This document shows, one piece after another, positions 1-64,000 of a stretch of DNA of 64,000 nucleotides; position 1 is the stretch's first letter; every line of letters starts with the position of its first letter. The notes beneath the pieces were generated by a model that did not search any database, was not told where the DNA came from, and was given only the letters and a program-made list of their open reading frames with translations. The stretch is from Vishniacozyma victoriae (lineage: Eukaryota; Basidiomycota; Tremellomycetes; Tremellales; Bulleribasidiaceae), in assembly GCA_017654735.1 (NCBI GenBank), contig JADPYG010000089.1:692001-756000 (forward strand). Direction: 5' to 3'. A program made the translations under genes and the position numbers.

Positions 1-667
1 CCTTGGCTTTTCCGAGTGAATAACGTAGAGTTGGTGGAACCACCATCCGAGTTGAGCTAGGTAGTAGAATTTAGTCAAGGCGGGTAGGAGGGTGTGTGGG
101 TATCCTGCACAGAGGGTTTCTGGTGAAAGGGGCTTTGGAGTTCTCATCAAGACGGTCTGGTTGTTTAGTAAATTGACAAAGGAGTCGGAAAGAATCACTG
201 ACCATTCCTAATGTCCAGAATACAGTGCAGTAGAGGAACGACCATCCTTGCTCAGCGAACCTCAAGGCGGTATGTTCTCGTTGCCTAGCTTCCCTCTTTG
301 TTTCTCCTATCGTCCCTTTCACCCCATTTCCGTTGCCGTTGCCATTGGATGTAGCCCTACCAAGAGCTCGTTTACGTTTCGCCCGTCCAGCACTCCTCAA
401 CCACCAATTTGCAAATGGTTTCATCAACCCCCTCAACATCACCTCCCTCAATACCGTGAATGCAACAGCACAAAATCCAGCAAATAAGAAATCATTCGTT
501 CCTTTGGTGAAAAGGATTTCGTTCGTATATCGTAAATGATTCAGTTTTGAAAGTTGTAAAGTCGCAGCGGGGCGGGTGACGGGGTAAGAGAGTGAGATGT
601 ATGGGCGTAGTGAAGGTGGGATTAAGGATTCCATAGTGGAGCTTGAGGCGTTCGCCAGGAATGCCAT
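1..667 (-). CDS. LAG1: Ceramide synthase (LAG1/TLC family), 3' part missing
   Basis: Ceramide synthases acylate sphingoid bases in the ER membrane. The first exon (667 to about 199) encodes an N-terminal membrane segment, a basic stretch with a short GNGNGNG tract, and the motif FAEQGWSFLYCTVFWTLG, which fits the start of the TLC domain. A join from about 199 to 104 (donor GTGATT, acceptor TGCAG) gives YPHTLLPALTKFYYLAQLGW and WFHQLYVIHSEK, typical of the family just before its catalytic histidines. The gene leaves the window at base 1, so the catalytic core cannot be checked. The donor is weaker than the nearby GTCAGT, but only this one keeps the frame. Confidence 0.8.
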
Positions 668-1107
668 GGGTATGATTGAGTGTGGTGAAAGGAGTGTTTA
701 TGAGAATTGCTGTATTGTTAGATGGGGCTGCGGTTGTGGGGCATTTGGCGGCTTACTGGGGTGAGCTTTGTGCTCTGCTCGATACTATTCTCGAAGGTAT
801 ATAGTCTCTCTCCAGTCCCTCTCCTTTTATAGATCTATGCTCTCTATCCCTTCTAGCCTGTGTAAGAATGAAATGAGTATGGTATATAATGAACCAATTA
901 ACCCTTTAGCGTCGCGTCTAAATCACTCGATTCTCATTCTAGTAGACTAGTAGACTATTATCGGAAAATTAGGATATTCATTATACAATCCCTCCATTTA
1001 AACATATACAGTAGTATCCTTCAACCATCATAGCACATTACTACACCCCCTTATCCCCCCTCTAATCATCCATCGACCAGGCAGGAAGACCACCTGGAAC
1101 CCTCAAG
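668..1107. other. Divergent intergenic region, ceramide synthase / snRNP gene
   Basis: About 440 bp separate the starts of the minus-strand ceramide synthase and the plus-strand snRNP gene. Open frames here are short and lack family features. I see no RNA gene or repeat; it presumably holds both promoters. Confidence 0.5.
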
Positions 1108-2119
1108 ATGGCACTCCAAACCCCCTCATTAACACTCTACGTCTCAAACCTGGAAGGTAAAACGAAGAAGCCAGAATTAAAGGCATCTCTCTACTCACTC
1201 TTTACCCCATATGGACGAGTGTGAGTCTTACATCACGTATATGGAGGGGATAGTACTGATGATAGTGTCGATATAGTCGCAAAGAAGAACGGAGGAGGGA
1301 GGGAGCAGGCGTTTGTAGTATTTGAAGAGCAGACGGCTGCTACTGCTGCATTAAGGGGATTATCAGGTCAACTATTCTACAAGAAGGCCCTAGTACGTCT
1401 TTTATCATCTTACTTCATCTCAAACGAGGGATTGATCCTTCATCTCACAGAGGAAACCACTAACTAGTAGGCAATATCATATTCCAAGAAACCATCCAAC
1501 GCAACCCTCGCCCGAACCGACCCATCCCTCTCACGCGACGCCGCAGCGATCCAAGCTGCTAAACTAGTTGTCTCACGGGCTCAGGGAGAATACGAAGCTT
1601 TAGAGAAGGAGAAGGAAGATGCGGATGCTAGAGTCGCTCAGGGACAAAAGAGGGATTTGGATGGTGAAGGAGAAGAGAGGAGTGGGAAAAAGGCAAAGAC
1701 GGGTGGGGATGAGGATGAGGAGGAAATGGAGATGGATGAGGATGATGATGGTACGTTTTTCACCTCAGCACTAGCTGAGATGGATTATGAATATGAGCTG
1801 ATGGTAGACGCACCTGCAGCGGGAGGATCGAGCTCAAAATTGATCTGCACAAATCTACCCCCAGAGTGTACAGAAGAAATCATGGGAGCTCTATTTGCAC
1901 AGTACGTACCCTCTTCGTCACCTCGATTCAATGGACAAACTAACAAACAGGTACCCAGGATACACATCTGCAACACCACTAACGCCAGCGGGTACGAATC
2001 CAGGAGCAAAAGCATTCTCGGTAACCTTTGCTTCACCCGCACAGGCAGAATCTGCTTTGAGTCAAACAAAAGGATTTTTGATGCAACCAGGATGGGAGAT
2101 GGGCGTTAGTAAGGCATAA
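1108..2119 (+). CDS. U1A/U2B''-type spliceosomal snRNP protein, two RRMs
   Basis: An RNA-binding component of U1 and/or U2 snRNP. The first RRM begins TLYVSNLEGKTKKPELKASL and continues LFTPYGRVVDIVAKK and QAFVVFEEQTAATAALRGL, the U1A/U2B'' form of RNP2 and RNP1. An acidic linker rich in E and D follows, then a second RRM with KLICTNLPPECTEEIMGALF, PGYTSATPL and AKAFSVTFASPAQAESAL. Introns lie at about 1220-1274, 1393-1470 and 1901-1950. The first intron ends at TACTGATGATAG rather than the later ATATAG, because only that choice restores VVDIVAKK. Fungi often have one protein for both snRNPs, and I cannot tell U1A from U2B'' here. It converges on the next gene, about 190 bp away. Confidence 0.88.
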
Positions 2120-2311
2120 ACATAGACAGGCCGGTGGGAACGTATAGAGGGACACAAGACGCGGGATGGGAAGGCTCGAAAGCCGGAAAGGCTGTGTACA
2201 CATGCATTGGCATTATCGCTCGACTTCCTATCATCTTTGATCCCTTGATTTCTGAATTGCTCTCTTTCCATTTCTCACATACTCCCGATTTCCCCATTTG
2301 ATGACGCTCGC

Positions 2312-4726
2312 CTACCTCCCTCCCTGGGGAGTTCCACCCCTAGATCCCTCAGGCTTGGTTATCAACCTCTGTGAAATCTGAGCGACCCCATTTCTGAAAT
2401 CCACCAACGTTTGTCGGATCTCATCTATCATCAGCTCCATATCAAATATAGGAACGTACTTTGAGTATCTTGATACTCGAGAATGTCCTCAACTCCAGCT
2501 TCGAGGGATGCAGCATTTCGGGCGCTCATGTTATAGAAACATCCGTATACGCTGTAAATGGTATCCAATCTTTCATCAGCTATACCAAGAGGGAACATAC
2601 GTAGTGGAAAGATATTTCTCTGCCCAACCTATTCATCAGCTTTGACACTTGAAAGAGGACCTTGAAGCATACCATCAATAAAAGGAACCATTTCATCCAT
2701 CATTTCGTTCCACGGTTCTTGGAGGTCTTTGACATAATCGTACTTTTCAATCTACCATCAGCCCCATCAATTGAAATACAGGCTGAAGGTACTCACTTCT
2801 GAGAAAGCATCGAACTGTGGGACCTCCTCTCCTGGTTCTGGTACTTGTTCCATTTCGATCTCTGAGGAAGCGGGTGGAGCCTCATTCTTTCGTCGTTTCG
2901 ATACTTGACCTTGAATACTGAACACATCTTCCTGCCCTTGTTCCTCACTTTGCTCCTGATCTTGATCTTGTCGGGATCGTTTGCTTCCATGAGGTTGGAC
3001 TTTTGCTTGTCCTCTGATTTGAACGGGAGTGCGCTCTTTAATCTTGGAAGAGCCATTACCTTGGTATGCGTAATCGTGAGCTCTAACGTCTTCTGATTGG
3101 TCGTTCTCCCCTTGAGTAAGACCTTGCTTAGGTTCATTTCGTCGTTGACCCATATATTCGGGGATGTCGGTCTGGTGTTGTGGGTTCGGACTCGATCCGG
3201 GAGCTCGACCTCGAGTCGGTTGAGTGTCATACTGATCATCGCCATTATTTTGCTCTTGATGCTGATCTTGTCCTTGTCCTTGCTTCTGGCCACGGTGCTG
3301 GCGTTGATCTCCTTGATGTGATGGGGTTACTGGTCGAACAGGTACTTGACCGTCGTTGGGAGAAGCTCGAGTACGTTGGTGTTTCCCTCCTGACGGTTGT
3401 TGGGGAGGAGACCTTTGATTACCTTGTTGAGTAGGCGGCTGTTCATTGGAAGACTTTCGATTACCTCGCTGTACATTCGGAGATGCTCGATTACCTTGCT
3501 GTTGGTTCGAATGGTGTTGATTACCGTGTGGTCCGACGGTGAACTGAGGAGGTTCCGGACCTTGATTAGAGGTAGGTGGGGGATTTTGGTCTTTTTCAGG
3601 AGATACCTTCTCCCCTTGTCCGGTGGTTCTCCTGATTCGAGGTTGATCCTGTTCCGAATTGTTGGATTGATTGACCTTTGAGTGATTCCTTGGAGCTTGA
3701 GGTCGCTCATTCTGAGTTTGCGAATCTTGGTTTCCTTGAATCTGAGCAGGGGCGGCCGTTCCCAAACCCTCCTATGGTATCAGCTCGAAATTTCACCACA
3801 GGGGAACACAAACTTACCTGTACAGCCTGAACTCTCTTCTGAGCCGCTACTCTTTGAGCACTTAGCATTTGAAGGACCTGTTGTTCTTCCACACTTGGTG
3901 CTCGAGTAGGAGTTTTCCCCTCTTGAGCTCCCTGCTGATCTCCAATATCCTTACTCGATCCTTGATCGATCTTCTTCTCCTTCTCCTGACCCGGAGAAGC
4001 TATCCACGGGACTTTGAATCCCCCATTGACCCCCTTCGAAGCTCTCTTCACTAACACCTTCCCACCATTTGGAGGGGGTAGAGCGTAGGTAGTTCCTTCA
4101 GAATTTGTATTCTGTTTCATTCGATCGGTAGCAACCGGATCGGTAGTTAATCGACTAACAGGATCGGAAGGCCTGTTGGGGGTTTGAAGAGGTGAGGAAT
4201 TTACTTGTGGAGAGGGGGCTGGAGGGGGTCTGGCGAACAGGTTCTTCCCCGGAGTTTGCACAGGGAGGGAAGGTGGGTTCGGTCGGGGTGAAGTGGTAAA
4301 GCTCTGGTGTCGCTGTTGTTGCTGATTGGATGAAGGTCGATATGCTGGAATTTCGTATCGTTGATCATTTCCTTGTTGTTGACCTTGATAGTGAGTTTTT
4401 TGTTGTTGGTGTTGAGTAGGAAAGGAATTTTGGGGAGGAAGGGAAATGACTCGGTCGAAATTCAATAAGGGGATAGGTTGAGGGAGGTTGGTGCCGTATT
4501 TGACCAGTTGGCTAGAGGGGGGAGGGGCATCGCTATACTCTTCTATATCTTCTTCAACTTGCTCTTGGGTATCAAACTGACTTTGCGAATGATTATCGGA
4601 GGAAGGAAAGGAATTGACTTGACCTTGATTTGGGTTTTGATCTTGATTTCGGTTGTGATTACCTTGAGTAGGAGGATGTTGTTGTCCATCTGAGGGATGA
4701 GGTGAGGTGGAGTTACTTCGTTGCAT
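2312..4726 (-). CDS. Q/N/P-rich low-complexity protein with a structured C-terminus
   Basis: Not recognised. Exon 1 (4726-3818) and exon 2 (about 3770-2799) encode some 620 residues dominated by Q, N, P, S, with QGNQ- and NQQQ-type runs, probably disordered. Four short 3' exons encode an ordinary-looking acidic helical tail: EKYDYVKDLQEPWNEMMDE, MVPFIDGWAEKYLS, TIYSVYGCFYNMSARNAA, DILEYQDTQNEIRQTLVDF. The end at TAG (2312) was set by joining introns whose 3' ends read GCTGATACCATAG, GCTGATGGTAG, GCTGATGAATAG, GCTGATGAAAG and GCTGATGATAG. The tail is the likely functional domain; the rest resembles prion-like scaffold or RNA-binding partner regions. No family can be named. Confidence 0.75.
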
Positions 4727-4854
4727 TGTTCTGTGGTATGAGAGTAATAAGTGATAAGTACAAAAGAGAGAAGAGAGAAGGGAAATGAAAGTTGATATAG
4801 TCGTAGAAAAGTCGCGTCACCTGCGCACGGACCTCATCATGATGCATTTAATCT

Positions 4855-6017
4855 TTAATCGATTAGGTACTTGCGTTTAAAGAATGATCGTAGGTGGATT
4901 AACTGGATGTTAGCATTCCTGGATGCATCCTCGAAGGAGATTAGAAAAAGAAAGAGGGGGACGTACCTGCCATGCTCCCAGCCCTATAATTCCTACCATT
5001 ATCAATATCGAGAATGTCTTGACTCTATCGTTCGTGCTTTCTAGATCATCAGCAGTGCTCTGTGAGTACCTCATATATCTTGGCACTCATAACAAGGGAG
5101 CTTGGAAGGTAGAGGGAAACAAGAGAGAAAGACTCACCATTCGTATCCCTCATTCTCATTTCCCTCCTCTGTAAATACCCTAGCTCATCTACAATCTCTT
5201 TTGTAACAGCTTCTAATTTCCTCATTTCAACTTCTAGGATTGATAGGGATTCCTGGTTTGCGATTGCACTACATATCAGCTCTCATTCTATCTTCTCCTT
5301 TCTTTGTCTCCGCATCGTCCTCATACCATTTCGACCATTCCACCAAGGATAGACAGTCGGAGAACTGTGACTTACTTGTAATCCACTGCGTCGGCTCCTA
5401 TCTCTATATCCAGATCGACTTCCCTCGATTGTTCGCCCCGTCCAGCTATTGGTCAGCCTCACTTTCCGATCTCCAGTCTCATCTTCGACTCGAGTAAACC
5501 CGACTCACCCTCGTAATGATTCATCAAGCAAACTCCAACATCCGCAGATTCATGTGTCGTAATAGCCAACCTCGTTTCTCCTCTTATATCCTATGAATCA
5601 GCTCATACTTCATATTTTCAACTCTCGATGAAAAGAGAAGGGGGAATGTGACTGACCTTCTTTGATAAGTAAACATTCCCTCCGTGTTCTGTATCTAGGA
5701 TTTCAATGTCTATCCTCTGTCCTGGTTCGTATGGGGAGTTTGCGGTTACGATCACTAAAGAGTGTTTTGGGGCAAAGTTCCAGATACTATCCGTCAGTCT
5801 CTCTCTCCATCTTGACGTCTTCTTGCAGGCTGTCGATGCTTAAAGCCGTCGTCAAAAGGAAGACATACCATTCTGTATATTAGCCTTGACACATATGGAG
5901 TGGGACAAAGAGCTCACTTGGTTTCGGATGACGTTCAGATGGTAGCTGGAATTTCACAGCTTGTACCGCAGATAGTACAAGCAGAAAGCAAGCCAGTAAT
6001 GAACTTCTGTATATCAT
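4855..6017 (-). CDS. ERV25: p24-family cargo receptor of COPII vesicles, ERV25-like
   Basis: Erv25 is a type I membrane protein of the p24 complex that cycles between ER and Golgi. The start at 6017 gives the signal peptide MIYRSSLLACFLLVLSAVQA followed by VKFQLPSERHPKP, the p24 mature N-terminus. The GOLD domain continues KCIWNFAPKHSLVIVTAN, YEPGQRIDIEILDTEHGG and VGVCLMNHYE. The coiled-coil region has MRKLEAVTKEIVDELGYL and RDTNESTNDRVKTF. The last exon gives HLRSFFKRKYLID, a cytosolic tail with FF and dibasic signals. Seven introns are needed; introns 1 and 2 (5917-5873 and 5868-5787) flank a 4-nt exon (5869-5872) that supplies the Lys-Cys codons. The conserved Cys supports this join. Confidence 0.9.
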
Positions 6018-6167
6018 CCTGCTTTGTATGTAGTATCACATAGACAGTCTGCACAATAGAGTAACTCCTCCACGCACAACGCGCATAAGCGGCTACCTCC
6101 GCCTTTGTACTCTATACCAAAAGACTTGATCCGGATCTATTGTGTACATTGGAATTAAGTGATCTGC
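6018..6167. promoter_or_regulatory. Bidirectional promoter, ERV25 / CysRS
   Basis: Only 150 bp separate the divergent start codons of ERV25 (6017, minus) and the long form of cysteinyl-tRNA synthetase (6168, plus). Both promoters must lie here or overlap the 5' ends. No clear TATA box was seen. Confidence 0.5.
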
Positions 6168-9041
6168 ATGCTTTCTAGGTCATTCATACGTTCTTGCCCT
6201 ATTATCCTTCGCCCGTTCAGTCAGATCAAGAACTTCAACGTCGCCTACACCCAAATACGAGGAATCAAGATGTCAGCTATCGCCGAAGCGCCCAAAGCGT
6301 CGAGCTCACAACCGGAATGGACACGGCCTACTCCCCTGACCAAGGAGCCTGTACTGGAGGTCTACAACTCCATGACCAGGAAGAAGGAAGTTTTTACCCC
6401 TGTTAATGGACGGAGGGTGGACTGGTATAATTGTGGACCGACTGTTTATGATTCGAGTCATATGGGTCATGCCAGGTCAGTCCTGTTCTGCTTTATGGTC
6501 AAGGGGCTGATGATAGGAATTACTTGACTCAGGATATCATCAGGAGGATATTACAGAATTACTTTGGATACGATGTCAACTTTGTCATGAACATTACCGA
6601 TATTGATGATAAGGTATGTCCAGGAAGCAGTCAGGACCTGACGATAGATCATTATCCGAGCAAGAGAATCTTACCTCATCAAACAAACCCTCGAACAGAA
6701 CGCACACCTCACTCCCGAACTTGTGGAAACGGCAAAAGAAGCATTCGAAAAATACCTAGATTCAAAACTCGTCAAATGTCTCCCAACTCCCGTGGCCGCT
6801 CCTTCCTCTGCAACTGCCCTTGAGAGGTTCGAAGCTATTCTTAGCAAGTTCAAGTCGGACTCGACATGGGCAGGAGAAGCGAAAGCAAAAGAGGAGAAGT
6901 TTGAGATGCATATCTCTAGTTTGAGTAAAGCTGGGGAGGCGATCCGTATAGCGGAACAGCGACTGAAGGAGGGTGACAAGGGTGGAAAGAAGGGTGTCGA
7001 GGAATTGATGAGGGATAGTGCCGATACTATCGGGCCACACCTTGGGACTACAGTAAGATATCCCTGGCTTTCCGACTTGTAGCTGACGATAGCTCGGGGA
7101 CACGATTGAGAAACCAATAGAAGTCTCGCGAGAACTAGCTGCATTCTGGGAAAACAAATTCTTTGAAGATATGGAACGCCTGCACATCCTACGTCCTGAT
7201 ATCGTCACTCGAGTCTCAGAGTACGTAGACGAGATTGTCTCGTTTGTGGAAAAGATTGAAGATAATGGATTCGCATACGAGGGAGGGGGAAGTGTTTGGT
7301 TTGATGTTGCTAAATTCGAAGGAGCAGAGGGGGATGGATTTAGGCATGAATACGCGAAATTACAACCGGGTAGTAAAGGGAATAAAAAGTTGATTGACGA
7401 GGGCGAGGGTGAGTCTCCGTCTGTGTTGAAGAGAACGAGCTAATGAGTAGGTGCATTGACAGCTGCACAGGGCAAGAAACAGGCAGCAGATTTCGCATTA
7501 TGGAAAGCGAAATCGAAACCTGGAGAACCAGCTTGGCAATCGCGTAGATGGGGAGAAGGTCGTCCGGGATGGCATATCGAATGTTCAGTCATGGCCAGTG
7601 ATATCCTAGGAAAGGGGATGGATATACATTCAGGAGGTGTGGACTTGATGTTTCCACATCATGATAATGAGTTGGCTCAGTCTGAGGTACGTCCACTCTC
7701 ACTCAAATAGAGGCTGATGAAAGGCATATCACGGATGTAAGCAATGGGTCAATTACTTCCTACATACCGGACATCTCCATATTGAGGGATTGAAAATGAG
7801 TAAATCGCTCAAAAACTTTATCACCATTGAAGTACGTATTTCTTGATGATAATTGCTGACAGGTAGGAAGCTCTCGAAACATATACACCTCGACAACTGA
7901 GATTGTCGTTCATGTTGCAGACTTGGAACGCCAAGATGGATTTCAGGAGGGATCTGATTACAGACGTCAAGACCAAGGAGGAGACTTTTGATGTGGGTCC
8001 ACTCCTTCTCTCCAGAAGAGATTTGACTAATTGTAGAACTTCTTCACCAACGTCAAGGCTAGACTGAGGGAACGGTCTGCGAACCCACCTGCTTTCGATG
8101 GTAAACACCACTTTGATCAACCTGAAAAAGCGCTCGTCAAGGCGTAAGCTATCTCTCCTGCCTTGTTGACAGAGCTGATCCCAGATTCCACGAGACTCAG
8201 CACAAGTTCCGTGAAAACCTCTGTGACTCGTTCAATACCCCTCGAGCTATCGAGACATTACTAGATCTCGTCGCTACCATCAACAAATACCTCACAGATA
8301 GGGGTCAGGGGTACAATATCGGTCCAGTGAAGTTGGCTGCTGAATGGATCACCAGGATGTTGTCAATGTTTGGTCTTGGTGAAGGTGCGATTACCGCCGC
8401 CGAAGGGCAGATTGGATGGGGTGAAAAGGGACAGGTCGCTGGAGCTGGAGATGTGAGTTTACTTTTCGGGATAGAGCTGACGATAGCTCGAAGCTCAGCT
8501 TGATAAATACCTACGAGCGATGGCTTCGTTCCGGGACGATGTTAGGAAGATTGCTATCGATGGTGGATCTTCGAAATCGATCTTGGAATTGTGTGATCGG
8601 TTCAGAGATCAGGATTTGGTCAACCTAGGTGTTCAGCTTGATGATGGTCAAGGAGCAGGCAAGTCCCATTATTCTGGTCATATCAGTCGCTGACGAGTAG
8701 GCGGTGGTGCTCTATACAAGCTAGTCGACCCATCAATCCTCATCAAGCAGAGGGAAGAAAAAGCAGCTCAAGCAGCCGACAAGGCCGCCAAGAAAGCTGC
8801 AAACGCAGCTGCTGCTGAAAAGCAAAAACAGGCTCAGCTAGAAAAGGGACGTATACCCCCTTCCGAAATGTTCAAACCCCCTCAATCTGATGCGTACTCT
8901 GAATGGGATGATGCTGGATTACCCACCAAGGATAAGGAGGGTGTTGAGGTTAGTAAAGCCGGCGGGAAAAAGTTGTTGAAAGAGTACAAGACTCAGGAAA
9001 AGTTACATGATGCTTTCCTTGCTTGGCAGAAGGAGCAGTAG
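6168..9041 (+). CDS. Cysteinyl-tRNA synthetase, class Ia
   Basis: Charges tRNA-Cys. Signatures seen: [18 protein letters not shown] (zinc Cys plus HIGH-like HMGHA), [47 protein letters not shown] and [13 protein letters not shown], then an anticodon-binding region and a C-terminal Lys/Ala-rich helix ending AFLAWQKEQ. About ten introns are needed, one with a GC donor (8659-8700). Two in-frame starts exist. ATG 6168 adds [20 protein letters not shown], Arg-rich with no acidic residues, as in a mitochondrial presequence. ATG 6269 (context ATCAAGATGT) starts MSAIAEAPK and would give the cytosolic enzyme. One gene probably serves both compartments. It carries the eukaryotic insertion between HIGH and the ECS motif. 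Confidence 0.93.
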
Positions 9042-9195
9042 ATACCTAATTAGAGCGTATACATAGCATAATATAGCGGGATGCATGACTCCGCATAATG
9101 TCGGATTTCAACGGCTGGTTAACCGAAAGTAACGGAATCAAAATTGAAATGGTACTCCGTCATGGATGAAGGATACGTCAAAACACCTTTTCAGC

Positions 9196-9217
9196 TATAT
9201 ACAATCCTTATATACCA
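9196..9217 (+). promoter_or_regulatory. KGD2: TATA-like elements before KGD2
   Basis: Two TATATAC motifs (9197-9203 and 9211-9217) lie 20-40 bp before the KGD2 start codon. They may be TATA elements, but their short distance to the ATG would mean a very short 5' leader. Confidence 0.3.
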
Positions 9218-9236
9218 TTTAATACATACACTCACA

Positions 9237-10920
9237 ATGCTTAGAACACCTGCAAGGCAGGCTATACTCGCCGCATCCCGCTCGACACGATCATCAATCA
9301 TCACCAGATCTTTGTCTACCGCCCCTAAGAGAGCTTCCGTCCTGTACGTCCCCCTTTCGGTCTTTGTGCTGACGACAGACCCCGAATTGTCCTTGAGCCA
9401 ATTACTTTGTCTAGGTCTCGATTCCATACTACCTCTTTCCTATGTGGTGTGTACTTTGAAGAACGGGGTGGGCGACGGCTGATCAATAGCCGAAACTGTC
9501 AAGGTCCCCCAGATGGCCGAGTCCATCACGGAGGGTACACTAAAACAATGGAACAAGGCTGTTGGAGATTTCGTCAACCAGGATGAAGAGATTGCTACCA
9601 TCGAGACCGATAAGGTAAGTCTCGTCCCCATGCCAGCGCTAATCCTAGATTGATGTTTCCGTAAACGCCCCCATGTCTGGTACAATCACCGAATTCCTAG
9701 TAGACGAGGATTCGACCGTTACCGTAGGCCAGGATCTACTCAAGATGGAACCAGGAGAAGGAGGAGAATCTGCCCCATCATCAGGTCAGGCCAACAGTGA
9801 ACCAAAAGATAAACAGGAAGGAAAGAGGGAAGAAGCAGCACCGGAAGCTCAAAAGGGGAAGGATGCAGGAGAAAAGGTTTTGAAGGAACAGAATGAGAAG
9901 GCACCGGATTATGCTGCTGCCGATCAGTCTGCTTCGAAACAGGAGAAACCAGCACCTAAGAAGGAGGAGGCAAAGAAACCCGCACCCAAGAAGGAGGACA
10001 AGTCCAGCAAGAGTCAGGAGTCTGCCGCGCCAAAGGCCATTGGATCCAGGAACGAGACTAGAGTCAAGATGTCACGAATGCGACAAACTATCGCATCTCG
10101 ACTCAAGCAATCCCAGAACACCGCTGCATCCCTCACTACCTTCCAGGAGATCGATATGTCGTCAGCAATGGAATTCCGAAAGCTATACAAGGATCAGGTT
10201 ATGAAGGATCACGGTGTCAAACTCGGATTCATGTCGATCTTCGCTCGAGCTTCAGTCATGGCTCTCCAGGAGATCAAAGCAGCTAATGCTGCTATCGAGG
10301 GCGACCAGATGGTCTACCGTGACTACGTCGACCTCAGCGTCGCCGTCGCCACCCCCAAGGGTCTCATCACACCCGTTGTTAGAAATGCCGAGACCATGGG
10401 TCTTTTAGATCTCGAACGAGCCATCGCCGCTCTTGGAAAGAAGGGACGTGACGGAACTCTCTCAATGGAGGAGATTCAGGGCGGAACGTTCACGATATCG
10501 AACGGAGGAGTCTTTGGATCATTGATGGGCACCCCAATGTAAGTTGAAGCCTTCAAAATCATAAAATGTCGAAAAGTGGCGAATTTTCAAACATCGGCCT
10601 CCTCATGCCGCAGATCACAAATCTACCTACCTCAGCAGTAGCAGAGCTGACAGACAGCATCAACTTGCCCCAGACCGCCGTGTTGGGCATGCACTCCATC
10701 GTAAACAAGCCCGTCGTCGTTGACGGTCAAATTGTGATTCGACCTATCATGGTGAGTTCTATCGTCTCTCCCTTCCTCTACGATGCTGATTCGTTCTCAG
10801 ATGGCTGCCTGCACATATGATCACCGCGTGCTAGACGGCAGGGAGGCAGTGACCCTTCTTCTCCGAATTCGACAATACGTCGAGGATATGAGACGAATGC
10901 TCATCCCAAGCCCGATTTGA
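9237..10920 (+). CDS. KGD2: Dihydrolipoamide succinyltransferase, E2 of 2-oxoglutarate dehydrogenase
   Basis: Transfers succinyl groups to CoA in the mitochondrial 2-oxoglutarate dehydrogenase complex. The N-terminus [20 protein letters not shown] is a good presequence. A single lipoyl domain follows, with the lipoyl-Lys motif [15 protein letters not shown], then a long Glu/Lys/Pro/Ala linker. The catalytic domain begins [20 protein letters not shown] and ends with [16 protein letters not shown], carrying the active-site His and Asp (HxxxD). I see no obvious E1/E3-binding domain, as is usual for this E2. Introns are at about 9342-9378, 9437-9489, 9616-9650, 10541-10657 and 10751-10800. The 117-nt one ends GCTGACAGACAG, where the first AG (3 nt from the branch A) must be skipped to keep [13 protein letters not shown] in frame. 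Confidence 0.93.
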
Positions 10921-11816
10921 GGCGGAATCAAAGTTTGCCACATTCGTTATCCTGGACTCATGCATATGCCTATTGGCTAGTAGCCTGTACTCCTGACTAG
11001 CTTTTGCGCCCTACCATGCACCTCTTACGGATGTGTGGAATCGCTGAGAGTGATTTCCGGACTGCGATAGAAGCTTTCGAAACAGACGAAAGTTGTTCCG
11101 TGTTACAAATTGTGACACACACACAGCGCTGTCAGGCCACCCGTCAAGCTGGCGTACTAAGCTTGTAGGCCATCGATGACTTCTAGCTTCAAGGCGAAGC
11201 CTCCGGCCACCGGGCTGCGGAGACTCAACAGCCTCAAAAGTGATTCTCGCTTGGTCAATGGTACTCTAGAGTGAACATTGCCGATTCGGCATAGACCCTG
11301 GCAGCCGAAGGCAAAGACCGGCACAGACTGGCATGTGGCGACATTCCCCTCCCTCAGCAGCTCAACAGAATTATGAACTGCACATCAAAGCTCGATGTTG
11401 TAGGCGAGTAGTCGTTTGCAAGGTCACTTGCAAGAGAAGCCGGAAAGCTCGGAACATCCCTATCGGCTGTCTTGGCGTGAAACCCGAGATCTCATGGACC
11501 GCACCGCTCGTCGGCGTGATCGAGGATTGCTGGAGAGTTCACGAGCCTGCAGAAATTTGTGAGCCGGTTCTCGCTGCCATTGAGATATGCATATGCCAAG
11601 TCAGTATCCATATGGCTCCTTTGTTGCTTCCCAAAAATGGATTTCCCCGTTTGCTGGAATGACGTAAATCAAAATTAAGGTTAACACTTCAAAATCGCGT
11701 CGGCGAGTGTTTGTCTTCTTCATCTTCATTCTCTTATACTTTTCGTACTTATCTCTACATAGCGGCCTGAAGTCTGAAGCAGGCATCACGGTACTCTATC
11801 GAGTCAAGTCGTCAAG
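10921..11816. other. Intergenic region, KGD2 / channel gene
   Basis: About 900 bp without a supportable gene. A 109-codon frame at 11333-11662 has no start context, domain or typical intron and reads as chance. A short ACAC run lies near 11116. The second half presumably holds the promoter of the channel gene. Confidence 0.5.
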
Positions 11817-14800
11817 ATGACCTACGCAGGAAAGTAAGTCTCCTCAAATATGAGCTTGTTTACCTATCGAACAGTGGCTGACATCAAAGTGCCGATTTCA
11901 ATACCGCGTTAGCCTCTACGACCACAACATTCACCACTTCCCTAGTAGTCAATTTCGCAGTCGGTGGCGTAGAGCTTATCGCCTGGATTTTTCTTCGGAG
12001 GTTCATCAAAGGCTTATATGAGCCCAGAACATATATCCCACCGCGTGACAGGCAGTCGCCACCACTGGGCCGGAATCTGTTATGGTGCTTGTGGAAGATC
12101 ATTTGGTGTAGGTCACCCGATAGTCAGAGAGAGCTGATAGCCAGCCGACCATGAGGAAATACGTCTGCGGAATGGGATCGATCCTTATGTCTTTATTCGT
12201 TTCTTGTACATGATGTGCAAAGCGTTTGTGCCGATCTGGCTTTTGTCATGGATCGTCCTTTTTCCAATTAATTCGGTCGGAATAGATGGAGGCAAGACGT
12301 AAGTCTTGTGAACGGCGCGACACTGATTGGAGCTCATGTTCAGCGGCCTGGACAGGTTCACCTTCGGACAGATCCCCCCAAATAAGCAGAGCAGACTATG
12401 GGCTCATCTAATCCTCGACTACGTCTTTGTCTGTGAGTTCCTGGAATCATGTCTTGAGATAGAGCTGATGATAGTCTGGATCATTTTCCTCATTTGGCAA
12501 GAGATGCAACATTGGTTAGTTGTCCGACAACAGTACTTGATTTCAAAACATCACTCGAAGCAGCCACAGGCTAGTACGGTCCTCATCACCGGTATACCCA
12601 AGGATTACATGGATGAAAGGAGACTGGAGCAGCTATTCAGTAGTTTACCAGGAGGTGTCAAGCGGATCTGGCTCGCTAGGTATGTCACACCAAAAAAGGA
12701 GCTGATAACAGGAACCTACGAGAAATGCCAGGATACTATGAGCGTCGAAATAAAGCTTGTCAAATGCTTGAAAAGGCCCAGGTCACACTTATCAAGCTAG
12801 CTCAGAAAGGCAAACAGGAGAGGGAGAAGAAAGGAAACGACAAGATGGAGATTGATAATGATATACCACTGGTCGACCAACTTGTACCCCGATCAAAGCG
12901 ACCTACATTCACGCAGAAGCCCAAATGGGCGCCTTTCGGCTTAGGTTGGCTTGGGATCGGGCAAAAGATCGACAAGATCGATTGGGCAAGGAAAGAGATT
13001 GCCATCTGCACTCAGGCGCTGGAAAGTGGACGAGAACAATTACAAAGCGATGTTAACTCTGTTGGAGCCGAAAAGGACTACTACCCGCCTCTCAGCTCCG
13101 CATTCGTCCACTTCAACCACCAAATCGCAGCGCACATGGCATTCCAGTGCCTCCCCCATAACCGACCTTACCGAATGGCCGAGCGATATATCGAGCAAGC
13201 ACCGCAGAATGTCGTTTGGCGAAACTTGTCACTCAACCCATATGAATCGAAAATCAGGATGGCCGCTTCGTACGCTATTACCGCTGGGATGATTCTCGTT
13301 TGGGCGATCCCCGTGTCGTTCATCTCTGCCCTTTCGTCAATTGATGGTTTGATCAGCGCTTATCCATGGTTGAACTGGCTTGATTTCCTCGAACGACCAG
13401 GTTTCGGGTATACTCTCCTCAAGGGTGTCGTTTCGGGAGTCTTGCCCCCTATTCTTCTCGCTCTTATCATGATGGTCCTGCCTGTCATCCTTAGGCGTAA
13501 GTCAACAGCGTATGTGTGTGCTGACATTAGAATTATGCATGCTGCAAGGAACACCGTCGAGGACGCAAGTCGAATTGGACGTCATGAACCGATACTTTGT
13601 ATTCCTGGTCATCGTAAGTTGAATGCGAGGACTGAGCTGATAGCAGCACACATTCTTTGTCGTGACCTTGACGAACGGTCTAATTTACGCACTCAAGGAT
13701 CTTGGCGAGAACCCAGCCTCCATCGCTACTGTCCTTGCCCAACAAATGCCGCTGGCCTCCACATTCTTCATTACCCTTATTCTCACCCGATTCACCGGAA
13801 CCGTCTTGACACTCATCCAGCCAATCTCCCTTGCCCTCTATTTTATCCGGATCGTCCTTGGGGGCGGTACACCCCGATCCATGTTTACGTCTCGATACCG
13901 TTTATCTAAAGATCAATGGGGAACAATCTTTCCCGGTATCACCGTCTACGCAGTCATTGTTACAGGCTACATGGTCATTTCGCCCATCATCAACGGTTTC
14001 GGAGCATGTTTCTTCCTCCTATCGGCGTTTGCGTACAAGTACCTGTTTACTTGGGTATGGGACCAACCGAAATCAATGGATACCGGTGGTCGATTCTTTC
14101 CCAAAGCCATCAATCACGTATTTGTGGGATTGTACGTTCAGGAGATCTGTCTATGCGCCTTGTTCTTCTTGGCGAGGAATGAGAACGGCAAAGTGTCTGC
14201 AATTCCTCAGGCGGTATTGATGATCATCCTCATCGTCATCACCGTGAGTTTATCCGTGTGATTTTAGCTGATTGTAGGCTGCCATCCACTATGTCCTATC
14301 GACATCTTACAACCCTTTACTCGACGCTATACCCCTATCACTAGCTCATGTCGCATACGGAGGCGAATTGAATGGTACCGATCATGTGGATTTTGGCGAC
14401 AAGAACGACCTCGCACCTATTTTCGGTTACGATATCAAGAGCAAGGTCGTCAATACTGGTAAAGGCGTACTACAACCTATTGCAGGTCAGGCAATGGGAC
14501 AGACACATGGTATACGGAACCGAGGAAGGCAGACATTTGAAAAGATCAAGTCGACGCCTATGGACCGGCAGAAGGAGACAAAGTACGAGCGAAGGATGAG
14601 GGAGCGAAAAGCTGCTTTGGCAGAGACTACGCCTCCAAATGGAAGCCCTCCGATGGACGTGAGCGGGACCATGGTACCTACTTCACCCACTGCTCCTGGA
14701 CGCCCAATATACCCGACTCATTCAAACCCCGATGACCCCATCTCTCCGATTCAAGGATCCAATGGTCTACACGAATCAGAAGATGGAATCCCACTTACAC

Positions 14801-15174
14801 GACTATCGACGAACCAGTCCGAGATCCGAGAACAGCGAATAGATGCTGATGCCGAAGCACAGTTGCCAATGGAAGAAGGAGATGACGATGAGCAACATTA
14901 CTTTGCTCTACCTGGTGGACCGGGAGTCATCAATCAAGAGGAAATCGACGGAAACGATCCTAACGCATTCTTTCACCCAGCCACAAAGGAGCGTCAGCCC
15001 ATTTTGTGGTTACCGAAAGATGATCTTGGGTTGTGTGAATACGAGATCGAGATGAACAAGGCGGCAGGAGTAGAGAGTTCATGTAGGCGAGCGATCCTTA
15101 ATAGTAAAGGGAAAGTAAGGATCTTTGGACCTCCACCAGTCCATCATTCGACGGTACAGGTGGTTCAGGAGTAG
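11817..15174 (+). CDS. CSC1/OSCA/TMEM63-type membrane channel (DUF221, RSN1-like)
   Basis: Members are calcium-permeable or mechanosensitive cation channels of plasma or internal membranes. The N-terminal extracellular and TM region runs through LVVNFAVGGVELIAWIFLRR, then RNGIDPYVFIRFLYMM and GLDRFTFGQIP. The cytosolic domain starts at STVLITGIPKDYMDERRLEQ and includes a zinc-free RRM-like part and SAFVHFNHQIAAHMAFQ. The seven-helix core has NPYESKIRMAASYAITAG, FGYTLLKGVVSGVLPPILLA, LDVMNRYFVFLVIHTFFVV and FTGTVLTLIQPISL. A long hydrophilic C-terminal tail (about residues 740-1000) follows. About nine introns; intron 2 (ending 12144, GCTGATAGCCAG) shows a skipped AG. Fungi have several paralogues, so no symbol is given. 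Confidence 0.88.
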
Positions 15175-15387
15175 AGAGGAGAGACGAGAGGATTCTGTTG
15201 ATCTTCACGATAACGACGACTTGGTAATGACCCTTAATATACATAGCACATGCATGCACCATGTAACCCATACAGTTCTGTCAGAGTGCCACTATCGGCG
15301 TTTTGTGTTAACTGATAAGGCGTGATGCTCCACTCTGTTTGTACCTCCACTCTGTCTATCTGGAACGTTCTCTTTGACCTTACTCAG

Positions 15388-15922
15388 ATGATTCGTACCC
15401 TCCTACGACCTACTACTACACTTAAATCATACAGAACATTCACTTCAACAGCTATCAAAATGGGTGTTACTATTGACAAGATCTCTCCCGGAGACGGAAA
15501 GAACTTCCCCCAGAAGGGAGATACCGTTTCCATCCACTGTATGTTCCTACCTATCTCTTTGAATCCATGCTGATTGATATAGACGTCGGAACTCTCCTTG
15601 ATGGATCCAAGTTCGACTCTTCCCGAGACAGGGGATCGCCTTTCTCCACCGCTATCGGTGTTGGACGAGTCATCAAGGGATGGGATGAGGGTGTTCCTCA
15701 GCTCGTATGTCTCATATAAGCGCTGTGAATATATGCTGACGCACGCATAGTCCATCGGTGAGAAGGCTGTCCTCACCTGCACCCCAGACTACGGTCAGCA
15801 ACACTTACCCGGCATTAGATATCAACTAACAAACAGCCTACGGTGCCCGAGGTTTTCCTCCCGTCATCCCCGCCAACGCTACCCTCAAGTTCGAGGTCGA
15901 GCTCCTCGGCATCCAGAAGTAG
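15388..15922 (+). CDS. FPR1: FKBP12 peptidyl-prolyl isomerase, possible dual start
   Basis: FK506- and rapamycin-binding isomerase. From ATG 15460 (context ATCAAAATGG) the 108-residue core reads [56 protein letters not shown] and [20 protein letters not shown], keeping the Tyr, Phe-Asp, Val-Ile, Trp and Tyr of the drug pocket; human His87 is Phe here. Three introns (about 15540-15582, 15706-15750, 15795-15837). In frame upstream, ATG 15388 adds [20 protein letters not shown] plus TAIK, free of acidic residues and matching a mitochondrial presequence. A further in-frame ATG at 15325 is less likely. It converges on the cyclophilin gene 72 bp away. Confidence 0.93.
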
Positions 15923-15994
15923 GTTTTAGAATAGATCTAGAGATGTCGCAGATGGAAGTAAAGAAGTAGAAGCATGCATTGTGCCGTGCAAAAA

Positions 15995-18162
15995 CTATGA
16001 AACTTCTAATGAACGCATGAGGACATCGTCGTACGGTCGATCGGTTTTGGGGTTACAAGGGACATTTTCGATAGAATGGATGATATCCATTCCGCTCGTC
16101 GCTCGGCCGAATATGCTAACAGTCAGCTTACACCTCTCTATCTTGAGAGGACATACGTGTGTTTATCATCGAGCCAAGGGGTGGGTACGGTGGTAATGAA
16201 GAACTGCGACCCGTTCGTCCCCGGTCCAGCATTTGCCATGGATAACGTATAAGGCCTATCATGCCTATACTTCGGACTAAACTCGTCTTCGAAGTGTCCA
16301 CCCCAACAACTCTCTCCGCCAGTCCCATCTCCGAGGGGATCACCAGTCTGCAACATGAATTTCTTGATGATTCGATGAAAGATGATGTTGTTGTAGTAAC
16401 CATTGTTGACGTGTGTGACAAAGTTCTCGACCGTTTTTGGGGCAGCGTCTGGGAATAGCTTAAAGTGCTGCTCCATCAGCGAGATTTCTTGAAGATAGAA
16501 GAAAGACGTACAATATCACCCATGGTGGTATGAATGGTCAGAGACGTAGCAGTAGGTTTCTTCTTCTCCGGAGCCACCATGACCGTCTGTTCCTCCCTCG
16601 TTGGCCTCTCGTTGAACACATCACGATCTCCCTTTTCTTCCCTATCACTCCTACCGAACACGTAGAATCGGGATTTCTTGTGTGCTGTACAGAACACATG
16701 GGGGTCTCTCGCGGCTTTGTCCTGTAGTAATGGATTGGCAGATGCTGCCATTGCTAAGGTCGTGATTCCCTTCTTTGCCGGTGCGCCCTGGTATAGAGAG
16801 ACATTGAGGTATCGTAAAGTCTCGTCTTTACCTAATACTCGAGAGACCTTGTTTGTGACCGTGTTGACAACTACACATCAGCTTTCAATTCCAAGAGTGG
16901 ACCCACCTTTGATACCGAGCATCGTAGGGTAGATAATAAAGTTCCCACTCTCATCCCAGACTGCGTTCGCTGTTCTCAAAGCTCCCTCGGGTCCACTTTC
17001 GGCAGCATCCAAAGCCCTCTCTGTCGCCAGACGCCTTCCGAAATCCATATCATCCAGTGTAAACACTGCCGTTCCAGCCTGCTGCATCTCTGCCGCAGCA
17101 GTTAAGGATTCATCGTACGTCCGTGTCAATTTACCCGTCAAGAAGTTGAAGACATGAACAGCTCGAGAGGGTAGTGACATGGTCACGAAATGTGAGGAGT
17201 TTGGCGAGAATGTAATGGATGAAGCGATTGATTTGGTTTTCTTGAATTGATACAAGTCGGTTGCTGATTTGTATTGCCATAATCCCGGGACGGAAGGTAA
17301 ACCCCAAGGTTCCGAAGGTTGCCAGTATTCGACGAATCCATCCTCGTCCGCTGAGACTACACAATCGTATTTGGCCGTATAGGAGATCAAGTGGACAGGA
17401 GCTCGATGTAGTTTGTCCAGTTCGTAAAGCGGTTTGCCATCTCCTCTACCGTCGTAGATCCGTATTGTTGATGAGGCAGCGTCGGAAACAGCAAGTAAGG
17501 TCTGTCCAGCTCCGGGTTGATGGACCCAGCAGCACGCTTTTGGGGTGAAGGGGAATTTAAGGATGTTAATCATGTCTGTCATTAGCACAACTAGATTTGA
17601 CAGGACGTACCAAAGTTGACTACATCAAATACCCGCCCTTCTCCACCTTCACTGATGGTAGCGAACACACTCCCATCATCACTAGCAGCAACTCCAACAA
17701 TAGCTTTCAAAGACGCCCTGTAATGTTTCACAAATTCAATCCCAGCTTCCTGCTTCTTCCACAACTTCAGATGTCCATCTACCGAAGTCGTCAATAAGAA
17801 ACCAGGCCTAAATATCAGCTAGATCCCCGAACACTTGTGATAGGGACTGACTTGGTCATTGTTACGAAATTTATGTCGGCTCGGTGCATGAATGATTTGG
17901 TATACCTGTCCGTATCTGGAATGTTCTCGAGGTAGACCCTCTCATGAGAAAGTACAGCACGTTTCTTCTTGCGCCCCTTTGAGACTTCAACAGAAGGAGC
18001 GTCGGGCATAGGTCCAATCTCATCGTCGCTGTCGTCCAGTTCGGCCGAGGGCATCTCCGGCACCGCAACTCCAGATGCTTCCCCGTTTCCATTGCTGACT
18101 TCCTCTCCATCATCTCTTGGTCGCTTGCTTCCTGCGAGAGCTGAGGTCTCGGCGTCGGACAT
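15995..18162 (-). CDS. WD40-repeat cyclophilin, PPWD1/Cyp15-like
   Basis: Spliceosome-associated peptidyl-prolyl isomerase. The start at 18162 gives an acidic N-terminus and the basic run [22 protein letters not shown]40 repeats follow: [87 protein letters not shown]. The C-terminal cyclophilin domain has [35 protein letters not shown] and [14 protein letters not shown], so the catalytic Arg, the pocket Phe and Gln, Trp and His are present. A short last intron must be removed to read [17 protein letters not shown]. Its start is 135 bp from the divergent UBA-rhomboid gene. Confidence 0.92.
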
Positions 18163-18297
18163 TATAGGTGAGTGTAGAAAGGTAAAGTATAGTTGAGAGT
18201 TGAAGGTTCTTTGTCGAGGTGGAGGTGAATCTATCTCGTCCACCTGTACTACTATTATTCCCCACTCTATACACTCATCTGGCATCATTTGTGAGCC
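18163..18297. promoter_or_regulatory. Bidirectional promoter, WD40-cyclophilin / UBA-rhomboid
   Basis: 135 bp between two divergent start codons, so both promoters must share this stretch. No specific motif was recognised. Confidence 0.5.
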
Positions 18298-19696
18298 ATG
18301 ACAGGTAAGCCTACCCCTCAGATGCCTAGTCTATACACCAGAGCTAATAATCAGGCTTCCAAAATGCGGGAATCACCAAAGGTAATCCCACGACATCTCA
18401 CCAACACTGACAACAGGGATGATGCTACTTCTGGGTATAACCACCTTGACAGCATCTCTGACCGATATGAAGCCATACCTCCATCTTCAGCTCGTACCAC
18501 ATATGACCACATATCATCAGGTACGTCTAGACCATTTCACAGCTGATTTCAGTTCTGGAGGATATTGGTTCATCCGCTGGCATTTGCCAATTCTACCGAA
18601 TTGCTTCTGGCAGAAGTATTACTATATAATGTTGGGGTTCATATCGAGAGGTAAGCACCATTCGTGAGCAATACTGATAGGCAGGTCATTTGGACCACGC
18701 AAATACTCTGTAAGGCTTCGCATGAGGGCTAGCTGATAGTAGTCATTCATCCTCGTCTCGTCCGTCGTCTCGACAATACTCTCAATGGCTTGCATCATAT
18801 TCCTAAACCCCTTTGGGATCAACTCGATACCAGCCGGTCCATATGGGATAATTTTCAGTCTGTAAGCTTTCCCAGTTGCGCTCATGAACAAGCTGATGAT
18901 AGGTTATGGCAACACCACCGAACTGTTCCTGCGCTATACGCTTTCAACCTCCTTGGTATCGAGGGCACCAATAAATCATTCATGTACATGCTGGCTATCA
19001 TCGTATGTCCCTACTCAATATCACTACTGAAGATAGCTCGCGGTCTCATCACCACCAACATCCATCATAGCAGCCTTGATAGGTCTAAGCGTCGGATACC
19101 TCTATCGAACCGATACCCTAATACCCCTCCCTCTATCCCGTCGGCGAGGCTTCAGACCTCTCAAATCATATCGTATCCCTCTATCCATCTATACACTCCT
19201 AGCCCGTCTGTTTGGCCCCTTAGCCTCGTCTCCAGCAAGATCAAGGACACGTAGAGTCCTGCCAGGCCAGGTCGATGGAAGGAGCACGGCAGTAGCTGCG
19301 CAGCAACGGGCTGGGTTACGGAACATGTTGTCCAACATGGCTCCTCGTCGAGCACCTCCTCCACCCCCAGTGATCGTGCCGCAGGGTACACCTCCTGCTG
19401 CTCCAGCTGCAGAGCCGGCCAGCGCAAGGCAGTGGGTTAGTGAGATTGCTCGTCAGGCTTCTGGAACAAGGGCGCCATCGGAGGAGGAGATCGCTACGTG
19501 GGTCCGCTCCGTTGTTGAAAATGAAAAGAGCTAATGTTTAGATTGACGACAATGTTTCCAAACATGGGTCGAGATGTGATTGTCCGGGCTCTGCAGAGGA
19601 GGTAAGCTTGCGGGATCCGAAGACCGGCCTAGCTGACAACGCAGCAATAACAATACTGCACAAGCTGTCGAGTCGTTATTACAGGATACCTCGTAG
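18298..19696 (+). CDS. UBAC2/Dsc2-like rhomboid-fold membrane protein with UBA domain
   Basis: Relatives are ER or Golgi rhomboid pseudoproteases that recruit ubiquitinated clients, as in ERAD or the Dsc ligase complex. The first coding exon is only 7 nt (ATGACAG), the second 27 nt. Membrane segments follow: MMLLLGITTLTASLTDMKPY, FWRILVHPLAFANSTELLL, RSFGPRKYSSFILVSSVVST, FGINSIPAGPYGIIFSLL, MYMLAIILAVSSPPTSIIAA. A proline-rich linker leads to the UBA domain EEEIATLTTMFPNMGRDVIV and NNNTAQAVESLL. About nine introns are needed. Two of them (ending 18684 and 18742) prove that an AG 3 nt after the branch A is skipped. No catalytic Ser-His pair was seen. Confidence 0.85.
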
Positions 19697-19801
19697 ATGT
19701 AGTATAGAGCTGCATGTCATCCCCTATCTGTTATACTATTCATGTCGTGATGTTTTGTCGTGTCAGTCGTCCATTCGTATGCCCCATCTCTTCCCGAAAT
19801 C

Positions 19802-20236
19802 CTACTCTCGCTTCTCATCCCCAACCTCCCCCTTCTCACTCGTCCCCTCTTTCTTGTCCTTGGGTAGCTCTGCCCCCGATCCCTTTCCGTCCGTTTCCGC
19901 CTCAGCTAGAATCCCTTCTTCAACCTTTCCCAACTCCCCGATCAATCGATCCAATTTCCCCTCCAGATCATCCGCTACATCCCCAGCTACATCCATCTGC
20001 CTGATCAAATCATGTAATGCAGCATCATCCAAATCGTCCGTATCGGACAGGTTGAGGGCATCGAGGATTGGTTGAAGCATCGCCAAGTCCTGGGGAGTTA
20101 GGGATGATAGGTCTTTATCGTTTGATGTCTCTTTGGGCTGAGATGCGGGCTGGGAGGACTGTGGAGTGGGTTTATCGGGGGCATTGGTTGGTGCCATTGC
20201 TTGTGCGACGAGGTCTAGGTCTGATAGGTCGCTCAT
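19802..20236 (-). CDS. Small acidic protein, unknown function
   Basis: Not recognised. A single-exon frame of 144 codons starting MSDLSDLDLVAQAMA. A Ser/Gln/Pro-rich stretch is followed by a predicted helical acidic core: TPQDLAMLQPILDALNLSDT, ALHDLIRQMDVAGDVADDLE, LDRLIGELGKVEEGI. The tail is Lys/Glu-rich. It converges on the UBA-rhomboid gene 105 bp away, and its codon use looks like that of its neighbours, so I regard it as real. Confidence 0.65.
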   Translation of the reverse strand: MSDLSDLDLVAQAMAPTNAPDKPTPQSSQPASQPKETSNDKDLSSLTPQDLAMLQPILDALNLSDTDDLDDAALHDLIRQMDVAGDVADDLEGKLDRLIGELGKVEEGILAEAETDGKGSGAELPKDKKEGTSEKGEVGDEKRE

Positions 20237-20353
20237 TGTCGTGAATGTATACTCGGGTGGTAGGTAAGTGAAAAGGATAAATGACAGAGGATCGACTTCT
20301 CGCGACTGAGGCTAACTTACTAGACGTCATACATACCACAATTCCTACCACAA

Positions 20354-21055
20354 TCACGCATCAACAGCGGCTATAACCATCGAGACCATCTATCCATTAG
20401 CTTCGAGATCAACAACAGAAATGCGGAGCTGACCTCTGCTAATTCCTTCTTGACCATGCTGGGGACTTTAGACCAATCAGATTGACCTCTATGGACCGCT
20501 CTTAATATCACTACGAATATCGCCCAGAGCTGTTTGTCAGCTCCGAGCACTCAAGGATGAGATAGCTGACTTTTCTAGCTTCCTGGTCTAGTGGTAGGTC
20601 CTCGACTGAGGTGAAAGATATTGATGTATTGCCAATCTGACGAATCAGCGTTCTTACTCCACAACAATCCATAACAAGCGTCAGCTTACTCCCATCCTGC
20701 TTCCAACCTTGACTTTAGCTACAGAAACTGCCCTCGTCGATCTCCTGAGATATGGACTCGGATCAAATGGAACATCAGGTTCAATAGTCCTGCTAGACCT
20801 GCTTCTCTGCCTGCTCGATGTCCTGACTGTCACACCTACCGGATCAGCTCTGACACCGCGTCAATAACCTGTCAGCTGACCTATAGGTTTATCTTTAGGT
20901 ACATATTCCTCCTCATCCGATTTTGTCGCGTGTGAGTACCCTCGACTTTCAGCTTTCGGTCTAGTTTTTGGTTTGGAGGGTGCGGCGGGTTTGGCCCGGG
21001 ATAGTCTAGGTGCGGGTTTAACTTTGCTTGAGGCGACTGATTTGGCTCTGCGCAT
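20354..21055 (-). CDS. Small basic, intron-rich protein, unknown function
   Basis: Not recognised. Exon 1 begins MRRAKSVASSKVKPAPRLSR at 21055; an in-frame ATG at 21160 would add 35 residues with no clear role. A Lys/Arg/Ala/Pro-rich N-terminus leads to VGVTVRTSSRQRSRSSRTIE and DPSPYLRRSTRAVSVAKV. A more conserved-looking C-terminus reads TSISFTSVEDLPLDQEARKL, WAIFVVILRAVHRGQSDWSK, VPSMVKKELAEMVSMVIA. Four introns join in frame with standard 3' ends (GCTGATTCGTCAG, GCTGACAAACAG, GCTAATGGATAG, and one ending GTCAGAG). The basic N-terminus suggests a nuclear or chromatin role, but that is only an inference. Confidence 0.6.
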
Positions 21056-21219
21056 CTTGCCAGGTATCTCCTTGTTGTTGAGGCTGCTTTGAGGCGATGG
21101 GATCGGATTAGAAGGTGTAAGATATAGAGAGCAAGGAAGAGAACCGGGCATGGGTATCATGCATATGCCGTTGAGCTCGGACCTCTTTCTCCAGCATACT
21201 ACAGTAACGCTATGACGAT

Positions 21220-23755
<2,536 letters not shown>

Positions 23756-24283
23756 CTCGCGGGGGCAAAGTGAGGCTTATGAAATGGTATAAAGAGGTGG
23801 ATGTACAGACGTTAGAGTGACTGTAAATCTCGGATGGACGATTGATTCGTCGAATGTTGCCCCGCGTTATGACCTTTGGGTGGTAAAATGCTCAAAATCA
23901 AGCATCACCTGATGTACCTCCAGTAATGCGTGTAACGTGATGGTACCAAGGATAGACCACGCCAGACTCACTCAGTAATTGGAAGTCATGTATGCATATC
24001 ACCAGGATCTGGCTCAAAAAGAAAAACGCTTCATCCCCATCGTCCGGGACCCAGGCTGTCACCTTGCTCCCTCGGCGAAGAACGGGGCACTATATGCTTT
24101 GTGAATACTTGGATCCCCCTGACATTCTCATCCGCCTAGCTCTCTGTCCCCCATCTCTACTATGAGAGGCCGTGTCTCTGTAAGACCATTGGCTTCGGAT
24201 ATCCAGATCCCTCGTGCCTGAATTCTTATCTCTACTAAAAATACAGACTTCAAAGTCGGCTCTCTAGTATTTGAGTATCCAGC
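23756..24283. other. Divergent intergenic region, DHX35 / NIC1
   Basis: About 530 bp between divergent starts. No frame or RNA gene is supportable. It presumably holds the NIC1 promoter; no motif was recognised. Confidence 0.5.
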
Positions 24284-25953
24284 ATGGCAGAGCCAGCCTC
24301 GACCGCATCGAGACGCCTGACGCTCTTTGGCCGATCTTCTCTTCTGATAGCTGGGGTCTTGATAGCCAACGTTGTTTGCTGGGTTATAGCAGGTTTGACA
24401 TTCCGGGATACCGGTCTGATTAGTCTCTGTCTCTTGGCTTGGGTATGTTTTTAGTTCTACCATCAAATTTAGTGGCATAGAGAGTAGAAGTGAAAGAGAG
24501 CTGATATTAGACATTGGGTCTACGGCATGGACTAGATGCGGATCATATCTCCGCTATCGATAATGCCACCAGGCATCTTGTCAGTCTTGATCAATTACCC
24601 GTAACATGTGGTACGCCCTCTCTGTTCCAGTCGTACAAAGCTGATATGTAGGATTGTGGTTCTCACTTGGTCATTCCACTATTGTCATAGTGGTGAACAT
24701 CGCCATAGCGATTTCTGTTCAGATCTACGATAAACTTGATGGCACGACCACCCAAGAGCCATGGAGGAATGAGCTAATGATTAGCGGTGGGTGAAATTGG
24801 GGGTACGGTCGGAACTGCCATTTCTGCCGTTTTCCTTTTCTTGATCGCCGTCATCAATATCTTCTTCCTACGAACCGCTATCAAGACTAAGAGACGGATC
24901 GAGGGTGGAAAGAGCCCAGCACCTGGACCTGGGGAAATACAAGGAGGCGGAATCTTGATGAAACTCATCGGACCTGTTCTGAAAGCTGTGGACCGGCCCT
25001 GGAAGCTGTACCCAGTTGGCCTCCTGTTTGGTCTAGGTATGTGCTTGCTACAATGGAGCTGACAGTAGGATTCGATACTGCCTCTTCAATAGCTCTACTA
25101 GCAATTTCGGCTTTAGCTCAAAAAGGTCCAAATGGGAAATCAATAAATCACGCCCGGATCATAATCCTACCTGTGAGCTCCTGTTCTTATATCTCTGCAC
25201 GGAGGTTGGACCCTGACGATAGTTCCTGTTTACAGCTGGGATGTCTTTTGTCGATTCACTAGACTCGGTCTTAATGCTTTACGCCTATGCTTCGCCTTCT
25301 AGGTGTACTCCGGAAGGGAAGATTGGGTTGTTCCAGTCTACAAAGATAGAATTGGATGAAGAGGCTGATCGACTCGTTCTGGAAGAGACGCATCCTGGTT
25401 CTGCAACTGAAGTCGTTGAGGATGAACATGGGACTCCGGAAACTCCAGCGCCTATCGACAAGACGAAAGATAGTAAATCCCAGGTGATTGAAAGTCTGCC
25501 CGTTCTACCCACGCTGGACATCAATGAGGCTTCGGGTAGTCAAAGTGGACCCGATACTCAAGCCATCGATACAAAAAAGCAGGTGATCAGTAGTTTGAGC
25601 GTAACCCTCACCGCCCTTTCGATCATAGTAGCCCTCAGGTGAGTCCAGCCCGATTCTCAGCTGATATCAGTATTTCGATAATTGAGATAATGGGCCTTAT
25701 AGGCGAGAAATGTCAATCTTGCAAAGAAAAAGCCGAGGCGGAAGATGGAGGAGGACTGGCTGGATCATGGTGGAGAGCTTGGGGATATGTGAGTCCACCC
25801 AATGATACTGGCTGATGTCAGGCGAATGACCAGTCAGGCTTGATTGGTGCTGGGATCGTCGGGACTTTTGTACTGATCCTGGTCGTTTATCACGGAGGCC
25901 AATGGCTCCATACTCGGAGACGTAGGGCAATGGGTGATATTCACATTACATAG
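24284..25953 (+). CDS. NIC1: High-affinity nickel/cobalt transporter, NiCoT family
   Basis: Imports Ni2+ for urease; in Cryptococcus the homologous NIC1 is needed for urease activity. The metal-site motif [20 protein letters not shown] (HX4DH) is intact. Other family motifs are [52 protein letters not shown] and [21 protein letters not shown] long hydrophilic loop (about 25300-25570) separates the middle from the last membrane helices. About seven introns, one with a GC donor (24742-24784, ending GCTAATGATTAG), which gives [16 protein letters not shown]. It ends 36 bp from the converging dehydrogenase gene. Confidence 0.92.
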
Positions 25954-25989
25954 TATCGATAGAATAGAAATGAATTCCCATATAAACGA

Positions 25990-26954
25990 TCAACCTCGAC
26001 CAATGAAAGGCATACCAGCAGCCCTGATCATCAGCCAAGTCATACCCTAAGGAACAGGGGACTCACACAATATTCATCCTCAGCACATCCGTGTCAAGTG
26101 GTAACTTGGCCAAGAACACAAGTGTCTTTCCAACATTCTCAACATCCATCATCGGTTCGACCTTGTTACTCCCATCAGCCTGGAAAGTGCCTTTACTCGA
26201 ATGAGCCGATAAATCGGTTGCCGCATTTCCGATGTCGAGTTGTGTACAGACAATACCATGTTTCCTTCCGTCTAGTGATGTCGAGTGGGTCAGACCGAGG
26301 ATTGCATGTTTGGAGATGGTGTATGAGAATGAGTCTGCTATTAGCTCTTTGTCTTGATGCTGGAATGAAGGCGGCGTACTTGGACGAGGAGAATCGACAG
26401 AAATGGAGCCGTTGTTTACAATCCTTCCTCCCTTTGGAGATTGAGACTTCATAAGGATGAAGGCTTGTTTTGTGCACTGCTCGTTAGCTCTTTCTCCAAG
26501 GGTGTGGGTGTGGAAAGAGACGTACAAGGACGGCAGCCATGATATTGGTCTCCAAGACCTGTCTGAACTTGACCATGTCGTTCTCCTCGATGGGGGAGTC
26601 TCTTAGAAGGTTGATACCGGCGTTCTATCATCAGCTCCTATTTCACACATGAGCATTCATTGTCCCAAGACTCACGTTGAACAGCAGATCAAGCCGACCA
26701 TACTTCTCCTTGACCACACTAAAGATCCTCTCTACATCCTCCTCCTTGCCCATATCTCCGGTCTGGATCTCAATGATGGTACCCTCCTTACAAGCTTCTC
26801 CAGTCTTCTTTAATTCCTCTTCCCGTCTGCCGACCAAGAACAGTACAAGGGGCTGGGAATGTTCCTCGCTAGGGAAAGCTTTAGAGAGGGTGATAGCGCA
26901 TGATCTGCCGATTCCGGCTGATGCTCCTGTGATCAAGATGACTCGGTGGGACAT
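25990..26954 (-). CDS. Short-chain dehydrogenase/reductase, classical type
   Basis: NAD(P)-dependent oxidoreductase of unknown substrate. The N-terminus [20 protein letters not shown] has the TGxxxGxG cofactor motif. The loop [13 protein letters not shown] suggests a preference for NADP (Arg after the second strand), and [15 protein letters not shown] follows. The NAG motif spans an intron. The active site has [10 protein letters not shown] and [15 protein letters not shown] (YxxxK). The C-terminus GMPFIGRG is added by a last short exon after an intron ending GCTGATGATCAG. No neighbour hints at a pathway. Confidence 0.88.
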
Positions 26955-27340
26955 TGTTGTACTGATTTGTAAATTGAAACTTTGGTAAGGTGAATGAATG
27001 GGTTTATAAGTCTGCTTTGGTATCTATCTATGTCTATGTTCTGGATCTAGGGGGAGGAGCACCTCCGGTAATGGACGGTATCACACCGGGGATCGGGCCG
27101 GATGTAGATCTTTGTCATTTACCACGTGTAATCGGACGCGCCTGGTTTGTTTGTCTATTAACGGAAGTATTTCTTCATTGTTGGAGTAATTGTGGATCAA
27201 GACAAGGTTGTCTGACTTTCTACAGCGAAGCCATAGCAGGTGGTATATTATATAGATACTCAACTATCTTGGCTATCAATTGTTTATCACTACCAATCTA
27301 TCCACACGCTCATTAAACCCACCAACAACGAACAACGAAC
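26955..27340. other. Divergent intergenic region
   Basis: About 390 bp between the dehydrogenase start and the next plus-strand gene. It includes a TATATTATATAG-like stretch near 27243-27254, about 90 bp before ATG 27341, which may act as a TATA element. Nothing else was recognised. Confidence 0.4.
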
Positions 27341-28328
27341 ATGCCAATCACAAAGAAGAAAGGCGCAATCTTTGCAATCCACGCAGACACACCCGACAAG
27401 ATATTCAAGGACGGTCCATCCTCTGCCTTCGGTGCTCCTTCGAACGCCATTTCCCCCATCAAAAAGGAAGTACCCAAGCGAAAAGCACTAGTCGTCAAAC
27501 AATCCAAAGCTTTCCCTTCCGAGCCCCTCCAAAGTGAAAAGGAAACCAACAAACCTGCTTTCACTGATGATCTCGTCAAACCCCGAAGCACTGTTCTAAG
27601 GCCGAAAGATCATGCGAAAGAAAAGAGACATCGAGTCCCCAGTGCCGATCAACCCCGACCAGCCACTGCCACCACTTCATCTGTCCAGACGCCTTCAAAG
27701 AAGGCTCGAGTGTTGGATCAGTTGAGAGGTGATGTTACTCCTGCCAACAAGTCTACTGAAGATACGGGCAGCCCCGCATCAAGGACTCGATCCAAGACCA
27801 AGTCCCGACCAGCCCCCTCTCCTCATCATCGAATCCCTATCGTCACTTCTTTGATCTCTATTCATGACGCCAATACCGTCAAACGACCGGCATCCACCCG
27901 ACGATCAGCCATGTCCATTTTCGCCGACGCTGCTTCCAACTCTGAAAACATCCCACCCGCCCCTGTACCAATCAACAAGCAAGTTCTCGACAAGCGAAGG
28001 GGAAATGCAATCATCGACCTACTCGAGATGGCAGGTGAGGATGGACCCGAGGAAGAGGATATGCAAGAGTTTGAAAGGGCTTATGATGAGAATATCAAGT
28101 TGCATAGGATGACCAAGGAAGCTAGGGCTGCGGTGGCAGATGGATCGATCTTGATGCCAAAGCTCAAAGGCAAGGGGAAGGCTGTTAGGTCCGACGGGGC
28201 TCTTAGGGATGTAAGCGAGGCATACGGAGCGTCTGGATCTGAACCCAAGGGTTTCAAGGAACAGAGATCTTGTAGGTAATACACATGTTTCATTTGACCA
28301 TCGCTGATGATTCAGAAGAGATTCATGA
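27341..28328 (+). CDS. Basic, Ser/Thr/Pro-rich protein, unknown function
   Basis: Not recognised. About 314 codons, nearly all in one exon from MPITKKKGAIFAIHADTPDK. The protein is rich in K, R, S, P and T, with bipartite basic stretches (KKEVPKRKALVVK, SRTRSKTKSR), so it is probably nuclear. A more ordered segment is RRSAMSIFADAASNSENIPP, then KQVLDKRRGNAIIDLLEMA and an acidic helix EFERAYDENIKLHRMTKEAR. A final 40-nt intron (ending GCTGATGATTCAG) changes the end to SCRRDS; without splicing it stops at TAA 28277-28279, so the two ends differ by only three residues. The layout recalls fast-evolving cell-cycle regulators, but no degron or domain is clear enough to name one. Confidence 0.7.
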
Positions 28329-29045
28329 ACAAACGACGACATGACACGACCACCCTGAATGTACGAGCTTGTCTTGCTTGATACTCTATCCCTACACCTA
28401 TCAACGCCTACACATACCTTAGTATATATCTATAATGACGTCACGACGATGACGAAGTAATAATGAACCATTCTCTTGTACATACAACTGTACCAGGCTA
28501 TCTATCTTATGCATATCCTGACCGAGATTTCAGGCCTATCAACTTAATGATAGAGATGTTTCAGGCATACTTGCGCTCTGTGCCGAGTGCGAATGTGCGG
28601 ATGGTCGGAGGAGGATGTGGATATCTTCCAGATAGTGACATTCCCCTCTCACTTTCACGACACTCCGTCTGTTACTCATCATCTTATACGGCTTTCTGCA
28701 ATCGGAGCGTACCGCCATAAGACTCCCTGCCGCCGTCCTCTTGATCTCATCTGTATAGGAAACAGAAAGATAATTGAGCGTCTATCCTTATCGCTCATGT
28801 TTGGCTGAGAGGAACGTCCTGACTTATTGCATAACTAGAGGTCAGGGGTGCGCAGGGATTGGTACTCAACCAGAGCGATCGAAGCCGAAAGATATGGAGT
28901 CTGTACCCAGCCTCCTATCATGCTGGCCACGCTGCTACGTTGTGATATGACCAACTGACTGCATATTCAATTCATCTAACAATACCGACTCCTTTTCGCG
29001 TATACGTTCTCGTCAATCATATTTATCGAGCCGTCAAGATCATTT
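28329..29045. other. Convergent intergenic region
   Basis: About 720 bp between two converging genes. Short frames (28463-28720, 28587-28808) lack domains and typical introns. No RNA gene was recognised; it is likely both 3' UTRs. Confidence 0.45.
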
Positions 29046-32000
29046 CTAACCCCTATATCCACCAGGAGGTCCCCAACTACCGTTATCTTGAGGAGGTTGA
29101 TGGTGATGTGGATGATCATGCTGGTTTCCTTGATTATCCCATTGGCCTTGGGGCGGACCCTGTTGATACTGTCCCTGGAAACCGTTGTTGTACTGGTTTC
29201 CACCGTACTGTTGAGGAGGTGGACCACCGTAGTTCTGTTGTTGGCCGTATCCTTGGTTCTGGTTCTGATCGTATCCTCCTTGGTATTGTTGAGGAGGAGG
29301 GGCTTGGTAGGAATTGTATTGCTGCTGAGGAGGGGCGTTATACGAGTTGTACTCCTGCTGGGGGGGCTGATAGTGTTGCTGAGGAGCGGTGTAACCCTGA
29401 CCTGCGGATGGGTCGTTGGGGTCCATTTCTCGCCACGCGTTCGGTCCTCCCGATCCGAATCCTGGTTGCCACGGCTGTTTGTTAGCTATGGCCGGAGACA
29501 TCGACCAAGAAGCTCACCATCTTTCCACCCATGAGATCTTGGGCAGAGTTTAGAATACTGGCGCCGGGCTATATGTTAGCTACTATCGCGTATGAATAGC
29601 CGATTGGCACCATCTACAAGGCGAAATTGTCTTTCGAGTCACGTTCTAGCATCATCAATCAGAATAATGATTGATCGATGATGTGATGGCCGGATTGAAT
29701 GCTATCCATTCCAATCTCTCCGAATCCGCCATAGCCCTCGAGGAAGGTAAAAAAAGAATGGCTCAAGGAGAAATAACTTCGTCCTTGAGATGGAAGAATA
29801 ACTTCATCCTCAAGGCAAAAGTATTTGGAGGAAGGGAATGGAAAGCATTACAGATCAGAATGAAAATGGACATACCATGGAAGCGTTATGGGATGCAAGA
29901 ACACCCTGCAATCCACCTCCCAAAGAACCGTGATTATGCTCGCCCCCACCTGCATCTGAATTGTCGCCAAGTCGCTTGTTCCTGTGCTGTCGGACCGCAT
30001 CGGAAGTCAATCGGTTGAGGATCTCATTCTTGTCTCGACCACATCCCTCGAACCAGGCATGTAGTTTGTCCATCATCATCCTCTGAATCTGGGCTGATCG
30101 TTAGTCCGGCACACAATCGGGTGGTATATTCATGGTTCAGCATGACTGAATGGGAGTGATTGGGTTGGGTAGAAGGATCAAATCGAGAGCTTGGATGGGA
30201 GAGGACAAAGAGGGGGAGGTAGACGATTGCAATGAGAAAGGATTGATTGGGTAGAAGCATCTGATTGAGAGGGAGAGAGGTAGGGGAGTGGGATGTACCA
30301 GAGGAGAAGTAGACAATTGGAAGAGAAAAAGGACATACAATTTGGGTTGTGGAAGTCTGGATGGAAGAGACATTCGAGAATTGGCTCGGTCACCGACTGA
30401 GGATTGATACTGGTATCGTCCCATGCCTTGACGACGAGGTTGACGGAGTACTCGACAATAGTCCTGGCGACCTCACCAGCAGGCTGGTTAAGGATCAAAG
30501 CGAAATGATCTTTGGACAAGAAGGAGTGGGTGGGGTCGGAAGCGTTTCCGTCGTTCCAGACTTCCTCCTGATCGTGGTTGTCGATGACAGCTTGCGAAGT
30601 CTGACCAAGAGCTCCAACGGCGGTACCGATCAATGGCTTGACGAACGGTTCGAGAGTGGTGATGATGAATACCGAAACGTTGTTGGAGATCTTCTCGACC
30701 AAACCAGAAAGTCCAGGGATTTTGTCGATAGTCATTTCAATCTTCTTCATGACCGAATCTCGGAAAGACAAGATGGTCCAGAGAGTATCGTGCATTTGCT
30801 GAGGCGACATTTGGGATGGATCGAGTCCACCAGGTTGTCCAGCTCGCATGTTGGATACGCCATCCATCTCTCGGGTGAGCTGCTCACCATCGCCTCCAGG
30901 CATACTGGTGAATAGAGTTCGGAGGATTTGGGAAGAGGCGTTCTGGCCTTCACCGACTGATCGAGCAGAGTTGACTTTCTGGGTAAGGTCGGAGACGGAG
31001 GCGGCGGACAAGTGATCGGTCGCTTCACCCATCAAGGAGTGGACGAAATCCGCTCCACCAAAAGTACCAGTGATCAACGGGTAGACGTCTCGACCATTGG
31101 GTGCCCTGACTTTGACGTTTCGTCCGACATGGGCAAAGACGTTGTGGTGGCCCATGCTGATGAGAGCGAGTTCACAGAAGTTGGAGTGGGCGGTAAAGTC
31201 CTCACTGGTATCAGTGTGATACGATGTAGTGTACTCACAGAGTGTGAAGGGAGCTACCAAGAAGTCTGAATGCCTCGTATTGGTCATTATCGTTTCCGCT
31301 GTTCTTGTACCTTCTTCCATAGTCGATGCACTCCAGCAATCTCCTCCTGACCAAGGCCTTGGATGTATCCCAGTGTCCCTGTTCTATCATCAGCTCCATC
31401 TCAAGAGATGCACTCACCATTGGCGATGTAGTTCTTCATTCCAGTTCTAGGATCAATCTGGAGTTCCTGAGGATCAACAGGTCCTCGCAATCGACTATCG
31501 AGTCGCCTGGCATCTTGTCCCTCGGCGTAGCCTTTGGGATTATCGATGTGCTCAGTAGGCAAGTAACATCCGAGTCGTTCTGCAGTGACTTCAAATTCGG
31601 CGGTAGCGTATCCATGGGCTATCATCAGTTTTGGACATCCTTTGCCGAAGGCCAAAGGGACGAGCTTACCTAAGAAACCTAGGATCATGACAATGTTGAG
31701 GATAGTTTGGAGATTGGTCTTGGACAGACCAGCGGTATCGACAGCCTAGAGTCAGCTTGACCCTTGAGCATTGAAAAGCGTCCATGTCTATAGAAGACGG
31801 TATCATGGGGCTGACAGTCCCGTGTTGGACAAGACAAGCGGTGCTCTGTGAGACGTTCTTATTAGGTCTATCTGTTTCCTCTGATGGTAGTGTGATAGAG
31901 AGGATAACGATTGCGTACTTGACGCAACGATCAGGTCTTCTCGAGGGATAGGGTGAACAAAAGGGTAGCCATTGCGTACTTGACGCAACAAGCAGTGCCA

Positions 32001-32461
32001 TGTGACACGATCTCAACGAGTCGCGTCGCTTGGTAACGCAGCTCTAAATGGGTAGTCAATCCATCTAAAGCTGCAATTACCGAGGAATCGGTAGGAGGGA
32101 GGGGCATGAGGTAATAATCCAAAGCCGTTGGACTTGATGAAAAATGAGATCATGAAGACTCACTTGACTGTAATCTCGAAGCCAATTTCCAAAATAGACA
32201 CGCTTCACATCGAGAGGGGTAAATTTAGCTCCTCGGGACAAGAATCCACCACCAGCAGCTTTGAAGACTATCTATCAGTCACAATTCAACGAGAAAGGAC
32301 TCACGCTTCTCAATGATATCTTCAATATCACCATGTCGGAACGCTCGGTCCTCGAGATGGGAATAGGAAGGGATATTTCCAGCTCCGAAAGCTGCGACCT
32401 TTGGAGCGAACGATAACGCTACAAGAGCTACGAGTAGGATTAATACTACACTCCTAGACAT
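29046..32461 (-). CDS. HET-C: HET-C/TinC-family secreted or vacuolar protein with Q/Y-rich tail
   Basis: HET-C proteins govern heterokaryon incompatibility in Neurospora and are widespread in fungi. The start at 32461 gives the signal peptide MSRSVVLILLVALVALSFAP, then FGAGNIPSYSHLEDRAFRHG. The core reads LDVKRVYFGNWLRDYSQAVD, LQTILNIVMILGFLG, LGCYLPTEHIDNPKGYAEG, SSLHTLEDFTAHSNFCELAL, GTFGGADFVHSLMGE, and a hydrophobic segment SNNVSVFIITTLEPFVKPLI. The final exon encodes about 150 residues rich in Q, Y, P, G, N. The gene has three long introns (32163-31746, 418 nt; 30338-30094, 245 nt; 29875-29569, 307 nt) where its neighbours have 35-60 nt. Frame and homology support all joins, including DLMGGKMPWQPGFGSGG. 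Confidence 0.9.
31746..32163 (-). other. 418-nt HET-C intron with hairpins and a direct repeat
   Basis: This intron separates RDYSQ from AVDTAGLSK. It contains a hairpin at 32038-32074 (14 bp stem, 9-nt loop), whose two non-Watson-Crick pairs are G-U only on the HET-C sense strand. A perfect 19-nt direct repeat (31910-31928 and 31971-31989) has a core (TTGCGT-5 nt-ACGCAA) that is itself a hairpin. An intron-encoded structured RNA is possible; no C/D or H/ACA boxes were confirmed. Confidence 0.4.
31910..31989. repeat. Two perfect 19-bp direct repeats, each a palindrome
   Basis: ATTGCGTACTTGACGCAAC occurs at 31910-31928 and 31971-31989, 61 bp apart. Flanking sequence is also related: the stretch near 31834-31855 (CAAGCGGTGCTCTGTGAGACG) resembles 31989-32009 (CAAGCAGTGCCATGTGACACG). 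This suggests an old partial tandem duplication. Confidence 0.75.
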
Positions 32462-33374
32462 TGTGGTAGGTAGAGTGTGAAGTATAATGTAGTGATGTGA
32501 ATGGTGATCTACACCGCACCGCACCTTCTATCAGGTACACTCGACTCTGCCTCCACACCGCCACGCTGAAATGACGTTTCAGTGGCCCGCGAGTTTCATC
32601 TGTGGCGGTATCACTTTCCACTTTTCACACTGTGACACTGCAGTCAATCAGCATGTATGCATGTATCCGCCTCCTCTCATACTATCTGTTACTTTCTGAG
32701 ATCCCAACTCAGAGTGCTAGGCTCCTCTGGCCGAGCTCCGCACAACCTTGAAGCCGTGACTTCCTAAGACTGTCAATCATTCTAAACGGCACTAGTATTC
32801 CGGCTCCTACCCTGTTCCTTTACCGATGGATTGACTGGCACTCCTCCATACTCTGGTTCCTATCCTTGTTAGAATCCGACTGGTACTTAACGTACTGCTA
32901 GCGGCATACCAACAGAATCCGAAGCAAGATGGGGACTGACCGGGCACTGTGATCTCACGTGGCGTAGATCACTTAATTAATACCCTCATTTTATTGACAG
33001 ACGCGTCCAAGAAGTCAAAACAACAAACCATGCACAACCAACGACCATCCTTTCATCTATACTTAATAGTCACCCACATCACCAAGGGGTAGTGGTATCG
33101 GACCTGGATCATTGGATTCGCACTGAGCTAATTCATACAGCTATTGCCTTGCAAGTGAGTCAAATTGCCCAACCCATCATCTACTCAACCAAATACACTC
33201 AAAGTGGAGGTCCGAGCGCTCACTTTCAACAAACAAGCCATCACAAGCTGATCACCTAGCATATCATACCGCATACCGCAATCAGTATCATACAACATAT
33301 CATCTATCCGTAACATATACACATCCATGTACTGAGCTTGTCCGGTCCCAAGCATACGACAACCATCTTTCAAG
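32462..33374. other. Divergent intergenic region, HET-C / ApsA-like gene
   Basis: About 910 bp between divergent starts with no supportable gene. The plus-strand half should hold the long promoter or 5' UTR of the large PH-domain gene. No repeat or RNA gene was recognised. Confidence 0.5.
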
Positions 33375-36300
33375 ATGGACGACCCATTCACCCCTACGCC
33401 AGGGGGTAAACTACCCCGAATGCGTTCCCGCCCAAACCTCTCTCATGCACTTCCAGCTCCTCCTTCATCACGCTCAATAGCATCAATGGACCGCTCTCCG
33501 TCGCCTCCACGCCGACAATCTCCAGATATAACCGGAAACATGCTCCGCTCGCACCTTCAAAACTTGCTCGAGCAAAAGTCGACTCAGCTTCAAACGCTAG
33601 GAACGATGGGTCAGGAGATCTTGAAACAGCAGCAGGAATTGGAGGAGCGCATCAGGGATTTCGAAGAGGACGATGATGAAGAAGTTGGGCAGGGCACCAA
33701 GACTAAATTGAAGGAATTGGATGATGCTATGCGAATGTGGGAATCGCAGAATGAGGATATGATGCGGGAGCTCGGAGGAAAGGTGTGTACATGATACGGT
33801 GATCTGGAGAGACTGGCTGATTTCAGGTACCTGATATCATGCCATCAGTCCCTGCGCCATCCTCCCTATCTCGACGACAGAGAAATGCCCAGCACAGAGC
33901 GCTAGATATGGAATTCGCCACTGAAATCGGTCAGAATCTGCTCGTAGAAGTCAGGCGTCTGCAAGCATTACTGAGCGAGCGAGACCGAGCCCTGGAGAAA
34001 TTCAACGAGGAGCGCGATAGCTGGGAGAGCGAGAGGAACGGAATGCTCGCTGCTGTCCGTACTGCCGAGGGAAATACCGGTAAGCTCAATCTATCCTTTA
34101 ATTTGGCCCAAGCTGACGATCAGAACGGTACAAGGAGGAGAACTGGAATCTCGAAGTCAACATGCAAGAACTTCGAGCAACACATGCCGACATGAACGAT
34201 CAACTCATCAAATCAAATCACGAACAAGCTCGTCTCAACAAATCCCTCGTATCCGCTCGAGAAATGGCCGAGTCGCACAAGACTGAAGCAGAAAGGCATG
34301 CTCAGACGCTGGAAGAACTCAAGGTCAAGCATGAGACCGACATGGCTCAGGCTAGGAAGAACACCGCCGGATTACAGCGAGACAAGAGTGATCTGCTGTC
34401 TGAGCTCAATGTCGCTAGACAGAGGCGAGTTAGCGGAGTCAAAGGACGCATGTCACGAGGCGCTTCTCCACTCGTCCACTCTACCCAGGCCGAGGAGGAA
34501 GAAGCGGATGATGAAGATGTATTCGGAGCACCTGGACATAGTCCCAAGAAAAGACCTGGATTCGATGCCAATGACAATGCCCATTCGCCCTCTCAACTAT
34601 ATCAATCCGACTTCGACTCGCCTGATCCTACCCCTAGCAAATATGGTGAACGACTGCGAGCACCACTTGGCGACATGTTTATCCACGAGATTGATCAGCT
34701 ACGTGCTTCGCTGGACAAGGCAAATCAGGAGATCGAGCAACTCAAGTCGGAAGCGACATCTCGAGAAAAGCCCGAAGCTGACGAGTTTGGTGTTGCAGCC
34801 AGTCCCGAAGGCGAGTGGGCTACCGACTTTGGAAGCCGAGGTCGTGGTTCCCGAGGACGCCGGGGACGTGGACGGGGTGTTGTTGCCACTATCGGACGTA
34901 AACTGGGTTTCAAGCGAACCCCCTCTGGTCTCGGAACACCCGGTGCTGGAGACAAGAGCTTCGATTCGGCTAGTTCTGGTACTCCCGACTTGCTCAGGAG
35001 TCGAGGAATTACCCCAGACAGTCCTGGAAGTCCGATGGATTCCAACGAGAGTCTTGTCGGTGGTCCTTCTGCTCTCGCCGATGAATTGGAAGGACAGGCT
35101 CAGTATTCCGATATGTCTACCATGACCGACGAAGTCGCCAAACCCCCTTCGCTGAATCTCTCTACTTCGACTCTTGCTCCTCCTACCTTTTCTGCCGAGT
35201 TGTCTACCCCTAAACGATCAGTATTCGGCGAATCGACAAGACACAATATCTCCTCATCCACTCAGGGCGACAGAACACCAACCAAGACATTCATCGGTCT
35301 CCCCTCCAATCTCAACCAAGCCATGTCCCGCTCTAACTCCAACGACGGAACTACCACAGACGGCGATACCGAATTCGAAGATGCCCGAGAAACGGTCGGG
35401 ACCCTCACTCCAACTCGATCAATCTCGGAACTACCTACCGATAACGAAGCTTACGAAACTGGTCAGGAATGGCATACCGCCGAATCAAGTGCAGACGAGG
35501 GAAGCGACGATGAACGTGATCATACCCTCCGTCGAGGTCAGATGGGACTCGGTCTCGCTGCTGGTGGTGTGGCTGGATGGGCTGCTGCTCAACATGCTCG
35601 TGCTAGTCGAGACAATCTCAGGACCATCGAAAAGATTGTCGAAGTTCCTGTCGACCGTATTGTCGAGGTGGAGAAGATCGTCGAGGTCCCCGTGGATCGC
35701 ATTGTTGAGGTTCCCGTCGACCGAATCGTAGAGGTCGAGAAGATCGTCGAGGTCCCTGTCGACCGAATTGTGGAAGTCGAAACGATCGTTGAAAAGATCG
35801 TCGAAGTCCCCGTCGACCGGATTGTGGAAGTCGAGAAACTCGTAGACCGGATCGTCGAGGTTCCAGTCGACCGAATTGTAGAGGTCGAGAAGCTTGTGGA
35901 CCGAATCGTCGAGGTTCCAGTGGAGAAAATCGTCGAAGTACCAGTGGACCGAATTGTCGAAGTCGAAAAGATTGTCGAGAAGATTGTCGAAGTTCCCGTC
36001 GACCGAATCGTCGAAGTCCCAGTGGAAAAGATTGTGGAAGTCGAGAAAATCGTTCACGTCGAAGTACCGGTCGAAAAGATTGTCGAGGTTCCCGTCGACA
36101 GGATTGTCGAAAAGATTGTCGAAGTCCCCGTTGACCGTATTGTCGAAGTCCCAGTCGACCGTATCGTTGAAGTGGAGAAGATCGTGGAAGTCCCCAAGGA
36201 GGTCATCGTGGAGAAGATCGTGGAAGTACCGGTGGAAATCATCAAGGAGGTGGAGAAGATCGTCGAGGTGCCCAAGGAGGTCATTGTCGAGCGGATCGTG

Positions 36301-39094
36301 GAGATACCGGTAGATAGGATCGTGGAGGTGGAGAAGATCGTTACTAAGGAGGTCCAGGTCCCTGTCGAGGTTGAGCGGATCGTGGAGAAGATTGTGGAAG
36401 TTCCAGTACACATTGAGAAACCAGTAGACCGAACGGTCGAGGTGGAGAAGATTGTGGAGGTACCAGTGGAGGTCATCAAGGAGGTAGAAGTGGAGAAGGT
36501 GGTAGAGAGGATTGTCGAAGTACCAGTGGAGAAGATTGTTGAGGTGGAGAAGATAGTGGAGAAGATGGTTGAGGTACCAGTGGAGAAGATCGTGGAGGTT
36601 GAGAGGGTGGTGGAGAAGATTGTGGAAGTACCTGTTCAGGTCTTTGTGGATAGGATGGTGGATGTACCAGTCGACCGGATCGTGGAGGTGGAGAAGAGGG
36701 TCGAGGTTCCAGTCACAGTTGAAAAGATCGTGGAGGTACCGGTAGAGGTGATCAAGGAGGTGGAGAAGATTGTTGAGGTCGAGCGGATTGTGGAAAAGAT
36801 TGTGGAAGTACCTGTGGAAGTTATCAAAGAGGTGGAAGTCGAGAGGATAGTAGAGAAGATTGTGGAGGTACCAGTAGAGGTGATCAAGGAGGTGGAGAAG
36901 ATTGTCGAGGTGCCCGTTGAGCGGATTGTGGAGCAACGAGTAGAGGTACCGGTGGATAGGATTGTGGAGAAGATTGTGGAGGTTGAGAAGATTGTGGAAG
37001 TACCTGTTGATCGGGTGGTTGAGAAGATTGTCGAGGTGGAGAAGGTGGTTGAAAAGATTGTCGAGGTTCCTGTTGATCGTATCGTCGAAAAGATTGTCGA
37101 GGTACCTGTCGACCGAATCGTGGAAGTCCCCGTTGACCGCATTGTCGAAAAGATCGTCGAGGTCCCTGTGGAACGTATCGTCACGCAGACTATCGAGGTA
37201 CCCGCCACTCGAGCCGTGCATACCGATTTGGCGATCCAGACCGACCCTATCGCCAGTATCCCAACCTCACCGAGCGCTCGATCAGCCGATATGGCCTTGT
37301 TCCGAATCGCCCCTGGCGCAAGCTACGATTTCCTCAAGGCCCCTCCTCCTGCTGGATCCCTCAGTAGCCGAAACAACAGATTGTCAGGCGATACATTCGG
37401 CGGTGCTGTCGATGGCCTTCCTACCGCTCGTGCTCTTTCGCCTATCTCTATTGACGGCCTACCCACCTCACCGATGTCTGATCGATCCAAGACGCCGACT
37501 CTCAACTTACCTCCTCCACCTAGCATGCCACCTCCTTCGGGCAGCGTGAAAAAGATGTCGATTGGCCCACCACCTCGTCCTACCTCACCACCACCTGACG
37601 AGCTGCTCAACAGGGCTCCAAGTTCATACAGGCATTCTGGACAGAAATCAGCTCCATCGACTATCCGAAAGATGGGTCCACCTACTATCGCTACGCGTCA
37701 AGCTTCATCCAGTTCTTTCAAACCTACCGCATCATCTACTCCTGTGAGGGGCGAAGCATGGGCTAAATCCCGCGACAGTGTCCGCCGCCGAGCTGATCAA
37801 GTGATTACCGCCGATACTCGATCCATCACGTCCTCTTTTGCAGAGAGTCATCGAAATCCTTCCATGTCGTCTATGGGATCTTCAATACATCCTGCTGGAC
37901 AGGCTGATGTTTCTCGAGAACCGGTTACAGACCCTACTGCTATTCATGCTATCACCCAGACGATGATTGGAGAATATCTGTATAAATATACTAGGAACAA
38001 GTTGGGTAAAGGTCAATCTGATAATCGACATAAACGGTTCTTCTGGGTCCACCCATATACCAAGACTTTGTATTGGAGCGGTGAGGACCCAGGAAGTACC
38101 TCTGCTTCAGAGTCTTCTTCCAAGAGTGGTACGTCACTTGGGCTTAGCATGTGCTGATGGAAGTATTCATCTCGGGTGTGAGGTCGATCGATGATGATAA
38201 TATCCAACCTCCTGGACTGTTTAGGAAGAGTATTGTCGTTTCTACTCCTGGTCGTGATATTCAGTTCACGGCACCTGATAAGGAGAGGCATGATCTTTGG
38301 ATGTCGGTACGTACTTGTCATTCTGGTGAGGCTTCGCTGATAGCAGGCATTATCGTTCCTGCTCCAGAAGGATGGGGGCGATATCGGTTCTTCAACTCTA
38401 AAAGCCGCTTCTCGATCCCAAATGTCCACCAATCCCGATGAACAAGGTCGAATCATGCGATCACCCATGTCTGTCCGATCAATGAACGCCCAGTCTATCA
38501 ACGATACTACGCCCAAGGCTAATCGAGCATCATCAATCAGAAGACCACCCTCGACAATAGGTACAGCTGGTAAACGAGGTGGAACTGTCGCACATGAATA
38601 CATGCGTCGGCACGATCGTCACGAGCCTCCAACACCTGTACATGGTGGTCATCGATTCATGGGGGCTTACAAGCGCGAATTTAGCGGATCCAATGGGCGA
38701 CCCGATGAGTTCGATTTGGTGTCGAGGGATGATGGGGACGATCCAGATGCTTCTTATGAGGGTCTCGAGAATGTCAGGGGTAAGTCCTATTCTTCACATC
38801 AAGAGCAATTGCTGATAAACAGCATGCTGTGATGGCAAGCACCTAGTAGGCGAACCTCATACCCATAACGGTGACGTACCCAAAGATGTGCGCCGTACGC
38901 CCAAAAGACCAGCTACACCATCGAACTCAATGAAAGCTTGGTCGATGCGTTCAAGAAGACCTTCAGAGACATCACGTAAAACCTCTTCCATCTTCAGAAG
39001 AGGGGGCGATGGGGAGAGTACGAGGTCTAGGTCGGCTGCTGGGAATGGTGATGAGAGTCTGAGGACTGTCTCGGCGCTTTCTCAAAGGAATTAG
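33375..39094 (+). CDS. Cortical anchor of the ApsA/Num1/Mcp5 family with giant IVEVPV repeat
   Basis: Num1/ApsA proteins sit at the cell cortex, bind phosphoinositides through a C-terminal PH domain and anchor dynein and/or mitochondria. N-terminal coiled coils read MLRSHLQNLLEQKSTQLQTL and, after two introns, ERYKEENWNLEVNMQELRAT and HADMNDQLIKSNHEQARLNK, as in ApsA. A disordered linker with an Arg/Gly patch follows. Then comes about 520 residues of repeats (35629-37203) built from KIVEVPVDRIVEVEK-type units. The PH domain begins GEYLYKYTRNKLGKGQSDNR and HKRFFWVHPYTKTLYWSG, crosses introns to FISGVRSIDDDNIQ, and ends HDLWMSALSFLLQK. The tail has ACCDGKHLVGEPHTHNG and a basic Ser-rich end. 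Total about 1,830 residues. Confidence 0.88.
35629..37203 (+). repeat. In-frame IVEVPV/DRIVEVEK repeat array, about 1.6 kb
   Basis: An array of units of roughly 7 residues such as EKIVEVP, VDRIVEV and VEVIKEVEK, encoded with varied synonymous codons (GTCGAGGT / GTGGAAGT), so it is an old protein-level repeat rather than a fresh DNA expansion. No stop or frameshift interrupts it. The antisense strand is also open for 578 codons as a by-product. Confidence 0.95.
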
Positions 39095-39328
39095 TTTTGT
39101 TTGTATTATTGGATTTGTGGGTTTATGGTTCCGATTGTTATATGGTACTGCTATGTATCATATGCCTCAAATATCTTGTAAGTTGTGCTGTCCCGTGTTC
39201 GGTGCTCGCAAGTGGTGCACGTCATGATACTTGGCTCGTCATCGCGTTTACATTCATAGGATATATTGCTACATTTGCTTCAATTAAGCTCGGCATTTCT
39301 CTCCTTCCTCCCAATCAAGTGTCCGTAT

Positions 39329-39874
39329 CTACTCAACGACGGTGATATTCTGACTGAAGTAAACAATGTCGGTTGAACCCGAAGCCTACTGATCAGTACT
39401 GACCAACAGGACCGAAACGAAAGGACGTACCCCAGCGAGGAAAGGGACAGCAGCGGTCAAAAGGTAATCTCCTGGGCTAGTCTCCGAGTCCAAGGGAACC
39501 GAGACGGTTCGATTCTTGTTGACATATTCAGGACTACTCGTTCAGCCAGTGAACGCAACGTTCCTGATTGAACTCACTAGATGGGGTCATACGACAAGAA
39601 GCGTCCTATGTAGTGTTGTTCACCAGAAGTGATACTTTCTCCAGCACCTCGCAGACCCCAAATTACCTGTATGTCAGTCCAGTCTCGTTTGTTTCGCTGA
39701 AAAAGGGTGACTGACCCCGAAATCATTCCAGTTCGAGAGGGATCCCCGGTGAGTTAGGGTAGCGGTGATATTCTGTCCTGCCTGGACAGTGTCTGGGACG
39801 GAGAAGCCGCCGATTCGTCCATAGGCGGAAGCGGCCATTGCGGCGGAAATCAGGAGAGACTTGATTGATACCAT
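39329..39874 (-). CDS. Small secreted protein, Nis1-like
   Basis: The start at 39874 gives the signal peptide MVSIKSLLISAAMAASAYGR, then GGFSVPDTVQAGQNITATLT, NWNDFGVIWGLRGAG and VPLDSETSPGDYLLTAAVPF, and ends DIVYFSQNITVVE after three introns (GACTGACATACAG, GCTGAACGAGTAG, ACTGATCAGTAG). The all-beta pattern, WGL motif and about 137-residue length match what I recall of the fungal Nis1 family, known from plant pathogens but also present in many other fungi. The family call is from memory of its pattern and moderately sure; the secreted nature is clear. N-glycosylation sequons NIT and NRT are present. Confidence 0.7.
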
Positions 39875-40254
39875 TGCTATTGTTCTTGTTGTTGATTGGG
39901 ATCGAGAGTTTGACTAGTTGGATGAAGAGACTTTGAGTGAACTGCGAACGCCTTCTTATACCCTTTAACCCTTGGGTGGAGCGGTGTTGTCGTCTCGAAA
40001 CGTGACAATCACCCATCAGCGCATTCCGTCAAATGTCGTCATGTCTTGCATATCTCGGGTTCAAACGAGGTCTTCATACGTGGGCGGAGGGGGCGTTTCG
40101 GTATCACTGAGCGCCTTGCTGTGTGGTCCATGCCGACGAGATCATGTTCAACGTAAAAACAGACATCACCACCGGTCTACCGGTCATGAAAATGCGGATG
40201 ATGTTTTGCGGTAAACTATTTATAACATTCATCTACTCCACTATGATGTCACAC
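39875..40254. other. Intergenic region
   Basis: About 380 bp upstream of the Nis1-like gene. A frame at 39972-40214 on the plus strand has no domain or context. Nothing else seen. Confidence 0.45.
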
Positions 40255-41882
40255 TTACTCATCGCTGCCGGTTGTATCTACGCCCCCTGACTTTAGGTGA
40301 TTTTTCACAGTCCCCGGTTTGATCATTTCGCGACAACGTTTCCATTCGTAGCACCGCTCACGAATGCCGGCTGCCATGCCGGGGATCTGACCTTGATTGG
40401 ATCTGATGACGTCCTTGAGCATGGTCTCGAGGTCTCGGTTGATGTAGTCTCGTGTCTTTGATAAGGCGTATCTTGATGTCATTTCGGTCCGGATACTTTT
40501 CATCAGCACTGCTATACACTCGGCTGGAGAATTGATATCCTTCTAATGGGGTCGTGATCGCCTGATGGACCGCCTCGACTAGTGAAGAATAGTTAGACGC
40601 AAAATACGAGTAGACAAACGGGGGAGCAATCAGAGAAGCGGGTCCAGGTTGATGGAAACTACCGTCAGCAGCGCCTTCTTCGGTGGAAACTCACTCGCCA
40701 AACGAGTGCCATCCATCGAGCCTTGGCTTATCCCTCGTATAGGGTATCACGACAGGTACAGCCTGATATAATGCCGTATATACCCAGGGACTGAGCACCG
40801 GCTGTCCGATACCTACCAATACCTTACCTTCGGAAAGTAGTTTGGCATACGCCTCTGTAGACTGTTCGCCGAGTGGAGTCAGCCCATCGGGAAGTGGGTG
40901 ACCTTCTTCGATCTCGGTAGTTGGGACTAGGTCGAACAATGGATTTCTTTAGAGAGCGGAGAGGTGTTCAGTAGGAGTTATACCAGGCAAGGTGAAATAT
41001 GCTATAGGTCAACTTACTAATCTAGAATGACCTTGGTTGAGGAAGCTCACATGATGGATCCACAAGTAGGAGGACAGTTCTGTCCCTCTGATCGTGAGGT
41101 ATGACGGGAGGCAGGACATGCACCAGTCCTCGATCGAGTAGGCCAGGTGGAAGTGTTTCTCAGGTAGCGCCCAGGCTCTAGTTGTCAGTCGTTGGAAGCT
41201 TTCAGTATTTGACTCATGTAGCAGGCCACGCTTCGCCAAGCGGTTGATAACTCTAGCCCTCGGTGTTTGGTCCCCAGTACCACCAAGAATCAGACACACT
41301 GTCCGGTCCAGCTCCCCACTACTGTCAGCTCAATCAATAACTGTGGGACATACATCATCGACAACAAGCATCTGCCATATTTTACGCCTCTCAATATCCG
41401 GTATTCCAATACACATATCATCAGCCCCGTCTGGTGGGATGTAGTGTTCCTTGGCTATGCACCTAGGATCTGTTGAACATGATACGATATCGACGTCGGA
41501 CATACAAATGAATCGGCTGATTGTGAGCCGCCTTCACGAAGTTTGGTGGGGACTGACTAGACATCCGGCATAAGTCCTGCTACTTCGATCCAATTCTCGT
41601 ATGGGCCTACTGCTGCATAGCTCATCCCTAGTGACTCGAGCTGCTTGACCTGCTAATCAGTCATACCAGCTCGTTGCGAGGCTTGAGAATCGGGGAAGTC
41701 GTTGACGATGATGGAGATGCTGTAACCGGCAAAACCTGGGATTCTCCACTGCGATTCCGTTTGTGGGTGGGTAGGTTTACGTTGAAGCTCATCCCGACAT
41801 TAATAGCAAGAGTAGTAGTGATCCATGAATACAGTGCAGTCAGCTGTTTCATGACTTTCCAGCGATGGCGTTCAAGAGCCAT
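40255..41882 (-). pseudogene. GT18-like N-acetylglucosaminyltransferase, frame disrupted (or micro-introns)
   Basis: ATG 41882 begins MALERHRWKVMKQ and a TM-like LTALYSWITTTLAINVGMSF, as in type II Golgi enzymes. Later pieces resemble GT18 enzymes: ESLGMSYAAVGPYENWIEVA, RFICMSDVDIVSC, WGAGPDSVSDSWWYWGP, HFHLAYSIEDWC and KVLVGIGQPVLSPWVYTALY. The reading frame is interrupted in four places. A TAG at 41650-41666 can be avoided only by a 17-nt intron or poor donors. One join needs a GC donor near 41212. An in-frame TAA lies at 40949-40951. The last exon needs a 22-nt intron (40496-40517) or has a frameshift. I favour a recent pseudogene. The family call is by motif pattern, moderately sure. Confidence 0.55.
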
Positions 41883-42666
41883 GTTTCTTCAAGGACGACT
41901 TGTGTGTGAAGTATATGGTCCAGCTTCCCCTGCTACTTCTCCCTGCAAGCAGTAATCGTTCGGGACTCTCATCTCCGCCAGTGGGGATATTGAACACTGT
42001 GCATGCTTGTAGTATATGAGGCTCGACATGAATGGCATGAGATGATCGAAAGTGATAAATACGAATTTATATGATGAGCGCTACGTCACCCTTTTACTGG
42101 CTGTTCTCCGGCGTTCAGGGACCAGCTAAGAGGAGGTTCATCGACTGCGCTAAATTAGAAAATATAGCCAAGGCCGACGACGACCGGCTTCCCATGCATA
42201 CATCTTGCTCTTGCTTTACTTCTGTCAATACCACCACTCATATTTGACGATACTAGGCTACTGCATACAGCATACTCTAAACGCACTCAAGAACCTCGTT
42301 CTCCGGCAACCAAGCCGAACTTCCGGTAGAAGATTACCTCGACTCGGACCCTGAACTCGTCTCACAGTCTCTGAACTATCTCTAGACCGTATATCAACCA
42401 TATTACTCGATCTCAATATCAAGACTCTGTCACTCTAGCCAAGGTATCACTGGCGCTCTCGTGCAGAGAGAAGCGATCCTTTCATCCGTCATACTGGCCA
42501 GGAGCTTCAGGGGAAGCTTATCACCGTCAACACTTATCTGTGACCGGGTGTCTCGGACTTCTCAATCTTGATTATTTCTCGTGAGCAGCATCAATTTAGT
42601 CCATGGACCTTGCTGATCTCTAGACCATAGTCGTCTGAGTCTCTAGCATACGCCCAGCTTTGAGAA
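41883..42666. other. Divergent intergenic region, GT18-like / SIP5
   Basis: About 780 bp. No gene is supportable. It probably contains the SIP5 promoter and 5' leader. No repeats or RNA genes were recognised. Confidence 0.45.
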
Positions 42667-44712
42667 ATGGGAAACACACCTTCAAATTCGAACGGCTCAG
42701 CCGAAGCCTCCGGTCATGCGACCCCGTCCGGCAACAATGCGACTTCTTCCCACAACCCCACGTCGACCAGCTCATCCGCCCCTCAACCCATCGCAACCGG
42801 TACAGCAGTACGAAGCGGAGCCGCCCCACAATTTCATTCAGGATTAACACCACCCGCACGAACCCCTTCACCTCCACCTCCGTCCACTCCGCCCCTTTTA
42901 CCCTATGCCGGCCACCTTTCCCCTCAAAATCCACATGCACTGGCGCTTCCTCAAGCACACGACTATTCCAAGACCATTGTGACGGGTCTGATTATGGAGG
43001 CTAAGCTTGCTCCTTTCTATAGGGGGTTGGACGACTTTGAAGAGGATTGGACAGAGGAACAGGTCGCAAAGGCTCTACAGGAAGTACATGAGCAGGATAT
43101 CGAAGAGGATGTCAAGAACAGTGTAACGGAAAGGATCAAGGAGGAGAAGGAATTGCACAAGGGAGCTGGGAGTGTTGCAAAGAAGATGATACATCGAAAG
43201 AGTGATGCGAGAAAGGATGAAGAGAGTCAAGAGAGGGATAAACGAGAGAGAAGGGCTTATATTGGTGCCATTGAATGTCCAATTTGTTTCTTGGTAAGTC
43301 TGCACCTGAAAGCCGGTAGTTGATAGTAGCATTACCCATCCAACATCAACACCTCTCGATGCTGTCAACAACCAATCTGTACTGAATGCTTTGTCCAAAT
43401 CAAGCGAGGCGAACCAACAATCACACATATCGAATCTGAACCTTCGTGCTGTCCATTCTGTGTCGAATCAGACTTTGGTGTAATCTACGAACGGCCCACA
43501 TCAGCTTCTACCCCATCTCTACCCTCCGCATTCGCCACTTCGCCAGATGCAGGTACATCGGGTTTCTCGGCAATGAGCATGCAATCGGATGACGTCGAGT
43601 TTGGAGTTGCAGGAATGGCGCCAAAGGTCCAGGAGAAGATGAGAAGGAAGAGTGTCAGTAGTAAAGCGGCAGAGGTGGTCACTATCGGTAAGCTACATCC
43701 TACTGGATATTCCGGGCAGAGCTGACATTTAGACCAAATTCGACCCGACTGGGAGAGAAAGCTGAACGCCGTCAAAGCTGCTGCTGCTCGAAGGGCTTCA
43801 AGGAGAATTGTCATGCGACAGGTACGAATCTTGACTTCGATGTCGTCGAGTATATGCTAATTTCAGGTCGGAGACCGTCTCGTCCCAATCGGTTTCACAT
43901 CCGCTCGAGCACCTGGTACCGCCGACTTTAGCATGTCGACCGGTGCTGTTACTCCCGAAGAGTCTGGAACAAGGAGATCAAGGCGAAGCGCAAGTAACCG
44001 AGAGCGAGAGCTCGAAGAGGTAAGCTGTCAGCTCACGAACGCTGTTGGACTAGCTGACACATAGGTGATGATTGAGGAAGCAATGCGTCTATCAATGATC
44101 GACCATGAGGACCATCAGAAAAAGTTCAACGACCAAGCCAAGGCAAACAGCGCTTCTGGGAACGCTACTCCCGACCAAGCCCCTAACTCGGCCTCAATCG
44201 GTCCATCCTCAGCTCGTGGATCATTCACTGGCACCAGGCCAGAAAAGGAAAAAGGAACAGCATCACGGTTCCTCTCCAGTATCAAGAACAAGAATCGATC
44301 TCGATCAGGATCAAACGCATCAAACAAGAGTGTCTCGTTTTCACCCATGCCTATCGCTGGACCTGCTTCATCAAGGAATTCTGGATCCTCATCGCCAACT
44401 TCAACCTCACCAAACACCCAGACCAAATCTTCGAACCTGAACCCATCCTCCGCGTCGCCTGTCCCACCAACAACTTCCCTCGTTGATCATACCTCTCCAG
44501 ATGATTTCGGGCCGAGTACCTCCACTCCGGTCAATCAGGCCAATCCGGGTCCGCTACCTGATATCCCTAGAATCAGCTTTGATATGGCCCCCATCACGCC
44601 CGACAGAGTGGGGCCAACGACCGCCAAATCTAGTCTTCCGCATCAGTTTGAGCATGATGAGGGAGATCAAGAGGAGAGGCCAACATATGCCCGTCTCGAC
44701 AGCGAGGCATGA
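42667..44712 (+). CDS. SIP5: SIP5-like protein, RING-type zinc-binding
   Basis: Sip5 of yeast interacts with the Snf1 kinase and the Reg1/Glc7 phosphatase. The N-terminus [15 protein letters not shown] has Gly2 and Ser6, a fair N-myristoylation signal. A Pro/Ser-rich stretch leads to the conserved block [20 protein letters not shown] and [17 protein letters not shown]. The zinc-binding part is [36 protein letters not shown] and [18 protein letters not shown]. Later blocks are [36 protein letters not shown] and [16 protein letters not shown] disordered tail follows. Four introns, all with standard branch sites, keep the frame. Confidence 0.88.
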
Positions 44713-45159
44713 CCGTGATCCCTTAGCGCTAGTCACATGTAGGAAACCGACAATTTGGAACTTCAGGATGGTATGAGGAGATTAAATACTTGGCAGAATA
44801 AGAAATTCAAGCAGGAGAAGGGGAAGTTTTGGGATTTTGGAATCAGGATCAGCAGTCAATCATCACCGCGTCAATCGCCTACGGAATGTCCATACACGAG
44901 CTCAGAGTATATTAGAATAGGTAGCAAGTTAGCTGTACGAGTACACAGATCGATGTTTCCTTGTATACAATTGTACCGAATGAATTGCACTCGAATGACT
45001 TGCAATCAACCTGACCATGTACAGGTATGACTCGGAAATGATTGGTCCGGAATGTCGGAGGATAAATGTGCCGAGTACCGGTTGATTCCAGTCAAGCTAT
45101 TTACCTATAGAGCAGTCGTGGATCGTTTCTAACATCCATTTCGACGACAGTTGGGAGAG
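44713..45159. other. Intergenic region, SIP5 / CYB2
   Basis: About 450 bp between two plus-strand genes. A 91-codon frame at 44755-45030 starts just after the SIP5 stop; it lacks any recognisable domain. It probably holds the SIP5 3' UTR and the CYB2 promoter. Confidence 0.45.
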
Positions 45160-47345
45160 ATGGCATCTAGGAGAGCGACTAGCCTGTTTGGGTCGACTAT
45201 CCGAGCTGGTTCGACCTCACGCATAGCTCCTACACTCCGTCGTGGGGTAGCTACAGCATCAAGATCTGGACCGGGCGTCAATCGGGCGATCCTAGCCTTA
45301 GGGGCTCTGGCTTTGCCTGTAAGCTGGTCGCTACAAAGGAGCTATCGCTGATATATAGACGTACCTATACTGCAATCAGGTATACCTCGATTCAGCTAGT
45401 AACCCCTCGAAGACGTCACCTGATGATATCCCCGCTGCTCACCCGGATAAACCACAGGCTGCTGGTGAAAGTGAAGGTAAAGGGAAATCCGGTGGCTCAG
45501 GCCAAAAGGGTCAGGTCAAGATTAGTGATGTCCTCGCCAAGAAAGAGGGTGACGAGGTCTGGGTAGTAATCAAGGGTAATGTGTACAAGTATGTCTCGTC
45601 CCTCCAAGTTGAATCATGGGAGCTAATGGACAGTATGACAGAGTGGCTAGATGATCATCCCGGTGGATCGGAAATCATCACCTCCAACAGATCGAAAGAC
45701 GTCACGCCAATCTTCAATCCCCGTCACCCATCTGATCAGTTGGATAAGGAGAATCTACCGCCTACGGTCCATCACCTCGGAAAGTTAGACACGGAATCAG
45801 CGACTGATGAGGAGAAGGACGCTATTCGGCTGAAAGTCTCTGCGGAAGAGGAAGAGGAGGAAGAGCGAGTTCAGAGGGAGAGGAAAGAGATGGAAGAGAG
45901 AGGACTAGGGGTCGTTGTCAATATGAAGGATTTCGAGGTATGCTCCAACTCAGCTTCTCGAGATTGGGGGAGATGCTGATGGCAGAAATTCGCTGAACCA
46001 ATGCTGAGTAAAGTGGGATGGGCATACTACGCTTCAGCAGGGGACGATGAGATTAGTGAGTACCCCTTCTTTACGTGGACAATGAGCTGATGAGTAAGCA
46101 AAGAACCAGAACGCAGAAGCATACCAGAAAATCCACTTCCGACCCCGCATCCTCAGGAAAGTCGCCGAGGCCGATGCGAGATGTACAATTCTGGGCAAGG
46201 ATAGTAGTATCCCGGTGTTTATCTCTCCTGCGTATGTGCCCCTAATTTCACCCTCGGCTGTGAGCTGACGAACAGGGCGATGGCCAAGTTGGGACATCCC
46301 GATGGCGAGGTCAACTTAACAAAGGGAGCCGCATCGACTGGTATCATTCAAGTCGTGAGTCCTCTTCGTATGACTCAAACCAAGCGCTAACATACAGATC
46401 TCCTCAAACGCATCCTGCTCCCTGGACGAAATGAACGCAGTCCGAGGACCCAACCAACCCCTCTTTTTCCAACTCTACGTGAACCGAAAGCGAGAAATCG
46501 CCGCAGAATTGATCAAGAAAGTAAACAACCTCAAGATGGACGCAATCTTCATGACCGGTGATGCACCAGTTGGCGGAAAGCGAGAACGGGATTTGCGTCT
46601 CAAGGGCGAGTTTGAGGGGCCTGCTGGTGGTGTCAGTGAAAAGAGCGAGGAAACGCAGGGTGTTAGTCAGGCCATGTTTGCTGGTGTCGATCCCGATCTG
46701 AATTGGGAGGATATCAAGTGGATCAGAAGTCAATCGGATTTACCAATTATCGTCAAGGGTATTCAGTGTGTCGAAGTACGTCTTTTTCTTTGAGGTATGG
46801 AGCGGTGCTGATGAACAGGACGCATTGTTAGCATATGAGAAAGGAGCAAATGGGATCTTGATCTCAAACCACGGAGGTCGACAACTTGATACGACCAGAC
46901 CATCAATCGATGTCCTACTTGAAATCAGAAAATACGCTCCACACCTTCTCCGACCTCAATTCAGAGCCCCAACAGGACCATCACCCGCCTCCATCTCGAA
47001 CCCAGAACGCTTGACTCCGGAAGACGATACTTCCGAGAAGGCGTCTAAGCCATTCGAAATATACGTTGATGGGGGTATCAATAGAGGAACGGATGTTGTG
47101 AAAGCGCTCTGTCTTGGTGCGAATGCTGTGGGTGTAGGGAGAGGGTTCCTGTATGCTCAGAGTGTAGCTGGAACCGAGGGTGTTAAACATGCCGTTGGTA
47201 GTGAGTGCACTCATACACCTCTGAGGCGTTGCTGATGACAGTCCTCGAGTCGGAGATCCTACTGGCATTGCGATTGCTGGGAGCCAACAAACTAGATGAT
47301 CTCAGACCAAGCATGGTAGAGATCAAGGATCATCCCGGTGTGTAG
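45160..47345 (+). CDS. CYB2: Flavocytochrome b2, L-lactate dehydrogenase (cytochrome)
   Basis: Oxidises L-lactate and reduces cytochrome c in the mitochondrial intermembrane space. The N-terminus MASRRATSLFGSTIRAGSTS is a presequence and AILALGALALP a possible sorting helix. The cytochrome b5 domain has EVWVVIKGNVY, then MTEWLDDHPGGSEIITSN and PRHPSDQL with the two heme His. The FMN domain has VGWAYYASAGDDEI, IHFRPRILRKVAEADA, ISSNASCSLDEM, FFQLYVNRKREIA, LPIIVKGI, ILISNHGGRQLDTTRPSIDV (catalytic His and Arg) and FEIYVDGGINRGTDVVKALC. The end DLRPSMVEIKDHPGV fits the family. About ten introns. The acidic EEEEEEERVQRERKEMEER linker before the FMN domain looks extended. Confidence 0.93.
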
Positions 47346-47393
47346 ACGATAGTGACTGCGGTCAATCAAGAATATGCATGTTGTGTATTAAGC

Positions 47394-48438
47394 CTATCCC
47401 TCTTCCTCTCCCTTGGTCAGAACCGCTTTGAGGGGTTTTCCTTCTGGATCCAACCTCCCGAAGATATGTTCAATCCTATTCAGACTCATTACAATCTCCT
47501 GATCCGTAGTCTTAGTCAATTCCGTATCCCTATAATCCATTCGGTAAGGCCAAGCGTCTAATGAAAAGTACTTTGAGCGACGGGGTTCAGTGACGGTGAG
47601 AGATAGGTATGGTGATCGTTCTATCATCAGCATTTTCTCTAGGAAGAGACTCCGAAGGAGAAAGGAGGACTGACCTCCTCGCGAGTGAATCATCTTGACA
47701 TTGAGATCGTCAATAGCGATATCCCTAGGCTGAGATCTTTTGGAAGTCTCTGAAAACATCTCTTGTCCTGCATGTCGCATTCTCCAGAATACTTTCCCCT
47801 CTCCAGTACCATTGGTCGGTCGAGATCGAATAAGGGACAGTCGGGTGATGAATCTCGATGGGACTGCCATGAATGCAAATGCAGCGACTGTGACACTAGC
47901 AACAGCAGTAACACCCGCGTAATGAATAAAGACGTCCATTGGGGATTCTTTGTATTCCCTATTCATCAGGCTTGATCATTATAGAGATAGCAAAGGAAAC
48001 TTACGTTTCACCGTCAGCCGGAGCAAGAGAACGAGCGGAGGGAGGGAAGGTTAACCAAGTAGTAAAGAATAAACCAGAAACGAGGAATCCGAACCAATAC
48101 ATCCTAGGACGACCAGATTCGAACGGTCGAGCAAAGACCGTCCTCTCTTCTTCGACAACATCGGGAGAAGGATTGGGTAAAGGTTTCCATCTCCAAGCAG
48201 CGGCCAGTGGGGGCGTTCTATGAATTGACCCAGCAGTCTTGGAAATGACCGACGATTGAGTAGGCGATTGGCGTGGGATCTGTTGAGGTGTGATGGGGGA
48301 AGATGGTAATGTCGGTGTTGTCGTTACTCTCGTCCTCTTCTTTGGTGGGGCGTAGGATCGAGAGGTATAGTGTATACTACGTGCGAAGCATCTCAATCTA
48401 GAAGGACCAGCTATCGGTCCTGTAATCAGGCTGATCAT
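47394..48438 (-). CDS. Probable mitochondrial membrane protein, unknown function
   Basis: Not recognised. The start at 48438 gives MISLITGPIAGPSRLRCFAR then SIHYTSRSYAPPKKRTR, a likely mitochondrial presequence. A Pro/Thr/Ser-rich stretch follows. Two membrane segments are YWFGFLVSGLFFTTWLTF and YAGVTAVASVTVAAFAFMAV, separated by a loop over an intron (CCTGATGAATAG). The C-terminal soluble part reads SPYLSLTVTEPRRSKYFSLD, AWPYRMDYRDTELTKTTDQE, IVMSLNRIEHIFGRLDPEG. Two introns keep the frame. The hairpin-membrane layout suggests an inner-membrane assembly factor, an inference only. It converges on CYB2 48 bp away. Confidence 0.72.
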
Positions 48439-49081
48439 ATTGTACAGGGGATCGTCAAAAGTGGAATGAATGCAGAACCGAAAAGTCAGGTCGGTCCGTG
48501 CCTGATCAGTGCAGTCGAGCCCCAAGTCCCCCGGTCATCAATTCATGGGAACAAATTATTATTGATTACAAACCGAAAGAGGTACATGTGCTCGCTACAA
48601 GATTAGATCACTAGTTATCATCTGATTCTACGGCGTGCAACCTGTAGAGCCCATCCGCACGGAATGGCTTCCGCTGGTGCTGAAAGTGCACGAGGTGGCG
48701 TCCTCATGTTCAACTGCACCGATCTGCCAGGCTTCGCAGCCAACCCTCACGCGTTTAACCGGCCCACTGCTGTCAGAACCCTGCTGCGCAATAATACGAG
48801 CCCAAGTAATGTCCTCGACATCTCATACGTAGACGGCAAGCTCAATGCCGCTTGATGGCTCGCGGCGCTGGCGTGTCGATCGCCTTCGCACATCCCCACG
48901 CTCTCTCGCCCAGGCTCTAGTCAACACCAAGGTGGCACGGTATGCTAGCTGACACTGGAATATCTCTTGATACTCGTCGTGAAGATCATTTCCGGTGTGA
49001 TTCACACTCTGATGCATTGAGTCACATGCAGCATTCTAACTCAAAAGCACCTGAGCGCCATTGCCTCGAAACTACATACTC
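48439..49081. other. Intergenic region with one small doubtful frame
   Basis: About 640 bp. A plus-strand frame at 48664-48855 starts MASAGAESARGGVLMFNCTD and ends VDGKLNAA (63 codons); it has no recognised domain and could be a relic exon or chance. No other signal was seen. Confidence 0.4.
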
Positions 49082-49652
49082 TCATACTTCCCCGGTGAAC
49101 GGAATCATCTCGCCTCCAGTCGCTCCCTTAATGCCCACTGCAACGGCGAGGAATCTCGCCGGCTCAGTCTTGCTGAGGTTCCTCCAGTTATGGTATGCTA
49201 CAAGGGGTTCAGCGTCTCTTTCTTTGGACAGCTGTCGCGGCTCGTATTTGAGCGTAACTCACGATCTCTTTGAATGACCATTTCACCTTTTTTAATGATC
49301 TTTCTTCCGCCTCCTAGGAGCTCTAACTCTAATTCACCCTCCAAGATCATAATGTAGTCGAGCGAGTTTGTCTTGTGCATCATCCCCTCACACCCCGGAG
49401 CAAAGTCGAGAATGCAAGCGGCGGTGGCGTCTTGTGGTGGGAAAAAGGTAATGGGACTAATTTTGGAAGTGCAATGTTGTGCTCCAGATCGGCGTTATCG
49501 TGGACGGATAGGGGAGTTGGCGTAGAGTAAATCAATGTCTGCTGCATCAATGGTTCTATGGCCTGGACCGGGGCCGCTTCCTCGGGACGGAAAGTCGCCT
49601 TGCCATCGGAATGGTTTTCAGTTATGTAGACCTTGTGAATGGGAAAAGACAT
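49082..49652 (-). pseudogene. Cupin-domain protein broken by a one-base frameshift
   Basis: The start at 49652 gives MSFPIHKVYITENHSDGKAT, a typical opening of fungal cupin_2 proteins, then LIYSTPTPLSVHDNADLEHN. The frame then changes at an A4 run (49461-49464): one more A would continue it into SPITFFPPQD and ACILDFAPGCEGMMHKTNSL, DYIMILEGELELELLGGG, KKGEMVIQRD. An intron ending GCTGAACCCCTTGTAG joins to PYHNWRNLSKTEPARFLAVA and ends GEMIPFTGEV. Apart from this base, the gene looks intact, so it is either a very young pseudogene or a sequencing error. Relatives are often small oxidoreductase-cluster or stress proteins of unknown substrate. Confidence 0.65.
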
Positions 49653-50708
49653 GCTGCTTTTTCGTTTCGATATCGCCGGAGTTCTGATCTTGCAGATAAT
49701 GTGAAATGAATGCAAGCGCAGGTCCCTTATATATGTGTGGGTTGCACAGGACTGACCGATCCCCGAGCGTAAAGTAGCCGCCGGGCTTCCCAAGCCCTTT
49801 ACACAAGGCTGACCGATACCCGAGCGTAAAGTAGCCGCAGGACTCGCCATACCAACTCGGCCGTTGGGCAATTTCAGGGTACATTGAACCGTTCCAAGTA
49901 CCAGGTAGGATCCCAACATAGATCGCGAAACAGCCGAGAATTGCAAAAGCTTGGAGGATCGGCACCACCAAAATAGCGGCTCCCACCCCTTATCCTCGGT
50001 GATACCACCCTGCCCGTTGTAGATGCCCCCATGATGCCTAGCTGGTCAGTGAACGGAAATAGAAGCGTAGGCTTCAAATGAAGTCAAGGTTTGACTTTCT
50101 TGAGCCCGTACGTTTTAGTGGACTTTGTTTGCCTATGCAAATCCAACTCGTTCCGACTTCGTCACACAATCAATGCAAACCTCCGGATCTCGCCCTTTCT
50201 GTTTATGCCTAAAGGCCTGTGCTTGAGACTCTATCTTAATATCGAATGTTTGAGCATCACTTTGATGTCCTAATCGAAATGGTTACCACCCCAAGCATGC
50301 TCTCGACTCGTCCAAGCTCACCATGATTGATTTTGAACAACATTGTTGATGTTGCCGGAGCGAAAATCGACTCACAGAAAAATGTCAGGTATGACCAGGC
50401 AGGACGTCCCTTGGAAACGAGCTAACCCAGAAGAATGATGATGAGCTTCAGCCTCACCGAACATGGCTGGTCGTGCCAAAGAAGCTAGCCGCCGCCCGAG
50501 TGGTGGATGAAACAGATGCGTACAGAGGATTATCGAATACCTTTCATACAGCCGGGGCTTGAGCGAGTGAAGTTCGATGATGATTCATGTGTCCCCGTGC
50601 AAGTCCCCGGCCGAGCGGTCGAAGAAGCTTGCATTGAGTGCATACAGGGTCAGATCTTATCTTTAAAGCATGTATATGATTTTTCGGGAGAGTGCATGGT
50701 AGCTGTAT
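49653..50708. other. Intergenic region upstream of the cupin gene
   Basis: About 1.06 kb. It contains the direct repeats at 49752-49842, described separately. A 78-codon frame at 50507-50743 overlaps the end of UGGT and has no domain. No other gene is supportable. Confidence 0.45.
49752..49842. repeat. Direct repeats, 34 bp, in the cupin promoter
   Basis: CTGACCGATNCCCGAGCGTA and the following AAAGTAGCCGC occur at 49752-49785 and 49809-49842, 57 bp apart, 31 of 34 positions identical. The similarity extends a few bases upstream (GCACAGGA / ACACAAGG). They lie 100-190 bp before the cupin start. They may bind a regulator as a tandem site, or be remains of a tandem duplication. Confidence 0.8.
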
Positions 50709-53700
50709 CTACAGCTCATCTACTTTATGCCGACCCTCTGTAGCCACAGAGGAAATCCCCTGGCCAACGTCACCCGCTAATGCATCAACACTCCCAGCCA
50801 ATCTTCCAGCACTTCCCTCTAATTTCTTGGCGAACGCAGCGACCTCTTGATCATATACATCCCATTCGGGAATTTGCCTGGCTCGAGCTAACTTCGGTTC
50901 TTTCGTAAATGGATTCTGGCACAAGTCGACTACTTTGTCAGCTGTCTGAAGTGACAAAGATGAAAATGGGACGAAGATGGGAAAGGACGAACTGGTTTTT
51001 GCTGTCTTGAGGGACTCGTCGGAACACCATGTTTGGCACCATAACCAATCTTGATCTAGGGTAAAGATTGGGATCTGATCTTGCATTGAATTCGGTAGAT
51101 CCTGGTCAAGGTTGGCGAGAGAGTTGGGATCAGCGGACAATGCGTGGTATTGGCCTCGAAGTCGATCCTGCTCATCAGCTTGTGATTCGGAAGGAAAGAT
51201 GGGACTTACACCAGTGGCGAGCTGCCTGAATCGCTTGAGGTCGATCACGTATAAAGCGCTGATGTGATATGGCCGTCCCCTTAGCGCCTCCTTCCAATAT
51301 CCAGTCTTCCAGAATCGGAATCCTTCCATCTCGTGTCGATCGTTGCCCATTGGCGGGTAGCCATATACGTGATTCTGCAGGTCGAGGTCGACAAGTTCTT
51401 GCATATCTGTCCTGACGATCTGGTCTATATCGTTTAGGGGAGATCTCAAGTCAATGGAAAGACTCACCGGCATCAACGAAGATGACCTTGTCGAGGTCCA
51501 TTGGGAACAGCACATCCAAGAAAAGGATCTTGTAAGCCCATATGACCCTCTGCTTCTCCGTTTGGGCCCGAAGCCAATGAGGCCATTTGTACGTGACGAG
51601 CTCGTACTCGAACCCATATTCTTCCGCCATATGCGGGATGAATTCCTACATATCAGCTTTTGCCTGGTGAGAACGTGAAAGCTTACGAGGAAAGTAGGTG
51701 ATAGGAAGTTCTCGATAAACCAGAACTTGACGGTGCTTGTGGTATGTTTCATTACACTTAGAATCATGATTGATGCGAATCGCTGGTTGTTAGCTTATAC
51801 CAGAAAATTCCTAGAGATCAATAGCTTACCTCGTATAGGAGACCGGAGGCTACCGTGAAAATGTTGATATCGGCATGTTTCTTGACGACAGCTGAAGGAG
51901 TGGATGATAGACCGACCATCTCCTTCATCCTGCCTGTCAGCTCTGAAGAGAAGGACGATTCATAGCTTACCTTGACCAGACGGCTCCCACTTGACCTGTA
52001 GTGACAGGCGCCTCGGATAGTACATCCGCCATCTCCATTCCCTTTCGTCTAGTGAACCTAGGCAAGACAGTCATTCCCTCGAAACTAGCCAGTGTGACCT
52101 CTGTGCCCGTGACATTCACTTTTTCACTGTACCACCCAGTCGTACCCGTACTCTCCAGCTCATAGACTTCTGATCCCCGCCCAGGGCGGATGGATAGATC
52201 GTAGACTCCGGGGGTGACTTTGAATTGCATGTAACCCAAGTTTGCCATTACGAGCGTATCTGATACTTCGATTCCGTCCCGTGTGAGCTGAAGTTGAAGA
52301 CCCCTTGGTGGGGCATTACTAAGCTCCCGAGCGTGACCTTCGATGAGGAGCTGTTTGAGCTGGAATGATACATGTATTTGGGAGGTTACTTTGGAGAGCT
52401 GGAGATTATCGAGATCGTATGGTGAAGTCAGAGGAGAGACGATCCATGCTGGAGGTGTATCGAGGCCGAGAGTGTAGATAGGGTCGGAAGGGAGATTGAT
52501 GAAGGTGACACCAGTCTCAGCTTGCTCCCTAGACCGTTCAGTCTACATCTCAAACGCGTCCAGGCAACTCACCCGTTATTGTCAAAGGCCAAGGCGTTCG
52601 AGACGGACGATCGGTAGAATCGTTTCAGTTTCAGCTGTTTATCAGCGTGGACCACTTGATGGTACGAACCTCAGTGTTCTGGATGTCCGGCTCGAGGTAG
52701 ACTGATACAGAAACATTGTCCATCTCCGACGCAGTCTTGAGCAAAGTTGACCAAACCTGCGCCTCTTCAGAGATCGGATCAATAACAGCTGCGACTCGCA
52801 CAATAGCAGTATCAAGATCACCAACGTGGAACGACCTATACATTAGCCCGGACATATGTGAGAACATACATAATGCCCTTGTCGAGACTCTCGTAGTACC
52901 TGGAACGAGGAGTTGGAGGGGCGACAAAAATCGACTCTCCCTCGTCGGTCTGGTATGCGGTTGTCAGTACTGACGAGATACTCGAGACTAGATCCGCGAG
53001 GGTTGCTCGATCAAAGATTGTGATGTCTTCGTACGTTGTCTTGAGTAAATCGACAACGGGTTTGGCCCGCTTGCGGTACTCGTACATCTCGAGCGGAGCG
53101 AAGTCTTCAGCAGCGAAGGTTGAGGCCGAGAGCGGCCCAACGAGCTGATTGTTAGCGCATATCCCAGACGAGTGACTTACTCTTCCATTCACGATCAAAT
53201 GAGGCTTGGTAGCGTCGATACCAAGCTTCCTGGCGATCTCGGTTCCCGCCTCCTTCCATGTAGAGTGTGAATCCTGACCCTTTCCCCAGCCTTTCAGCGA
53301 ATGTGGCTGAAAGCCAATGAGAACGTGACCCAAGGGGCTCTGTGGACCGCCAGCCCTTTTCCTAGTAGAGGCTTCATCCTCGTTCCAATGTTCGAGAATA
53401 TCCAAAACCTCTTTCGCTGTGATAGTACGCAGCGCTGACATCGATACCAATTCATGAAGGACTGTGGACGCGCTGTGACCGGTACTCATACGTGTGTCTG
53501 TCGTAGGAGCGTGTATGAAGCCCAGTCGGGCAGAACAGTCATCGCTTTGAAGGTGTTCGAGGGCATCTTTCACTACCCGGAAACCATCCGGGGAGTCTAG
53601 ATCGCCAATCACCCATACTGATACCGGAGTCGCCTGAGCAGGATCATCTAACCCGTCAATCTTGTCTTTGGGCTGAGGAATCACTTACTAGGATAGAGAG

Positions 53701-56107
53701 ATGTATTAAACATGCGTTTGTATGATTCTGAAGCAAAGAGCTCGGGTAGATTGACGGACTTCATCGCGTGCTCGCCAGTTGTTGGGACTATGATCTTGCT
53801 CCTTCGCGCTGGCACTCCAGGGAGGTCGTAGAAGAAGTTGGCGACGTCGTTGACTGGATGACCAGATTGAAGCTGTTCTTGCAAGAACGCTACTTGATTC
53901 GTCAATTCACTCTGGACAAGATTGGTCCAGTGCTGTCTCGTGAGCAATGACCTGTCATTTTCACGTACATTCGCGAAAGGGTAGTATTTGCCATTGACAA
54001 ACATGTGTCCTGAGGATGACTCTGATTTCGTAGCGAGTAGTCGGGTCTGGTATGATGACACCTTTTGAAGCTCTTCCGAGAGCGAGCTGGGCCCGATAAC
54101 CTGTTCAAAGGGAAGAGTGTCTTTAGGACTGGCCGCTTGGAGCCGCTCGTATACGTTTTGAGCAAGGGAGAGCCTTACTAGTCCTGGATCGGAGGCTGTA
54201 GCGGGCGTCATGGCCGTGAGCTATTGTCAGCACAATTGAAATCCGTCGGACGTACCTCCGTTAACATCTGAGACGTCTTTCCTCGACCGAAAGTCTTGAC
54301 GCAGTACATGTACAGCTTGGCCATTTGCGTCGCTAGTGATCAGCTGCCGTCAATCTGCCTCAACTCACAGATATCATTCGTCTCGGAATCGAACATTGGA
54401 ATCACTCCGAAGCGGATAGGGATTCCTCGTTGAACCATATGGGCAACTTGCTGAGTCACAACCTCAAGGGATGTTGACAAAGAGAGGTCGAGCACCATGA
54501 TCACGTTCCATGTGTTCTTTCGAATGGTATGCAGCTGGCCAGGATAAGTTGGGCGTAGATACTGCTATATGAGCAGGAGCGATATCCAGACCTGGGAAGT
54601 TGACTCACACCGGTCAAGGATGACGGCCATTGCTTGTACCTAGAATCCTTTTCGATGTCATTCCACCATACGACTACCCCCCCTCCTTCAGACCGATCGC
54701 TCGCATCGACCACTCCCTCCCCAGGTTCCTCGGCTGTCTGTTTCTGACCAATAACAGGATCGGACAAGAGCTTAAACGACTGCTTTGGCGTCAATCCAAG
54801 CGAGACCAGAGATGTAGCGAGCTTCTTTTCTGCTCGAATAGCTTTCAGGAGACTGGACATCAGCTCCATACAGGTAGTTTAGGCTCACGAGTAGGCGTTT
54901 AGCTCGGGGTGGCTGTAACTCCTGCCGTTGATGTAAATCGCTATAGCCTCCGCGCCTCGACGAGCCATGATTTCCGCCTTGCGAGCAATCTGGTCGGGTA
55001 TAGCAACTCGGCGAGATAGAGCTGCAGAATATTTTGGGAAATCTTGGGATAACTCTTTTAAGGCGTCAAGCGGCTGAGAAGCTGACATGATGAGAACGGA
55101 TGCTTTGAGTCCGAGATCTGAGGTCAGCGCTGATTCCCACTTGTCGACTTACCCATCACCTCAGATTTAGTCAAAGGAACAGCCAAGTCGGCCCAAGGGT
55201 CTGAGCCTAGTATCTCCTCAAACGACCCGTATGATAGACTGGCGTTTGTTGACTGTTCTTGAGATTCCGGTGCTACAGAACCAGAGTTCCTGTCGTCCAC
55301 GACCAGGTAATCTGTCTTTTTCAGGGCGAGCTCCACTCCGTATCCTGCCATTTTGGACTTGGGTCGTGTGTTCTGTCCAGGCGAAGGTCGATATCGTATG
55401 ATGTATGAGAATTCCGGACGATACCCAGCATGGTAATCAAGGTATTCAATCAGGCTGGACGATTGGGCAGTGGGGCCTTCGGGGTCAAAGTAAAGTATTG
55501 CCTGGGGTGAAGTCGACGGTCGCGAGACTCGATCCAGAGGTAGTCCTCGAGCGTATGTTCTAAAAGATCTCAGCAACATGCCGACACAATGAGGTCCAGT
55601 GCCAGAGCCACTTACATGTCTCGTTGACCCTCATCCAAAGCAATACTCAAGCCCTCCGACTCGCAGTATCCCTTTCCCCGCCATTCGACCCAGCTATTGC
55701 ATCCCTCTACTCCGAGGGCAGCTTCATCCACATTACTTCCATACCAGCTGTAGGCCGCTTCAACCCTCGGGACCGCCGTATGTAAAGCGAGTGCGAGATT
55801 GAATGTCGACAGCTCGGGCAGAAACTGGTGCTCGTTGATGAGCTTTACGGCAGTATCCAACGTCTGTTGCGAGGTCATGCCCTCCGTCCTTGCCGAGTTC
55901 AAGAGCCTGAGCAGGGGTAGATATGCCGTCTGATTCTCATCGTGGACAGTCTCTCTGGTTGTCAGCTAGACATTAAACTGGGACTTACATGATCTCCAAG
56001 AACAATGGAGGTGCTGACCAGCCTGTCTCGAGATTGATGGAGAGTGGTGGTGAGGCATATATAGTCGACGCCAGTACCAGTACACCCAGCGCTAGTGATC
56101 GCAACAT
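50709..56107 (-). CDS. UGGT: UDP-glucose:glycoprotein glucosyltransferase
   Basis: ER folding sensor that reglucosylates misfolded glycoproteins. The start at 56107 gives the signal peptide [20 protein letters not shown] and [17 protein letters not shown]. The thioredoxin-like region includes [37 protein letters not shown] and [17 protein letters not shown]; a further one has [19 protein letters not shown]. The beta-sandwich part has [20 protein letters not shown]. The GT24 domain has [50 protein letters not shown] (DxD, completed across an intron), [20 protein letters not shown] and [17 protein letters not shown]. It ends with the retention signal VDEL. Many introns; not every middle junction was resolved. 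Confidence 0.92.
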
Positions 56108-56320
56108 GGTATGCTGGTGTATGGGTGAAAGACACAGACAGGACAGGAGTAGGACAGGAGTAGAGTGATGATTTACCCCGGATTTTACAACGTGGAGTGT
56201 GGAGGTCGGACGTTTCCGAAGCTGATCCGTGCCTGTATACAGCATACAGTCAACTGGAGAGTAAAGGGTGTCGAGGATGCTAAAGTACTCCTATACATCA
56301 TCAATCATCAATCACCTATT
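56108..56320. promoter_or_regulatory. Bidirectional promoter, UGGT / KU80
   Basis: 213 bp between divergent starts of UGGT (minus) and KU80 (plus). A run of CAATCATCAATCA lies at about 56302-56314, just before the KU80 ATG. Confidence 0.45.
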
Positions 56321-59274
56321 ATGCCCGACAGAGCAGGGTATCAGGTGTCAGTATACGCCGTAGATGTCTCGGCATCCATGGGGGAGGTCATCGATGATCC
56401 CACCGGGAGTAGTAGCTCTACGAGTAAGAAGACCAAGCTAGACTACGTCAAGGAGTTCGTAGCAAGGAAGTGCGAGCCGAAGGCATGTATCTAGCTACGG
56501 GTACCTCAAAATGTAGCTGATGATATAGATCACAAGTGGTCGCAAGACTGAGCATATAGGAATGCTTTCATTCGGTGGCAGTGAGTCACAAATGCAGCTG
56601 TTCCCGCTGATAGCCAGAAACCAATAATCAAGCAAATAGGGCATACGTCCAGTCGAATCCCGAAGACGAGGATCCTCCATATGCGTCCGTTTCTTGTGAT
56701 GTAGCAATCCAGACAGCAAAGCCGAAAGCCGTAGAGGTGGTCATGAATCTAGCCGTAGGGACAGAGCAGGGAAATCGTATGTCCATATCCGAGAAGTAGC
56801 TAATGAGTAGCCGTATCCGCATTGATGGTCGCTCTTGACATGATTCAGACTCATCAACATACAAAGTCCTGGGCGCTAGAAGTGGTTCTGATCACTGACG
56901 GGGAGAGCAGCTTCAGGCAGGATGAATATGAGGATGCCATGACCAGGCTGGACGAGCTGGGCGTGAAGCTTACCGTCGTGTAAGTCAGCCTCAACAGGAC
57001 GCTGCTGACGACAGTGGGATCGGTTTCACTCCCTCAGATGAACCTGTGGACAAATCAAAATCTCGTAACAAGGTGAGTCATCATTATAAGTCGTAGCTAA
57101 ATCGTCTAGAGGCTAGCAGAGAAGTTCTGGCGAACTTTCATCAACCTATTGCACGAAACAGTCTCGGCAACAACAGACTCTCCCGACATGCTGCCAACTC
57201 GAGAGGTCTTTGATGATGCTCTCGCCAAAGTCAGACTGCCTCGACCGTCTGTCGTGAACGGGACCGTGTCAGGTATCGACCTTCACATTGGTTCTGACGA
57301 TGTCAATCCCGACCAAGCGATCAGGATCCCCATCAAATATTCAAAAGCGACTATGAAAGCTCGTCCGCCATCCCTGTCGAAAACTTGGAAAGCCGCCGTC
57401 GATCTACAAGGACCCCAAGCAGGATTTGGAGGGTATCGAGATATGGGCGCAAATCAGCTTATGGCAAGTGTGAACCAACAAAGTCAGGGGACTGGATCCA
57501 AACTTGACCCGAGCGACATCGCAGCTATGATCTCTGCTGAGGTCAAGTCGCACTCGACTTATGTGGTGAAGAAGCAAGAATCTGTGAACCCGACTGCTAC
57601 CCAAGCTACTCAAGGCACACAGGCCGGACCGAGTCAAAAGGATCCGGATTTTGTCGATACGGATGAGATCATGGCAGGACCAGAGACAGAGGAGGCTGAA
57701 GAGGAGTATGTCTCGAAAGAAGATATCGTCAAGGCTTGGAGATTTGGTTCGACCTGGGTCCCGATGGAGGCGGACATGTTTGAGCCTTTGATTACCAGCA
57801 AGGGTGTAGAGATTCTGAACTTCATACCAACGGCGAATGTAAGTCCTAACGCGATGTAGGATCTGATGATACAGATTAAACGATGGCACCTGATTGGAGA
57901 AGTACGATACGTTTGGCCAGATACGTCAAACGCAAAAGCTCAGATCCAATTCGCTTCGCTTATCGAGGCAATGAAGAATAAGAACATGTCAGCGGTAGTC
58001 AGATGGGTTCTCAAGGATCAGGCAGAGCCAGTCATCGGTATATGTGTACCGATGTTTGAATTTCCAGGGGAGGGCAAGCGGATCGATTACATGTTTTGGG
58101 CCAAAGTAAGTGAATCAAGTCAACATGGGCTGATATTAGTTACCGTTTGCGGAAGACGAACATCAATTCTGGTTTCCCTCCCTGACGAATCTCAAGACGG
58201 AAGGTGGAAAGGTAGTCACAGAGCACCCACTCCTACCAACAAAAGAGCAGAGTGTGCTCATGGACGAGCTGGTCCAAGAGATGGATCTTGATGCCTATGC
58301 CGCCAAGCAGGCTGGTGACGTCAGCGACGAAGATGAGGAAGACGATAGCAAGAACCTAGTGATGGAGAGGGACAACGATAAACCACGTTGGTTCGAGCCA
58401 TTCCGATCATTGAATCCCGTCATTCATCGAATCAAAGAAGCCATCTTTCATGCTTCACTTACTTCCGACCTCGATGGCGATCCATTACCACCGCCTCATC
58501 CCGAGTTGACCAAGTATTTCGAAACTCCCGATGAGATTGTTGATGGGACTGCCAAATTGGTCACCCAGCTCAAAGACGCCCTCAATATCAAGAAGGTCGC
58601 TCCGAAACAGAGGAAGAAGTTCGTCAAGGAGGGTCTAGGGGAGGATGAAGGATTGTCAGTTCTCTCTAGCAAACGTCACTGATCCAAACTGATGTGCAGT
58701 ATCGATATCGATGATCTGTTCAACGAAGAAGGAGTCAAGCCGGAGCCGATCTCCCCGCATAGAGCCGCTCCAGCTACTCAACAAGAACACAAGCCCGACA
58801 TACCCCCAAGCCCAGTTCAACAAAAGAGCAAACCCAAGAAAGGTCGTCTAGTCTCCAACGAAACCCCACTGGAAGACTTCAGGACACTCATCGAGGGTGA
58901 AGGCGACGTATTCCGCAAAGCGATCCAAGATCTCGGTCAGGTCGTCAAAGAGAACGTCGCTGCTTCCTTCTCGCGACAAGCGTTCCCTCTGGCTATTGAA
59001 TGCTTGAAAGCGATGAGAGAGACTGCATTGATGTATGAAGAAGTAGAGACGTATAATGAGTGAGTGGTCTGGGGAAGGGGAATTGTGCTGATTTGAAAGA
59101 TATTTGAAAGAACTGGAAAGTTACGTCAAGGATCCAGAGTTCAAACACAAGGATTTCTGGGATCGTGAGTTATCATTTATAACTCGGGTGTGGTGCTGAC
59201 TTGCAGATTTCCAGAAGGCTGATATTGGGACAATATCAGATGACGAAGCCAGACAGGCGCTAGAGGAGGAGTAA
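56321..59274 (+). CDS. KU80: Ku80 subunit of the Ku DNA end-binding complex
   Basis: Ku70/Ku80 binds DNA ends for non-homologous end joining and telomere protection. From ATG 56321 the vWA-like domain reads QVSVYAVDVSASMGEV, LDYVKEFVARK, SWALEVVLITDGESSF and LDELGVKLTVVGIGF. The beta-barrel core has VSGIDLHIGSDDVNPDQAIR, EEEYVSKEDIVKAWRFGSTW, KGVEILNFIPTANIKRWHL and SAVVRWVLKDQAEPVIGICV. The C-terminal arm and Ku-C domain have NPVIHRIKEAIFHASLTSD and FRTLIEGEGDVFRKAIQDLG, then FKHKDFWDHFQKADIGTISD. About eleven introns. An S/T/Q-rich insertion near residues 300-380 is larger than in yeast Ku80. Confidence 0.93.
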
Positions 59275-59497
59275 ATCTTGATTTGACTGTTGTATATCTG
59301 TACCATAATTTACGACGCTACCAGTGATGCATATCTTCACTACACAGGTCCAGGGCGGAATGAGCAATGCAGACCCCCGCTTACAAGCGATATTAATTCA
59401 TGAGCATTATTCGTGAAAACACCATCTACAGAAATCTATAAACAAGGCTATGCTACATAATCGGTCACTAATATATATATCCAGGAGAAGCGAACAT

Positions 59498-62400
59498 TCA
59501 GACATAAACAGCAGCAGAGAAAATAGCAGGTCGATGATCACTGCTAGTCAGCACGGTATACTTCAAGAGCAATGACAGACTTACGATCTTCCCTCCAGTT
59601 GACGCATCCCCAAATCATCAATAGTCCCATAATGTAAACATACCACCTCTCCCTTCTGATGCCTCCTCGGCAATTTCGCACCAATCTGTTCTTCCGACAA
59701 ATGTGGTACAGGAGCCGAAAGTACATTACGCCCAGGTAACATATTCGGTAGATCCCTGATGAACTTCATGAATGCTCCCCTCTGTTCTTCCCTATCCACA
59801 TGTGTAGTAGATGTAGAAGGTGTATTCTCAGATTTAGAATGATGTAACATCAAATTCTCGGCTGGGTGGGGGCGAGAAGGCGAATGAGAGGATTTTCGAT
59901 GCATGTTGAGAGATGATGTGGTGTTTGGGGCGGAAGGTTCGTTACCTGCTGAATTATGTTGGCGGAAAGGTGGTTTAGGTCCATGGGTTGGTACGTCCGA
60001 ATTGGCTCTTGGTCTGAAATTTACGAGATCATGATCATGATCAGGTCGATCACGTTTAGCACTAGGTGAAGCGAGTTCGAAAGTGATAGTAGGTCTAGAT
60101 GGTGATGACGGGATTGTGGAATGGCCCAATAACGGATGCCTCGCCGACGACGAGAGAGGAGATAAAGCAGGCGGCGTGGTTCGAGCAGATCTAGGGTTGC
60201 TCAAAAGCATCTCTTCGGGTTCTGATGGGAGTTCCCGAGCCCTGAGAGTGGGCGATGCTGTTGGAGAATCCACGAGTGCGGAGCCGGACGGAGGAGGCGG
60301 CGTGGACGGTAGAGAGCCTTGGGTTCGTGCTTGAGGCGAATTCTCCATCGAAGGTGACCGGACCATAGATGCTCGAATATGTCCCCCGAAATTACTCAGG
60401 ACATTGGATATTCGAGAAGATTTTTTCTCTCTTGGTACCGGGATATCGTCCGCCGGCACATCCGCATCGGGCTCGACATGAGCTTTCCACAAGACACGAT
60501 CACACTATCATCAGCTCAATCTCTGATAGGCCGAGTTAGCTTACCCAACTTGGAACTCTCTGCTTCTTGGAAGTATCATATATACCTTCACGAGTATCCG
60601 CTTCCATATCCACCTCATCACCCTCGCCAGTATTCACCGATCGACCAGAAACTGTACGTTTCAATATCGACATACGACGTACAGGTGGCGGCCTCTGTGG
60701 CGGGGACGCCGTCAGTCTCGACGAGGCCACGGATGGTCGTCGCATATCCCCATTATACGAATTTGGGGACATGGGTAGGGGTATAGGTAATCTCTGAGGA
60801 GGTGTACTCGGTACTTCCATCGCCGGGGTCGGAGGTGCCAAGCGGGACTGGAACGAAACAACCGAAGACATGGATGTACGTCGCGAAACATCGACCGATT
60901 CTCGAGGTGATTTCCCCAATCCGCCCGAAACGTTCCTCTTGCGTTTCCCATCATCTTTATCTTTATCCTTGTCTCTTGCAAGTACATCCAATTTGCAGTA
61001 ACTCAAGAACTTTTTAGTCTTGGATTTGATGGCGACTTCAAGAGCTTTATGTCGGGAGCCATATGCGGTTGAATCGATATGCTTTCCTGACCTTACGTCT
61101 GAATCGTCGTCTGTCCCAGCGAATGATGGGCGTTCGGAAGAGAAAGATCGTCGGGATTGGGTATCGGTAAGATATTCACTGGTCTGATAATGATCTTCTG
61201 ATTCCTCTTCCTCCATCGTGATTGGGGTGAGGTTCTTGGCTAGATCTTTTGCTACCTCTTTGGCGCCCGTATCGCGCCTTCCATCGATCGTACCGCCCCG
61301 CTTGAGAGTGCGACGTAGGATACGGTTGGTGGTTCGTACGGATTTCCATACGTCGTACTAAAAGTCAGCTTGACTTGTATCGGTGGGCTTACCTTGAAAG
61401 TCGGTGCGAAATCTATAGGTGCCTCGCAGAATCCGGGGAATGGATTGTTGTCTGGATCCTTCATGACTCCGCGCAGCTGGTCCCACATGAGCAGCTCGGG
61501 GTAGTCTGTCATCAGTATCTGTCATGTCTTATGTTTGCAAGGCGTACTCTTCTGCTCGACAAGCCATTGGGCATGTAAACGAGACATATCCAGCCGGAAG
61601 TTCACTATCATCAGTACACAGTGACAAACTGGGTACTCACAATCTCCACACCAAAAGACCGAATCGAACCGATCTGCAATATCCGTTTCATCATTCCTTG
61701 GATCGTCTTTCGGTAAGAATGTATCGAGGTTCAACTCGGCTTTGATCTTGATGATATTTGCTAAACGAGCGGAAACGCGTTTGGTATGAGCTGCCAAATG
61801 AGAGTTGACAAATAAGAATCGATGATCGGCGAGTTTCAAGCTGATTCCGCTGATTGTCAGTGATTGGTCGCAAGTCCAAACGGGACACTTACATTGCGCC
61901 TTTGTTGCCTAGTCTTCCACCGGCGAGTCCGGCGGTGACAAAGTCCTTGTCCACTCCTTGGACCAAGTGTTCACAACCCTTGTAAACGTATACACTGATG
62001 TACATGCCCATCAACCTCTCCTTGATAACATGGACATACGACCCAGTTCCCATCCCAAGCCTAGCAGGCTCAGTGACCGGTATTACAATTCCCGGACGAT
62101 CAGGTCTGGAGTTGACCGGAAGTGAAGCGCAGCCCTCTTTTCTGGGTAAAGGCGGGGGTAGATCCAGATCATCTTCAATACCTGATGAAGCGGGCGATGA
62201 CGAGTTTGATGACTCGCCTCGACTCAGTGGGGATGTTGCCAATTGAGGAGCTAGAAAATTTGTTGGAAGCGATGACTCAAAGATGGATGGTGAAGGTGGA
62301 GCTTGTTTGGGAATGGGCACAGTCGGTGTTTCCGCTTGAATGACCTCGGGCGCGGATGATGATCTTGCTAAAGCAGGGCCAGCTGGTGCGAGGGATGTAG

Positions 62401-63266
62401 AAGCGGGATGTAGTCGAGGCGAGTTCGGCGCTGTGGGGGAATTTGCGCCCTGATTCGATTTTAGAGTAGGTCCACAGAACCAATCTATCATCAGCCCAAC
62501 TCACATCAAGAACATACCATCAAGCATATTACTCCATCCTTTCTGAGCTTGACTCTTTGTACCAGAAGGAGTAGGCGGTAAAGGTGAAGCAGTCCTAGGT
62601 GGTTGCTCCTCCTCATCAGACGACGAAGAGGAGTCGCTCTCTTCGTCCTTTTTATTCTCTTCTTTATCTTTGTCCTTCTTCTTGTGATGTCCCACACGGA
62701 CACTCATGCCCTTCATGACTCCTCCTAGACCTCGAGGCACACCACTTGGGGTCGGACATTCCTGGCCTGCGACGACAATTATGTGGTATGGATGTTTGTT
62801 TTCGATAGGTAGCTTCGGGATAGTATCCTTTTCGGTTTCCTGTGGTGGCTCATATGTCGGGACTGTCCCAAGCAGTACTGACAGATCTCCTTTAGGCTAT
62901 TCAATCAGCCCCGGATGCCTTATCAAGACATACCAAAGAATCCCCCATATTCCAAGTAATCATAAACACCTTGATAGCCTCCCTATCTTTAATACTCTGC
63001 ACAGACGATCCAGGCGTATCCGCAGGTCCAGTCCTAGCTCTCTCAAGCCTCTCTCCAAACGACATCCTTCTCGTATGTGCCGACTCCTCCCTCGTATCCG
63101 CCCTGAATAGTGCGTGTAATCTTGATAATACATTAGGTCCATCTTGTGGGCCATCTTGTGTATTGGATGTTGACGTTGATGTGGTATAAGGGTATGTTTG
63201 AGGATGGGGCGATAGCTGTCTCGTATTCGAGCTCGTGCCCACTACGGGAAATGCAGCTGAACTCAT
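59498..63266 (-). CDS. Inositol polyphosphate 5-phosphatase with large insertions
   Basis: Hydrolyses the 5-phosphate of PI(4,5)P2 and/or soluble inositol phosphates. Motifs in order: KVFMITWNMGDS, VVAGQECPTPSG, KGAM-type loop GLAGGRLGNKGAM, LFVNSHLAAHTKRVSARLAN, FWCGDFNFRLDMSRLHAQW, FAPTFKYDVWKS, VPSWCDRVLWKAH and, over the last intron (GCTGACTAGCAG), GMRQLEGRSDHRPAIFSAAV. The catalytic Asn, Asp, and His are therefore all present. Disordered Ser/Pro-rich insertions split the domain after GQE, after APTFK (about 260 residues) and after WCDRVLWK (about 240 residues). No Sac1, SH2 or RhoGAP domain was seen. The stop at 59498 depends on splicing the last intron; without it the gene ends early at EGRS. 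Confidence 0.9.
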
Positions 63267-63590
63267 GATTATTTATATAATGTAGATCATGAGCTGCAGT
63301 CTAGCAATTCGGGTTGTAGGTACTAGATCTCGAGAGATACTATCGTCCGAATTTGAGACTTTCGTGTATTACTTGTGTCGGACTGATCTTGGGGGGTGGG
63401 GTGCTCGCTATAGTATTGACATCGAGTTGCCAGGCCGGCAAGGCAATGATTGAACCCAGCGAGGGGTAGACGTAGTATGTATTATAGGAGTGTAAAGACA
63501 AGAAATCAAAGGAGAGAAATGCGCGAACCGAGTTGTGAAATGACGTTGTTGATACGAGTATCAATCATCCTTTCGTTTCCCCATTTTACA
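63267..63590. other. Divergent intergenic region
   Basis: About 320 bp between the divergent 5-phosphatase and PIG-Y-like genes. No other feature was recognised. An in-frame upstream extension of the next gene (from 63450) lacks a good context. Confidence 0.45.
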
Positions 63591-63938
63591 ATGGATATTT
63601 CACGCTCTAAGGAACAGACTCAGTCTATGAAGCACAGTATGGCCGGAACGATCGCACCGCCTCCTCTCGAGCTATCATCAAAAGCCCTCTACGTTGCTGC
63701 GACCACAGCATTTGTAGCCTCCGTCTTGGCGTTATCTCTAGCAATATCGTGTTTCGCCTGCGCCCTTCCTCTTCATGTAAGCATATGTCATGTACCAGTG
63801 CTGATGATCTAGATGAGTATTTTGAAGCCTATATGCAAGGACGACCACTACAAGTATGTCTTGCCCCTGTTGACACCGACTACTGCTTGGTTCGTTATCG
63901 CCAACTGGGTCGGATGGGAATACTTTCGAAACGCATAG
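63591..63938 (+). CDS. PIG-Y/Eri1-like small subunit of GPI-GlcNAc transferase
   Basis: PIG-Y helps the first step of GPI-anchor synthesis on the ER membrane. From ATG 63591 the protein has about 103 residues: a hydrophilic start, a first membrane helix TAFVASVLALSLAISCFACA, then (over an intron ending GCTGATGATCTAG) SILKPICKDDHYKYVLPLL, and a second helix TPTTAWFVIANWVGWEYF ending RNA. The two-helix layout and the end LPLLTPTTAWFVIANWVGW with YFRNA resemble the end of PIG-Y (LP..P...FF...W.G...FRHN). The call rests on this pattern and size. It is short enough to be missed by automatic annotation. Confidence 0.6.
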
Positions 63939-64000
63939 TCGACCTGTCTGTTGTTGGCGAGAGCCACACGTTCAAGTGTCTCTTGACAGCGATACGCCAC

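Follow-up and report, generated by a model that had tools for sequence, protein, structure and literature searches.

The window, a 64,000-nucleotide stretch of the Vishniacozyma victoriae genome, contains a gene that by homology encodes a tremellomycete cortical anchor of the ApsA/Num1/Mcp5 type, the only one found in the assembly, with a long array of EKIVEVP and VPVDRIVE units in its linker (Table 1). The array is old, and its strict two-residue register is held by protein-level selection. This register is new in this analysis, as are the acidic and basic faces that it would give the array.

Structure and identity of the anchor gene

The gene is proposed as a manual splice model made from the sequence alone, in which the introns are GT..AG, measure 35-44 nt each and leave the frame continuous. 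The protein matched Mcp5_PH (PF12814) at 8.4e-47, with 158.8 bits against a cut-off of 25, and its C-terminal PH domain also matched PF00169 (4.6e-7). At least two exon matches to PF12814 were obtained in the assembly, both within this gene, which makes at least one locus, and no other was found. A PDB sequence search with the PH segment gave no chain at E <= 1.

Residues 1-720 were matched in blastp by 120 of the 120 relatives collected with the PH search, among the matches listed, with a worst E value of 6.6e-18, and in 119 of these 120 listed relatives the match began within the first 150 residues. The N-terminal region of the Wallemia protein P0269 matched that of the window at 36% over 301 columns (2.9e-43). 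The boundaries given for this region in Table 1 were set by the best match, to P0006, and differ from relative to relative. The region is expected to be the counterpart of the coiled-coil part of Num1/ApsA, and thus a putative coiled coil. The earlier note had called the protein ApsA/Num1-like, and both the Mcp5_PH match and the shared N-terminal region bear this out.

The gene has in common with Num1, ApsA and Mcp5 a C-terminal Mcp5-type PH domain, a conserved N-terminal region and a large repeat-bearing linker. The linker itself differs: in yeast Num1 it consists of twelve or thirteen 64-residue repeats, according to excerpts of PMC12033498 and PMC6297085, whereas here it holds an array of 526 residues with a two-residue register, placed between the conserved N-terminal region and Mcp5_PH.

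Table 1. Features of the predicted anchor gene (positions in the window)
Feature	Position	Strand	Remarks
ApsA/Num1/Mcp5-type gene, 1,837 aa	33375..39094	+	proposed manual splice model, 6 exons
Exons of the gene	33375-33782, 33827-34079, 34124-38128, 38164-38306, 38347-38779, 38823-39094	+	stop TAG 39092-39094
Conserved N-terminal region, about aa 53-428	33531..34746	+	blastp, best match to P0006; two introns inside
EKIVEVP / VPVDRIVE array, 526 aa, aa 723-1248	35629..37206	+	single exon, in frame, stop-free
Conserved flank downstream of the array, L-F-R-I-x-P-G-x-x-Y-D-F-L-K-A-P-P	37207..37410	+	flank matches, window's clade
Mcp5-type PH domain, C-terminal, aa 1494-1611	37942..38370	+	exons 3, 4 and 5; PF12814, PF00169

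Composition and two-residue register of the array

The repeat of about 520 residues that had been placed at 35629..37203 was confirmed, with a length of 526 aa and its end at 37206. It contains 22 EKIVEVP motifs, 33 VPV motifs, 38 prolines and 77 acid-base dyads. Valine or isoleucine accounts for 48% of its residues and alanine plus glycine for 0.2%; there is no Gly, Asn, Ser or Tyr and a single Ala. A search of the assembly with the first 100 residues gave at least eight protein matches, and all eight lay within the anchor gene.

Over lags 1-40, the self-identity of the array was about 1-2% at odd residue lags and 34-45% at even lags, with 23% at lag 2. Odd positions hold Glu, Ile, Pro or Asp and even positions hold Val, Lys or Arg, and the phase is unbroken throughout the 519 residues of the trimmed array. 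Between the two parities, acids were distributed 138:0 and bases 2:77. The acid face carries 116 Glu, two Arg and no Lys, and the base face carries 47 Lys and no Glu or Asp. Since a period of two is found in no regular helix, this register fits an extended beta strand. We infer a face rule in which Glu/Asp and Pro, mostly with Ile, would occupy one side of the strand, and Val with Lys/Arg the opposite side.

A 12-residue consensus periodicity has been described for alveolins (excerpts of PMC4303705). It was absent from the array: the self-match over lags 1-40 had no 12-residue peak, and the distances between prolines were mixed, namely 14, 18 and 12 (eight each), 8 (six), 20 (two) and others, all of them even. 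A fixed 12-residue repeat was therefore rejected.

Third codon positions differed at 49-64% between copies of one octapeptide, at any distance (overlapping windows), and 54% is expected at saturation. The codon variety that the earlier note had taken as the mark of an old array under protein-level selection is thus upheld.

The array among relatives

Among the relatives listed, which were found by the PH domain without using the array, a long array was present in six of six members of the window's clade. Its loss from close relatives, named beforehand as an outcome against the reading of the array, was thus not observed. Shorter arrays occurred in 19 of the 114 other listed relatives, and the remaining 95 had none by the chosen threshold, so that an array is not required for anchoring. 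The arrays of relatives occupy two sites, I and II, and the tree implies at least 10 changes. Site I is marked in orthologues by the conserved downstream flank (Table 1), and a related [IL][FYW]RV motif lies 9-66 aa past site-I arrays and 215-286 aa past site-II arrays.

The register is shared by these arrays. With one phase fixed per array, the seven pooled arrays of the window's clade gave acid-face/base-face counts of 804/3 for acids, 25/495 for bases and 194/0 for Pro; the same count in the 19 other arrays gave 638/41, 50/372 and 204/15, respectively. The register was lost when the residues were shuffled (one shuffle per array). In some relatives the KE order (IKEV) replaces the EK order, with the faces unchanged. 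Isoleucine is less faithful to the acid face (40/59 in P0002, for example), and in P0062, the shortest array, the register is barely visible.

Relation to alveolins, articulins and bacterial-looking proteins

The array shares with epiplastins (alveolins/IMC1 proteins and articulins) the EKIVEVP and VPV motifs, acid-base dyads, richness in Val/Ile and scarcity of Ala/Gly. Epiplastins are defined by a medial domain of acid-base dyads that is V/I-rich, A/G-poor and predicted to be beta-strand or random coil and helix-free, with more than three VPV in the articulin subclass (PMC6212826), and the array agrees with the dyad, V/I, A/G and VPV parts of this definition. Unlike epiplastins, the fungal array sits within a PH-domain anchor, lacks a fixed 12-residue period and has no known epiplast.

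IMCp, the Pfam alveolin model, scored 58.5 bits on the whole protein (cut-off 21.1) and, on residues 1-180 of the array, 24 bits (4.8e-5). No match at E <= 10 came from any of nine controls of this piece (three full shuffles, three parity-keeping shuffles, two dipeptide shuffles and one reversal), in a scan in which HMMER's filters discard most matches above E 0.1. The IMCp match depends on residue order. The alveolin/articulin-like wording pointed out in the earlier note thus outperforms shuffled controls, and a match no better than that of any charged low-complexity sequence, the other outcome that had been named against it, was not observed.

The same wording was found in other proteins. 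Several proteins that we call bacterial-looking, a judgement from the domains and gene names of otherwise unnamed proteins, contain EKRVEVPVEKIVEK arrays (P0133, P0217, P0137) with acids on one face. Their bases are less strictly placed (46/67 in P0140, for example), and their flanking domains are unrelated (HHH_5 in P0133, and GYF_2, just under the cut-off, in P0217). IMCp also exceeded its cut-off in P0137, P0133 and P0249, passing in two of the four bacterial-looking proteins scanned. It stayed below 21.1 in P0217 (20.0 bits) and in P0001, another member of the window's clade (19.9 bits), and it gave no match at E <= 0.001 in P0265, P0003, P0269 or the Paramecium protein P0198. Since the model matches bacterial-looking proteins and misses the Paramecium protein, it reports shared wording, not kinship. 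The IMCp match was discarded as an argument for alveolin descent on account of these bacterial-looking matches and of the misses among protist and clade relatives. The proposal of EKIVEVP as an alveolin-specific hallmark found no support, and an independent origin, also suggested at the time, is the better reading. Acids and Pro on one face were also seen in five Paramecium proteins; the 120 matches listed in the Paramecium-protein search were mainly Paramecium and unnamed proteins.

An alveolin or articulin acquired from a protist by horizontal transfer, and inserted into the ApsA gene of a basidiomycete, would account for the IMCp score of the window protein and for the Paramecium protein among the 120 array matches listed. 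We consider this very improbable: arrays turn up repeatedly, at sites I and II, with a minimum of 10 changes on the tree, their flanks are ApsA-like, the fixed 12-residue period is absent, and IMCp matches bacterial-looking arrays and neither the Paramecium protein nor P0003.

Basidiomycete 'epiplastin-like' genes, single copy, with many VPV and mostly from Tremellales, were described by Goodenough 2018 (PMC6212826), an excerpt of which credits an earlier mention of two of them to Gould 2008; some are annotated 'tubulin binding'. PMC6212826 left their function and localisation open, does not use the word 'pleckstrin' in its main text, and states in an unpublished remark that an epiplast-like layer was not seen in Cryptococcus. 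The published description matches the present Num1/ApsA anchor, which is very probably the same gene. This identity was not found in the literature searched (open-licence papers). The 'epiplastin-like' gene would thereby gain a probable identity and a cellular address, and alveolin-type repeats would become genetically testable in a fungus.

Fold and possible function of the array

AlphaFold2 gave no confident fold, either for 546 aa as a single sequence (pLDDT 33) or for 156 array residues with 18 sequences, the window's and those of 17 relatives (pLDDT 40). Helix was absent from both of these low-confidence models. When 180 array residues were searched against PDB sequences, no related solved structure was found; the CBS protein 1o50, at E 0.097, and chains of the staphylococcal Aap G5-spacer, at E 0.14-2.4, scored best and were judged to be chance hits.

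We propose, with a confidence slightly short of even, that the array is a beta ribbon acting as a tether or cluster scaffold in the cortical anchor, independent of alveolins. The N-terminal region would bind dynein and mitochondria, the role given to the Num1 N-terminal coiled coil in excerpts of PMC6297085 and PMC12033498. The PH domain would bind the membrane, PI(4,5)P2 being the lipid through which anchors of this family are expected to reach the cortex, and the array would link the two. Hairpins are unlikely in an array without Gly, Asn or Ser. Chains gathered by the putative N-terminal coiled coil may instead pair their arrays strand to strand into a ribbon, the acidic faces stacking on the basic faces of neighbours. 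Such a tether would be strong, self-associating and long, with an estimated maximum of about 175 nm at full extension (526 x 0.33 nm), and would keep mitochondria and dynein at a distance from the plasma membrane or gather the anchor into patches. Its action would resemble that of the alveolin/articulin membrane skeleton, independently reached. Excerpts of PMC6297085 report that the Num1 N-terminal domain drives dimerisation and clustering. According to excerpts of PMC12465100, Pf alveolin domains are predicted to be disordered as single chains and to form beta-ribbons with certain partners; PfIMC1g gave no confident homodimer ribbon with itself, and the ribbon is said to depend on a specific partner. 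This speaks against simple self-pairing of the array.

The array could also be a loosely constrained, mostly disordered spacer that lengthens and shortens as it recombines at even-residue offsets, and in which only composition and length count. Array lengths vary widely, arrays recur at two sites and no confident fold was obtained, as such a spacer would predict. Yeast Num1 repeats are moreover nearly dispensable in excerpts of PMC6297085 and PMC12033498: when the unrelated 64-residue repeats were deleted, Num1 clustered normally and nuclei segregated normally, and a more sensitive assay showed a mild spindle defect (PMC6297085). However, synonymous positions in the window array are saturated, yet its base face has no acid and its acid face no lysine, and shuffles lose the register, which composition by itself does not maintain. 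We regard a mere spacer as unlikely, with some weight left to it.

In another reading, the array would serve as a repeated surface on which a partner docks, be it dynein, microtubules, ER or a different cortical protein, and that partner would set the strand register. The orthologue P0088 carries the name 'tubulin binding'. Presumably this name may stem from the PH family annotation. A conserved, repeated two-face surface would suit multivalent binding, and alveolin ribbons are predicted to require a specific partner (excerpts of PMC12465100). Nevertheless, similar arrays sit in proteins with unrelated domains, and docking appears distinctly improbable.

Returning to the ribbon, a broader view may be put forward tentatively, and we hold it more doubtful than otherwise. 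Alveolin-type repeats would be a recurrent protein material defined by the face rule and not by descent, with repeated inventions in bacteria, protists and fungi; basidiomycetes would have built it more than once into their Num1/ApsA anchor, as a ribbon complementary to itself that tethers mitochondria and dynein to the cortex. As a structural statement the face rule is simple and falsifiable, and it could be checked directly on alveolins and articulins that bear a name. In Toxoplasma, IMC10 ties the mitochondrion to the pellicle, which the authors of that work liken to Num1 (excerpts of PMC9845740). A parasite alveolin and a fungal anchor family both hold mitochondria to the cell edge, which suggests that the shared repeat is no mere curiosity.

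The register could be partly preserved because slippage aligns copies at even offsets only. An antisense open frame of 593 residues is taken as a putative by-product of the stop-poor repeat.

The anchor gene and its array

A region near the C terminus of the protein encoded by the proposed gene model matched the Pfam models Mcp5_PH (8.4e-47) and PH (4.6e-7), and its residues 1-720 were matched in all 120 relatives listed (worst E 6.6e-18), the match beginning within the relative's first 150 residues in 119 of them. By homology the gene is therefore of the ApsA/Num1/Mcp5 type, as the earlier note had proposed. In the assembly, one locus with PF12814 (Mcp5_PH) was found, with two exon matches, both in this gene. 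An open frame matching the Het-C heterokaryon incompatibility family adjoins it, and a short tandem repeat lies apart from the array.

Features of the window
Feature	Window position	Strand	Basis
ApsA/Num1/Mcp5-type gene, 6 exons, 1,837 residues	33375-39094	+	proposed gene model
Array, 526 residues (aa 723-1248)	35629-37206	+	sequence
Het-C open frame (PF07217, 1.2e-96)	30178-31383	-	
33-bp tandem repeat, 2.8 copies	29283-29372		
Stop-free antisense frame opposite the array, 593 residues	35485-37266	-	

The EKIVEVP / VPVDRIVE array, previously put at about 520 residues, is present at the length tabulated. The dipeptide words EV, IV, EK, PV and DR make up 222 of its 263 dipeptides, and its self-identity is about 1-2% at odd lags and 34-45% at even lags (23% at lag 2). 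Counted by parity, Glu occurs 116 times, Ile 66, Pro 38 and Asp 23 times at odd positions, and Val 178, Lys 47 and Arg 30 times at even positions; the wrong-face residues are two Arg and no Lys on odd positions, and no acids on even ones. Proline spacing is mixed though always even, and a fixed 12-residue repeat was therefore ruled out. When the assembly was searched with the first 100 array residues, such repeats were found at this locus only. The 593-residue antisense frame is most probably a side effect of the repeat; there are further antisense frames, which are Ser/Thr-rich. A PDB sequence search with the first 180 array residues returned staphylococcal Aap G5-spacer chains at chance level (E 0.14-2.4), for which a structural look is perhaps worthwhile.

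Copies of the same octapeptide, near or far alike, differ at 49-64% of third positions (overlapping windows), against 54% expected at full saturation with the array's codon usage; synonymous positions are therefore saturated. Glu and Lys are one transition apart either way, and despite this saturation no such change is retained on the wrong face, which bears out the suggestion of an old array under protein-level selection. The missing odd-length insertions may be partly mechanical, because slippage requires local homology, present at even offsets only; the point-change argument is independent of this caveat.

Arrays among relatives

A PH-domain search gave 1,185 proteins, of which the best 120 were examined. 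Among the matches listed, the nearest named relatives are Cutaneotrichosporon oleaginosum and Kockovaella imperatae, both Tremellomycetes, and Kwoniella europaea and Cryptococcus depauperatus, of the same class. All six listed members of the window's clade (P0001-P0005, P0079) carry the array, with 347-483 residues, and on this check of close relatives the earlier note's reading held; the further members P0125 and P0173 were recovered via the array itself and are not independent. In a tree built quickly from 123 PH regions (no bootstrap, 42 of 120 inner branches weak), the nine rows of this clade were monophyletic with support 100; the terminal branch of the window was long, and a program warning noted that long branches meet. 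Outside the clade, where named rows are presumably Agaricomycetes, 19 of 114 rows bear arrays at a score threshold of 50, three more scoring 37-38; gain and loss on this tree require a minimum of 10 changes. P0269, a partial Wallemia ichthyophaga protein sharing the N-terminal region (36% over 301 columns, 2.9e-43), terminates within an array of the same kind (aa 677-801), and presumably adds a third basidiomycete class.

The motif [IL][FYW]RV, which is short and present in 74 of 123 rows, so that single assignments may err, was used as a site marker. It was found downstream of the array in 16 of 28 array-bearing rows and was unreadable in 12. It stands 9-66 residues past the array in ten rows (P0001-P0005, P0079, P0058, P0062, P0091, P0106) and 215-286 residues past it in six (P0008, P0009, P0015, P0016, P0031, P0111); the window's counterpart, LFRI, was placed by eye. 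These two distance classes point to arrays having been born or relocated repeatedly.

The face rule beyond the window

With one fixed phase per array, the seven arrays of the window's clade, the window included, placed acids 804:3, bases 25:495 and Pro 194:0 between the acid and proline face and the opposite one; for 19 other arrays the counts were 638:41, 50:372 and 204:15. In Macrolepiota, Agaricus and Marasmius (P0058, P0074, P0067) KE dyads (IKEV) replace EK dyads (EKIV) with the faces kept, and in P0062, the shortest array (63 residues), the register is hardly visible.

Forty-four hand-picked fungal, Paramecium, transcriptome and bacterial-looking or unnamed rows were also scored with phase switches permitted and log-odds from the window array, which favours the rule. 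On this scoring, acids lie nearly always on the proline face in five Paramecium proteins (P0198, P0241-P0243, P0289), in two proteins from transcriptomes and in the rows that look bacterial or are unnamed; base placement is looser in the bacterial-looking ones. Isoleucine is off the rule in several non-fungal rows (24/51 in P0129, 28/68 in P0164) and looser in other fungi as well (40/59 in P0002). A single residue shuffle per row increased the switches in every row except P0283 (shuffle 0, array 1; shuffled acids split 22 of 35). In an unphased count of the 120 listed array-search matches the rule was much weaker for many, partly because the segments take in coiled-coil stretches and phase breaks. 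Many bacterial-looking proteins in P0121-P0240 bear EKRVEVPVEKIVEK arrays, perhaps a separate convergent case; some are named flap-endonuclease-like, with precomputed HHH_5/DUF4332 domains.

Resemblance to alveolins and possible function

The window protein scored 58.5 bits against the Pfam alveolin model IMCp, and 180 residues of its array scored 24 bits where nine controls of that piece gave no match; to this extent the alveolin-like character claimed for the repeat stands. IMCp also exceeded its cut-off in the bacterial-looking P0137 and P0133 and the transcriptome protein P0249, fell under it in P0217 and P0001, and was not listed by the profile scan for P0003, P0265, P0269 or Paramecium P0198. 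As it matches bacterial-looking proteins and misses P0198 and clade rows, it cannot settle alveolin membership. Independent origin of the fungal array, raised in the earlier note, is the better reading.

The array may be an extended beta strand whose chains, paired via an N-terminal dimer, would stack unlike faces, acidic on basic, and act as a mechanical tether or cluster scaffold. In the parts of the literature drawn on here, beta-ribbons are predicted when certain alveolin partners are modelled jointly, and none for the PfIMC1g homodimer (PMC12465100), which argues against simple self-pairing. Because of this result and the looser isoleucine, the whole explanation is held tentatively, at somewhat under an even chance, and the boldest reading, in which the face-rule repeat is a recurrent material, reinvented and built into the anchor as a tethering ribbon, is rather doubtful; a largely disordered spacer, or a repeated surface on which a partner docks, gains accordingly. 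Structure prediction of the array weighs neither way on this explanation. Reviews of yeast Num1 assign its repeat region no clear function (PMC6297085, PMC12033498); a mild spindle defect was seen when a sensitive assay was used (PMC6297085). Toxoplasma IMC10, described as an alveolin (PMC13175489), ties mitochondria to the pellicle and is likened to Num1 by its authors (PMC9845740).

Single-copy epiplastin-like genes have been described in three Basidiomycota classes (Goodenough et al. 2018, PMC6212826). In the portion of that paper concerned, some are annotated 'tubulin binding' for a reason not ascertained by the authors, who left function and location open and saw no epiplast in Cryptococcus. 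P0088 (Moniliophthora), an ApsA orthologue, bears the name 'tubulin binding', so the epiplastin-like gene, matched by its published description, is very probably the ApsA/Num1-type anchor gene.
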